A DNA stretch of 64,000 nt from Apostichopus japonicus. Its lineage: Eukaryota > Echinodermata > Holothuroidea > Aspidochirotida > Stichopodidae. Below, piece after piece: positions 1 to 64,000 of this stretch (position 1 is the stretch's first letter; each line of letters opens with the position of its first letter). The notes beneath the pieces are model-generated. The model was given only the letters and a program-made list of their open reading frames with translations, did not search any database and was not told where the DNA came from. Location of the stretch: NCBI RefSeq assembly GCF_037975245.1, contig NC_092576.1, positions 4,542,001 to 4,606,000 on the forward strand. Reading direction: 5' to 3'. The translations under genes were made by a program, and so were the position numbers.

Positions 1-399
1 CAGTTTCTTTTGCATAGCATCAGTAATCGATATGATCCTGATGGCAACCCGTATTGACGCGTACATTAAAAATTATACAAAATTGGTCATAACTTCTGTT
101 AGAAGCTTTTTTTTATTTAAATGTCATAAAGTCATTTAATTGCTTTTGGCCGGACAGTTTTGTATGGTAGCAACCTTACTTTCTGAAAATACTAGACGGT
201 CAAGTTGATCACGAACCGCGTAGAATTTTCAAACCAGTCCAGACATGTTTGGTTTCACCAAATCCTTCATACCATGCAACAAAAGTATATTTTTTGAATA
301 TTTATGTGGTAATACTTGAATTTTTCATTTTGTTCAAACATGTGTTTAAGCATCATGTAACGTAGTTAAATACACATTCGCCCAAAATGCAATGATTAG

Positions 400-1160
400 G
401 GGTAGTCCCAGTATATTTTATGGGTTCCGGCGTGTCTACGTTCCGACAATTGTTTTTGACTCTGAAGTTCTTTTGACCAATATTTTTGACCAATATGTTT
501 TCGAAGTTTGGACCAATTTTTTTTAAGACCCATAATTTTTTGGACCAAAATATTTGATGACACAAATTGTTTTTACTCTAAAATTTTTTATGACCAATTT
601 CTTTTCGGACAAGCACTATTTAGGTCATAAAAAACTTTGGGCCCTTTTATTTTTTGTTTCGTAAATAAAAATTGGCGCGTCCGAAAAAAATTAGTCCCCC
701 CAAACAAATCAGGTCAGAAAAATTGTGGGTCCAAAAAGTTGATTCCACAAAAAAAAATTGGGTCCAAATAAAATTGAGTCCCCCACCTAAAAAAAATAGG
801 CCGGAAAAAATTTGGGTCCAAAAAGGATGAGTCCCCCCAAAAAAATCGGGTCCGAAAAAATTGAGTCCCCCCCTAATAAATAGTTAGTGAGACAAAATTT
901 GGGTCTAACAAAATTGATTCCACAAAGAAAATTTGGGTCCAAAAAAATTGAGTCCCCCCCAAAAAAAATAACTTAAGCCAGACAAAATTTGGGTAAAAAA
1001 AAAAATGAGTCCCCAAAAAAATTGGGTCTGAAAAAATTGAATCCCCCAAAAAATTAGTCAGACAGAATTTGGGTCTAACAAAAAAATTGGGTTCAAAAAA
1101 TTGTCGGAACTTAAAGAGACGTCGGAACATAGAGACGTCGGAACATAGGGTATGTCACCC
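400..1160. mobile_element. putative foldback element 1 (GTTCCGAC arms)
   Basis: Left arm about 420-452 (TTCCGGCGTGTCTACG then TTCCGACAATTG) is mirrored on the right at about 1098-1150, which carries three GTCGGAAC units. Between the arms is an A-rich region of degenerate 35-45 bp repeats built from AAAATTGGGTCC and AAAATTGAGTCCCCCC. The structure resembles the other foldback elements in this window. The exact ends and a target duplication were not found. It lies in the CNOT4 gene body (intron). Confidence 0.5.
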
Positions 1161-2589
1161 TTTTTAATACATTGAGAAATTACTAGTCAAAAATATTTTG
1201 TGAAGCAAAACCGTACGATATATTTTACAAATATTGATGCTTAGATAAGTGCTTCCTCACAATCAACGAGCCGCCCCGAAATTCACTCCGCTTACGTAAA
1301 ACTTCTATATATATATAACACGTGGAAAAACACAAGTTTTTACACACATAATTCCCATTGACATTGTTTACGGAACATAAGTAGGTCAACGACATTCGAA
1401 CTTGGCAACTTGCCCAAGTTCATTGCACCGTGGGAACGACACAACAAATTGTACATGATTGTACATTTTCCCGCCATTTGGACGCCCGAGTGTAACTTTT
1501 GATGTAATATGCAAATTATTAATGGTACTGTGCGGTTAAAACTTAACCTATTGTGACACATACAAATTTTGGGAAGTTGTTGTAGATGTTACTTTTGTAT
1601 CAAATGTAAAGTACTGTATGGTACTATAATTAATAAAAGACGCTTTTCCTCAGGTGGTAGGGAAAAGGGGTATTTCGGTGAACTCGATCTCTTTGTATAG
1701 TATTTGGATACTTAAAATGACCATGTACTGTACATGCAGTTTCAATTCTATTTAGTAAGCTGTTCTTCGCATTTTTATCCTCTGTGGATCTTTATTGGAA
1801 TAAATACGAAATGTATTTTTTGACGCCAGTATTTAAAGGTAAGCATTTTTTAAATTGTTGACTGAGCTTCAAAATCCATTTTCTAAAAAGTCGGTTTTAA
1901 TGAAGGTTTTATCAAATATAGCTAGGGTAGGAAAATATTAATTAACCACATTAAAGAAAGTTTTTCTATTATCCAAATAAAATACATGTTTCTCGTACTG
2001 AGATCTGAAAAAGAAAACAGGCTGACGTTTTTCTTCTTTTCATTCGCTAATACTAGTTTGGAATATGTGGCAACCTTAACAAAATAATTTTTAAGGTAAG
2101 TTAGATTTCTTGAATCCGAATAGAGACTCGGGAATCAGGAAAAGGGAGGCCCCTTGCGCGGACGATGAAGATGTTTTGTTTTTAACCGGCACTGCTTCAA
2201 AGTTGTTGGGTGGAATTTTTTTTCCTTTTCATTCTGTTCGAACCAACGATAAATTATATAAAAACTTAACACAAGAAAGGCTTAGTAGTACTTTATTATT
2301 CTTCAAAATGTTGCCAACTATTCAAAGTAACGTGTAACATAAAATCTACAACTACAGTAACACTAGTAACAGAAAAGTCGCTATCCGTACGTAACGTTAC
2401 TGTTGTTAAATAAAAAGTTAAACGTGTAAAGTTGTGAACTGACATCAAAAAGTTTTCAAGGCGGAACTCCTGTAAAGATCGATTTTCGCACAGTAGAGTA
2501 GGAACTTCATGATACACGATATTACGACTTAACGAAATATGAATAATAAAAACCCAAAGCCCAAACGAAGTTACGAATTGTTATGCGCT

Positions 2590-2810
2590 CAGCTTGAAAT
2601 CACGATCTCACGATATAAAGTGTTAGCGTGAATGTAGCAGTCATGTTTGCTATCGTGAAGGCTTGGTATCACGATATAGCGTGTGATCGTGGTATATCGT
2701 TATATCGTGGTAGCGTATACAAAAAATTTACAGTAGTCAGGTTTCACGATAGAAAACGATAGAAAAAGATAAGGGCATCACGATACACGATGCCACGGCC
2801 GATTTAATGT
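2590..2810. repeat. CACGATA/TATCGTG cluster
   Basis: About a dozen copies of CACGAT(A) or its complement ATCGTG lie in 220 bp, in both orientations, many forming TATCGTGATA-like palindromes. No coding potential. It may be a decayed foldback or MITE terminus, or a simple repeat. Confidence 0.5.
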
Positions 2811-3297
2811 GAACGGTACTGTATGTAAGTATGTATGTATTTTAGATACTCCTGCAGGAAGCAGGAACTCGCAAAGAAGCCATCATTGGCTTATCAAAGC
2901 CGCAAGCTGACCAAGTCAGTCTCTTACATTCATATTTTAACGTCCACAATTGTCAACAACTCTGTAACTAGACGACATACATTATTCTTGGAATGACTCG
3001 AACTCAGGACCTTATGATTGAAAGGCTTTAACCTGCAATATTTTACCTGCAGATGCACAAAGGCCTGTTTCTTTCATAAAGAGTTTAGATGGATGTTGGA
3101 ACTACTACAACATTATTTCTGGGTGAGAAGAGATATTTTGTGGTGTATACATTAAACAATGTACTAGTAACAGTACTGGCTCTTGTAAAGAGTGGACCTT
3201 ACGTAATTTCATAATCTACAAAATACTCTGTTCACTTCTGCATGAGTTTCAGGAATAACCCTTAAAAGATTGGCTGGAAATATAAAATGGCTCTTAC

Positions 3298-5862
3298 TCT
3301 TCCTCTGACAGTGGTTTGAAATCTGCTGGGCATTCTGGGTAGGCTTTACGACAAGCCGGACACAGGCCATTTTCATCTGTCCTGATTCGATGCCAGCAAA
3401 ACCGACAAATCTGTGGTGATTAATTGGAAGGTGAGAAACATGAGTCTGGTCATCAAAAACATAAAAATTCAGAACTACATGCAATCCTTGATAATTTTTA
3501 AAAGGGGAAAGGTATGGTTGGATTAAGATGAATTTTTTTTAGTAACTAGTGACTGAATGTGATGCATACAGTACATATCTGGATACATTACTATGAAAGC
3601 CTGGTTGGTAAAGTACACACTGTTGCTAGAAATGACTTCATAAGACTAGCTAAGAATATACATAGTTCTAAAGATCACCCACTTCACTTCAAGTTGATCT
3701 CTCTGTGCAATAGAACAAACAAGTACAATCTACGAAATCCTGCTATCTTGCCAACTTTTAGAATCATGCTTTTTATCTACAGAGCAGCCATTTATATTCA
3801 AAATGGGTCCTTAGAATATCTTTTATAATCTTTTTAATCTTTCATTCTAGAAAAAAAAAATTCTAATCCTCCATCTTATTTCTTATTTGTTCAAGCTTTC
3901 ATGATTGTAAATTTTACATCTTTTGTGTATCATTATTATGTGTCCCAACTCCTAATTATAAATTTTGTAAATTTATACTGGAATAAAAAATTGAATTTGA
4001 ATGAAATACAGAGTCAATAACAAAACATTTCAAGCGCATAAAGTATGAGAACAAGTGACTATCAAAACAATCTTCTGCTCTTTACAAGGTCATCAAAACA
4101 AACTGGACCTCTTGAACAAAAAAAAATTGTCTAATGACACTTTAAAGTATATCTGTAGTCAAACAGTATAGTTTTGTTCACAGAATGCTTTGAGTTTTCA
4201 GCGATATATATTATGCTCAACAAAAAGTCGAAACGTTAAAGATGAAACACTTAAAGTAGCAGAAGAGGACCTGAGCTATGGATCACTCCTTACCTGGTAT
4301 CCGCAAGTACATGGGTAGAAGTTGACATCATCAATCTCCAAGGTTTCCATGCACAATGGGCACTGATAAATAGAAAAAGAAAACAGAAGAAAAAGAACAA
4401 ATCTAATCAGTTAATCAACTCACTTTGACATTGAACGATCAAATTACTTCAATTAACTCAAGATACATTCACAAGCTAATAATGCTACATGGTGTTATTT
4501 TGGGAATTACATGTGCTTTGGTAGAGGGGGCACACTACTCATTTCTAAAGAGACACCCAGAGTAAGAAAAAAAACCTTACGGAATTCCCTACGATCACGT
4601 TTGATTTCACAATTCTTTCTGAAAGCATGTCTATGGATGAGCATTCCTGATACAGTACTGTGCTTTACAATGGAAAAGAACAGCTGTACAACCTTCTGAT
4701 CTTTTAAATTTTTATTTCTTTAACACCTCTCAACTATAATTTTTTTCAATTTTTGCTATCTTTGTGGGTTTTTTTTCTTTTCAGTTTTTCCTTTTTCTGC
4801 ACTTGTGACTCCCTGATAGGATCTTATACATCTAGATATTTATGTACATGTCCTAGGCAATGAGGATGGGATAGCTTGCAGGGTTTTCCAACCTGGGAGG
4901 ATTGCAGTTGTATGTTGATTACATCATGTCTGTGATTAGGTATCTCTTCATTGGAGCACTATGGGCTTATCACATTGATGCTGAACTTACTTATCCATTT
5001 AAACTGACTGTCATATAAGCACTTGGACGTGTAGACCTTCCCTGACATACTGTGTATGTCATGTAATGGCATAAACTCAAAATGATACTATGGCACAATA
5101 AACTTCACTTGATTTATTTTAAGTACAAATACTCATTTATGGATAATTAAGAAGACCTACTTTCATAATCATTGTCATGACAACAATGACTTCTGCATAT
5201 ATATTTATTTAAAAGCCAATCAGCTGAGCAGAACAAAACTAGTATAGCCATGCCATGTGAATGTCTGAGAGTAAAATACTATAATCCTGATGAAGCAGAT
5301 TTTTTTGTGATTTCTTTATAGTATATTTTGGCTGATAGATGTCTAACCAAAAATGAATCCTCAATCCATTTTCTGAATTTCTATTAATGTAACATAAATT
5401 GAGTTTTCATATGGCCAAATCAAAATATTTGATGAAGTTTGCTTAATTTTTACTTTTTTTTAATTTTTTTTTGGCGTGAGGCAAAATTTATATCCTTAGA
5501 ATACAAAATCTGTTCTTGTTGTTAACTACCAACATATTTTTGTTAGCTAATTAGTGCAATTCTGGAAACTTACTTATACTCTGTGTGATAAACCCTTCCA
5601 CAAAGGTTGATGCCCCTAACTTAATCAGTCCAGGATTTAGAGTATCCCCCCTACCCACCTCCCACAAAAAAAAAAACTTTGAAATCCTGTGCATCCTACT
5701 GAGGAGTGCAATGGTCTTACTTCAACAGGGTCTTCATTTGTTGAGTCTTGCAGCATCTTGTTGAGTTTTGATGATTCCGAAGAAAGGATACAAGGGATAA
5801 AGGTCAAAGGTCTTCTGTGGTGATGACTTCTCTGTGCACTGGCAGTGCTATTGTCAAGCAAC
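3298..5862 (-). CDS. CNOT4: CNOT4, 5' part (CCR4-NOT RING E3 ubiquitin ligase), partial
   Basis: Three coding exons on the minus strand: 5756-5721 (12 codons from the ATG at 5756), 4362-4294 (23 codons) and 3410-3298 (37 codons plus 2 nt). All have GT donors and AG acceptors, and frame is kept throughout. The joined product has the CNOT4 C4C4 RING: exon 2 carries CPLCMETLEIDD and PCTCGYQ, and exon 3 carries ICRFCWHRI and CPACRKAYPE. In the family this RING recruits E2 enzymes and the protein is an E3 ligase attached to the CCR4-NOT deadenylase. The ATG exon starts at an AG acceptor at 5862 and is open upstream of the ATG, so a non-coding first exon is expected further right, towards 8 kb. The ATG at 5756 is chosen because it gives a short N-terminus like that of other CNOT4 proteins. 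The RRM exon expected next was not found, so the gene continues beyond the left edge. Confidence 0.95.
3559..4007 (+). mobile_element. LINE-like 3' fragment
   Basis: An 89-codon open stretch (3559-3828) contains HPLHFKLISLCNRTNKYNLR and an LP-x-FR motif, like the extreme C-terminus of CR1/L2-type reverse transcriptases. It is followed by an AT-rich tail ending in GGAATAAAAAATTGAATTTG (3979-3998), typical of such 3' ends. Only the end of an element is present. It lies in a CNOT4 intron. Confidence 0.5.
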
Positions 5863-5995
5863 CTGTTAACACAAACATACAGTCAGAACAAGGTTTCAGG
5901 TCATATTTGTATCTTTTCCCATTCAATCAACTTTGTGATAATGATGGCTTATCTAGGATGTAAGATATTCTTCTTATGTAGTTACTGCTAAAATG

Positions 5996-6608
5996 GGGGG
6001 CCTTGTCATTCCGCCATTGGTACATTCCGCCATAGAAAATGTGTTCTTTCCCCCATAGAAAAAGTGCCTTTCTGCCATGTTACTCTGATCGCGGTAAAGC
6101 ACTTTTGTATGGTGGATAGAGCACATTATTGTGGGTGCACTGTAGACCTATATGCACTGTATATATGCTTCGTTTCACACTACCTACTGTAGGCCCATCA
6201 ACAATCAGAAGCTGTCTTTTTAATAAACAATCAACCTAAATTATTTTATTTATTCAACCACATATATAATATTATAATATATTTTTGAAGACAGTGTATC
6301 AAATCTTACGATCTTACAGTTAAAACTCTTCAAACAACATGATCATTAAAGACTGTGTATCTATTCCCCAATCTTGTCTTAACTACAATTCTGTCTATCC
6401 AGCGAACTGTCACATTTTGAAGTGTACAGTACCTATCCTTCCACGAGAATCAAAAAAAGTTTCACTCACACATTCCTGTGTATAGTCCACTCCTAAAATG
6501 TACCTTTCCGCCATAGGTTTCGAGCCTTTCCGCCATGGCAAAAAGGATCGAAACGTGTGGCGGAATGGTATGGCAGTATGTACCTATGGCGGAATGGCAC
6601 TGGAACCA
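5996..6608. mobile_element. foldback element 2 (ATTCCGCCAT arms), 613 bp
   Basis: Left arm begins GGGGGCCTTGTCATTCCGCC and repeats the unit ATTCCGCCAT. The right arm, 6480-6608, carries inverted copies (ATGGCGGAATGG). Flanks are CTAAAATG (5988-5995) and CAAAAATG (6609-6616), a 7/8 match to an 8-bp target duplication. It has no coding sequence. It sits between CNOT4 and SCNM1 upstream of both starts, so it may affect either promoter. Confidence 0.75.
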
Positions 6609-8035
6609 CAAAAATGTAATGTTGGCATCCCATGGAATTTACTTATATCTGTTCAACTTTCTTTAGAGGTCATTGAGCTAGAAATGACTATGATACTGGA
6701 CTTTGTGAGAGTTTTAAGGCATCAGATGAATATATCAATTTGCTCCAGTCGGAAGAGTTATCAGAGGAAGAAGACTTGATACAAATCGTCTAACATGCAG
6801 ATCATTTGTATGAAATGCATGCCAGCAGAATCAGGTATTCTCAGATAATTATTATGCATGTAGCTTTCTTCACTGTATGCCGTTATGGTCACAAGTTCTC
6901 ACAACTTGCTCTAGATTTTGCAATAAAAAGGAACAACACAACTTTTGCACATTTAAGAATTTAAACAAAGCAGACAGAGATCGTATTGAAAGCTACAACA
7001 TGTTTGATCAATCACCTAGAAACTCATTAACAACAGTGTTATCTGTCTTATAGTTCATTGAAAGTGTATTTACTAGAGTTAGGCCTATCAATATCATGTC
7101 AAAGTTTAGCCTGCGCCTACAAATGTATTTCAATGAAGTATTGAAGTATAAGTTCTTAACAATGCAAATAGCCTGAAGGCCTTGCTTAGTTTGATTTCAC
7201 AATAAGATACAACCAATTATTATTTGAAACTATTACAAGTTCTTAGAAGACGGGAAAAGATACATTCACTGTGTTCACTGTTATTGTTAATTTTATTATG
7301 GCCTAAACTAGGCTCAGAACGTAAGATTGACATTAAGCTGTGTACATCAGGTACTAGTAGTCACAACATTAGCTTTGTTATGAAAGCGTACGATTTATAG
7401 GCCTAACCTGCTCATCTTGTGACTATCCATCATGTACCGTTATCAATACGGCTTAGGCTAGACTATCCCTCACCGTTACTTAGTAAGTTACATTAACGTA
7501 GGCCTAGGCCTATGTTATATTATGCTTGGCTAGCTATATAGTTAAAGTTAAACACTGGCGAGTTCTAGTCCTTGTCGTTTTGGTCTAGGCCTAATTCACA
7601 AAAACCTTGAGCTTTGGTGGCAGTTTGATTACCCAGCGACGCCTAAAATTAGTAACAAGCACAATTTTACAGTAATTCCTCGAATATGATGTCATTAGAA
7701 TAGACTTTGCACTGTCTAAGTTATCAGTAATCACACTCACAGTATTGCACGTTAGTGTTATTTGTTACGTCAATTCTAGCTACAGTATTGTACGACAGCC
7801 TAGTGTTATCGCCTCCTATGTAATAATGGGTGCGGGGAAGACTTAACGGCGCATTCTTTTGAAGATGCCTTTTTTAATAGGCAATACAAATTATAAACAA
7901 TGTATAACATGGCAAATTAACATACTTTTACTTAGAACGATGAAAGAAACAGTGTTAGAATAAATAGAAAGAAAGACTTTGCTTACAAATTATGTGTGCG
8001 TTCGAAGAATTGTTCCGCTAATGCTACGATAAACG
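6609..8035. other. intergenic, upstream of CNOT4 and SCNM1
   Basis: No coding exon recognised. Non-coding first exons of CNOT4 may lie here. TAGGCCTA-type palindromes are frequent at 7380-7600. Confidence 0.4.
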
Positions 8036-8115
8036 ATATTTGCGCAGGCGCGCTGTAGGGAACCCGGATGTCTATAATGCATCATGGGTAATAAATATGG
8101 CCGCCTCCATGATTT
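8036..8115. promoter_or_regulatory. candidate shared CNOT4/SCNM1 promoter core
   Basis: The segment lies between the divergent coding starts of CNOT4 (5756, minus) and SCNM1 (8315, plus). It contains TTGCGCAGGCGCGC, close to an NRF1-type palindrome, and about 55 bp later ATATGGCCGCCTCCATG, resembling a YY1-type ATGGC element. It is unusually CpG-rich for this AT-rich region. A bidirectional promoter is inferred from the head-to-head layout; no transcription start can be read from sequence alone. Confidence 0.4.
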
Positions 8116-8314
8116 TGTTTATAAACATGAACCGGCTGCTACATTGTGATCACGCATGGGCACTGTGCCTATGTGTAGTTGATTGTAGATACTACACAGA
8201 AACATACTGTACAGATATGAGGAAGCCGACGTACTCTGGCCTAAACCTTGATAGGCTATAGTATGTAGTTAAGACAAATCGGTGATCAGTGAAACGAAGA
8301 AGATTAACAAAACC

Positions 8315-11300
8315 ATGTCCTTTAAGAGAGAGAGTGATGATATCTCAACCATCAATCTTGTGAAGGTAGAACATTTAAAAGTGTGAGGAGGGGGGTTATT
8401 ATTAGTGAATTTGGGGAGGACTGATTTTCTATGGGCAGGCTTGACTGTTGTCATGCAGGTGACTGCCAGTGTCAACTTCCAAGGTACATTAATTACTAGT
8501 ACTGTATTGTGAAGTTTCAAACTATGTTGGCCAGACATCCGTAGATCTGTCAGCTCTCCCGATTTTACCAGGAGTCTCCTGGTCTTTTGGCCACTCTTCT
8601 GGACACCGGATTTCATGCTCATACTCTGGTTTAATCACATGCGTCATTCCATGGTACCCTTTGAATTTACTCCCAAAATAATTTATAAATTGCGGAACGC
8701 TTGGTTTGTACTTAGACTAACTGACTCCAATATCCACGATACTGACACTGTAGGCGCGACAGTGTACATAGTATTACACACCTGGATACCTTATTGTGAG
8801 CTTATAGTTACTATATACATACTGCAGTATTGACTGCTCAGTACTTAATATGGTACAGGTGTTGTCACACCAACTGTAGGTTAGGTAACAGTATGACAGT
8901 AGTTCAGTGCAGGGGCGGCTATTTGTTTCAAATGTTGGGGGGTATATTTGCTTGGGTGCAGGCGCATATCAACTACAACCCCAAAATTGTTCACGCGCTT
9001 CGTGATTTGTATACCCAATTTCATTATGGATGCGGTTCGCATCATGGGCGCAGATCAGTCTTGGATAATGGTGGGGAGGCGTATCTGTTCTCTGATATTA
9101 TCTAAGCGGAGCGCGACCATTGGTTCGCGCGTAGCGTACAAGATTTGTTTTGGGCAAATATACCTCCCAGATCGCCCGAAATAACACTTCCCAGACCCAT
9201 TAATGCTCCAAACCTGAGATCTCATGGCTTACAAATTAAAGTTGGTGGAACACATGGACGTCTGCAGAAAAAAAAAATCAGGGGACAAATAATCCAAGTA
9301 GACTTTTGTATACGATGGGTCTGGGTCCTCTCCCAGAAAACAATTATAGACTGCCATAAATGCGATTTCCTTCCAAAATTTAACAACTGTGGATAAATGT
9401 AATTAAGTGAGAACTGCTGCATGTCATTTGCACAATGCTGGATCAAACTGCGCCAAAGTTCAATACAGGGAAATTTGCAATGCAGCGTTTCGTCAAGACA
9501 AATTGGTGGGGACACTGTATATCATGTTCCCACAACTGAAAAAGTTGGTAGGGATGCGTCCCACTGTCCCCATTAATAGACCTGCGCCCATGGTCCGTCT
9601 AGCTAATTCATTCGAAAAATAAGTAAAAACTACTCTCGGTGAAAGTGTCGTTTTTTGGTGATATTTAGTAACAAATTGTGACACAGTTAGACATGCGCAT
9701 AGCGAGAAATTTGCCAAGGGAGGGGCAAAGCTTGTAGTCAAACTATCTAAGTGTGGCGCCACCATGAGTTGGGGCGAAGCGTAAAAGCAAATTTTGGCCG
9801 AAAATGCCTCCCAGATTGCTGGAAATGGCACTTCCCAGGCCTTGTAAGTTGCTTCTAAGCATTTTCTATTTTGAAATTACTAGTTAGCGATATCATAAAC
9901 AAATATGCTCTTCTAGCCACAAAGAAAAAGTATGCCACCAAATTATGGGGGGGGGGATATTAGATACTATATCCCCCCACCTAAAATATTGGGGGGACAT
10001 GTCCCCCCCCCCCCGTCCCCCCATGATCGCTGCCCATGGTTCAGTGTAACACCAACTGTAGGTTAGGTAACAGTATGTCAGGTGTTCTGTGACATAACAC
10101 CAACTGTAGGTTAGGTAACATTATTAATATATTTACACTCATTTGCTGTACCACTGCTTGCAATCAAAGTTGTACAATTTCTTTACAGTAACTAAGGATT
10201 ATGTCCAGTTTCATGTTATTAACCACGCACAATGGTCAGTTTTATGAACATCAATATTTAATGTAACCTGCAGGATTTTCCACAAACATAAAACATTCTT
10301 CATGACATGCAGAAACTTGTCATAATCATATGTCATAGATGTCTGTAACATATCCATGCATGACAACAGGGGAATCCTGCATTAAATACCCAGTTGTGGG
10401 GACGATATCCATCAGAAGGCATGTTTATTGTGTATCAGCGCATAGTTTGAAGGTAATGCTAATTCTCAAGTAGGTGGAAGCAACATCACGTGCTGACCAG
10501 TATATATATGTGTTAATATCTTCAATTCTTTTATTTTCATCAATTGAATTGCTATATATCCAGAAAAGAAGAGTAGAGGAACTTCTCTCTCAGGATATCC
10601 CAGAGGATGAGGCAAACCTGACCAAAAATGGAAGGTGAGTAAAGATTTCATACAGTCTGAATTACGTTGTCATGGCAATTTAATGGTTCTTCTTACTAGA
10701 CATCATGATACAATGTTTTAAGATATGGAAACTTAAAACCAGCATAAATCTTTTAATTGCTCCATTTTACAAGGAACATTTAGAAGGACTTAATTAATAA
10801 TTTCTATATAAAAAAGGCACTTGCCAGCTAGTTGAGTACAGCTGTGTGTTGTTATTTTAAGGGACCCAGTGGGCAAGGGAGAAACACAAAGAGAATAACT
10901 CTGAAGGCAAATGCTGTTATATTTGTTTATCAACATGTATTATAACAAGGTATATATTGAAGATACTTATGACCTGGGCAGATCACACAGCAATTACAGT
11001 ACAATGTGAGTATAGGGCATGGCTAGAAAGTTAATGTCAGTAACCACACCTAGTGAGTCAGTACAGTACAGGAACAATTGCCGTAACTCTAGCTGGCATT
11101 GTACACCTAGAATTATACAGAACTACTGTACATGGTGCAATGAGGGTGTCACATATTACTACACAATAAAACTACAAGATAGCACTGTACACCAAGGATT
11201 CTACAGAACTAAATGGTGCAATGAGGGTGTCACATATTACTACACAAATTAACAAACTACAGGATATAGTATCTATATATGCAAAGTACTGTACACATAA

Positions 11301-14300
11301 CTTCAAGGTGCTATGAGGGTGTAATTATGTAATACTTCACAATAAGCTACATGATACAGTACATGTAAGATACTCTTACTACATGCTGCAATAAAGGTGT
11401 TATAATATATTTACTATAATAAACTGCAGGATATATATTCAAAGTACTGTACACATAACGTCATGGTGCAATGAGGGTGTTATGTAATACTTCACAATTA
11501 GCTACAAGAAACAGTATATGTAAGAGAACATTTAACTACATGCTGCAATGAAGGTGTTATTTAATACAACACAATAAACTACAGGATATGATATGCAAAG
11601 TACTGTACATATAACTTGATGGTGCAATGAGGGTGTAATAATGTAATACTACTGTACACAATAAGCTACAAGATACAGTATATTTGCAAGGTACAAACAT
11701 AACAAAGAGTAACAATCCATCTAGCATTTAAATTATGGTACAAATAGAGTAGATCTACTATTCTTAAGGAGTGTTAACTACTGTTGGCTTATTCATTACA
11801 AATTGAGTTTAGAAACTGTGCATTACAAGTTACCCAATTGAACTTTTCCCACCATCTTTGAAAATTCTTTACTCAAGTTGCATCTGCTATACTGTGAAGT
11901 TCACTATTCAGTTCATGTCATTACAGTTCAATTATGTTGTTTCATTTTTAAACAGATTTGCTTGTTTGGTGTGCCCCAGATGCCCAGTATTGGATACCAT
12001 TGAAATGCTGTGTGTCCACAGAGGAGGGAAAAGGCACAAGTCATGTGAGGAGAATTAAGCATCTTCCTGATTTATTAATCCATCTTCTTCAGTTTAAATC
12101 ATCTTTTATTTTATTTATAACACTAAATGCCAATTATCATTAGGTATTATTTACTCTGTATTGACTGAAATTAACTTGAATCAACAATGATATCATCCCA
12201 AATGAAAGTACTGTACATTGTATTAAATGAACTGCATCAACTAACTTTAACTCAAAGTTTGGCGGTACAGTAAAAGCTTTACACTTTGTTGTAATAAAAA
12301 GATGGTGTGTTGATGGTAAGTAGAATGTTGACATTAAAATTGCTTTAAGCAGCTGTGTGATTAGTTTTGTGTTTGCGTGGACTTGGGAAATCCATATAGA
12401 ATCAAGTTATGAATGTGTATAAACCCAGTTTGTGAGATTGTGACATGTATTCGAAAATATAGGACTTTCTTGCAACCACCGAGAGGATGCTTTGTAGTCG
12501 AATGCATCTATAATCAGTAGATTAGATGGTATTCTTTAATATCACTCAAGTTCGAGGTTTCAGGAAGTCGCAGGAAATGCCTTAACTGAAATTTCCTGTT
12601 TACTAATAATAGTTTTATCAAGGTTTCATAAAACAATTATCTTTACAATAGCTTAATAGCTTCTTCAACAGTTAACACACTGAGGGAATAATTTACTTTT
12701 CATATTTACTTCTCATTATTCTCATTAAAATGTTGAAATAAAGTTGGTCATTTGTACAAATTTTAGTTTTTTGCCTTTTTCAATGAAGATGAAATATTTT
12801 CAAACGTATCTCACATTTTTCCTGTGGGGTGTGGGCAGATGGCTGCCCCCCCCCCATCCCTTAAATTTCCACTTCCTAAATGAAAGTACAGTAGGCCTAC
12901 AATGATGTGAATGCCTGGACAGAATGCACTATTCTGTTACTTTTATTGAAATGTTCATATCTTTTCTTCTGATGTCATTAGTAGTGTGCAACCTCAAGAA
13001 TCTTTTTAGTACCGAGTAGTGACTCCTTCATTTTTGTTTCTCCGCTTTCAGTTGAAGAGCGTTTCTTTAGGAAGAAGAGAGAGTTCCATCAACTGGTAGA
13101 AAAGAAGAGGCAAGATGCTAATCTCCATGGCAACAATGATAATGAGACTATAGCCGAGGTAAAGTTACTGTACTGCAGAAAAAAATGTTTGAGAAATTAT
13201 TTACGAATTGTTTAATGCTTTGTGATATATGTCTTAGCTATTTTTATGCAATTTTGTTTACAACTGATGACGTTGACCCCTGTCGTAAATTAAGTATAAG
13301 GGGACCCTGGGTTGACCTTTCCTAAAAAGGGAAAAAGGTAAGGACACGTACTGGAAGGAGACCTCACCCAAACAGTCAATACATGTTCTTTACAAATTAA
13401 CCGTGTCATGCTTAACGTAGGAAATGTGCACTGGTTGCCTGTGTATGAACAAATATGGCACAAAATTATTCTCTTCAAAGAATTTGTTGGTGACAAGCAA
13501 TGTGAAATTTAAACATTGACAAGGAAAACATTCCACACTGCTAGTTGGACACCCCATCTCAATGTCTGGCCCCTAACTGGAGATATGGTTGATTGAAGGT
13601 AAGCTATTTTGACTGGCTAAACCTTCAACTACTCTAGGAAGTTGGATCATAGTAGGGAGTCTGTGATGTCATCTGAGCAAATTTGCTCTTCAAAAGCTTT
13701 GCTTCCACTCTCAAAATGTTCTTGTTGATTTATCCCTGAAACCTGATACATTTGAAATCTAATTTGCTTAGCTGTCAAAAGTTCTGTGTACTACTTAGAA
13801 TTTCACCAAAATGTATCTAATTTGTATACAAAGATATCATGTTCCTCTTTGGTTAAATTTTGATGAATAAATTATTAAGAAATACAAAGAAATATTCAGC
13901 TGAAATGCCTTGATGACATCACCAATTCGGTTGTTGCCAGATGCAAAAGATCGCAATATTTGGAAAATTCCTGTCTTCACAATGCAAACATGGTATGAGG
14001 ATGAGGGGCCTATACAAGTTCCGTAGGCGTGTGTGATGTGTCCAAGAATCGCCTCAAGTCTGTTACGTTACGTTGCTTTTCATTAAGTTTTCAAATTTTC
14101 TTGGAATCTGCCTCATTGGATACTTCATTTTTCTAGATAGGTTGCACATAATATATGCTGTAGCACTTATTATTTGCATATTCTCTATAGTTTGATTGAA
14201 AACTCCACATGAGTTGATCGCCTCTTCATTTTACATTTGTCACTAGGCACCGCTACTTGTGCAGACAAGGAAAGCTTCCCACAATGCATTGTTGCGGTAC

Positions 14301-17300
14301 GCTCCTTATAATCCAATTTCATCTGGTGCCCAGAGCGGTCACAATGCTACACAAGAGTACGTATTCCACTTTTGTCACGGTATGCTAATTAATATCACAT
14401 TTTCATAGGGTGCCGAGAATGCTGGGAGCCATATATACAGTAGGTAGTACACTGCCATTGCCAGTGTATGGACTTGACAGTATGCTAAATACTGGTATGT
14501 GACTGTCATCCTGTGACAGTATGTGTATATGTTATAGTATGCCTATGACAGTATAACTATTTGACAGAGCTCAGTGACAGTAATGTGACATATGTGACAT
14601 AATGTGACATATATGTCATATATGTGACAGTAAGCTCGGTATGCTCATGTGACAGTTACCTTTGTATCCATATATGTGAGAATAAGCTTGGTATGCCTAT
14701 ATGACAGTAAGCTTGGTATGCCTATATGGCAGTTAACTTTAGATTCCTTTATGTGACAGTTAGCCTTGTATGCCTACATGTATGGCAGTTACCTTTGTAT
14801 TGATATATGTGACAGTAAGCTTGGTATGCCTATATAGCAGTTACCTTTGTATTGATATATGTGACAGTAAGCTTGGTATGCCTCTATGGCAGTTACCTTT
14901 GTATTGATATATGTGACAGTAATCTTGGTATGCCTATATAGCAGTTACCTTTGTATCGATATATGTGACAGTAAGCTTGGTATGCCTATATGGCAGTTAC
15001 CTTTGTATCAATATATGTGACAGTAAGCTTGGTATGCCTATATAGCAGTTACCTTTGTATCGATGTATGTGACAGTAAGCTTGGTATGCCTATATAGCAG
15101 TTACCTTTGTATCGATGTATGTGACAGTAAGCTTGGTATGCCTATATGGCAGTTACCTTTGTATCAATATATGTGACAGTAAGCTTGATATGCCTATATA
15201 TAGCACAGTTACCTTTGTATCGATATGTGACAGTAAGCTTGATATGCCTATATATAGCACAGTTACCTTTGTATCGATATGTGACAGTAAGCTTGGTTTG
15301 CCTATATGACAGTTACCTTTGGATTCCTATATGTGACAGAAAGCTTGGTGTGCCTTTAGACAGTAAGAGGTAGATTCCTATATGTGACAGTAAGCTCAGC
15401 ACTATACCTATGTGACAATATGTTTACTATGTTTATATTACAGGACACTCTGTATGCCTGTGACAGTGTTGCATGGAATGCAACCTTATATTGTAGAGAT
15501 AAGCTACAACATAGCAATAGATCAGTCCTGTAAATGTGTTTTATTTATCTGAGTCAACCCTGATTATATCCTAGCCTGTTCAATTTACAATTTTTTTTTT
15601 TCACTCTCTTGATAATCTCTCTCCAGTTTCAAAACCAAACGTTCGAACAAGAAAGGCTTCTTCGAGTATACTCAGAACTTTCTCACCAACAATGTTCCTC
15701 TGAGAGAGCCTACTGCTGGTTCTTCTGACAAAGGTCAAAGCTCATCTATAAAGGCACATCGCAGTCCAAATTTGGCGTCACATATCACCGAAGATGTCTC
15801 GGCAGTGCACGATACAGAATTAGTTTCTGAGACTCCTTTTGTTTTAAAGCCATATGTATCTAAGAGGAGAAAATGTACTAATGATCAGAACAGTGCAGAA
15901 ACAAACCACATAGCTGAAGCCTCAAGGAAAAGGAAATATGAGGATGAAACTGGTCTAAAAAATGATGATTTGTCAACAAGTCCCATTCAAAATGTTAACT
16001 CTCAGAAGAAAGAGGAGGCGGAATATTATCCAAACGAGACAGACTTCAACGATGGAAAGATACACAGCTGGGAAAGACACCATCAACAGTTAATATCAGA
16101 ATATCCGCCCACGGAACCTGAAACAAGAACATGTGAAAAGATGAATGATAAAGCTAAAGATGAAAGAGTCGATATTGCGCACGGACGTGGGAGATGTGTG
16201 AAGGCAGATGCTGGGAATAAATCTAAGAGAGATGTGAAAACGGGCATCGGGGATAACGTGCCATCGGTAGCGATGGGAAACTCGAATAGTAAACATGATT
16301 TTGAACGGTTACAGAAGAAGCAGGATTATAAGTGTGATAAAAGAGAAATGGATGAAACAACTATGGATACCCAGATATGCCATCTCATGGAGGAAAGACT
16401 CCATCGTCAGAAACAGGAGACAAAGGTGGATATGAGTAAATATCAAGGAAAGTTACAAATTGATAGAATTGGTGCAAATCAAGTAGAAAAACCACTTTCT
16501 GAACCTTCATCCCATCAACTGGATGGGTCATCCAAAAACGGGCAAAAGAAATCCATAGGGAAGCCGAACAGATCTGGTCCATCGGTGAAGTTTGCTTTTA
16601 TGAATATTCATGCCACTACCTCATCGTTGAAACAGAAACTTCCTAAGGGGATTACAACAGACGGAACAGTTGACAACATTGTCACAAAAAATAACAATGA
16701 TGCGACGAAGAAAGCAAAAGTGGCTGTCGTGTCGAGCAGAACATCCAAGTATTCGGAGGAGAGGAAGAGAGAGTTAGAACGACACTTGGATCTGACCAGG
16801 TTAGTGATTGGAAGGATGATATCAAATTGACAGTTGATATGTTGTAGACCTTAATAATTGGCCAGCAGCCCAGCATGAATGTACAGTAGCACTTATAACT
16901 TTTGAGAAATTAATTTAATAGCAAAAACAGTGCCTGAAATAACATTTTTACAAAGCAAATTTATACAAATTTACCAAGGACAAATTGTATGAGATGCAAT
17001 GAACAGGTGCTCTGTTGTCAGTATGAAATAAACAGGACATATTTAAGTTGTTTCATTAGAATTTATAAAACAATTTATTAACATTAGCATTGAGACTTGC
17101 TCTGAGGTTATCTAGGTCACTATCAGATCAGGCTTAAAGGATCATACCAGAGATCTAACATATTTTCAAGCTACATACAATGACATTATCTATTGTAAAA
17201 TCATGTTGATGTTATTTGTAAAATGTCCTGTTTTTGTGTTCATGAGTGTAGTTTCAAATTACTTACAAATTACTGTCTCATTAGCATTTAGATTCGGCAA

Positions 17301-19112
17301 TATTTATCATTGGCAAAGACTCATCCCAACATTCTTGAGGCACAAGACTTGAAGTGTTATAACTGATAACCTAACAATGATAGCAGTGCTCCGAGTCTTA
17401 GATATTTACAATTATTTACTTTATTTAGTTTTTAGTTTTATTTAGTTATTAGATAACCAAACATTGAGAGCAGGGCTCCAAGTCTTTTCGTGGATATTAA
17501 CAATTATTTAGTTGATTTTTAGTTGATTTAGTTATTAGATAACTGAACAATGAGAGCAGTGCTTCAAGGCTTTCTGGTCACTTTGCCCAACAACCATTTC
17601 GCCCAACTGCCATTTCGCCCAACCAGCCTGGTCATTTCGCCCAACCAACATGGTCATTTCGCCCAACCAGCATGGTCGTTTCGCCCAACCAGCATGGTCG
17701 TTTCGCCCAACCAGCATGGTCGTTTCGCCCAACCAGCATGAACATTTCGGCCAACATTTTTTTTAATAATATTCAGTCAGAATGATAGTACTTTTTCTAT
17801 TTCACTAGTTCAATTTGATTTAAATTGGGTTATAAATGTTACTTCGTGGTAGGTAAATAAAGTGAGGTCCGCTCGATATCGATCAGAGTCTGAGCAGTTT
17901 TTTCGGGTATAATGGGAGGATTACACTACTTTAGGCGGTTACGCATACAATGGAAGTTATATTATTATACAAACAAAGGGAATCGGTGTGGAATAATATC
18001 ACCGTTTCTATTTCACTAGTTCAATTTGATTTATTTTGGGTTGTAGTATTACACTACTTTAGGCGGTTATGCATACAATGGAAGTTATATTATTATACAA
18101 ACAAAGGGTAATCGGTGTGGAATAATATGACTGTTTCTATTTCTCTAGTTCAATTCCCGAACGTTTCATTTTGAAGTATAATATTTAATCAAGGTTGGGC
18201 GAAATGACCAGGCTGGTTGGGCGAAATAACCAGGCTGGTTGGGCGAAATGACCAGGCTGGTTGGGCGAAATGACCAGGCTGGTTGGGCGAAATGGTTGTT
18301 GGGCGAAATGGCAGTTGGGCGAAATGGTTGTTCGGCGAAGTGACCTGCTTCCGCTCCAAGTCTTTCGTGGATATTTACATTTATTTAGTTGTTAGATAAC
18401 AAAACAATGATAGCAGTGCTCTGAGTTTTAGATATTTACAATTAATTAGTTTATTTAGTTTTAGTTTTCTTTAGTTGTTAGATAAGCAAACATTGAGAGC
18501 AGTGCTCCAAGTCTTTTCATGGACATTTACAAAATTATATAGTTGATTTAGTTATTAGATAACCAAACAATGAGAGCAGTGCTCCAAGTCATTTGTGGAT
18601 ATCTACAATTATTTAGTTATTCAGTTGTTAGAGAACCAAATAATGATAGCAGTGCTAAGAGTCTTGGATATTTACAATTATTTAGTTGATTTAGTTATAA
18701 AGAACTTTATTAATGTCTTTTCGTGGATATTAACAATTATTTAGTTTATATTTTGTTTATTTAGTTATTTAATTATTAGATAACCAAACAATGCGAGCAG
18801 TGCCCAGAGTCTTGGATATTGACAATTATTAAGTTTATTTAGTTATTTAGTTGTTAGATCACCAAACAATACGAAAAGTGCTCCGAGTCTTTTCATGGAT
18901 ATTTACAATTATTTAGTTTATTTAGTTGTTAGATAACCAAACAATGCGAGCAGTGCTCGGAGTCTTTTCGTGGATATTTACTCACAGTTTATAATGGTTT
19001 CTTCAACAGCGCTGGTTGGATTCATGATCCTTCTGGTAAGTGGATAAGAGATGAAAACGTTGAGTTTGATTCAGATGAAGAAAAAGAAGAAGAAGAATCG
19101 ATATCAGAATGA
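8315..19112 (+). CDS. SCNM1: SCNM1, sodium channel modifier 1 homologue (minor-spliceosome factor)
   Basis: Seven coding exons: 8315-8365, 10564-10634, 11956-12044, 13052-13158, 14247-14356, 15627-16799 and 19010-19112. The lengths sum to 1704 nt, giving 567 residues with an unbroken frame and GT-AG introns. Exon 1 reads MSFKRESDDIS. Exons 2-3 give IPEDEANLTKNGR and then a U1-type zinc finger, FACLVC ... H-x5-H. Exon 5 begins APLLVQTR. Exon 7 gives GWIHDPSGKWIRDENVEFD and an acidic tail. All of these are SCNM1 landmarks. The vertebrate protein, a U12 (minor) spliceosome component, has about 230 residues. The extra length lies in exon 6 (391 codons), which is charged, low in hydrophobics and probably disordered. 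The gene is head-to-head with CNOT4. Introns 1, 5 and 6 are full of mobile and tandem repeats. Confidence 0.95.
8855..10131. repeat. short tandem repeat split by a transposon
   Basis: The unit ACACCAACTGTAGGTTAGG plus TAACAGTATG occurs once left (8867-8896) and twice right (about 10049 and 10097) of the element at 8910-10038. The element therefore landed in a pre-existing short array. Confidence 0.75.
8910..10038. mobile_element. hAT-type miniature element with 8-bp target duplication
   Basis: The left end CAGGGGCGGC and right end GCTGCCCATG are imperfect inverted repeats. They are flanked by exact 8-bp duplications GTTCAGTG at 8902-8909 and 10039-10046. The 8-bp duplication and CAGGGGCGG terminus fit the hAT superfamily. 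There is no transposase. Two copies of the dispersed module (about 9090-9200 and 9680-9840) lie inside, both in minus orientation. G- and C-runs sit just inside the ends. It lies in SCNM1 intron 1. Confidence 0.88.
11090..11690. repeat. degenerate tandem array in SCNM1 intron 2
   Basis: About seven diverged copies contain GGTGCAATGAGGGTGT followed by ACACAATAAACTACAGG and GTACTGTACA. Unit length varies. Not coding. Confidence 0.75.
14480..15410. repeat. 52-bp tandem array in SCNM1 intron 5
   Basis: The unit ATATGTGACAGTAAGCTTGG then TATGCCTATATGGCAGTTAC recurs with a period of 52 bp between about 14800 and 15300 (for example GACAGTAAGC at 14811 and 14863), with more diverged copies on both sides. 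It ends about 200 bp before exon 6. Open reading through it is a by-product of the repeat. Confidence 0.85.
17360..18985. repeat. 75-90 bp tandem array in SCNM1 intron 6
   Basis: Units contain AGAGCAGTGCTCCAAGTC, GTGGATATTTACAATTATTT and AGTTATTAGATAACCAAACA. It is interrupted by foldback element 3. It ends about 25 bp before the exon 7 acceptor. Confidence 0.8.
17569..18352. mobile_element. foldback element 3 (TTTCGCCCAACCA arms), 784 bp
   Basis: The left arm (17569-17760) has about seven copies of a 24-bp unit, CATTTCGCCCAACCAGC with variants. The right arm (18195-18352) has inverted copies, GGTTGGGCGAAATGACCA. Flanks GCTTCAAG (17561-17568) and GCTCCAAG (18353-18360) match 7/8 as a target duplication. 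Neighbouring units of the surrounding array read GTGCTCCAAGTC uninterrupted and thus show the empty site. The core has an internal direct repeat of about 125 bp (from about 17925 and about 18046). No coding sequence. Confidence 0.88.
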
Positions 19113-20259
19113 GCGTGTATCCCGAGATGGCCATTCAATGGTCCTGATTATGATCTGTGGTGGACAGGCACAGGTCCATAGGAAGCATTGCATGCCCCCA
19201 ACCCCCCCCCTCCCCTCTTCCTTTTCAGCCTCAAAGAAATTTCAAACTCAGTTGTGAGCCCAACCGTTGCAGTTAGACCCAGAGGATCAGTGTGATGGTT
19301 CATTTCTTGTAGTTCTGACTTTCAGGATTATTACCAGACATTCAAGTCAGCTGTTACAATTGGAGAATTATATTGAGGAGGCATGCCTTGCAATGATGTT
19401 ATATGCTTGTTGAATGGGGAGGATGAGTGGCCACCATTATTGGGCTTCTAGCATATTTGGAGCTATACAAAATGGTCAGATTGCTAGACAAGTCCAAAGA
19501 TGTGTTGCAGTTGTTTTTCTTTTACACAGGAACAATAATATTGTATAAGAGACAGAATTCAGAGCTTTCACCTCTGCTATACAAGCTTTGAAAACTAAAT
19601 AATTCCCTGACCTTTATGCTGGGATTTAATTCAGTTTCGATACAACCTGATGGAGTGACTAGATTTGACCATTAAAGAAAAGGAAAAAGTATCGAAGAAC
19701 ATAATATCCTACATCAGTACACCAAAACTATACAACGAACCATAAAATTAGGCATAGATATAAATTCAAAGGTCAGCAAAATGAATACAAAATATTATTG
19801 TCATCTTATTTATAATGTGGAATGTATTTATTAATATTCAAATGGTGACAGGTAATAGAAACAAAACAGATACAGTCATGACATAAGGGATATATATTTA
19901 CTTATATTACTTATATTTATCTGCTGGAACTATACTTAAAGTCCCTTGGAACAGCCTTGTCGAAGCCCCCTACCCCCCACACCTCACCCAACTCCTAGAT
20001 ATCATGGCTTTCCAAATAGCATTAGTCTACTCATCACTTTACTACAAAAGTTTTGACAAGTATTGTATGCTCTGTGATTTCACTTTTCTTGACAAAGTGA
20101 TATTAACAGTGAGGTGTCTTAGCCAGGTTAGGTTGTTCTCTTCCTACTCATACCATTGTTTCACTTTTATGATTGATATAATAAAAGGATTCAGTTTGTG
20201 TTTCACATTGAAAAATCGTTTGGGTTTTATCTTGTTCGTGTGTTGTTATTTGGACCACA
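19113..20259. other. SCNM1 3' flank
   Basis: Presumed 3' UTR and downstream sequence of SCNM1. No second gene recognised. The long open frame at 20004-20465 is only partly outside the following array and has no recognisable domain. Confidence 0.4.
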
Positions 20260-20760
20260 ACATTTTTCACTTACGATATATTGTTATGAATGACTTTAAA
20301 CATAGAACTAAATACTATTTATGCAAGCTCCACCCACAAGCTGACCATCTAGTCATGTATGACTTCAAACATAGAAATAAATACAATTCATGCAAGCTAT
20401 GTCCACGAACTGACAATCTAATTATGTATGACTTTAAATATGTAAAATGTTTTAACGACAGATAACTCAATAAAAATAATGATTATTAATATGAAAATTA
20501 CATAGAACGTTGTTATTTTCACTTAGATTTTAGGGCAGTAAGCTGGAAAGGTCGAAGTTAACATTTGGCAAACACACATTGAGACTTTAACCATAGAAAT
20601 AAAGACAGTTTATGCAAGCTCCACCCACAAGCGAACCATCTAGTCATGTATGACTTTTATCATAGAAATAAATACAATTTATGCAAGCTCTGTCCAAAGC
20701 TGACCATCTAGTCATGTTTGACTTTAAACATGGAAATTAATATAATAGTTGTACAAAATA
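20260..20760. repeat. about 69-bp tandem repeats
   Basis: Copies of TATGACTTTAAACATAGAAA, TAAATACAATTTATGCAAGC and a TCCACCCACAAGCTGACC segment. Three copies lie at 20285-20460 and three more at 20580-20745, with an unrelated stretch between. Confidence 0.75.
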
Positions 20761-21164
20761 GCAACATTTACCAGATAAAATAAAAAGTGGTGTTAAATAC
20801 TCGAATATACAGAATTGGAAATAAACGTCATTTGCATCTAAATTGTGAAATTAATGCGTTTTAATGTAAATTGCCATTTTAATAAGCGGTGTAAGATAGG
20901 AGTGGTGTTCGCAAGAACGCTAGTTTATTAATGGTTTGGCCTTGACTATAGTAGTAACCAATGCTGTGAAGACCAATAAACAGCAGTGACCTTCTTAACC
21001 TGGGTACTGTAGATAATTTAGATTAAACAAAAGCCTAATGAAAAAACTAAATAAAAAAAACCCTTTTAATTATAGAAAAGTTTCAAGGTTGTTCATCTGC
21101 CCAAAATTGATGATTACAGTTCCTATTTGCCAACCACCTCTGAGTTTTTGACAAGTAAGGACCA

Positions 21165-21870
21165 TATATAGTTTCAGAAATATTTAAATGATATCGAACC
21201 AAGTTGCTGGTTCAAGAAATATTTAAATGACATCGAACCAAGTTATTGGTTCAATAAATATTTATTATGAGATCGAACCAAGTTGCTACTTCAAGAAATA
21301 TTTAAATGACATCAAACCAAGTTCCTGGTTCAAGAAATATATACTATGATATCGAACCAAGTTGCTACTTCAAGAAATATTTAAGTTACATCAAACCTAG
21401 ACGAACATTCAAGAAATATTTAAATGACATTTTACTGGTTCACGAAATATTTAAATAATATCGAACCAAGTTGCTAGTTCAAGAACAATTTCAATAACAT
21501 CAAACCAAGTTGCTAGTTCAAGAAATATTTAAATGATATAGAACCAAGTTGCTAGTTCAAGAAATATTTAAATGATATCGAATATAGTTGCTAGTTCAAG
21601 AAATATTTGAATGACATTAAACCAAGTTACTGGTTCAAGAAATATTTAAATAATATCAAACCAAGTTGCTAGTTCAAGAACTATTTAAATGTTATTGAAC
21701 CAAGTTACTAGTTCAAGAAATATTTAAATGATATCGAACCAAGTTGCTAAGTCAAGAAATATTAAATTACATCAAACCAAGTTGCTAGTTCAAGAAATAT
21801 TTAAATAACATCGAATCAAGTTGCTGGTTCAAGAAATATTTAAATAATATCGAACCAAGTTGTTACCAGC
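21165..21870. repeat. 39-bp tandem array, about 17 copies
   Basis: The unit AGTTCAAGAAATATTTAAAT followed by GATATCGAACCAAGTTGCT repeats with a period of 39 bp and moderate divergence. Stops occur in all frames. Not coding. Confidence 0.88.
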
Positions 21871-22164
21871 AACAGCGCTAGCTATGTCACTCTTTATCGA
21901 TCTGGTTAGCATTTACTCACTCAGTTAAAATATGTAAACATAATTCTCCCTCAGCCTCAAAGAGGTGGATTCAAATGAGGTATATATTATATTAGTTAAT
22001 TATATAATGTCAAAATAAAATAAATTTAACTCACAGAAATAAGAAAATGACTGACCTTTAGAAAAGACGCAAACGTACCTCTTGCAACCGTTTTAGAAGG
22101 CCCCAGACTCCAACCTGAGTCTGAAACACCATCCTCAACTGCAGTTGTTAACTTATCTTCTACT

Positions 22165-24146
22165 CCCCCAGTGCAGACCTTAGGTTTCTCTCCAAAGGAC
22201 TCAACTTCTGTCCTACTCCTCCATCATTTGACCAAGGGGAACTGAGCCAAGATCTTACTCATTTCTTTCGCAGAATTTGCCTTCGTGAGTTTTTCCTATA
22301 TGATCCTTAACTGAACGGGAACCCTTCTGCAAGAAAAGTTTTTGGATGCCTCCTAAGAACAGAGTCCCTGTTTTAGAAGCCTACCGACACAAGTCGTCAG
22401 CTCTGAGACTAACCAGTCAAACTCTCCTCTCCGCAGAACACACGACAACCTTCCAAGAGATGAGCGTACAGCACTCTCCCCACTGATGTCTCGCGGTGAC
22501 ATTATCATTAAGCCAGCCGACAAAGGTTCTGCAGTTGTCATCCAGGATCGATTACATCAGGAAGCCATACGTCATCTCTCCGACAGTGATATTTACACTA
22601 TTCTTGGTTCTGATCCCACAGTTATTTTCTCCCAGAAGATAAAACAGACCATCACTGATATGTACCAGCGGAACCAGATCTCTAAGAAGGCTGTTTCTTT
22701 CCTTTCTCCCACAGGTTATAAGGCAGCCAGGTTTTATCTCCTGCCCAAAATTCCCCTGGTAGGCCTATCATCTCAGGCAATGGGTCCCCCATCGAAAAGA
22801 TATCCTTGTTTGTGGACCACTTCATCAAACCTCTTGTTCCTCAGATTAATTCTTATATCCATGACACTCCAGATTTCCTCAGGAAACTTGAAGATATCAA
22901 GAACCAAATCCCCAGTGCATCCATTATCGGTACTTTCGACGTCACTTCTCTTTACACTAACATCCCTCATGCTGAAGGTATCGCAGCCACGTGTGCTGAT
23001 CTAAGAAGGTCCACCCTTGTCCACCCATCTCTGACATCAAAGTTCTCATGCAACAGGTTCTCACCAAACCTTCAAAGACACGGGACTGCCATGGGAACCA
23101 GGATCGCTCCTTCCTTTGCTTGTCTGTTTATGTCTAGCCTTGAAGAACGCATGCTCAGTACATCTCCCTGCCGTCCCCTTATGGCGCTACATTGGTAACA
23201 TCTTCTTTGTTTGGACCAATGATGAGGATAGCCTGCTCACCTTCATCAATCACATCAATTCTTTCCACAGCACCATCAAATTCACCTCTGAGTACTCTCA
23301 CCAACAGGTTAACTTTCTCAATGTGACTGTTCGCAAGGAACACGGTTCTCTCTCTACAGACTTATACACCAAGCCCACAGCACACACCAGTATCTCCATT
23401 CTTCAAGCTGCCATCCCCGTCACTGCAAGTCTGGAATTGCCTACAGTCAAGCACTTCGTCTTCGTCGCATTTGCTCTAACAATTCCTCTTTCATTCGCCA
23501 TACAGATGCTTTGGAAAAACACCGTACTGCAAGGGGCCATAGTGCTTGAAGGGTGCGTGAAGCAATTCAGAGAGTCCGCACACTTTCCAGATCATCTACT
23601 TTGGCAGTGAAGGACAAAAAGGGACGAGATTGCGACAACAAGCTTCCCCTGGTTGTTACTTTCCACCCAAATCTTCCTCCTTTTCAGAAAATCACCTCTA
23701 ACAACCACAACATTCTCCTCACTTCAGATAGACTCCAACGAGCCGTCCCTGAAAAACCCACCATCGCCTACAGACGACTACGCAACCTACAAGACCTTCT
23801 TGTGCGTGCTGCTGTTCCACCTCTAACTTCTAACCCTACACCCATTCAGCATGGTACTTTCAAATGTTATCGTACTTTGAGATGCATCATCTGCAGCCAC
23901 CACATTGTTGAATCCAATTCCATCACCAGCCACAGCATGCAACTCACACACAAGACTAAGGGTCACATCACTTGCACAACCGCCAATGTCATCTATCTGA
24001 TCTCTTGGAGAGTTTGCGGCATCCAGTATGTCGGCGAAACCAAAACCACCCTCAAGAAGCGATTCTATTGTCACAGATCCACAGTCAACACCATGAAGAC
24101 TGAGACCCCAGTTGGAGAACATTTTAACCTTCCCAACCATACCATT
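22165..24146 (+). pseudogene. Penelope-like retroelement (RT plus GIY-YIG), decayed
   Basis: Reading across several frames gives the Penelope order: an N-terminal region (FCPTPPSFDQGELSQDL, FFRRICLREFF), RT motifs (IIIKPADKGSAVVI; FDVTSLYTNIPH; GTAMGTRIAPSFACLFM) and a C-terminal GIY-YIG endonuclease (VIYLISWRVCGIQYVGET). The catalytic YIDD region reads YIGN, and there are frame changes near 22770, 23150 and 23550 and stops near 22310-22400. A short deletion is likely before GTAMGTR. The 3' end is interrupted at 24147 by a repeat with CAGGTGCGTA ends. No intact protein is possible. Confidence 0.9.
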
Positions 24147-24618
24147 CAGGTGCGTATCCAGGGGGGGGGCGTTGGGGGCGCGCGCCCCCCGGGTAAGAAA
24201 AAGAGAAAAGAAAAAAAGAGAAGAAAAAAGGAAAAAAGAGGGGAAAAAAAGGGGAGGAGGAGATGAAGGAAGGGAAAAGAAAAGGAAGAAAGAGAGAAAA
24301 AGGAGAAAAAGAGGGAGGAAAAGCAAAACGCGAAGACACCGGGAAGAGAAAGAAGAACAGTGACATCATTACAGCGCTGAAGGGTAGCCAGTGACGGATC
24401 AATGATTTCGTAAAAGTGTGACTCACCCTACCCCTTACACTGACAACTCCATTTTTTGACGTTTCCATTTTCCTGGGAGACATCTGGGAGACGATCTGGG
24501 AGACATTTTCGGCCAAAATTTGCTTGTACGCTTCGCGCCAACTCATGGTGGCGCTACGCTTAGATAATTTGCCTACAGGCTTCGCCCCTCCCTTGGCAAA
24601 TTCCTCGCTACGCACCTG
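24147..24618. mobile_element. miniature element with CAGGTGCGTA termini
   Basis: Left end CAGGTGCGTATCC and right end CGCTACGCACCTG are inverted repeats (10 bp exact). Inside are a G-run, an almost pure purine stretch (24195-24330) and one copy of the dispersed module (24478-24600). Flanking 8-mers differ (ATACCATT, TTCGAATT), so no target duplication is seen. It interrupts the end of the Penelope-like element. Confidence 0.6.
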
Positions 24619-24972
24619 TTCGAATTTGTAACGCAAACAGCAGATATCACATCATATCAGTGAGCATGAAAATGGCGTTCCAGGATGAAAAGCCTCAAAG
24701 CTGTCCGACTTGCCTGAAAAAATAACCAAAAATTTTCGCGCGCGAAGCGCGCGTCCAACGTGTTCATGTCAATATCATATAAGCAAGCATCGGTTATTAC
24801 ATCGCATGCCATCATGTACCGTACGGTCCGTTCAAATTGCGCAGTATACCGCGGGATGCTAATGTAAACAACGACATGTCACATGTAGATGTATAAAAAG
24901 CATGGAGGTCCAATTATGTCAAAACTCTCTTTTACATTAGTAATGGCGAATTAGGGACTGCACCCCGCCGCG

Positions 24973-25347
24973 CAGTGGCGGAGCGTCCATATGGTCAGGG
25001 GGCGGATGCCCCCCTGACGGACTCAAATGGACTGCTGGCGCCTTTTTCAGCTCTTTACCACTTTTTACTTATTCGTGATTATTGACTTTTTATTGCGCTC
25101 TCATCTACTTATTGACATTTGTCACATTTTGTTGGTGTAATTTGGCGATGACACCTTATTCTTCGTTTATCTGCAAATTAGCCAGGCCCGGAAAGGGTCA
25201 TTTCCGGCGATCTAGGGAGTATCTTTACTCAAAAACTTTCTGTACGCTACGCGCCAGCCAGTGGTGGCGCTCCGCTTAGATAGTGTCGAAAGCGCCCCTT
25301 CAGACCATTCTCGCCACTCCTGACCAATACCCCTAGCTCCGCCACTG
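24973..25347. mobile_element. hAT-type miniature element, 375 bp
   Basis: Termini CAGTGGCGGAGC and GCTCCGCCACTG are perfect 12-bp inverted repeats. The 8-bp duplication CCGCCGCG is exact at 24965-24972 and 25348-25355. One copy of the dispersed module (25185-25290) lies inside. A partial inverted copy is at 59938-60237. Confidence 0.93.
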
Positions 25348-25887
25348 CCGCCGCGCCTCCTACGCTTATGTGTGTAGTGTTCGGTTTCGGAAATATCTGC
25401 TATTTTTTCATTTCCTTCAACCAAGTTTTATAATAGCCGTTATAACAGGTTTTAATATTTCTACACCAATAAATTAACTGTGTCTGAATTTTAGAAAATT
25501 TCTGACCAACATTCTACATCACACTTCCCTCTACTCGTGCAATTTTGACCGGTCTGTTAGGGGTTGAAGGAAGTTTTTTCTATATTGGTTGTCCATAGAT
25601 GAAATTTTGTACAACATTATGGGTATGTTTTGAAGTGAGTTTATTCACGAGAAATGTGAATTTTCAAATTCTGAACAAATATGGGGCTCAAAACCTTGAA
25701 AAGTGGGGCTGACGGGTATTGTGGGCCGCGACGTAGAATCACCTACAAAAGCAAAGACCCACAGGAGATGCGATCAGGTCGAACATGATGTGTGCCGGGT
25801 TGACAATCTTCAAAAAGGTTATGGATGGAAAAAAAACTATTAGGAAATACTTGGTTCTCAGGCAAAAAGTGTACATCTGGTTGGTCA

Positions 25888-26033
25888 TTTCAAGCCCGAG
25901 AAGTGCGGTTTCCGGTGATCTGGGGGGTTTCAAAACAAGAAATTTTCTTGTACGCTGCGCGCCAACCGATGGTGGCGCTCCGCTTAGATAGTAATTGGCG
26001 CCCCCCGGGTTTGAAAATCCTGGATACGCGCCT
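25888..26033 (+). repeat. dispersed module copy with one element end
   Basis: Contains GTTTCCGGTGATCTGGGG, TTCTTGTACGCTGCGCGCCA and TGGTGGCGCTCCGCTTAGAT, then a right terminus GGATACGCGCCTG. The matching left terminus was not found. Confidence 0.6.
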
Positions 26034-27867
26034 GCCATTAACGACATGTCTCTACAGTCATGCTCTTTGTATTTTAAGTAACTCTTTATATTTAAATGAG
26101 AGCAGCAGACCACAACAGATCCTTTGTCTAGATATATTCCATCAGATTCACAGAGAAATTCATCAGATTCATGCAGTAAAGGGTATTGTTTATGGGATAT
26201 ACTGCCATAAGGGGTAAGTTAATGTATAAATCCTCATTTTGTAACTTTCATGAGCCAAGACCATGTTAACTTTATGGAGATAATGAAGATAGAAATCTTA
26301 TGGTATGAAGCCACATTGTTCTATTATTTCCTGTTAGGCTTTTATAGCTTAGGCTATGTGCTGAACAATGATTTCCATTCATATCTTAGAGTAATGCCCA
26401 TGATCATGGTGCTTAAGAGGAAGGTTTTATACCCATATGAGCCATTTTTAGAAGAATGGACTGTACTTTTATTAGTCTTTTGAAGCCAGAGATGTCCAGG
26501 AGTATCAACCTTAAATTACCAGTATCAACTAATGTTTGGAATTGATTGTATTCCGTAGTTCGTGACTCTATGAGAGACATTATCCAACTGTTTATGTTTG
26601 AGGAAATATTATTAGTATCTGTGTATTGTAATTATGTAACTTCAAGGGTTATTCCCACATAACGGATTGATAAGGTTACTTCCAAAGGGACACTTAGGAA
26701 TCAGTTATGAAGGATAGTTTATCTTTTATTGTTTGAATATTCTGTCTGGCCAATGCAGAATAAGAGGATATGCATAGTTTCTGATTTTAGTGGACTGCTA
26801 TTTTAGAATTGTATGTTGATTTATTGCCGTTTGCACATTCTTTTTACAATATTAGTGTTGGTAAGATTTTGCATCTATAGGGAGGTAACTGCATAAATAA
26901 CCTGTTTGATAAATGAATATTTTTGTGTCAAGTTACTAAATGCAACGTACAGCTATTATATTTCCACAGGGTAATTAGCTTTGTATATTGTACGAGAAAT
27001 AAAAGAAACCTGACAACCAACAGAGATGTTTTCAGTATATCATTTGACATCCTCACAAAACAATGCATTCGTAGCACAAGTTTCAATTATAGTTCGAAAA
27101 ATGTAATGACATAATAGTTTTAGTTCCGACACTTCACCAAGTGCTCTCCCATACAAACGGCTGTGATATGAATAGTGTTCTTCTGTAGTACCGAGTGTTA
27201 TTGATGAATAAAGTATTGAACGTTGAGCAAACCATAGATCATTCTTTTATTACTTGACAAATAACACTCTTGACACTGACGATATGACATTTAAGAACAA
27301 GGTTTGATATAGAACTTTGTACAGATTGTGTTTATTTTATCTCTTAGAAAGCTATGGGTAGGACGTACGTGGCACTAAAAACGACGTATATCGGCTAGAG
27401 GTTTGCCGAGGTTTCGTTTGTATTATCAAATAACATTGTGTTCCCATTTTCATTACGCGATTGTTCAAGTGATTTCTGATTCTCTTGGATTAATTCAATA
27501 TCATCATCGCTCAGTAGAATGTGTGAATGCCTATTTATGTCGAGATAAACGTAGTAACAGTAAGTTTCACTACCAACTTAATGATTTATAGACCCGTAGA
27601 AATGCTAATGTTCGTAAAGGCAGTCTTATGTCACGAAAATAATACAGCTATAAGGTGTCTCTTTCACTTTTATGGTGATATCAGTATCTAGCAGATAATA
27701 AATGACACAGGGTAGCTTTTATAAGCTTTAATATAAATTTAGTCTTGTAGTTACACTTTTATTGGCGCCAGAAATGATATTAACTTCATTTTCAATCGAC
27801 GGCAGCTGTTTAACGTTACATTATTTTATTGTTTCTTTCTTTCGTTTTAAGTAACAGCATCGTAAGA
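26034..27867. other. intergenic, 5' of the NHL-like gene
   Basis: No exon, array or element recognised. The promoter of the NHL-like gene is presumably in the last few hundred bases. Confidence 0.4.
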
Positions 27868-30800
27868 ATGAATGATACCGATAATGCTCTCAGCGGTCCT
27901 AGACCTGGACCAAAGTGCGAAATCAGTTTGTAAGTTTTTTCTTAAACACCAAAATCATGCTAAGCCAGCTGTTGAGGGTTACTGTTTTAAATGATTACTT
28001 CAGTGAGATAAGTTTAGCCCATCTGCTAACATATGGGATTCACGATTTCCCAATCGAGTTGGTATTCCTCAATTTTTATAACATGCATGGGAACATTAAT
28101 TCACAAGAAATACACTTTTGAAACTTAACCATATATTTAATATTAAAGTTAACCACAAGGTACTTTTCAGTTGAATAAATCGGTTGATTTTTCTCTTCTT
28201 GTTTTCCTTGGTCTCTATTATGCGAAATGAAGTTTTTATTCAATGTTTTAATGATCCTCAATCCATTTTGACAGGAAGCGCATTGGAGGAATGCTAGCTG
28301 CACTGGTAGGTATTGTTACACAGATATCGAGCTTACACAGGTACTATGAAAAGCTACTGGACCCGAACGACAGACTACTTAACGAAATTGACTTGCTGCA
28401 TCACAGAATAAAAGCGAGGGACATACGTCACGAACTGTTAAAGAACTGCGACCGTATTCAATCAATGGATGAAATGACCGTAGACGTAAATATGCCACCA
28501 TCAGGTAATCTGTATGAAATGTGTTATCATGCTAGGGAAGGGAGCATAAACAATACAATTAGAGCTACTAGTAATTAAGTCCTTTAAAAACTACTCAACG
28601 GAAAACAATTGACAAAGTTGTTGACGATATAACAACCGCATGGCTTTTAACGTTTCCCACGAAGCCGATTTTATTGTCAAAGGCTGAGAGTGTATAAGCA
28701 TGTGGACACTTGCATTCAAATTTGGATGGAATAAATACCTTGGGAAATTCTCTCTCCTTGATTAATCTCCATCTGGTGGAAGTAAAATACGGCCGCTTAA
28801 CATCACAACGTTCTACAAAATGCTAGGCAAACATTTGACTAAACACTGGATACGTACTTATCTAACCAATTAATAAAGGGTAAGGCTAATTAAGACAAGT
28901 AATTAAAAATTGGTTACACTGTCGCATGCAATTTTACTCGTTTAGAAGCAACTCGTTACCGGAATTTTAGCTGGAAACCGACGTATCCAATGTTTGGTCA
29001 ATTATTTGCAAAACAATTTTAGAGTGTATGACAAAAGATCCCTTCTGAAACACCAACTGACAGGAATATTGTTAAATTTGCATGATCGATTATTTAATTG
29101 ATCGAATCTTGATTAGTTGATTGAATGATCAATTCATTTATCACATTCATTTCGTCATTCACTCAATCATTGATTTATTAATTTATTTAATTTTTCTCTA
29201 TTCCTGTAGACCTGCAAGCAGCCATTCAGGCAGAAAGCGACGTTATGAGGAAGATTTCAGAATTAGAAAAGTACAAGAAGCTTAGCTGGTGGAATTTTGT
29301 TAAGCGACTGGAGCTGACACAATCAATTGAAGTACTAAAGCAATCACTTGACGAAGCACGGAAACTGGTTGAGAGAGAAGCAGAGACTTGTGGTCAACGT
29401 AAGGTGAGTACGTCTTGTAAAGCGCTTTTTTTCGTTCTTTTTTTTGCAGTTAATCATCATATTTTTTTAACAAATTGGTAAACTGTAATCGAAATCATTA
29501 CTCAAAGTAAGATTATATCTGATCAAGTTAACACAGTCCTCTAGATTTTTTTCCCGCCAAGGGAATTTTAGCCAGTTGTGTTGACCTTTAAGCATATTCA
29601 CATTGCTTGTACTTACTGTAATTACCAAGTACCTTTATCCCTGAACAATACGTTTGTTGGGCTCAGTGAACAGATGATTGGCACACATGCGAAATACGTC
29701 AATAATTGTCATTGTGGTTTAATTATTCATCACAAGAAGTACACAGTTCATGTAATTGCTTGCCGGACACCGCAGGTTGTCCATATCTTGGTGGAGAAGA
29801 AAGTAATCCGTCTTGGCACACACATTGTGACTGTTTATATCAGAGCCAGCCTACAAAGGATCTTTGTTGAATTTGAAAATTGATAATTAAAATGTAGCTT
29901 AACTATTAAATGCCTGTTTTATTTTCCTTGTATAGTGATTGTTTTGATATTTTTAATGGTTAGCACAGCTGACAAAATTCTCCGCTGAATTGCCATGATG
30001 ATGTCATGCACTTTGCTTTTGCCAGATGCATTAACCATTTATTACCAACATTGAAATAAGCACATTCTCGCCATGCAATACTCTGGGAATGTGTGATTGA
30101 CCTAATGACATGCAGACAAGTTCTTTTGTAAATAAATCTACGGAATAGTCCTTTGTTAGCATACTAAATGTATGTCAATGAAACAACCGATGACGTAGCA
30201 GCTGCATCGGATCAATCGCACTCCTAAGATCCGCATGTCTGCATAAAAGTTAAATATCAAAGAATTAAACGCATCATCCCTCAAAACCTAGTGAAATTAC
30301 GCACGTCGATGATTGTGGGTTAATTCGTTGATTCAAATATAGCATTACGTAACGTTATAAATTATTTGTTATTAATATTTTTATTTATTAATACCATCGT
30401 CACATTTTACAGACGAAAAAAAATTCTCGGAGCTAGTAACGTTGTTAGCAGTCACGTGGTAATTGATATATTTATTTTTATTCTTCAGCTTCAAAATCTA
30501 CCGAAGGCAAAGAAAAGAAGTTCTGCAATAACAGGTAAATAGTTGTTATACAGGCAAAAAGGATCATTTTCAATTGATGTGGAACTGAGAGTAAAACACT
30601 TGCACAACTTATATCTTTGATGGCAACTGTATTCCACCATCAATTGCTAACAAATTGAAAACAGTATTCAAACATATGAGCAACTCGTGGGACTCTTTAA
30701 GAAAATCTTGGTGGTGTAAAAAAAAAAACCGAAGCAAACTTTTGTTTACGTATATTAATTCAAACACATAGTTAAGATAAATAATTATGAACTCGTCAAT

Positions 30801-31863
30801 TATATAATTCCCTGCCAATGTATCATCAACTTGTAACTAGAAAACAACATCATAAGATCCCAGCTTTGTGTCGTTTCCAAATGGTCAAGTTATTATTTCT
30901 GGCTGTTAATGGTGTTGGAAAATGCAAATCTATATATCCATGCACACATAATCATATTCATTTTCTTTCATTGGCACTGCAGATGAGGGACACAAGTGCT
31001 CAGAAAGTATTCGACATGGCACTCAATTTAGATTTGCCAAACCACCAACATGCACAGAAATATCAGGTATTAACCAGCCACACGACGTGCTAACGTTTCA
31101 GAATGAAATTTTCGTATTGATGGACGATGGTATCAAGGCATATAACATGGAAGGAACAGAGGTAAAGGTTTACCAAAAGGAAGGCTTCAGGCCATTTGCT
31201 GCCGTTTTTCTTGACAAGAAATTATATGTAACAGACAAGTCTTGTGGATGCGTGGCGATGTTTGATCAATCTTTGAATTACATTGACAGTTTCGGTGAAT
31301 CACATATGACCAGTCCTGCTGGTATATCGTCTTGTCCGGAATCAAGTTGTATCTATGTCTTGACTGGCCGAGAGCAAAGCTCAGCGGCTGTAGCAATGTT
31401 TGAAAGGGATGGCACGTACATTCGTCAGTTTCGTCACAAAGATCTGCACGATCCTTGGTACATTAAAAGAAATCACAACAGCAACGAGCTTTTGGTTTCA
31501 GATTTTGCTCGAAACGCAATTGAGATTTATTCAACTAATCTAACAGAACGAAACACTGTTATTAAGTTAGACGTACCTGGGAGATCCGACGTACAGTGTA
31601 GGGGAATAGATGTAGATGATGAAGGGAATGTTTACGTTGCCCTTAGAGCCAAAGGTTATGTTGATCAGTATGAAATCATCGTAAAATATAATCCTCACAA
31701 GAAGCAAATGTATATTCTTGAAGAAAGTCCAGTTGGTGGTTTCTTCAGTAGAAGTAAACGTTTGAACTTTGTTCGGGGATTACACTTCTACCGTTCCGGT
31801 GGAGAGGCATTTCTTATGATTGTTGATCCGGGTAATAATCGTGTGATGATTAAACCAGTTTAA
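27868..31863 (+). CDS. coiled-coil plus NHL-like beta-propeller protein
   Basis: Five exons: 27868-27929, 28275-28504, 29210-29403, 30489-30534 and 30983-31863. They join in one frame to a 470-residue protein with GT-AG splice sites. Residues about 25-180 are helix-prone and charged (for example SLHRYYEKLLD and LKQSLDEARKLVERE), which suggests a coiled coil. From about residue 200 to the end there are recurring blade-like strands: EIFVLMDDGIKAYN, KKLYVTDKSCGCVAMFD, NELLVSDFARNAIEIY, EGNVYVALRAKG and FLMIVDPGNNRVMI. This is the pattern of NHL propellers in TRIM2/3/71-like proteins. No RING or B-box is seen in the five exons, so it should not be called a TRIM protein. The start ATG lies in a short first exon; an additional 5' exon cannot be excluded. 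Function unknown; a binding scaffold is plausible. Confidence 0.82.
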
Positions 31864-33349
31864 AGAGATAATCCAGTGTCAGAATCTGAAATCTTATAAC
31901 AAAAGTTGTAAGACATGTTCTGCATTTTCGGTCAAAACCACCTGCATTTTGATTTATTACACAGATTTATTTCTCAAATCAATTGGTGATATTTTGTATA
32001 TTTTGCAACTGGCAACAAATTGGAAGTGATGAAACGATGACATCATACCAGCAATGCATATGTAAATGACTTTGTTTTTGTTTTTCTTTAAAATATTTTA
32101 CTCACTTATATACTTCATGATAGTCGACGCATGTATATAATGTTTCTACAAAAGGTTGCCTTTACAAGAAACTCCAACAATAACAAGTTTTTTCACAGCT
32201 ATATATTATGTACAAACATTTAAAATGTACCTTATGTCTTGGATAAATCAACAAGAAGATAACATAAGTAGCAGTCTCAGAATCAAGTTTTTAAATCAAA
32301 TTTGCCATGATGACATCACAGAACATCTTCTTTGATCGATCCAATAAGTCTAGAAGAATTGAATGTTAAGTCACTGATTGCAGTCATATTAGGTTACAGT
32401 TCAACAAGGATTTCTCGATTTAGGGACAAGATACTGACACGTGGTTTCCATCTGACAGTGTGAACTATCATATGCGATATGTGTAGATGAATTTATTCTT
32501 ACACCGAGTCGCATAGTTTAAAATATAGCTACGAATGCTAACAACCTAACGAATATTTGTCTTGACAAAAAAATCATTGATGAAAAGAGAACCATCACTT
32601 TATATTCTAAGAATGTCCAAAAACAGTATGGATGATAAAAAGATGAATATCTCTTTTACAAGATGCACACAAAAACTCTCATTTTTGCATAGATCTCTGA
32701 TGTGAAGAATTACTCCAATCTTTAGTCCGTTTACGAGATATCCTACTTTAGAAGTCGTGTCTGGGAACTGTAATTATTTAAATCTGTGATATCATATAAT
32801 GAACTATAATCTGAAACATTTTTACTTTTTCTAGCTATGACATTCTCTATTCATATTTTCTCGGTAAAATGTCAAAAGCGTTGACACTGAAACCAACGGC
32901 ATCAATAGCTCCTATGTGGAGTTTAAACAGTTTATATTCGACAATTACAATACATCCATTGCAGACAACTATATATTGTACAAAATAATAAAGAAAATAC
33001 TCATCAAATATGAAGAACGTGCATGTGACTCAATGACGTCATGTATTTCTGGACTTGATCAAGTCTTCAAACTTCATGAATGGATGAAAGTTTAAGTCTG
33101 TTACATCAAGCAAACGACAAGTCTTGTATTATTAGCTATGTACATGCAGAATGGTTCAGTTATCTCCATTTCTGTGGTCAATAATGGTGACTGGGGTCAC
33201 TTTGTGTCCCGTTAAGGGAAAACAAAACGTTAAATTAACAAGACATTTAATCTATAAATATGAGAGCAGCGCCGCTTCGCATGATGAATGAGCTAGATCT
33301 TACAATGTAATATACTTATATTTAAAAAGTGTCTACATGTCATTCATTC
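31864..33349. other. 3' flank of the NHL-like gene
   Basis: AT-rich, without recognisable exons. A possible polyadenylation hexamer (AATAAAG) occurs near 32985, but a closer end is equally possible. Confidence 0.35.
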
Positions 33350-34566
33350 CATGGGCGGCGATCCTGGGGGGGATGGGGGGGATATATCCCCCCCATGAAA
33401 ATGGGTGGAGGGGATGTAACACACCATATCCCCCCCACCAAATGCCAGGAATAAGAATATTTTCATGCCTTCATTTATGCATCATCGTGAATGTACGGCT
33501 CTTTTTTAGCTTCATTTCTCGCCTACCATAAACGCAGTGCGATCTTTTCAAATAAACCGTCTTTATAAAGCAAGAATAGTTGACTGTAGGCTTCATTGGC
33601 CCTATAACAACAAAATGTATTATTGCGCACACGGTATTGATAAAGTACATATATGCACCCTCATAGTATTCATATAGGCCCTATAGTAGGCCTACACACG
33701 TACATGTTCCCTCGAACAGCTGAGAATCTCATGTTACCAGGGTAATGCTTAATTAGGGGCGTCGGAGCGGTTCGCCGGACCAATATTCTCGGCGCAAAAA
33801 AAAGGAGAAAAAAAGTAGCACTAAGAAGAAAAAAAAGGCAAAAAATAAAGAACCAAAATGAAACATACTTCAAAATGTGTTTCAGAAGATTAATCGGGTA
33901 CAAAAACAGACAAGGGAGAATTCACATAAGAAAAGCTCGGAAAGTGCCATTTCCTGCAATCTGGGAGGCATTTTTTCAAAATTTTCTCCATTACGCTACG
34001 CGCCAACCAATGGTGGCGCGTAGCGTAGTTTGACCTTCCAAACGTCCCCCCCCCCCCGATAATTATGGTAGATGGCCACACTCTGATCTTCCGTACCAAT
34101 CAAAAATAGCTTCCGACGCCCCTGTTAATACACATACGTTTCACCTGGATGCCCTAGCAATCGGTACCTAGGAATGTAACTATTGTAATTGTGTATTGCA
34201 TGTGTATAGGCCTATAATAGCCTGCATGAGGCCATTTTCTTCATCGAATAATATAAAGAGCTCTCGAACATTCTAACGTAGCGCCTGAAACAAGATTGAC
34301 AGGGGCAATTTTCCCAAAATAACACCCGAAATTAAAAAAAAAGTATTTTGGATCCTGATTATGAGATATTTCGGACATGATATCCCTATTTTACAGTTGG
34401 GTATATGCCGCATGGAAACCTCGGCAAGTGCCGTTTCCGGCCACCTAGAGGGTTTGTAAATCCCAAAATTTTCTTGTACGCTTCGCGCCAACCAATGGTG
34501 GCGCTACGCTTAGATAGTCAACAAGGTCATATCCCCCCCACTCAGAAGTACGGATCGCCGCCCATG
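33350..34566. mobile_element. hAT-type miniature element, copy A (1217 bp)
   Basis: Ends CATGGGCGGCGATCC and GGATCGCCGCCCATG are perfect 15-bp inverted repeats. The 8-bp duplication ATTCATTC is at 33342-33349 and 34567-34574. Two copies of the dispersed module lie inside (33935-34035 and 34425-34520, both plus). The right flank is an (ATTC)n tract, so the duplication is less decisive here than in copy B. No transposase. Confidence 0.9.
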
Positions 34567-34630
34567 ATTCATTCATTCATTTCATTCATTCATTCATTCA
34601 TCCATTCATTTATTCATTCATTATTCAATC
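34567..34630 (+). repeat. (ATTC)n microsatellite
   Basis: Imperfect run of ATTC/TCAT units directly right of the miniature element. Confidence 0.85.
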
Positions 34631-35782
34631 ACGGACCAGGTTGTGTATATGGACGTGTTTTCAAATTTACCTAGCGCACAAGTAGTTAGACTTATTTGTT
34701 AATTGTTCTGATAGTCGAATGCCTTCTCGCTCCTTTATTTGGCTGAGCTAAGAAATCAGGAAATAAAAAAATTGTCACTTATTGTATTTTTACTTGTTTC
34801 TTTCATTCTGCAGTTTTTGTTTTCCTTCATTTTTTGTTTAAAAAAAAACGGCCCGCCGGGTGACTATTAGACGGCGGCCACAACTGTTTGGAGCTCCTGG
34901 AGCGCTTGGTGTGCTTCGAGAATACGAAATTTAGAGGGAAAACTATATAATAGCGGTCTTTTGGATATTGTAGTTTTTATATGCAACTTACGACGGAATG
35001 TTCGATTGTGAATTGCACGCAATTGTGAATTGCACGTGTTATACATGCACTCATAGTGCAGTAGGTAGCTACACACTAGATGTGCAGCACTATGTACGCG
35101 ATAACCCTGCAAAGTTCCCGCTTCAACTGTTGTGTGATGTGCGGTCACCGTTGATGTGCGGTCACCGTTGATTTCAGAAATTCAGAGCATTTATACACTA
35201 AGCTGTGGAGTAACCAGACTTTATCATCGGCGTTGGATGGGGGACTTCAAGTGCGGGGGGGGGGGGGGGTTCGGTCCTTTTGGGTACTTTTGCAATATGA
35301 CCCATTCCCAAACACTTGTAACCATGGTGACGGTACTGTAATTAATGTTCCCTTTACCCAAATTGAACAGTTAATTCCTGAGTTCCAGCCGTTAAATATA
35401 GGGTCCTCTCACAAGGACAATTTGGAAATGAAACACTATTATAGATGTAATTTCCTGGTATCTGACAATCGAGATAAGTACACAAAGAAACGTTTTCTTT
35501 AGTTTCGATGAGTAGGAAAAAGAATCAGTAGGGACCATCAAGAACCTATGGGAGAGAAGGAAATTTAGACCCGGAACATTGCTTAAAGCTTTCTTAAACC
35601 CATTCATGCACTACTCGCAAGTAGGCTACCACTTGCTAGGGCAAACCTGGAAATGGAATCGTGCATTACTATGCAGTGTGACCACTCTGCAAATTCGGAA
35701 TAGGCTAGCCAGTACTTACAAATTATCAAGTTTCCGTCAAAATGGCCAAAATTAGGAAAAATTCGAGTGCATGCATTAAACT
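34631..35782. other. intergenic, no gene recognised
   Basis: Contains a G-run at 35257-35270 and a repeated GATGTGCGGTCACCGTTG (about 35136 and 35152). No exon with convincing splice sites and homology was seen. Confidence 0.35.
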
Positions 35783-37217
35783 CAGTGGCGTCGCCATGAC
35801 GTGGCCTGGGGCACGGGTGGCTTTGAGTGCACGTGCCCCCAACAAAGGGTGCCGCTCCCCCAGATGCGATTTGTTGTGTTAACAAAATACTCAAACAAAA
35901 GTGTTTTTTTTTTACAAAGGACGTCGAAACGTATAATGTTCATTAGTGAAACTTCTTTCCGCCAACCATCACATGCATAACCAGTTGTTTTCTCACTAAC
36001 AAGGTCACAGAGTCCCCGGTGTGAGCCGCTAGTGCTTAAACTTCACCACTACCCTGCATGAATTTTAATTTAAGTTTCAGCACTCTTCTTCACTTTGTAA
36101 ACTTTCACCCAATCCCTCTTGAGATGGAGGGGCTGAAGTATGCTTCCGTTTCAACTATTCAAGCGGAAAACATTTTTTTTTCTCTCTCTCATAATGGATA
36201 ATTACCATATAGCATAAAATTGCACCTTATGACCCTTAATAGTTCAAAACAATATCAAAGCAAAAGGGACAATTTCAAGTTTTTGTATAAACTTCTTATC
36301 CACCTCATATGAAGACATAAGTATCGGACAGACTGTGTTTTCTCTAGCTTGCTCCTTGAGTACCCCGCAGGGCGGATATGTGCGCGTTATAAATGGGACA
36401 AACTAAAACGAATGACAGCGAATGACCGAATGACAATTGACTTTGTACAGGGTAAATTATCATTTGCGAATGACAGCGAATGACAACGAATGACAACGAA
36501 GGACAGTGTTGAGTGGAGATAGAATGATTAACGGAGTGGAGTAAATGCGGTTATTGGTTTTCTGCGCAAAAATGATTTGAGGAAAATCGCATGTTACGTG
36601 GGTGTAGGGTTTTGGTGTAATTTACGGATAGAAACCACAGGGAAAGATTTTGTGTGAGAATGCGCTTGAGTTCTGTGCTTTTTACCTCTGTAGATTTATA
36701 TAGAAAGATAATTGAAGCCGTTTCAAGGTTATAGTATTGTTAGTTTCTAACAATTAATATCGGGAAAATGACGTTAAATTTACTTTTTAAAATCAGACTT
36801 ACAATTTCGCTTACTTAAAGGTGCGTTTTTATCTTGTCCGTACTTTACTATATCTAGATACCCACGAAATCTGAACTGTGATATCCGGTTGAAGAAAATG
36901 TATGTGCTGTCATTATTGTCATTCGTTTTAGTCAACGCATTTTTTTAGTGTGTACAACATATTGTCATTCGTTATGTGTAACGCAATTGTCATTCGTTTT
37001 AGTAACACCCTTATAAATCGTTATTATTATTATTACTTAGACTGAAAAAGGTACGTCAAGTTGCAAAATATAGCTCCAGATCAAGTATTTACCCCCTCCC
37101 CTGAGACCCCTCCCCCAGGACGACATAAACAAATAAACATTGTTCCCCTAATTAAGTGCTGTGCCTCCCCTGTTCCCCACCCCCCCCCCCAAGATTGAAT
37201 GTCTGGCGACGCCACTA
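35783..37217. mobile_element. hAT-type element carrying a nested foldback element
   Basis: Left end CAGTGGCGTCGCCA and right end TGGCGACGCCACTA are inverted repeats. Flanks ATTAAACT (35775-35782) and ATTAGACA (37218-37225) agree at 6 of 8 positions, an aged duplication. Without the nested element at 36395-37010 it would be about 810 bp. No transposase is visible. Confidence 0.75.
36395..37010. mobile_element. foldback element 4 (AACGAATGACA arms), 616 bp
   Basis: The left arm starts GGGACAAACTAAAACGAATG and repeats CGAATGACA. The right arm ends in CATTCGTTTTAGTAACACCC with inverted copies of the unit. An exact 8-bp duplication TTATAAAT lies at 36387-36394 and 37011-37018. Non-coding core. 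It inserted into the hAT-type element at 35783-37217. Confidence 0.92.
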
Positions 37218-37937
37218 ATTAGACATGCTTTCAAAATTAAACGTTCCCGTCTCAACGGATGATATTATGCCCATTAATTACACACTAGTAGTGGTCAACA
37301 AGATAATTAGATAACTTGGTCAAGAAATCAAACAAGACTTCATCCATCGTAAACCCAAAACATGAGAATGTTTGAAAAGCGCCTTTACATGTACATGTAT
37401 GTGTACACGCGGAATGTCATGGTCATCCCTAACTATTTGAAGACTGCTAGAACCAAGAGTTACTCCGTAGGCCTGGTAGTTAGCCAAAAAATTACAGAAC
37501 CTTCACATTTATAGTGCAGATATTTGTGTGAAGTTGGTCACACATTCATATGAACGGTCAAACTGATACCTGAAGCTATGGTAGGCTAATAATTAAGCAA
37601 ATAAAGATCAAGGCGAAATAGTTCATTTGAGAAAATTGATCTATTAGTTCTCTGTGACAGGATAGGCTTAGTGTATGCATACCGTTTCCGCGAAAGTAGC
37701 ATACCCCTATACAGTAAGTGTAACTAACTGCATTCACATACAGACTTTGTGACTTGAAATGGCGATATATAGATATTTGAGAAAATTTGAAATGGCGATA
37801 TCATTTCGCCATCAAATTGAAATGGCGATACAGACATTTGAGAAAATTTCATCTCCTTCACGTTTTTAATGTCCTCCCTTCTTCAAACTCTTATCTTTTC
37901 ACAGTTTTTGTAGAAGTGACCCTCTTTCAGTTCCAGA

Positions 37938-40900
37938 ATGACTTCAACAGCCAGCTCCAAGCACGCAGCTGCACACCGACGTGCTCTGTCTGTTGCTGTG
38001 GCTGCACTCTGTCGAGATGCAGGGTTTGATTCGAGTACAGAAAGCTGCATCGAGACCTTGACAGAAATCGTTCAAAGCTGTGAGCATAACATACCGTTTA
38101 TTTTACGTAATTACTAACATGCATTCTTCTAAACTATCAATATCGTAAAAGAAAAGGTTGGTTATTATTTCCACTGCCACAGTCAACCATTAGATGTTGC
38201 AAATATTGCCCGATACAGATATCGCAAACAATTATCGACGCAACACTATCAACCATGATATTGTAGTAAGGGTTCGGTGGCAATGCCCTCCGGTAAGCTT
38301 CTAGAAATGTTTCAACGATAGGAATAAGTTATGTACAGATCAAATTTTTTGTAGCAGGTTTGAAAGCTTTGACTTAAATTGTCTCTTATAACAACAAATA
38401 TTGTGGTTACAATGTACAAAACTGCTCTAGGCCTACATCTTTGCACTTGTATAGCAATTTGACCATTTTGAGTAAGTGCATTTCGGTGCAATGAGATATA
38501 TCGAATAAACTAATCCCAGTTTATTGTAAATAACTGAGACAACAGCACTTTAAAAGTGATGTTTTGTACTTCGTACCTGAAGAATTGCATAAACGTGAAA
38601 CTTTTAAGTAGTTTTTGCTTTATAAAAACACTATTTTGCAAAAAAGTTGAGTATAGCTTGAAGTTCAAATACAGAGACCTTTGCCAATTAATCAAAGTAA
38701 CAGTAACATTCTGTCTTGATGCAGCTCTGTTACACTGGCAGATACATTATCTGTAATTAATAAATGTTGTTTGTTGCCTCGTTATTAATGTTAATTACCT
38801 GCAAGCTGAAACTAACACTGATTATTACATAGTTAATCTAGCAATGCAAAGTGTTTGATTCTAATGGAATTACAGTATGTACAGAAATTCTTTCAGCATT
38901 GCATAATGGTAAATTTAGCATCAATTAGTATGTTAAATATTATCATAACAAATTGGGAGAAGAAACCAATCTAAGAGATTGCAATCATTGCATAATGTAT
39001 AAAATGGTGCAACATCTTGTGACTACAATCAAGTGTGTAAAAGGTGGTGCTGGGTACTGTAGGTTTGTCCTTACTGGTCCCCATGCTGGGAAACTGCTGT
39101 AAAACAAATGACTACATTTGGTATTGCAAAGATATATAATAATAATAATAATCAGCAGTTATTTTACTACGCTTAAGCAACCACAAATGTGGGAGAAACC
39201 TGCAAATGCTTAAATGCATTGTAAGTTAACAAAAAGGGTTGTTACAATGTACAAAACTGCTCTAGTCTAGGCCCACTGTACATCTTTGCACTTGTATAGC
39301 AATTTTACCATTTTGAGAACTGCATTTCGGTGCAATGAGATCTATCAAATAAGCTAATCCCAGTTTATTGTATGCAACTGAGACAATAGCATTTAAAAAG
39401 AGATGTTTTGTACTTCATACCTGAAGAACTGAATAAACGTGAAACTTTAAAAGTAGTTTTTGCTTTAAAAAAATACTATTTTGCAAAAAAGTTGAGTATA
39501 CAGTAGCTTCAAATAGAGACCTTTGCCACTTAATCACAGTAAGTTAGTAACAGTAACACTCTGTCTTGATGCAGCTCTGTAAAGCAAATGACTAAATTTG
39601 GTAATATTGCAAAGATAATAATAATCAGCAGTTATTTTGGTATGCAATAGGCAACCACAAATGTGGGAGAACCCGCAAGGGCTTAATTGCGTTGCAAGTT
39701 TACATGTGAGGTGGTTTCCAATTCGACATCTTCACTTTAATTTGGAAATCCTTTCACTTTTAGAAAGTCATTTTAGATGAGAAAACCATAGATTGCTCTT
39801 AGATGAAAAACCCACCTTACTATGACCCGGCCGGGTATAGAACTCGGAACCTCCCGATTGCTAAGCCTCATTGCTTGTAACTTCATTGCTCATAACCTGT
39901 AACATCAATCCATCATATTTTGTAGATATCATTGAGTTTGGACGAAGTTCCAAGTCTTTCAGTGAGCTAACTGGTCGTACCATGCCTATGGTCACTGATG
40001 TTGCTATGGCGGTATCACAGATGGGCTCGGACATTTCCAACCTCAGAGAATACCAACGCAAACTCAGCCGTGTGAAGATACCCAAACGTGAGAATTATTT
40101 AAATATGTCGTCAGTCTCTCTCTGTCTTAGTTTCTTCTGAATGAACTATTATTTTTGTGTAATATCATGAAGTAAAATAAACCTTGTAGGGGCAAAGAAA
40201 GTATAACTAAGCTAGATTGACACTCAACACCATTACCTTAAGGGGTCAGCAGTTATGTGCTCTGATATATCCACACTTCAGCTGGTAGTGATTCGAATTA
40301 GCCATGTCCTTGCTGGGCTTTATTGCGATCCTATAGGAAAATATCTTACAGAAAAACAGCGTCCAAAGTTGTACATCTTTCGACTTTCATTCCAACAATT
40401 GAAGTTAGATTTGAGTAGATATGCTAGTTATGTTTGTCGTTATGGCATCGTGGGGTCAAAGAGGTTGAGAAAATTATAGGAAAGGATGCAAAATGCTGCT
40501 TTAAGGGGTCATCAGTTATGTGCTCTTAGCTATCCATCCCTCAGCTGTCAGTGGTTCGGGTTAACCATGTCCTTGCTGGGGACGGGGGTCAAAGACCATG
40601 GAGGGTACCTCACTTAAAGGGAGTGAAGACTCCCGCACAAAGAAACGGCTAATGCCGGTAATCTGACCTTGTTTCGAATAAGGGGTAACAGAAGTGTTAG
40701 ACACCACCATCGTTCCCAGAAAATACACACACATCTTGCTACCGTCGGTAATTAGACACTAGTGTACAGTCAATACATGCAGCTACGGTCAATACCCACA
40801 ACACAGTGTACAAAGCAGCGATGGACATCTCAGGTCTAGATAAAAGATAACAAGGTACTGTATCACGTTTCATTACTGTCTGCATTTTGTAGCGACAAGA

Positions 40901-43900
40901 TAAAAAATTCACTTGCAAGCAACGGAAAGTTAACTTTTTCAGAGGGCAGCACAAGGTTTTGAGCGAATCTTCAATGCCTTTAAAAGGCGTACATCGGACG
41001 TAGATGAGTCTATATTAGAAATATGTGAAAGAGACAAGTATCCTACAGTCTTAGTTGAGAACCCCAATCTCGATATATTATTCCTAACCTTAGATATGGT
41101 TGGTTGAATGTAAAATATATTTACTCCATAATCTCTTCCCATAATCTAAGAAGTGGATCATGGTAGGTGTCCTGTGACTATTGCATTTTAATACAGTAGA
41201 TGTTCATCTGAAGCTTTATTTTGTTTCATTATATCATATTTTAAATAAAAAAATTGATTTGTGATTGTGATACATCAAAAATGTTTCCTTACTAAGTTGT
41301 CAATATTCTCTTTAGCATGTCATCCATCTACAACTTGTGTGCTTTTATCTAGAATATTATTTTCCTCGGTCATACATTATTTTTACATTATTAATAAACA
41401 TAAAATAAAATTTTTTAAAAATTCAGCTCAGTTCCAACAAAGAGATCACTGCAGGACTGTAGGCTGTGGCCATGGGCGGCGATCCTGGGGGGGATGGGGG
41501 GATATATCCCCCCCATGAAAATGGGTGGAGGGGATGTAATACACCATATCCCCCCCACCAAATGCCAGGAATAAGAATATTTTCGTGCCTTCATTTATGC
41601 ATCATCGTGAATGTACGGCTCTTTTTTAGCTTCATTTCTCGCCTATATATAAACGCAGTGCGATCTTTTCAAATAAACCCTCTTTATAAAGCAAGAATAG
41701 TTTACTGTAGGCTTCATTGGCCCTATAACAACAAAATGTATTATTGCGCCCACGGTATTGATATAGTACATATATGCACCCTCATAGTATTCATATAGGC
41801 CCTATAGTAGGTCACACACGTACATGTTCCCTCGAACAGCTGAGAATCTCATGCTACCAGGGTAATGCTTAATTAGGGGCGTCGGAGTGGTTGGCCGGAC
41901 CAATATTCACGGCGCAAAAAAAAGGAGAATAAAAGTAGCACTAAGAAGAATAAAAAGGCAAAAAATAAAGAACCAAAATGAAACATACTTCAAAATGTGT
42001 TTCAGAAGATTAATCGGGTACAAAAACAGACAAGGGAGAATGCCCATATACTTTATACTTGTTACCTTTATTCCTGGTGGGCTTCTTGTACAAGCTACGG
42101 CTTCCAAGCCCTTCCACCATTTTCTCTCCGTAATTTCCATTATTTTTCTTTTATTTGAATTACTACTTATTATTTTCTTTGCATGGTATTGTCTTCACAG
42201 TCCTATCATTATATAAACATTGTGAGAAAATGGAAAAATAAATGAAATAAACATAAGAAAAGCTCGGGAAGTGCCATTTCCTGCAATCTGGGAGGCATTT
42301 TTTCAAACTTTTCTCCATTACGCTACGCGCCAACCAATGGTGGCACGTAGCGTAGTTTGACCTTCCAAACGGAAGATGCCGGGTAGATGGCCACACTCTG
42401 ATCTTCCGTACCAATCCTAAATAGCTTCCGACGCCCCTGTTAATACACGTACGTTTCACCTGGATGCCCTAGCAATCGGTACCTAGGAATGTAACTATGT
42501 GTAATTGTGTATTGCATGTGTATAGGCCTGTAATAGCCTGCATGAGGCCATTTTCTTCATCGAATAATATAAAGAGCTCTCGAACATTCTAACGTAGCGC
42601 CTGAAACAAGATTGACAGGGGCAATTTTCCCAAAATAACACCCGAAATTAAAAAAAAAAGTATTTTGGATCCTGATTATTATATTTATTTCGGACATGAT
42701 ATCCCTATTTTAAAGTTGGGTATATGCCGCTTGGAAACCTCGTCAAGTGCCGTTTCCGGCCATCTAGAGGGTTTGTAAATCCCAAAATTTTCTTGTACGC
42801 TTCGCGCCAACTCATGGTGGCGCTACGCTTAGATAGTCAACAAGGTCATATCCCCCCCACTCAGAAGTACGGATCGCCGCCCATGGCTGTGGCCAGATAT
42901 GTTCATAAAATTTCACCAGATTTTAAAAATATTTATTCTCCTCGAGACATTATCTGTTTATCTCCGATGCAGAGGAGATGATGTACCCAACTGGTACACC
43001 GGCCACTTTAGAGACCGGACAACGGAAGAAACATCCATCATATGTACCAGACTACCTGCCTGTGTTTCCAGACCCACATACATACATCAAAACAGCTGTG
43101 AGTATCTCTCTACTGTACCTACCTGTCATCTCAACACCCACCCACCCAACCCCCCCCCCCCCTCCTCCCTCTTGCCGTAAACAGTGGCTTACATTGAATT
43201 TGTCACAATGTGTTGGTTCGGTAGCATACTTGACCATTTAAAGGAAAACTTTACTTTAGTCCACCAATATCACAGTTGGAAGGATTCAATGAAACCAACA
43301 CAAAGGTTTGGATAGGAAACAAGAACAAGTGGACATATGAAATTGGTGGAGCACACACTGTTCTGTATAGGTTGAAACAGTCACAATACCAAATACAGCT
43401 TGATAAGAATCTACTTAGTGTTTTGCAATGTGTAAACTATTCCACCTCATATATATGTTGAAACAGTCACAATACCAAATGCAGCTTGATAAGAATCTAC
43501 TTAGTGTTTGCATTGTAAAGTATTCCACTTCATAAATACAAGGACAAAGTATGTTGTTAGTTTCCTGCAGAAGTGTCAGAATGATAAACAGGTACCATAT
43601 ATATCTAATTTACATAGAACAGCTCAAATTTGTACAGTCCAATATCCCACTACTGACACCATTCATGCACTGATACTCCTTGCTGGTACTTGCAAATATG
43701 TTGCTTGTTAATTGACAGGCCTTCTAGATGAATGTTGATATTTAAATGATGGTTAAAATTACCAGCTAGGCTCACCTCTGTGTTTGGGTGAAATACTCTG
43801 TATCGTCTATCGTAGAAAGGTGCTGTTAATGAATACTGGAATAAATATTGAAGTAGTAAAGCATGGTTGTAAGAAATGATAAACACAACCAATTGCTTTA

Positions 43901-44759
43901 AAATGGAACCAAGAAGCGATCAAATATGTATTGTATTTTTGGCTGCAGCGTGGTTTTTTATACCCTGGTAAACCATTTTCTCGTCCTTTTCACAGACCTT
44001 TAAGAAACTTGAAAACACCTATAAGGTAGTAAGAACGAATGCGGCTACCCAGCAACGAAGCGTGGAGAGAGCTCTGACTAATTTCATAGCAAAAACTACA
44101 GACAGCCAGACACTCTTTCCTGGAGATAGTAATCTCTTTCCATGTGAGTAAAAAGCTCTCTTGATGTTCAATGAAGTGTGATACTGGGTATGAAAACTCC
44201 TATTATGAACGAATGACCACATCAGAGGACATTTAGTGAGATTACTTTGGTCTATGAATCCATTCTATGCCAACATATCAATACAGATGTTAACATATAT
44301 ATTGCACACAGTGTGTTGTCAGTCCAAAATATTTTCCTTTTGAGCTCTTGGAAGCCAAAGTTACAGTTTGCAGTTTCCTGTCCTTTGATCAAATTTTCTT
44401 ATCAACGATGCTGCCGCATATTGGGTTTTGCATTCATAGATATTATTTTACTTCCTGTGACAGTAATTGCATGCACACCATCTGCAAGGCCGTACTCAGA
44501 CGCGCTGTTACCAATCGATCATGATGTAGCGAAAGAAAGTTCTCAAGTCAACCGTGACCCAGTCGAGCAGCAACCATCCTCCCATGACAGTGGTGACAGA
44601 AGTGGGATGGGACAAAATGAAGATGATGCCAAAAATGCAGATCTGTCTAGTAGTGGAGAGACTCCAGACAAAAACAAGAGGAAAGTGGATGCTGTAGATG
44701 TCTCTAGTAACCCATACATGATGAAAGTCCGTAAACCAAAGTTGAAGAAGAAAAGGTGA
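37938..44759 (+). CDS. TAF8: TAF8, TFIID subunit 8 (histone-fold protein)
   Basis: Five exons: 37938-38079, 39926-40087, 42973-43097, 43996-44143 and 44464-44759. Total 873 nt, 290 residues, with all junctions GT-AG and in frame. The N-terminal histone fold spans about residues 10-85 (RRALSVAVAALCRDAGFDS, ETLTEIVQSYI, MVTDVAMAVSQMG). Residues about 120-145 hold the family signature FPDPHTYIKTA. The C-terminus ends NPYMMKVRKPKLKKKR, the lysine-rich nuclear-localisation tail expected of TAF8. In the family TAF8 pairs with TAF10 through the histone fold and binds TAF2, as part of TFIID in the nucleus. An AG at 37929-37930 just before the ATG may be the acceptor of a non-coding first exon. Intron 2 carries a 1.4-kb miniature element ending 87 bp before exon 3. 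The gene is convergent with MFAP1. Confidence 0.96.
38398..39710. repeat. duplicated segment in TAF8 intron 1
   Basis: The stretch 38398-38740 (ACAATGTACAAAACTGCTCT ... GTGCAATGAGAT ... TTTGCTTTA) recurs at 39238-39580. The stretch 39105-39235 (AAATGACTACATTTGG ... ACCACAAATGTGGGAGAA) recurs at 39585-39705. This is a direct segmental duplication, the second copy lacking a middle part. Confidence 0.8.
40240..40590. repeat. two diverged copies of a 90-bp segment
   Basis: AAGGGGTCAGCAGTTATGTG to CATGTCCTTGCTGGG occurs at about 40240-40320 and again at about 40502-40580, in TAF8 intron 2. Confidence 0.7.
41471..42885. mobile_element. hAT-type miniature element, copy B (1415 bp)
   Basis: Same 15-bp inverted ends as copy A (CATGGGCGGCGATCC). 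The exact 8-bp duplication GCTGTGGC is at 41463-41470 and 42886-42893. Nearly identical to copy A along most of its length. It has an extra stretch of about 215 bp (about 42041-42255) that copy A lacks. Two dispersed modules (42255-42360, 42738-42840) lie inside. It lies in TAF8 intron 2, 87 bp before exon 3. Confidence 0.95.
43370..43540. repeat. tandem duplication of about 85 bp in TAF8 intron 3
   Basis: GTTGAAACAGTCACAATACC to TATTCCAC and a CTCATA/TTCATA end occurs twice in succession. Confidence 0.8.
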
Positions 44760-46487
44760 AACTGCTACAGTTACCAACATAAGATCAAGAATGTTTGCAG
44801 CATCGGGAGTTGGAACCACTTTACAATATATGTAGCACATAGCTAAATAGGTGAGAATGGTTGGAACAATGTGTACTAGACTAGCCAATTCAAAAGTTAC
44901 TCTGAAATGTTGTTAGAGATACACAAGTTTTGCAAAGTATTCCTAAAGACATCCAATCCATTACCCTTGTTGGAAAATCTGTGCAAGTCTTAGTGATATA
45001 TTCTGCTAGCACCAGTAAGGTTCTATTGTATGAATGATAGCACAGGTTGGAGATTGCATCGCTCAATACAAAGGGGAACAATAGGTTCTATTGTATGAAT
45101 GATAGCAGAGGTTGGAGATTGCATCGCTCAATACAAAGGGGAACAATAGGGTCTATTGTATGAATGATAGCACAGGTTGGAGATTGCATCGCTCAATACA
45201 AAGAGGGAACTATATACATTAACGTGAGTGGGACTTGTGAACTCAAATGCTGTGGAGTGATGCCTAAAGGTTGCACCTACTGAGAAGTATTAGGCATCAA
45301 CTATTAGCAACACATTGCTGCATAAATGGTAACAGTGGTGGTATTGCTCAGTAAGAGGTTACACTGATGCATTCTGAGAGGTACGTACTGCAGGACCAGT
45401 GCGTTCTCATTAGCATGTTCATAATCACAACCACATGAAACAGTGAAATGTCACATGTCGTGAGAAGTGATGGTGTCTCATGACTGCATTTCTAGAATAT
45501 CAAAAGAAACATTTTCTTCTGGTGACAAGAATGAGCAAGCTGTTGCAATTCTTGGTAGTTTTCAATTTAACAAGGGAATGACAAAAGTATACAACCTCAA
45601 TATTCTAGGCACATATTTTAGGACTGGCTTAAAAAAAAAATGCCACGATTATTTTAACCGCTCATTACGTATATATGCATGATCGGGGAAGAGATGACTG
45701 TGCGTCTGTTCGGGTTTCACAAGTTAATAACAATAAATTTAGAGAGCTCCTAAGATTTATTGATACTGTGACACTACTGTTGATAAATACATTTATTACG
45801 TCTATATTTTTTTTATAGGCCTATGAGTTTCATTGTTAGCCCCTATATCAGTACCCCAATGTTTTAACAGACTATTGAGGTACAGTCCCTGAAAGGCCCA
45901 ACCACTCTGCTCATTTGCCACCCCCACTAGGTCCCTTTTTGTCATGTAAAACCAATATAAATGATACCAAAAAACCTAATTATTAATTTACACCTAAAGT
46001 TCCCATATGGCTTCCCCTCAGCATATACGCTACTGCTACCATCAGAATACCCTAGCGTGCTGTTCTATGTATGTATGTATGTATGTATATATATATATAT
46101 AGATATATATAAAGATATATTTATATAAATATAGATATATATAAATATAGATTTATAATATACATAATTGAAAATCGTAATTGTAATATATATATATATA
46201 TATATTGCAATTACATTTTTCAATTATATATATAAATATATATTGAGGTTAAGAGACAACACAAACAAGATTATCTTGATGTTCAATTTATTTACAGATT
46301 TTTTTTATCAGTGGAATGAAAGAATTAAAGTTATAGGGTTTTACATTGACAATGTACACCTCAAACCAAAGGAGTGAAGTATTTCTGATTTCAACTCCAG
46401 ATACATGTGACAATGACAACATCAAGAAGTGTTTATATATATAGAAAATAATGCAAAATGATGATCTGTACTTGACTCACACTTGGA
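44760..46487. other. TAF8 3' flank
   Basis: Contains three copies of a 65-bp unit at 45014-45205 (GGTTCTATTGTATGAATGAT ... GCATCGCTCAATACAAAG) and a TA-rich microsatellite at 46070-46235. No exon recognised. Confidence 0.6.
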
Positions 46488-47095
46488 GCTTTGTAGTTGT
46501 ACTCATACCAAGAGGAACTCTCTTTGTACTCATACCAAGATGAATTCTGCTAGTACTCATACCAAGAAGAATTCGAATTGTACTAATACCAAGAGGAATT
46601 CTCCTTGTACTCATACCAAGAATTCTCTTTGTACTCATACCAAGAGGAATTCTCCTTGTACTCATACCAGGAGGAATTCTCTTTGTTTTCATACCAAGAG
46701 GAATTCTCTTTGTATTCATACCAACAAAAGTTCTCCTTGTACTCATACCAAGAGGAATTCTCTTTGTACTCATACCAAGAGGAATTCGAATTGTACTATT
46801 ACCAAGTTGAATTCTCTTTGTTTTCATACCAAGAGGAATTCTCTTTGTACTCATACCAACAGGAATTCTCCTTGTACTCATACCAGGAGGAATTCTCTTT
46901 GTACTCATACCAAGAGCAATTCTCTTTGTACTCAAACCAAGACCAATTATATTTGTACTCATACCAAGAGGAGTTCTTGTACTCATACCAAGAGGAATTC
47001 TCTTTGTAGTTCGTACTCATACCAAGAGGAATTCTTGTACTCATACCAGTCCTGAGAACCATCCTTGTACTCATATGAAGGGGAATTTTTCTTTG
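46488..47095. repeat. 27-bp minisatellite between TAF8 and MFAP1
   Basis: About 22 copies of CTCATACCAAGAGGAATTCT CTTTGTA. The period of 27 is a multiple of three, so long open frames arise on both strands. Not considered a gene. Confidence 0.9.
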
Positions 47096-47865
47096 ACTCT
47101 TACCTACACTGCTCTACTTGTACTACAAGTCTGAAGTAAGACAATGTTCAAAGCAGACTCAACTGGAATGATACAGACAAACCCTTTAAACTCTTTGATA
47201 TCTGAAGTTCTTACTAGATCTGAGGCAGAAACTCTCACCTTATTCATATTATACCAGGGTACATCAATTTGAAAGTTGCTTCTCCTACCAACCCTAATGA
47301 TAATTAACTTAAGATATAAACATAAAGTGAAATCAATCACCATTTGCAACACTCATTTACCGATCCTTCCATTTTGAGACACAAGCTGATTTTTATCACG
47401 GACATTACTTGGCATCTTTATCAACCATTAAAATACTTGTAAAGATTGCATTGTTTTTATGACAAATAGTCTGGTATATAGAGCTACAGTTTTCATTTGT
47501 TATAATTCTTTTACATTTGTTACTGAAGAATGTCACCCATGGGCTGTTGTGCCTACCGACATATTGCCATGGAAACAGTACATGGCTGGAGTCTGACGTA
47601 AAAGGTTCAAGCTGCTGTTTCCTCTTGCTTATGAAAGGTGCTAGTTTTTGTCTGTGGCACGCCAAATGTGCCAATTGTCTCAAAACTCCATTTTCAAAAC
47701 CCTGGTTGGTTCGGTGAGTCTGTAACAACTTATGCCCCAGTCCGCCTGTGAGGTAACCTGTGTCTTTTCACATTTATACGATTCATGTTGAAGGCGCAAA
47801 GTTCGTCCTTCTTTTTGTTGAACTTAAACCGCACATCCCTGTTTGAAACATCGTCTACAAATGAT
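47096..47865. other. MFAP1 3' flank, no gene recognised
   Basis: No exon, array or element was recognised in this stretch between the two minisatellites. Confidence 0.4.
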
Positions 47866-48265
47866 CACAACATGTACGCATCTGACGCAACATGTACGCA
47901 CCTGACGCAACATGTGTGCACCTGATACAACATGTACAAACCTGATACAACATGTACGCACCTGACCCAACATGTATGCACATGAGACATGTACAAACCT
48001 GAAACAACATGTATGCACCTGACACAACATGTACGCACCTGATGCAACATGTGTGCACCTGATACAACATGTACAAACCTGATACAACATGTACGCACCT
48101 GACCCAACATGAGACATGTACAAACCTGAAACAACATGTATGCACCTGACAACATGTACGCATCTGACAAACCATGTACGCACCTGATAGAACATGTATG
48201 CATCTGACATAACATGTACTGACCTGACACAACATGTACGCATCTGACACAATATGTACACATCT
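47866..48265. repeat. 20-bp minisatellite with E-box-like cores
   Basis: Units of ACAACATGTACGCACCTGAC with length variation. It is about 55 bp downstream of the MFAP1 stop codon (48320), possibly inside the 3' UTR. Each unit has ACATGT, and many have CACCTG. Confidence 0.88.
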
Positions 48266-48319
48266 GACAGGGAAGATGCTTACAACTTCTTATCTTTCAC
48301 TGAACCCATTTTCATCACC

Positions 48320-51300
48320 TCACACATCACCTCTCTTTGCCGTCGGTTTCTCAAACGACTGCTTGAAGCCACCAGCCATTTTAGCTTGAAATTTGCGTGA
48401 CAGTGTCATCTCCGAGTTCCATGGCGAGTCTCCCTCAGTGGTATCCTGGTCAGCCAAGTGGGTGTATTTCGTTCGACCCGAGCGACCAAAGTTTTTGACC
48501 TGGATGGAAACAAAGAGGAAGACTTGTTTGTTAACAGGATGTTCTGGTGGCAGCAACAAATGTAGCATTTACATATTCCCGACTTAGTTCAAAACTCTGT
48601 CTCAGTATCTTGTCCTTCATTTGAGACATGATCAATATATCCTATTTTTTGGTTGCTTTACTAGAGTAGGACGTGGAATCACGGTAGGTGGTCGGTTATG
48701 TCATGAGTGTCTGATGTTCTCCAAGACTGTACTCATTCTATACCAATCTTCTTGTTCATTTATCTGTGAAACCTGACATTTAAAACATTTCCTGACAATG
48801 TTCTCTGTATTTAGAATTCCAACCAATGCTTTAATACCAATATCATTCATTTCCCTTAAAATCTCATTGAATTATAACCAAGCTAAAAAAGGAACATCTT
48901 GCCAGCTCCATGGCTTTCATGACATCATACACTCTGCTGTTGCCATATTCATTTTACAAAATATCACCAAAGTTAGATGCTCAACAAGGATGAGGATTTG
49001 ACCTAAAAGATGCAGAAAACTTTCAGCATTTTCCAGATATTTTTTAAATTTATGTGAATCTCTGGCTTGTTCAATACCTGATGCTGATCAACTGTGCATT
49101 ACTTATGATAAAGGTGTGAAATATGAGTAGGAAGCCTGAATGAAGACATGGTTGAAAAGAGCAGGTAAAGACATGCCATGCAGTGAATCATTTACCTGAT
49201 ATGGTACACATTACAATGAAACTGATAAAAAAAAATAGGAATTAAGTAGCAACTAAAGTTTGTATATTTTTGCAACTGGATGAGAACCAAAATTGACAAT
49301 TGCTATGTGAAATGGGATCTATATATTACTTCCTGTCATAAAAGACATTAACTTTAGAGGTGCAGGTTTCTCTGGCAGATGGAGGTAGTTGTGGGTTCCT
49401 GGTGCATGGAGAGAGTTATGGGTTCCTAGAGCAGGTAGGAAAATGTGCAGGTTCCTGTGGGCAGGTGGAAATTGTTGGGATTCCTGTGGCAGGTGGAGAG
49501 AGTTGTGGTTAACTAGGACAAGTGGGGAGAGGTGCTGGCTTCTTGGTTAGGTAGGGAGAGGTACAGGTTCCTGAGGCAGGATAAGAGATTTGGGGTTCCT
49601 AGGGCAGGTGGAGAGAGGTGCTGGTTCTTCAAGTACACAAGTTAGCAAGCACACCACACCTGGAGCAGGTAACAGCCATCAATTTCCATTTCCATTGGTA
49701 GACAAACAGTCTGCCCCTTGCCTTGCTCAGTTAACGTTGACAGAGTAAGACTGGGACACTCACTGTGTCAGCATTCATATACAATTATATGAAAATGAAG
49801 AATCAATCATTTGTTGATACCTATAACTGATGACAATAAGGTAGGTGGGGAGAGTGTAACAAAGCTGGGAAGGGCAGTATTATGATATAAGCTAACTGTT
49901 ATCTTCATTACAAAAAATATCAAAAGCAAGTGATTTCACCTCTCAAACCCCCCCCCCCTTCCTAACCCATCACCCAGGACAAAATGAGGTGGTAACACAC
50001 CTGCTCTGGATGAATCAGTTCCATGATTTTACTAGTTTTAAGAGTCTTACCTGCATAACTTTTGGAAGTACTTTCTTGTCGAAGTGATCTTCCAGTGTTG
50101 GGTTAGACACATCTCTCTTATATACATCTTCCTCTGAATCCTGAATAGAATAAAATAAATAGAAGTCACAAACATCACCAAAACATATAATAAATAGAAG
50201 ACACAAACATCACCAAAACATGCAAGACAAAACAAAAGGTAACTAGAGAAGGTAAGATGGGACCCTTTTCTTTGGTGGAATGGGGCAGTATATTTGACAA
50301 TGTTAGACAGTTTTCTTAAGTCTAGGTGGTACTTATTACTTTCTGATGGACCACTATTGCATCGCCATTGTGGATTTACCTGTATACCATCACACTCACC
50401 ATGAAGAAGACCCCTCTGTGGTAATACTTCTGTAAAAACTTATATCTGCCTTTCTCGACCCGGTTTGTGACCACTTTTGGATTCCGTCTATCCTCTTCAC
50501 GCCGTTCCTCCTCCGTCAGATTTCGGATTCTCTCCAATTCCTGTTTCTCCTTTTCTTCCCTGTTTTAAATGAATTTAATTCGGGTGTGTACTTTACTATT
50601 TTCATTTGTTTTGTTAATACAACAAAAACATAACAAGTTCATCTTCACTTTTTTATTTTCCCCCCATTATCACTGTACCTGTAATAAAGACCTATAGTTA
50701 TACACTTTGTTCCTCCAAAATAGACCTTTTGTTACCCATTTAGCCCAAAATAGACTTATCATTAAACATTGTTTTATCACTGAGGGCCTGCAGTTACCCA
50801 TGGCTTTTCCCACAGTTCACCTATTGTTACCCATTTTTCCCATAATAGGCCTATTGTTACCCTTTTTTCCTACAATAGACATATCATTAAACATTGTTTT
50901 CACAACTAAGGGCCTACTTTAATCCACTGCTTTTCCCCATAGTGAAACCTATTGTTACCCATTTTCCCACCACAAAAGACGTATTGGTATGCATTGTTTT
51001 ATCACTAAGGACCTACTATTACCCCCTCTGTTCTCCACAATAGACCTATTATTAAACATAAAGTTATGAAGGACACATTGTTGACCACTGCTTGCTTCAG
51101 AATAAGCAGCCTGTTTATTTACATACAATACACCTGTAGAGGACTTCACTTTTATTAAAGCGGAAGTGCGCCCTAATTTTCAGAAGATTAATTACGTTGC
51201 CCCCGTTTCCGGGCAAAAAATATTGTTTTTATGGATTAGGATTTCGATATTGGGATTTGTTTTTGGATTCTCATTGGAGCCTGTCTGTAGAGTTCGTACG

Positions 51301-54300
51301 AGACGGCGACCTAGCGCAAAAAGGACTATAGTGTTTGAGGTGAGTGACATACTTTTATATTTCATTATATAATTTACCGCCTAATAACCCTAGCGTCCAA
51401 ACACCTATTGTTACCCTCTTTCCTTCCCTACAATAGGCCTATTGTTACCCTCTTTGCTCCAACAATGGAGCTATTGTTTACTTACTGTTCTCGTTCTTCC
51501 CTGTCTCTCTTGATTCTCTTCAGTTCTCGTACTTTCCACGTCTCGTACTCCTCTTCTCCATTCTCGTCGTCTGTGTTCACTGCTGTAATGCTTGCCTCAT
51601 CTACCGGTGCCTCTTCTCCTTCAAACACTTTTCTGGCTTCCGTCTCGACCATCTGAATGTGCCCATTGGGGGGAGGGGGGGGGAGGGAGGGAGATAGAAT
51701 ACACAAGATAGAGATTATGGTCAATAACATTGAGTGTTATCTTCTTGTGTTTCCTAGTCCCCGGCTAATAACGAGGCAAATACATTTTATGAAATGGAAA
51801 TGGCAGAGCACTGCGGCAAAGTTTCAGCTTTCAAAATGGCATCAAGGTTTTTTTTAAGAAAAAGAAGAAGAAATGGAAGGAAACCAAGATATTTTTCTTT
51901 ATCCTGCTTTGATATAGATACATAGTTAGTTATTTACTTCAAGTGTACTCTGGTTACCTACCCTAACAGTCCCTCGCTTTCCTTTATCCTGCCTTGATAT
52001 ACATAGTCAGTTATTTACTTTGAGTGTACTCTGGTTACCTACCTTAACAGTCCCTCGCTTTCCTTTATCCTGCCTTGATATAGATACATAGTTAGTTATT
52101 CGCTTCGAGTGTACTCTGGTTACCTACCCTAACAGTCCCTCCCTTTCCTTTATCCTGCCTTGATATAGATACATAGTCAGTTATTCACTTTGGGTGCACT
52201 CTGGTTACCTACCCTAACAGTCCCTCGCTTTCCTTTATCCTGCCTTGATATAGATACATAGTCATTAATACACTTTGAGTGTACTCTGGTAACCTACCCT
52301 AACAGTCCCTCAGTTTCCTTATCCTGCCTTGATATAGATACATAGTCATTAATACACTTTGAGTGCACTCTGGTTACCTACCCTAACAGTCCCTCGCTTT
52401 CCTTTATCCTGCCTTGATATCTATACATAGTCATTAATACACTTTGAGTGTACTCTGGTTACCTACCTTAACAGTCTCTCTCTTTCGATCGTCCGCTCGT
52501 CTTTTTGCCAGGTCCTCCAGGTGTTTGGCTTTCTGTGCGGCCTGTTCTTTCTCTTGTATGGTCACTCTGTCTCTTCTACAATAAGGACACAAACAATTCT
52601 TGGGTCACATGTGCATTAAACAACCCAATACCAATACTACAGAGTATTCTGTAATCTAAGACTGCAAACAATCAAACTGATGTATTCTTCTGTATTTTTA
52701 ACTAAATGAAGGTTTCTTACTACTGGGATTAGAGCTCAGAACACTGGGTGATAGGATTAGAGCTCAGAACACTGGGTGATGGGAATAGAGCTCAGAACAT
52801 TGGGTGATGGGATTAGAGCTCAGAACACTGGATGATGGGATTAGAGCTCAGAACACTGGGTGATTGGATTAGAGCTCAGAACACTGGGTGATTGGATTAG
52901 AGCTCAGAACACTGGGTGATGGGATTAGAGCTCACAACACTTACTTTGAAACAAAGACAGGTTTTAGGCGTGGCCCCGTCTCCTCTTCTGAGTCGCTGTA
53001 CTCCTCATACTCTGACGATTCTTCTTCACTTTCTTCCTCCTCTCCCTTTATCTTCTCCTCTTCCTGTTCCAATAGGTCCTCTGCCTCTTGTTGTCTCCTC
53101 TCCAGGGCCCGGGCCCGGAGAGCCGATCTACGCTTCTCAATCTCATCCTCCTCTAGATCTTCCTCTTCTGAGCTGCTCTCCTCTGCCTCAATCCTAAACA
53201 CCTTCCGTGAACCTCGATCTCTCTCCGTGGGCTCAGCTTCTGCTTTCTTTGGTGGTTCGTCGTCACCTTCGCTGACCTCCCCGTCTTCCAGGATCTCTGG
53301 TTCGTGGATTTGCCGGTGACGGCTGTGCCTGGATGGGAAGATATAAAACATTGATTCGGTGTGTCCAAGATAAACAGGTACTACTTCGGAACAAAACCAT
53401 GAACAGGTAAAGATTAGCGAACACAACAGCAACAAATATCCTGTTGGTTTGCTGAATGTGTTAGATTCCACCTACAAGAGTATTGTAGTCAGTATATGAT
53501 AGTAAGTACTACACACTCTTCAAATGATTTCAATATTTGACAACAAAAACAGATTTTCTGTTTCCACCATTCTGAAATTTGTATTTGATAGAATTTTTTT
53601 TTAATACTTTTAGCCAAAACATAGAAAATCTTAGAGGTCGTGAGTAGGTGAGAAAAAAATTCTGAAATGCCATCGTTAAGTACCTATGTGGATCCTTGAA
53701 CTGTATAGATGTGGTTGCTTTTAGGTACAGTTACAAGTTTAGTCAGAAAAAGCCTATACAACAGGAAAAGGTACCACAGTATGTGGTCTGCTATGAAAAC
53801 ATGTTGAATTCTCCTTAAATATGTTTAGGATATTTTTACCACTTTTATGATGTTGCTGCTAATATGTTCTTTAAAACAATACCCCTAGCTGTCAATAAAG
53901 CCAGCTCTGACTTTAAGCCTTTCACAAAATGCACCTAAGAGAAACGTCATCGACAATGGTGGATAAATGAAAGCCTAAACCAGCGTTTCTTAACCTTTTG
54001 CACCACTCTTTACACATAGAAATTGAAGTAAAAGCTTTTTCGCTCCCTTCCTGTACCAACTGCGCACAAGCTGACTCAGGGAATTATTTTTTCTTCATGC
54101 ATATAGCGTAGAACAGCTGGGATTCCTGCCTAAACGATGCCTACAACACACCATGGGGTGGGTGAGAGGATATGGGTAGGAAATTAGGAATACCTGTCGC
54201 CTATATCATCGCCTGCATCCTGATGTCTCTCCCGTAATCTCCTGAGACGAGCGTCCTCCTCAACCTTTCCGGTCACCCTCCGGGCTCTGGACATCGGTAG

Positions 54301-56020
54301 TTCGTCCTCATCCTCACTGCTGCTGGACTCTGGAGCATAATCGGGTCTGTACAGCGAGAAAGAAAGAAAACAACAATATCAGCAGCATAAGAAATGAGGT
54401 AATTTTCTTTTGATTAGTCACCAAATCCTTTTTTGAAACAAATCCAAACCATGATCTATTGTGGTCTGACTAAAAATCTGCATTTTTTACTGGGTTGTGC
54501 CTGTGTTTCTGATTTTGATCACATACTTTGTTTATATTTACTCATAAAAGTCAGGGAATCAGTTAGCGTTCAAATTTTGTGTAGGAGTTTTGAAGCAGTT
54601 ATGCTATACATCTTTGTACTTGTAGAGCAATTTGGGATGTGATGAATACCCATCAACCATTGGATTACTTACTCTTCAACAATCAACAGTGACTGGGGAA
54701 TAGTTTATCAGGTTTGGGATAACTCAATAAAGCACAAAATGGGCAGACTGCGACACAAATTACGCAACAATGTATCATTGTTTGCACAACGAAGAAAAAC
54801 CATGTTCACTGTTTTTTTTAGGATATGCTTCATACAGAAATTGTTAGTGTCCTTCAACAGTTTGTTTCTAACTGTGCTGAACTGGATCAACAAGATACCA
54901 TTCCAGGTGATACATTATCTCTGCTATAAGTACTGTACTTTGTCAGGCTATAGCACAGTACTGCACAAACAAACTAGTATCAGGTTAGCTTAGGTTTAGC
55001 CTAAGACAGAATGTTTGGTAAAAAATTGGCAGACATTTATCCAGTAATCAATTAGTCAGTGCATAATCCTGCTTCATAAGTGAGAATAAAACCCGCTCAC
55101 AATTGTTCTTACCTCTTGCCTGGTACGTATCTTTTCACCTTCACTTTTTGCATTGTCCTTTCACCTTTATTTAGGGATATGAAACAAAAGGAATAATAAT
55201 CATTTGAAACTGCCATTGGCTGGAAAAACAAAGAGCTTTTAGATTAATCTTGTTTTATTAAAACAATAACAACAATACCGTTTAAAATGTGCTAACGTGG
55301 AGCAAAAGGGAGCACCGCTTGATGTTATCGAAACTGCTTGAACGATTTGTACGATCAAGTTTAGCCCTCTGACATAGCATTTGGAACGTTAGGCTTTGTC
55401 AAACTATTACATATGTCTCAGAATTGATTATCCAACAAAATAAGCCCAGAAATACTCAATAAAGTGTGATGTAATGTATATAAATTCAGGCATATATAGC
55501 TAGCGGCATCCCTAAGCATTTCAATCTGTCTGATATTTGTTTTTAATTGAGGCAGATAAAGTTTTTGTTTGAGTATTTTCTTTAACACTACAAATTGCAT
55601 CTGGGAAGTGCACGATTTTTGGGGGGAGGGCATGTGCCCCCCTGGCGACGCCACTGTATGTAGCTAAGTACTGTACTTGGGAGTTCACATTAAGTTTGTA
55701 CAAAACAACAAAATTACATATATACAGTAGAGGAGATAGGTGTACTTCAGTTCATCTGAAATATATTTAATGTAAAGAGACACTGGAATACACTCAATCC
55801 AGTATAGTGCTGGACTCATACCAACTACTTTGGTCCAGTCTGAAATGTCTGTTTTATTCAAATATGCGATAGAAAAGACTGAAGCATTTGTTGCCCTAGT
55901 ATCCACGTTGACCTCTAGGCCTAAATACAGTAACTTACCCTTCTTGTTCGTGACAGGTACAGCACCAGCTGTTGATTGGATGATGAGCCCGCCAGGCTCT
56001 GGGATAATGTCGATATCCAT
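48320..56020 (-). CDS. MFAP1: MFAP1, spliceosomal B-complex protein
   Basis: Nine coding exons on the minus strand: 56020-55939, 55164-55113, 54346-54194, 53328-52945, 52575-52467, 51652-51486, 50559-50400, 50140-50051 and 48499-48320. They sum to 1377 nt, 458 residues, in one frame. Family landmarks, in order: [31 protein letters not shown], a long acidic Glu/Ser-rich middle, [77 protein letters not shown] and [14 protein letters not shown]. Vertebrate MFAP1 has about 440 residues. Despite its name (microfibril-associated), it is a nuclear pre-mRNA splicing protein. A 5' UTR acceptor lies at 56099-56098 (exon from 56097), so a non-coding first exon further right is likely. The introns after exons 4 and 5 carry tandem arrays touching the donor sites. 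Confidence 0.97.
49350..49650. repeat. about 42-bp degenerate array in MFAP1 intron 8
   Basis: Copies of GCAGGTGGAGAGAG followed by TGGTTCCT variants. Confidence 0.7.
50690..51480. repeat. interrupted array in MFAP1 intron 6
   Basis: Units ACAATAGACCTATTGTTACC and CATTAAACATTGTTTTATCA recur at 50690-51075 and 51395-51478, right up to the exon 6 donor. The unrelated stretch 51080-51390 looks like an insertion. Confidence 0.7.
51890..52474. repeat. 85-bp array repeating the MFAP1 exon 5 donor
   Basis: Seven units with a period of 81-85 bp. The donor-containing motif (plus strand ACCTACC[CT]TAACAG) starts at 51956, 52037, 52122, 52207, 52292, 52376 and 52461. The last is the real exon 5/intron 5 boundary. 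Other unit landmarks are TATCCTGCCTTGATATAGAT and GTGTACTCTGGTTACCTA. Confidence 0.9.
52728..52943. repeat. 28-bp array in MFAP1 intron 4
   Basis: Eight copies of GATTAGAGCTCAGAACACTG plus GGTGATGG. The last copy ends against the donor of exon 4 (GT at 52944-52943). Confidence 0.9.
55501..55656. mobile_element. short hAT-type miniature element
   Basis: Right end TGGCGACGCCACTG matches the ends of the element at 35783. The left end TAGCGGCATCCC is a decayed inverted copy. Flanks TATATAGC (55493-55500) and TATGTAGC (55657-55664) agree 7/8. It lies in MFAP1 intron 1. Confidence 0.65.
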
Positions 56021-56097
56021 GGTTGGTTAGTTAAAGGTTCTGCCTCCGAACTCCAGATAGCCAAACCTAGGCAATTGTCGATGGTGTGTTCAGCAAT

Positions 56098-57750
56098 CTG
56101 TAAATGATACAATTAATACTTACTTAACTTTTAAAGCCTAAGGACAAATTTATATAGCAAAATGATCTGTCCAATGGCAAACTTGCTACACAAATACAAA
56201 GATGTACACAGACTGAGCTCAATAATCAGTATTTTACTTTCTTATCATTTGATCAACACAATTCATATACCTCAAAGGTGTTTCAGTACGAAAATTAAAG
56301 AAACCAAAAACTGCCAAAGTATGAACTCCTTGAAAAAAATATGGAAACTAACACAATGAGCAACTGCTTACTTCCAGCAGACAAAATTGCGTTTGTTTGA
56401 ATAAGCTGTGCATTCCTCATACTTTACTGGAGTAGGCCTTACCAACTGGCCTCCTAGAGTGAAATTGTAGGCTAGCCTACATGGTATTCCCTTACATACA
56501 TAAATATATAGTACCACACAGTGTTACTGTATCTCGGTGTATTATCTGCACTACGTTATGCAGTAGCCTAACGTTAGGACTCGTACAGTATAGGCTATTT
56601 CAAATGTAGGGAAAGTGAATCGTAACATCTAAGGCCTATGGTTTACTAAAGGTACTAAAAGTACTCATGTCGGCAAGTGAAAACTGGCAGTTACCGAAAA
56701 CTTCGGATGACACTCGAAATTCTTTCGCTTGCACAAAACAAATTCTACCCCGGGAACCGGTTGCGTGTATTCTCCCGAAGCTATCGCGGAATTAACCCCA
56801 TTGTTAAATTGCGTGTGGAGAATGCTTCCTTCCTATAGAAGGCCGTCCTTGCATAAAAATAGGGTAAGTGCGTACAGAAAACCTTTCCATCAATTGACGT
56901 TAAAAGTAAGAATAATATATGACCGCAAGTATGCCTCCCGTCAGGCGCTCTCAGCACGGATAAAAAATACGTCTGCCTGTGAAAAACTTTGAGGATCCGG
57001 GCCTCCGGAAATACGTTTAAAATCATTCTTATTTCCGTATCTAATAGTGTTGAAAAATAAACTGTCGAAAGCAACTGCAAAAAAAGGTTTTGAGAAAGAA
57101 TTGAATATAACGGATAGCAGTTTGAGATGTGAATGTCAGTTAGATTATTAACTGGGATCAAAGAGAGATGTTTCTTTCGTGTCAAAGTTTGTTACATTCA
57201 CTTTTTTCATTGCAAAGTAACGGCATAAGCATATGGGTACCGACAACAGATAAGGCTCGCGACATATTATTGTTATGGAGTGTTCCAACACTGGCGCTCA
57301 TACGGTACTCTAACCAACCGTTTCAACTGGGTAGATATTACAAATGAATATACTATATTGGAGCCCTGACAGGAGAAACAGACCCAACTTTAATTATCGA
57401 TCTATAGGATTGTTTGTAAGATTGTTTCTGTATCGTCATTAGGCCTATTATTGGCCCGAAACAGAGAGGACATTTGAGACGGAATATATGTTCGTGGTAT
57501 ATGGTTCTGTATTCTCGGCTTCATGTTACAAGTGGTATTTGATGGCGCTCTTTACTTAATAAATAATCCATTCTCGTTACACCTTTCCTTCTTTAAAATG
57601 CTCATTCACCAAAACTCTTATTGTTACTTATTCATGTTAATTTCTTTAACTTTATTCTAGTCAACTTGCACTAGCATGATTAATACCTGTAATTATGTAT
57701 TTAGTCTACTACTACTCTGAATCATTCGAAATTGCTAGATTTGTAAATAC
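56098..57750. other. upstream of MFAP1
   Basis: A non-coding first exon and the promoter of MFAP1 are expected here. No other gene recognised. Confidence 0.4.
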
Positions 57751-57779
57751 AGTTTAATCACGATAACACAAAACTGCTA

Positions 57780-58290
57780 GCAAACTGCTTATCCACAGAA
57801 GAGCCTGGGTAAGAGAATGAGTAAAAGTTAGAGGGCCTGACGTTTCGATCCAAGCAGGATCTTCTTCAGAGGCTGAATGACAAGTAACAGTAACAGAAGG
57901 GATACATACAAAAGAGATAAATATAAGAGGATTGATAGACAAGGGATTTCTGATTCCAAATGGTAGGCTACAACACGTCGTAAGCCATTCAAGGTGATTC
58001 CATCTTTTATCGAGATTTCATCTCTGACGTGGAAATATGTTTGTGTGCTTGGAGGTAGGTTGTGTTTGTCCTCTGGCAAACCATTATTCTTGTCCAAGAC
58101 CCGGGCATTATTTTGCCCTTAGCTGTTACAATTAATGTGAGTGCGCCCTCACATCCTCTATCGAAACATCTGTCGTTTAATAATAATTCCCCTGACAAGC
58201 AGCTTTGAGGACGGGCGTCCTCAGTTAGTTCTATAATTCGACGAGATATATATTTAGAACGAGTGCATTGCAGCAATCATCTGCTGATCT
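57780..58290 (-). mobile_element. Penelope-like terminal-repeat fragment (putative)
   Basis: Assigned because of the hammerhead fold at 57835-57873. Such minimal type I hammerheads are known from the pseudo-LTRs of Penelope-like elements. Open frames to the right of it (minus 58276-57828) show no RT or GIY-YIG motif. The borders are approximate. Confidence 0.5.
57835..57873 (-). ncRNA. hammerhead ribozyme, minimal type
   Basis: Read on the minus strand from 57873: stem I 5' strand GCCT (57873-57870); box CTGAAGA (57869-57863), matching CUGANGA; one A; stem II GATCC (57861-57857), loop TGCTT, GGATC (57851-57847); box GAAA (57846-57843); short ACGT stem III; GTC cleavage triplet ending at 57839; then AGGC (57838-57835), pairing with GCCT. 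All conserved core positions are present. Stem III is only about two base pairs, as in retroelement hammerheads thought to act as dimers. Confidence 0.8.
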
Positions 58291-58998
58291 TCTGTTTACT
58301 GTTGTGCTCTGATTTACTTAAACAAAGACAAATAATGACGCTATTTACTTATTAAATTAAATGATCCATGCTCGTCACAAATAAAGATAATTGTCATGAA
58401 CAAAAATCCCCAAACAAAGGAAGGTCTTATCTCATATTTGGGAGGTGTCAGGCCCATTAATGCTCCATCACACAGAAGGCCGAAGACTTGATACAAGTCA
58501 AAAGATAACATTGAAGAGCCACATGTGCTTCAATCGCTCTCTGTCTTTTACTAATTGCGCTGTTTCTTTTCTGAAACAGAGAATAATTTACCGATGCTTC
58601 AACTAAATTATTGACACTGTTTGGATGACAAAATGATCATAATATTGGTTTCAGTGTTGACAATGTGAACGTTCTACCTTGAAACTAAGTCTAGGGAAGC
58701 AATGGTAATAATAACAAGTATAACATATAACGGATTTACAAAATGACAGCTCACAGAAAACAACTTAAAGACGACATTATTCCCCAAAACAGAGTAATAT
58801 TTTCCTAAGCTATTCTGATATGTTGTTCTCTACAACGATGTAATTGATAAGGAGATCTGTCCTATCATTTTGAAGATGATGGTTTTTTTTTATATATTTT
58901 TATTATTGTCATCCTTAATGTTTGGGTTTTGTAACCCCTTTAATGATGTGGTGATCCTTCCAAGTTTTTAAAGTGCTTTAGAGCACGCCTTGACTAAT
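58291..58998. other. intergenic, nothing recognised
   Basis: AT-rich sequence without exons, arrays or element ends that I could identify. Confidence 0.35.
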
Positions 58999-59010
58999 GA
59001 ATCATCATCA

Positions 59011-59063
<53 letters not shown>

Positions 59064-59098
59064 GTCATCATCATCATCATCATTGTTATTATTATCCT
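58999..59098. repeat. (CAT/CGT)n trinucleotide repeat
   Basis: About 30 consecutive TCA/TCG triplets followed by ATT units. The serine run it would encode is not evidence of a gene. Confidence 0.95.
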
Positions 59099-59099
59099 T

Positions 59100-59640
59100 T
59101 ACGGATCATCCTATGATTTGTGGAATTGGGAGATATTGCATAATTTGCTGGGGTGGTAATGTTAGTAAATCAGAAAGGAATAGTATTGACAAAATTATCA
59201 AGAAAGCAGAAAAAGTAATTGGGAGGGGGGGGGGGGGGTTCAGTCTGTAGTTGACTCGGTCTACCAATGCCGCCCACACTCAAAGTTAGGCATGGTTTGG
59301 ACTTTGGAGTGACTGTAGTCATCCGGCTATTATATTATTCACTTCGAAACAGTCTTATACATAGGGGTATTGGTAGACTGAGACACCCAAAGCTAAATAC
59401 TAATCTTTATCGGAATTCTTTCATCCCTCATGCAATTAAACTTCACAACAGCTACTAAAGTCGCTCATATTGTGTATGGTTTACTGTTTTGTTTTCGTTT
59501 TTAATCCGATCTTACCTTCTTATTACTATTATCTGTATACGTGTTCTTAGATTTATATATTTTTTATATTTTCTATGACTTGTGCAAGTATATCAATTGC
59601 CTTTTATGGAGTAATAAAGTTTTACTTTACTTTACTTTAG
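59100..59640 (+). mobile_element. LINE 3' end (CR1/L2/jockey-like)
   Basis: Contains KSERNSIDKIIKKAEKVIG and, in another frame, RNSFIPHAIKLHN, both typical of the last part of non-LTR reverse transcriptase proteins. It ends with a 3' tail of ACTTT repeats (59616-59640) after AGTAATAAAG. Frameshifted and 5' truncated. Confidence 0.75.
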
Positions 59641-59937
59641 ATATACACGTATAACTTAAATTTATAATGAAACCGTCCTGTTCCAATAGCCCACTTGTCT
59701 AATTCTTCCCGAATTAATGTAAACCCGCGCCGACGGCTGAACTTTTCAACCCCGGAAAATGATGGCAGTATGTAAGTTCTCGTTACATGTTATAATTTTC
59801 ACTGTGAAGTATGTGTACACTGTGTACTTCGGCTTTATGCACGCCTATATCTTGCCGAACATCCATAATGTCGTGTTGTATGTGTTGTTTTGCATTTGTA
59901 TTTTCAAATTTCTATTTGTGCTTGTAGAACGAACGAA

Positions 59938-60237
59938 CGGAGCGTACAAAAATGTTTTGAGTAAAGACACTCCCTAGATCGCCGGAAATGACCCTTTGCG
60001 GGCCTGGCTAATTTGCAAATAAACGAAGAATAAATAGGTGTCATCGTCATTTTGTCAGAAAATTACACCAACAAAATGTGACAAATGTCAATAGGTATTT
60101 GAGAGCGCAATAAAAAAGTCAATAATCGCGAATAAGTAAAAAGTGGTAAAAAGCTGAAAAGGGCGCCAGCAGTCCACTTGAGTCCGTCGGGGGGGGGGGC
60201 ATCCGCCCCCTCTGACTGTATGGACGCTCCGCCACTG
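59938..60237 (-). mobile_element. truncated inverted copy of the 24973-25347 element
   Basis: Matches the reverse complement of most of the 375-bp element, ending GACGCTCCGCCACTG. The other end is cut within the dispersed module, and no target duplication is visible. Confidence 0.8.
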
Positions 60238-62109
60238 AGGGGACGGGGGATGGGGGTGAGGGGAGTTTCTGAATTTCACAAAATGTATCCATGCTGTGGG
60301 TATACCAATCATTTCTTCATCAATGAAGTACCGATGAGTTGAATACACAAGACAATGGGAAGACAAAGGCAGGCTGAACATTTTCACTAACAATGTACAT
60401 ATACTTCCTTAGGTTACTTAGATCTGCAATCAATGTATAGAACTGCGCGGTATTGAAACTCTATTGAAACACTAACCCGAATCATGGTCATCCGGTTCCA
60501 GTTCAATATATGTAACTCTCTAAAGATCTCAGAAGATTTACTTCTGCTGTATACACTATAGTTGTTACCTGCCAGCGTAATTGTTTTAAATATAAACATT
60601 CCTAATTTTTGGGTGAATTATTTTGACAGAATTCTGCACTGACCAATTTCAAAAGGGAATTTTGCATTGTCGCAGACTGACAGTGCATGACTTTAGCGAA
60701 GTTGGAAATACTTCATTTGTCTAATTTGATTAATTTCTATCAACATAAAATTTTCTCCAGGCAGTCAAAGATTGTGGTGTAGATTAATGTTTGCCGGTTG
60801 CCATCTGGACATTTAGCGTGACGTAGCAAGTGGAATGAGTCAACATAGCTTTATCTTCATATGTTTACAGTTCAACTGTATCTACACTGTCCCTTCCTGT
60901 TGTTGATTAGTTAACGGTACTATAAATAAATGTCATATTTATCAGTTTTCAGATGGTCCGGACGGAAAATGTTCCCATTGATAATTGCGCAACAACTTTG
61001 CACGCATATCAATAATTAGTGCTTCTAAATAAACATCTACAAAGAGGGTGAATAACTCAAAGGGAAGCTCTGGTAGCTGAAATTGATCAATTTCCTTCAT
61101 AAATTCTTTTGACATTTCTGCATCATGTTAGATCAAACCCCGTCCTCATAGCATTTTGTATGGCGAAGATATTAATTTTCCAAATATGGTGATATTTTGT
61201 TAATGTATCTGGCAACATGAATGAAAGTCATCATAAATATTCAACTGAAAGATGTTTTTTACCACTTTTTCTTGTTTATATACATGTAGTGAACATTAAA
61301 CATTAAATCCTTTGACAAAATAAATCAACCGAGATGACACTATAGCTAGCAATCGCTAGCAATAGTCAACATTCTGGAGTTAGGAAAAATGCGGTAAAAT
61401 TGAGATGGCGTGTACACCTATATATGTTATATAACAGTGTGGATTGCTGCATGGTCTCTTTAAGGTACCTGTTATACGTTGTCTGCCAACGGAATCTTCC
61501 TTTCAAAATTGATGAAATCGATTCAAAAAGGCAAGCAACAGCTGACAAATTCACAGCACGTATTTATTTTTAATTTGAAAGAAAAAGGAAGTAATATTTC
61601 AAGAGATGCTCATAGTTTGATATAATTCAGATCATTATAATTACTTCTCTTTTTATTTTAATAATAGAAAGATGAAAAGAAGAGTCTAAGTGGATGCGAT
61701 ATCATATATGGACGAAATTTCGGGATTCGCACCTGGACCAACAGCCAGAGTATGCACAGAACGCACTACACATGAGTCTGTTCACGAAGATATTTCTCCC
61801 CCTGCCCTTCTCACTAGCAGGCGTTCCTGGGGGTATAGGCAAAAGGGTTGCTGCACTCGTATTCTGTGGATTTATATGGTTCGATTGATATTGGATTTTT
61901 TTAACCGTTTCGGATTGAAGATGTTCAAAAATTCTTATTGGAATATTCTTCACTTCACTTAACCAAGTGAAATGTATGCCAAGACGTAAACGTATATTGC
62001 AAATAGAAACATATATTAGAACTTAATTTTTAAAAGTATACATGTCAATATTGAAACCTCAAAGATTATCAATAAAGTTTTGGCTATAACCTACACAAAT
62101 TTAGACTAG
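60238..62109. other. intergenic, no gene recognised
   Basis: Open stretches at 61690-61962 in three overlapping frames have no recognisable domain. No other structure was seen. Confidence 0.35.
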
Positions 62110-62117
62110 TGTCCATC

Positions 62118-62414
62118 CAGGCGCGTCGCCAAGGGGGGGGGGGGGGCGAAGGGGGCAGCCGCCCCCCACCTTGAGCATATTTACATTTTTTTTTTTAATG
62201 TTTTTATGATATCGCTAGTATTTTCAAAAGAGAAAATGCTAAGATGCAACTTACAAGGCCTGGGAAGTGCCATTTCCAGCGATCTGGGAGGCATTTTCGG
62301 CCAAAATTTTCTTGTACGCTTCGCGCCAATTATGGTGGCGCTACGCTTAGATAGTTTGCAATGCCGAATCTACAGTTTCGCCCCTCCCTTGGCAAATTCC
62401 TGGCTACGCGCCTG
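62118..62414. mobile_element. hAT-type miniature element, 297 bp
   Basis: Left end CAGGCGCGTCGCC and right end GGCTACGCGCCTG are imperfect inverted repeats. The exact 8-bp duplication TGTCCATC is at 62110-62117 and 62415-62422. It consists of little more than G-/C-runs, an A/T spacer and one copy of the dispersed module (62255-62400). Confidence 0.92.
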
Positions 62415-62422
62415 TGTCCATC

Positions 62423-62821
62423 AGAGAGATAAGGATTGTAACGCAATCGGGCCCCTGGGACAGTTATGCCACCGGGCACCATTGTGGCCTCTTCATATCC
62501 CATATTTTCCAAGTCTCCCCCCCCACCCATATAGTTCCCCAGCACCTAAAATTTACCTCAAGATTACAAGAGCAGTATACCCACCCTGACCCCCACTACG
62601 CCCCACCCCATAGCTGTCACCCCCAATAGCTGCCAATTTTGCAATGCTAATTATCATAAACATTATTTTGATATTAGAAACGTAACATACCAGTGGACGT
62701 GTGAGGCAATGGCTTCGAGTGGATCAGTATATCTAACTTTATAATAATAAATAATTGACATCTCTTAACTAATACATATGGACAAATACATACATACATA
62801 CACACACACATATATATATAT

Positions 62822-62868
<47 letters not shown>

Positions 62869-64000
62869 CTAAGAACAAAATAATAAATAACAACAACAAT
62901 ACATGAAAAAAACAATGCAAAAGTGTGAAATGTGGTAATAGTCAGTAAGATCTCAAATAACTTTTTCTTAATTTTCTTCTGAAAGATGAAACAGTGCTAT
63001 AAAGTTGTTAGTATCCTGTGGCAATGAGTGACAATTTGTTAGGAGAAAACCGAGTCATGATCAAGCTTGTAATCACAGCATATTGTGTCCACTATCCCTT
63101 TTCAAGTCATTCACTGTAAAAATTATGTTTGTATATCAGAAAAGAGAATATCAGAACTTAAGTTTGAGACATTACATATATCAGTTATTGAAATAATAGA
63201 AAGAAATGAACCTTGTGGCACACCAAAAACGACCTTTTGAGAGTCAGAATAAGTACCATTAACTGTGTTATACGTGGAGTGACCTACTAGATAAGGTTTT
63301 TTAGGTCACTTACTTTTGCAATTTACGTCATCAGTTACTAATTAATATATACTTGTTCCATATATGTACGTTGTGATGAAAAACATAAATGAAAATGAAA
63401 CTGCCAAGCATTGTCTACATGGTTGGTTGTGTTGACGTGCGCATGCGTACCTGAACCTATACCAGCAAATTAAACAATCCTGGTTTATCAGTGATAATCT
63501 CAGTTTATCGGTCGGTAACACCTGCTAGTTTAGTTTGTCAACCTGAATTGCCCTACTTGAAATGCGAGTGAGGGGGGGATTATGGAGGTGGGGGTTTGAT
63601 GTCTGCATATGCAGAGTCATTTCAAGCGATAGAATCATAGAAAACATATGCACGCGACTAAGGGTTTTGCCACCGCTATTCTATCACAAAGATGTATGCA
63701 AATTTGGATCCAGGGGATGGAGTGTAGGTCAACCCCTTCTCATCCTCACAAAACAATAAAATAAAAGTCGTTTTAGCCAAATGGCGACTCAGATTTCTCG
63801 TTTAATATTTTCATTTATTTTACGTGGTAGTTCACTTCAACGATCTCATGGCGACACCCCCTCCTTTAAAAACCCAAAATCCATCCTTGTACTATACTGG
63901 AACATGATATAACTTGTAACAAGTCATACAGTAACAGCATACATGACAAGAATGCATTATGATGAGAAACTTGTGCCTGTCCTTATAATGCTAGAGTACA
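62423..64000. other. intergenic to window end
   Basis: Holds an (AC/TA)n microsatellite at about 62795-62865. No exon recognised. Confidence 0.4.

What the first reader, a model, noticed from the sequence alone, without database searches (positions are those of the whole stretch)
57835..57873. Intact-looking hammerhead ribozyme on the minus strand
All core elements of a hammerhead are present in order: CUGANGA, a 5-bp stem II, GAAA, a GUC cleavage triplet, and a 4-bp stem I. The very short stem III (palindromic ACGU) suggests dimeric action, as in Penelope-like elements. The window's recognisable Penelope-like body is 34 kb away and has no ribozyme that I could find, so this is a separate solo terminal fragment.
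Basis: partly seen in the sequence, partly recalled or inferred. Interest (0 to 1): 0.75.

Follow-up and report, generated by a model that had tools for sequence, protein, structure and literature searches.

The report
Penelope-element dimer-type hammerhead ribozyme fragment
A short stretch of this animal genome is a leftover end piece of a Penelope-like jumping gene and still carries that element's small self-cutting RNA motif, a kind already known from this class of jumping gene, present here in over a thousand copies.

Summary
In detail: on the minus strand, 57835-57873, GCCU-CUGAAGA-A-GAUCC-UGCUU-GGAUC-GAAACGUC-AGGC has every hammerhead core element in order. Rfam does not call the motif, nor four loci of its own family, open-frame tandem copies included.

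It is not isolated. The exact-stem motif occurs 1197 times in the 672-Mb genome; the reversed control finds 0. It sits in the terminal repeat (pLTR) of a Penelope-like element with ~950-codon RT/GIY-YIG frames, in tandem at 3252 bp, one hammerhead per unit. The window's PLE body (22035-24146) is the same family without its ends. The hammerhead copy is a separate ~156-bp fragment, 57756-57911.

Best reading: a minimal type I hammerhead that acts as a dimer through palindromic ACGU, a published kind (Lunse 2017, Cervera 2014; seen only as cited). Cleavage is untested, and copy boundaries show no excess of 5' ends at the predicted cut. Unexpected: head-to-head copy junctions favour the ACGT palindrome (9 of 23 PLE-type junctions).

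The parts
57756..57911 (-). Solo pLTR fragment of a Penelope-like element (from -41 nt of the hammerhead to +83 nt after the predicted cut, relative to the tandem unit in L043)
   Evidence: local alignment to the L043 tandem junction; window:57700-58000 has 48 matches in G000, itself included, the others at 81-95% identity (40 of 1806 candidates scored)
57870..57873 (-). Stem I, 5' strand (GCCU)
   Evidence: sequence, fold
57863..57869 (-). Core box CUGAAGA (C3 to A9)
   Evidence: sequence
57862..57862 (-). Unpaired extra A between A9 and stem II
   Evidence: sequence; the pattern requires it (1197 copies); (no A there; 100 of 141 rows listed, reversed control 323) most family-like rows have another base there or a 3-base deletion; same position as the extra A of the CChMVd plus hammerhead (PMC3705267 passage)
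57857..57861 (-). Stem II, 5' strand (GAUCC)
   Evidence: sequence, fold
57852..57856 (-). Loop II (UGCUU; the commonest form among the rows listed is UGCUA, which allows a sixth pair)
   Evidence: (first 100 places listed)
57847..57851 (-). Stem II, 3' strand (GGAUC)
   Evidence: sequence, fold
57843..57846 (-). GAAA core
   Evidence: sequence
57840..57843 (-). Palindromic ACGU, stem III only as an ACGU:ACGU dimer helix
   Evidence: sequence; that no loop is possible in a monomer is inference
57839..57841 (-). GUC cleavage triplet; predicted cut between 57839 and 57838
   Evidence: sequence; cleavage itself inferred
57835..57838 (-). Stem I, 3' strand (AGGC)
   Evidence: sequence, fold
22035..24146 (+). 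Truncated body of the same PLE family (RT and GIY-YIG parts), without hammerhead
   Evidence: 93% identity to positions 634-2805 of the unit cut from L043; ORFs; G000 protein search

Best explanation
The feature is a minimal type I hammerhead of the dimer-acting kind found in the pLTRs of Penelope-like elements, here in a dead solo pLTR fragment. In relatives of this genome with open frames (tandem 3252-bp units) a multimeric transcript would carry one hammerhead per unit. Two of them pair through ACGU:ACGU, giving a 4-bp stem III, and each cuts after GUC, yielding unit-length PLE RNA. Shown: the motif, its family, its place in each tandem unit, and its uniform sequence in young copies. Inferred from published PLE hammerheads: dimer action, cleavage, and perhaps the need for PLE protein (PMC11167929). 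For the window copy itself I expect little or no activity, as no second hammerhead of the family was found in the window.
For: Core elements and stems present. 1197 exact-stem copies against 0 for the reversed control. PLE coding sequence upstream in the same orientation in L005 and L032, its matched end about 430-455 nt before the hammerhead. L043: three hammerheads at exactly 3252-bp spacing; the previous frame ends 312 nt before a hammerhead, the next open frame starts 63 nt and its first ATG lies 222 nt after the predicted cut. RVT_1 (E 6.7e-9) and GIY-YIG (E 3.2e-4; 21.4 bits, below its 22.6 cut-off) in that frame. Young copies: 0 of 546 hammerhead positions changed against 30 of 1693 flanking positions; without L043, the reference, 0 of 429 against 30 of 1267; copies are not independent. 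Literature passages: PLE hammerheads are minimal, lack helix III and may cleave as dimers (PMC7761336); palindromic stem III tip plus tandem arrangement required (PMC6466107).
Against: No Rfam hammerhead match to this copy or to the four PLE-family loci given to Rfam. Fold energy is unremarkable. No convincing covariation: 45 matches with a changed stem II start (reversed control 4; a few unrelated) look like decay, with one compensated GGTCC/GGACC copy (C23:13478190). Old copies against their own consensus: 29/819 in the hammerhead, 137/2846 in flanks, p 0.13; subfamily differences 0/39 against 9/142, p 0.21. 5' junctions at the predicted cut (7 of 37 candidates) are not in excess of control sites -4 (11 of 12, 6 of them palindromic) and +5 (4 of 10). 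Of 49 alignments that reach the cut, 48 run at least 16 nt past it, so those templates were not cut there.
Confidence: 0.88

Rival explanations
1. The motif is a hammerhead-like sequence kept for another reason (RT or endonuclease recognition hairpin in the PLE RNA, or a DNA-level site), and does not cleave.
For: No Rfam match; no 5'-end excess at the cut; the 3' ends of copies lie just downstream, +21 to +30 (16 of 49) and +69 to +87 (27 of 49), so the region is near the start of reverse transcription; the extra A departs from the consensus core.
Against: All core residues and a 4-bp stem I are present together; an extra A in this place occurs in a natural hammerhead (PMC3705267); PLE hammerheads are reported to cleave (title of Lunse 2017 as cited in PMC7761336; PMC11167929 passages, there only with PLE protein).
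Confidence: 0.1
2. A retrozyme (small non-autonomous circular-RNA retroelement) rather than a PLE terminal repeat.
For: Many copies are short and solo; L025 has two direct copies about 299 nt apart, a retrozyme-like spacing.
Against: The tandem unit is 3252 bp with an RT/GIY-YIG frame; metazoan retrozymes are small tandem repeats with canonical type I hammerheads (PMC7229834 passages).
Confidence: 0.03
3. A chance match to the hammerhead consensus.
For: Sequence-only matches occur in viral contigs: 80 of 120 stretches examined, the scan having stopped at its limit.
Against: None of those 80 has a 4-bp stem II in place, the window copy has; 0 in 100 shuffles; 1197 against 0 in the genome; one in each unit of a PLE tandem array.
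Confidence: 0.01

Closest known systems
Minimal type I hammerheads of Penelope-like elements (Cervera & de la Pena 2014; Lunse, Weinberg & Breaker 2017; neither is held, known here through passages of PMC7761336 and PMC6466107)
   Same: pLTR position, tandem arrangement, no helix III in the monomer, palindromic stem III tip
   Different: Unpaired extra A before stem II; whether this occurs in published PLE hammerheads could not be checked
PAc (Poseidon of Anolis carolinensis) hammerhead (PMC11167929, passages)
   Same: PLE hammerhead at the pLTR; two insertion-end classes; insertion does not need cleavage there and shows no sign of it here
   Different: [quoted passage not shown] here the first ATG is 222 nt after the cut
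CChMVd plus-strand hammerhead (PMC3705267, passage)
   Same: Unpaired A directly after A9
   Different: Viroid, not a PLE
Newt and axolotl satellite/retrozyme hammerheads (PMC6155905, PMC7229834, passages)
   Same: Dimer action because of a short stem III
   Different: Small repeats without coding capacity

Membership tests
PLE minimal type I hammerhead | Hammerhead core CUGANGA, stem II, GAAA, NUH triplet, stem I open | tested here: met
   one extra A
PLE minimal type I hammerhead | Lies in the pLTR of an element coding RT and GIY-YIG | tested here: met
   (GIY-YIG 21.4 bits, just below the 22.6 cut-off); window copy by homology
PLE minimal type I hammerhead | Palindromic stem III tip | tested here: met
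   ACGU
PLE minimal type I hammerhead | Tandem hammerheads in the genome | tested here: met
   for the family: L043, three at 3252-bp spacing; not for the window copy, the only profile match in the window
PLE minimal type I hammerhead | Self-cleavage as a dimer | not testable with these tools
   needs in vitro transcription
Rfam RF00163 Hammerhead_1 | Score at or above gathering (34 bits) | tested here: not met
   window and L043, L005, L013, L032; also no match at E<=10
Metazoan non-LTR retrozyme | Small (about 170-400 nt) tandem non-coding unit | tested here: not met
   unit 3252 bp with a long frame; one ~299-nt direct pair, in L025
Penelope-like element | RT plus C-terminal GIY-YIG, tandem copies, tail variants at the 3' end | tested here: met
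   (GIY-YIG just below its cut-off)

The most novel reading that the evidence does not exclude
The stem III palindrome has a second job at the DNA stage. PAc protein cuts and extends both target strands (PMC11167929), so two convergent cDNAs of the same RNA could be joined by annealing only at a palindrome. Here head-to-head copies are joined at ACGT in 9 of 23 PLE-type junctions, against 3 at GGCC, 1 at GATC, none at TCGA or at the ribozyme cut, and 10 asymmetric (50 of 53 sites listed). The dimer helix of the ribozyme may thus also set where paired cDNAs end and fuse, giving the head-to-head PLE pairs.
Probability: 0.2. Interest if true: 0.55.

Novelty: new member of a known kind. Interest (0 to 1): 0.3.

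Why it matters
The role of PLE hammerheads is called a mystery in a review (PMC7761336 passage). This genome holds a PLE family with tandem open-frame units and more than a thousand copies of a uniform hammerhead. Its copy boundaries bear on whether insertion uses cut RNA (no sign of it here) and on what joins head-to-head copies (here, often the stem III palindrome).

Tried and rejected
Rfam on the window, two sub-windows and six loci: no hammerhead in the window or in the four PLE-family loci. Sub-threshold matches SpF10 sRNA (19.4 bits, gathering 60) and CRISPR-DR7 (18 bits, gathering 37) were dismissed as chance.

Covariation inside the family: a pattern for an altered stem II start gave 45 matches (reversed control 4), one for no extra A gave 141 (reversed control 323, so mostly background; 100 rows listed). 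Read by eye, the family-like rows are decay or slippage variants of the GATCC form; no independent stem II alleles.

I examined 80; none has a 4-bp stem II in place. The rest were not examined.

5' ends at the ribozyme cut: no excess. Of 37 candidates, all read, 25 are hammerhead copies with a changed C, 4 internal deletions, 1 the ACGT palindrome with one change, 7 junctions to unrelated or rearranged sequence. Control -4: 12 = 6 ACGT palindromes, 5 other junctions, 1 internal deletion. Control +5: 10 = 4 junctions, 5 internal deletions, 1 insertion. Classified by eye. The filters let through 3/4, 27/64 and 27/64 of random junctions, so scaled counts are about 9, 12 (palindromes left out) and 9.5. 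Only copies with intact tail letters up to ATTC were sought.

Papers: Cervera 2014 and Lunse 2017 are not held. A full-text search for three stretches of the motif returned two papers on other subjects (listing only).

Full report
What is there. The minus strand at 57835-57873 reads GCCT CTGAAGA A GATCC TGCTT GGATC GAAACGTC AGGC. This gives a 4-bp stem I, the CUGANGA box, a 5-bp stem II, GAAA, and a GUC triplet with the predicted cut between 57839 and 57838. The monomer cannot form a stem III with a loop: only ACGU is available, which can pair with a second ACGU (inference). An unpaired A after A9 is described for the CChMVd plus hammerhead (PMC3705267, passage), so it does not exclude catalysis. 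The motif is not expected by chance (1 match; 0 in 100 shuffles), but the fold energy alone is unremarkable.

Rfam. No family reaches gathering in the window, and no hammerhead appears at lax thresholds. At gathering the same holds for L043, L005, L013 and L032, which carry the family, while canonical hammerheads in L044 and L001 are found in the same call. Rfam's type I model does not see this minimal form in the loci given to it.

The family. The exact-stem pattern occurs 590 + 607 times in G000, with 0 for the reversed control. The window stretch has 48 matches, itself included (40 of 1806 candidates scored); a profile of the terminal part finds one copy in the window. L005 and L032 carry PLE coding sequence upstream in the same orientation, the matched end about 430-455 nt before the hammerhead (the query stops short of the frame's end). 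A protein search with the window's PLE body listed 150 matches (150 of 1931 candidates scored), many at 94-95% identity, with open frames up to 953 codons, some at 3252-bp spacing. L043 shows three hammerheads 3252 bp apart, with two 949-codon open frames between them. The previous frame ends 312 nt before the hammerhead; the next frame opens 63 nt and its first ATG lies 222 nt after the predicted cut. Pfam: RVT_1 E 6.7e-9; GIY-YIG E 3.2e-4, 21.4 bits against a 22.6 cut-off.

The window. The body at 22035-24146 equals unit positions 634-2805 at 93% and lacks both ends; no match to the unit follows 24146 until the hammerhead copy. That copy is a separate fragment, 57756-57911, from -41 to +83 relative to the unit. 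Its loop II is UGCUU instead of the usual UGCUA, which costs one possible pair.

Constraint. Ten loci chosen by the PLE protein, not by the hammerhead (L034-L043, 14 alignments of at least 90 nt), have 0 of 546 hammerhead positions changed against 30 of 1693 in flanks (p 0.0004). One of the 14 is the reference itself; without L043 it is 0 of 429 against 30 of 1267 in 11 alignments (p 0.0002). The copies share ancestry, so these p-values are too good. The window copy differs from the young consensus at 1 of 39 hammerhead and 17 of 103 flanking positions (p 0.025). Old copies (21 alignments from L013-L032) against their own consensus show no significant difference (29/819 against 137/2846, p 0.13), as expected for dead copies; subfamily consensus differences are 0/39 against 9/142 (p 0.21).

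Ends of copies. Of 49 alignments that span the hammerhead and reach the cut, 16 end 21-30 nt after the cut and 27 end 69-87 nt after it; the rest end at 0, 16 and 200 (one each) or run through to 260 (3). The second group is inflated by loci chosen with the window sequence. Among the 15 from L034-L043 the two groups have 6 each and 3 run through. Two insertion-end classes recall the two reverse-transcription starts and the 'tail' of PAc (PMC11167929, passages). In 48 of 49 the copy extends beyond the cut, so its template had not been cut at that hammerhead (inference); copies ending before the cut were not counted. Nor do 5' ends pile up at the cut: scaled counts are about 9 at the cut, 12 at -4 and 9.5 at +5. 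This agrees with the PAc result that hammerhead mutants still insert.

Head-to-head junctions. At -4, six of 12 hits were inverted repeats centred on ACGT, with different outer flanks. A search for short inverted tail pairs gave 53 sites, 50 listed; its reversed control gave 31. Of the 50, 27 are not PLE and 23 PLE-type: 9 ACGT-centred (7 exact, 2 with one change), 3 GGCC, 1 GATC, 10 asymmetric, none of these at TCGA, and none at the cut (TCGA judged by eye from the ten printed). Against equal use of four palindromes, 9 of 13 has p 0.001. The null was chosen after seeing the data, and the search pattern misses junctions inside its arms (L217 is one). The simplest reading is that two convergent cDNAs join through the palindrome.

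Placement. PLE hammerheads are described as minimal type I motifs lacking helix III, in tandem, possibly cleaving as dimers, with unknown role (PMC7761336, passages); palindrome and tandem arrangement are named as requirements (PMC6466107, passages). The primary paper on dimer cleavage (Lunse 2017) was seen only as a citation. The find is a new member of this kind; the unpaired A may be a variant, which I could not check against the primary papers. The organism was not identified.

Noticed in passing
G000, e.g. L044:1501-1543, L045, L046, L001-L004: A separate interspersed repeat with canonical type I hammerheads: 50 of 70 listed RF00163 matches are over gathering (74 of 66307 candidates scored); 7 loci read. 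It has A/B-box-like sequence just upstream (my reading; ARAGORN and Rfam call no tRNA there). In 4 of the 7 the stem III tip is a 6-nt palindrome, ACCGGT (3) or ACGCGT (1), as for a dimer helix; in 3 it is not. Looks like an Sm-alpha-type SINE (name recalled)..
   Followed up: partly
G000 head-to-head PLE junctions, e.g. L204, L207, L209, L213-L215: Inverted repeats of the PLE tail centred on the hammerhead's ACGT palindrome; 9 of 23 PLE-type junctions among 50 sites listed.
   Followed up: partly
L025:1473-1903: Two direct hammerhead copies about 299 nt apart without PLE body between them: a retrozyme-like short tandem derived from the PLE pLTR.
   Followed up: no
window 24147 to about 26100: Sequence without match to the PLE unit follows the PLE body directly; it starts with a long G run, and a 102-nt repeat occurs three times at about 710-bp spacing (24467, 25183, 25891).
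   Followed up: no
window 21126-21898: Array of 39-bp tandem repeats shortly before the truncated PLE body.
   Followed up: no
window 46477-47055 and 47824-48263: Two stretches of repetitive open frames in several phases, probably tandem repeats.
   Followed up: no
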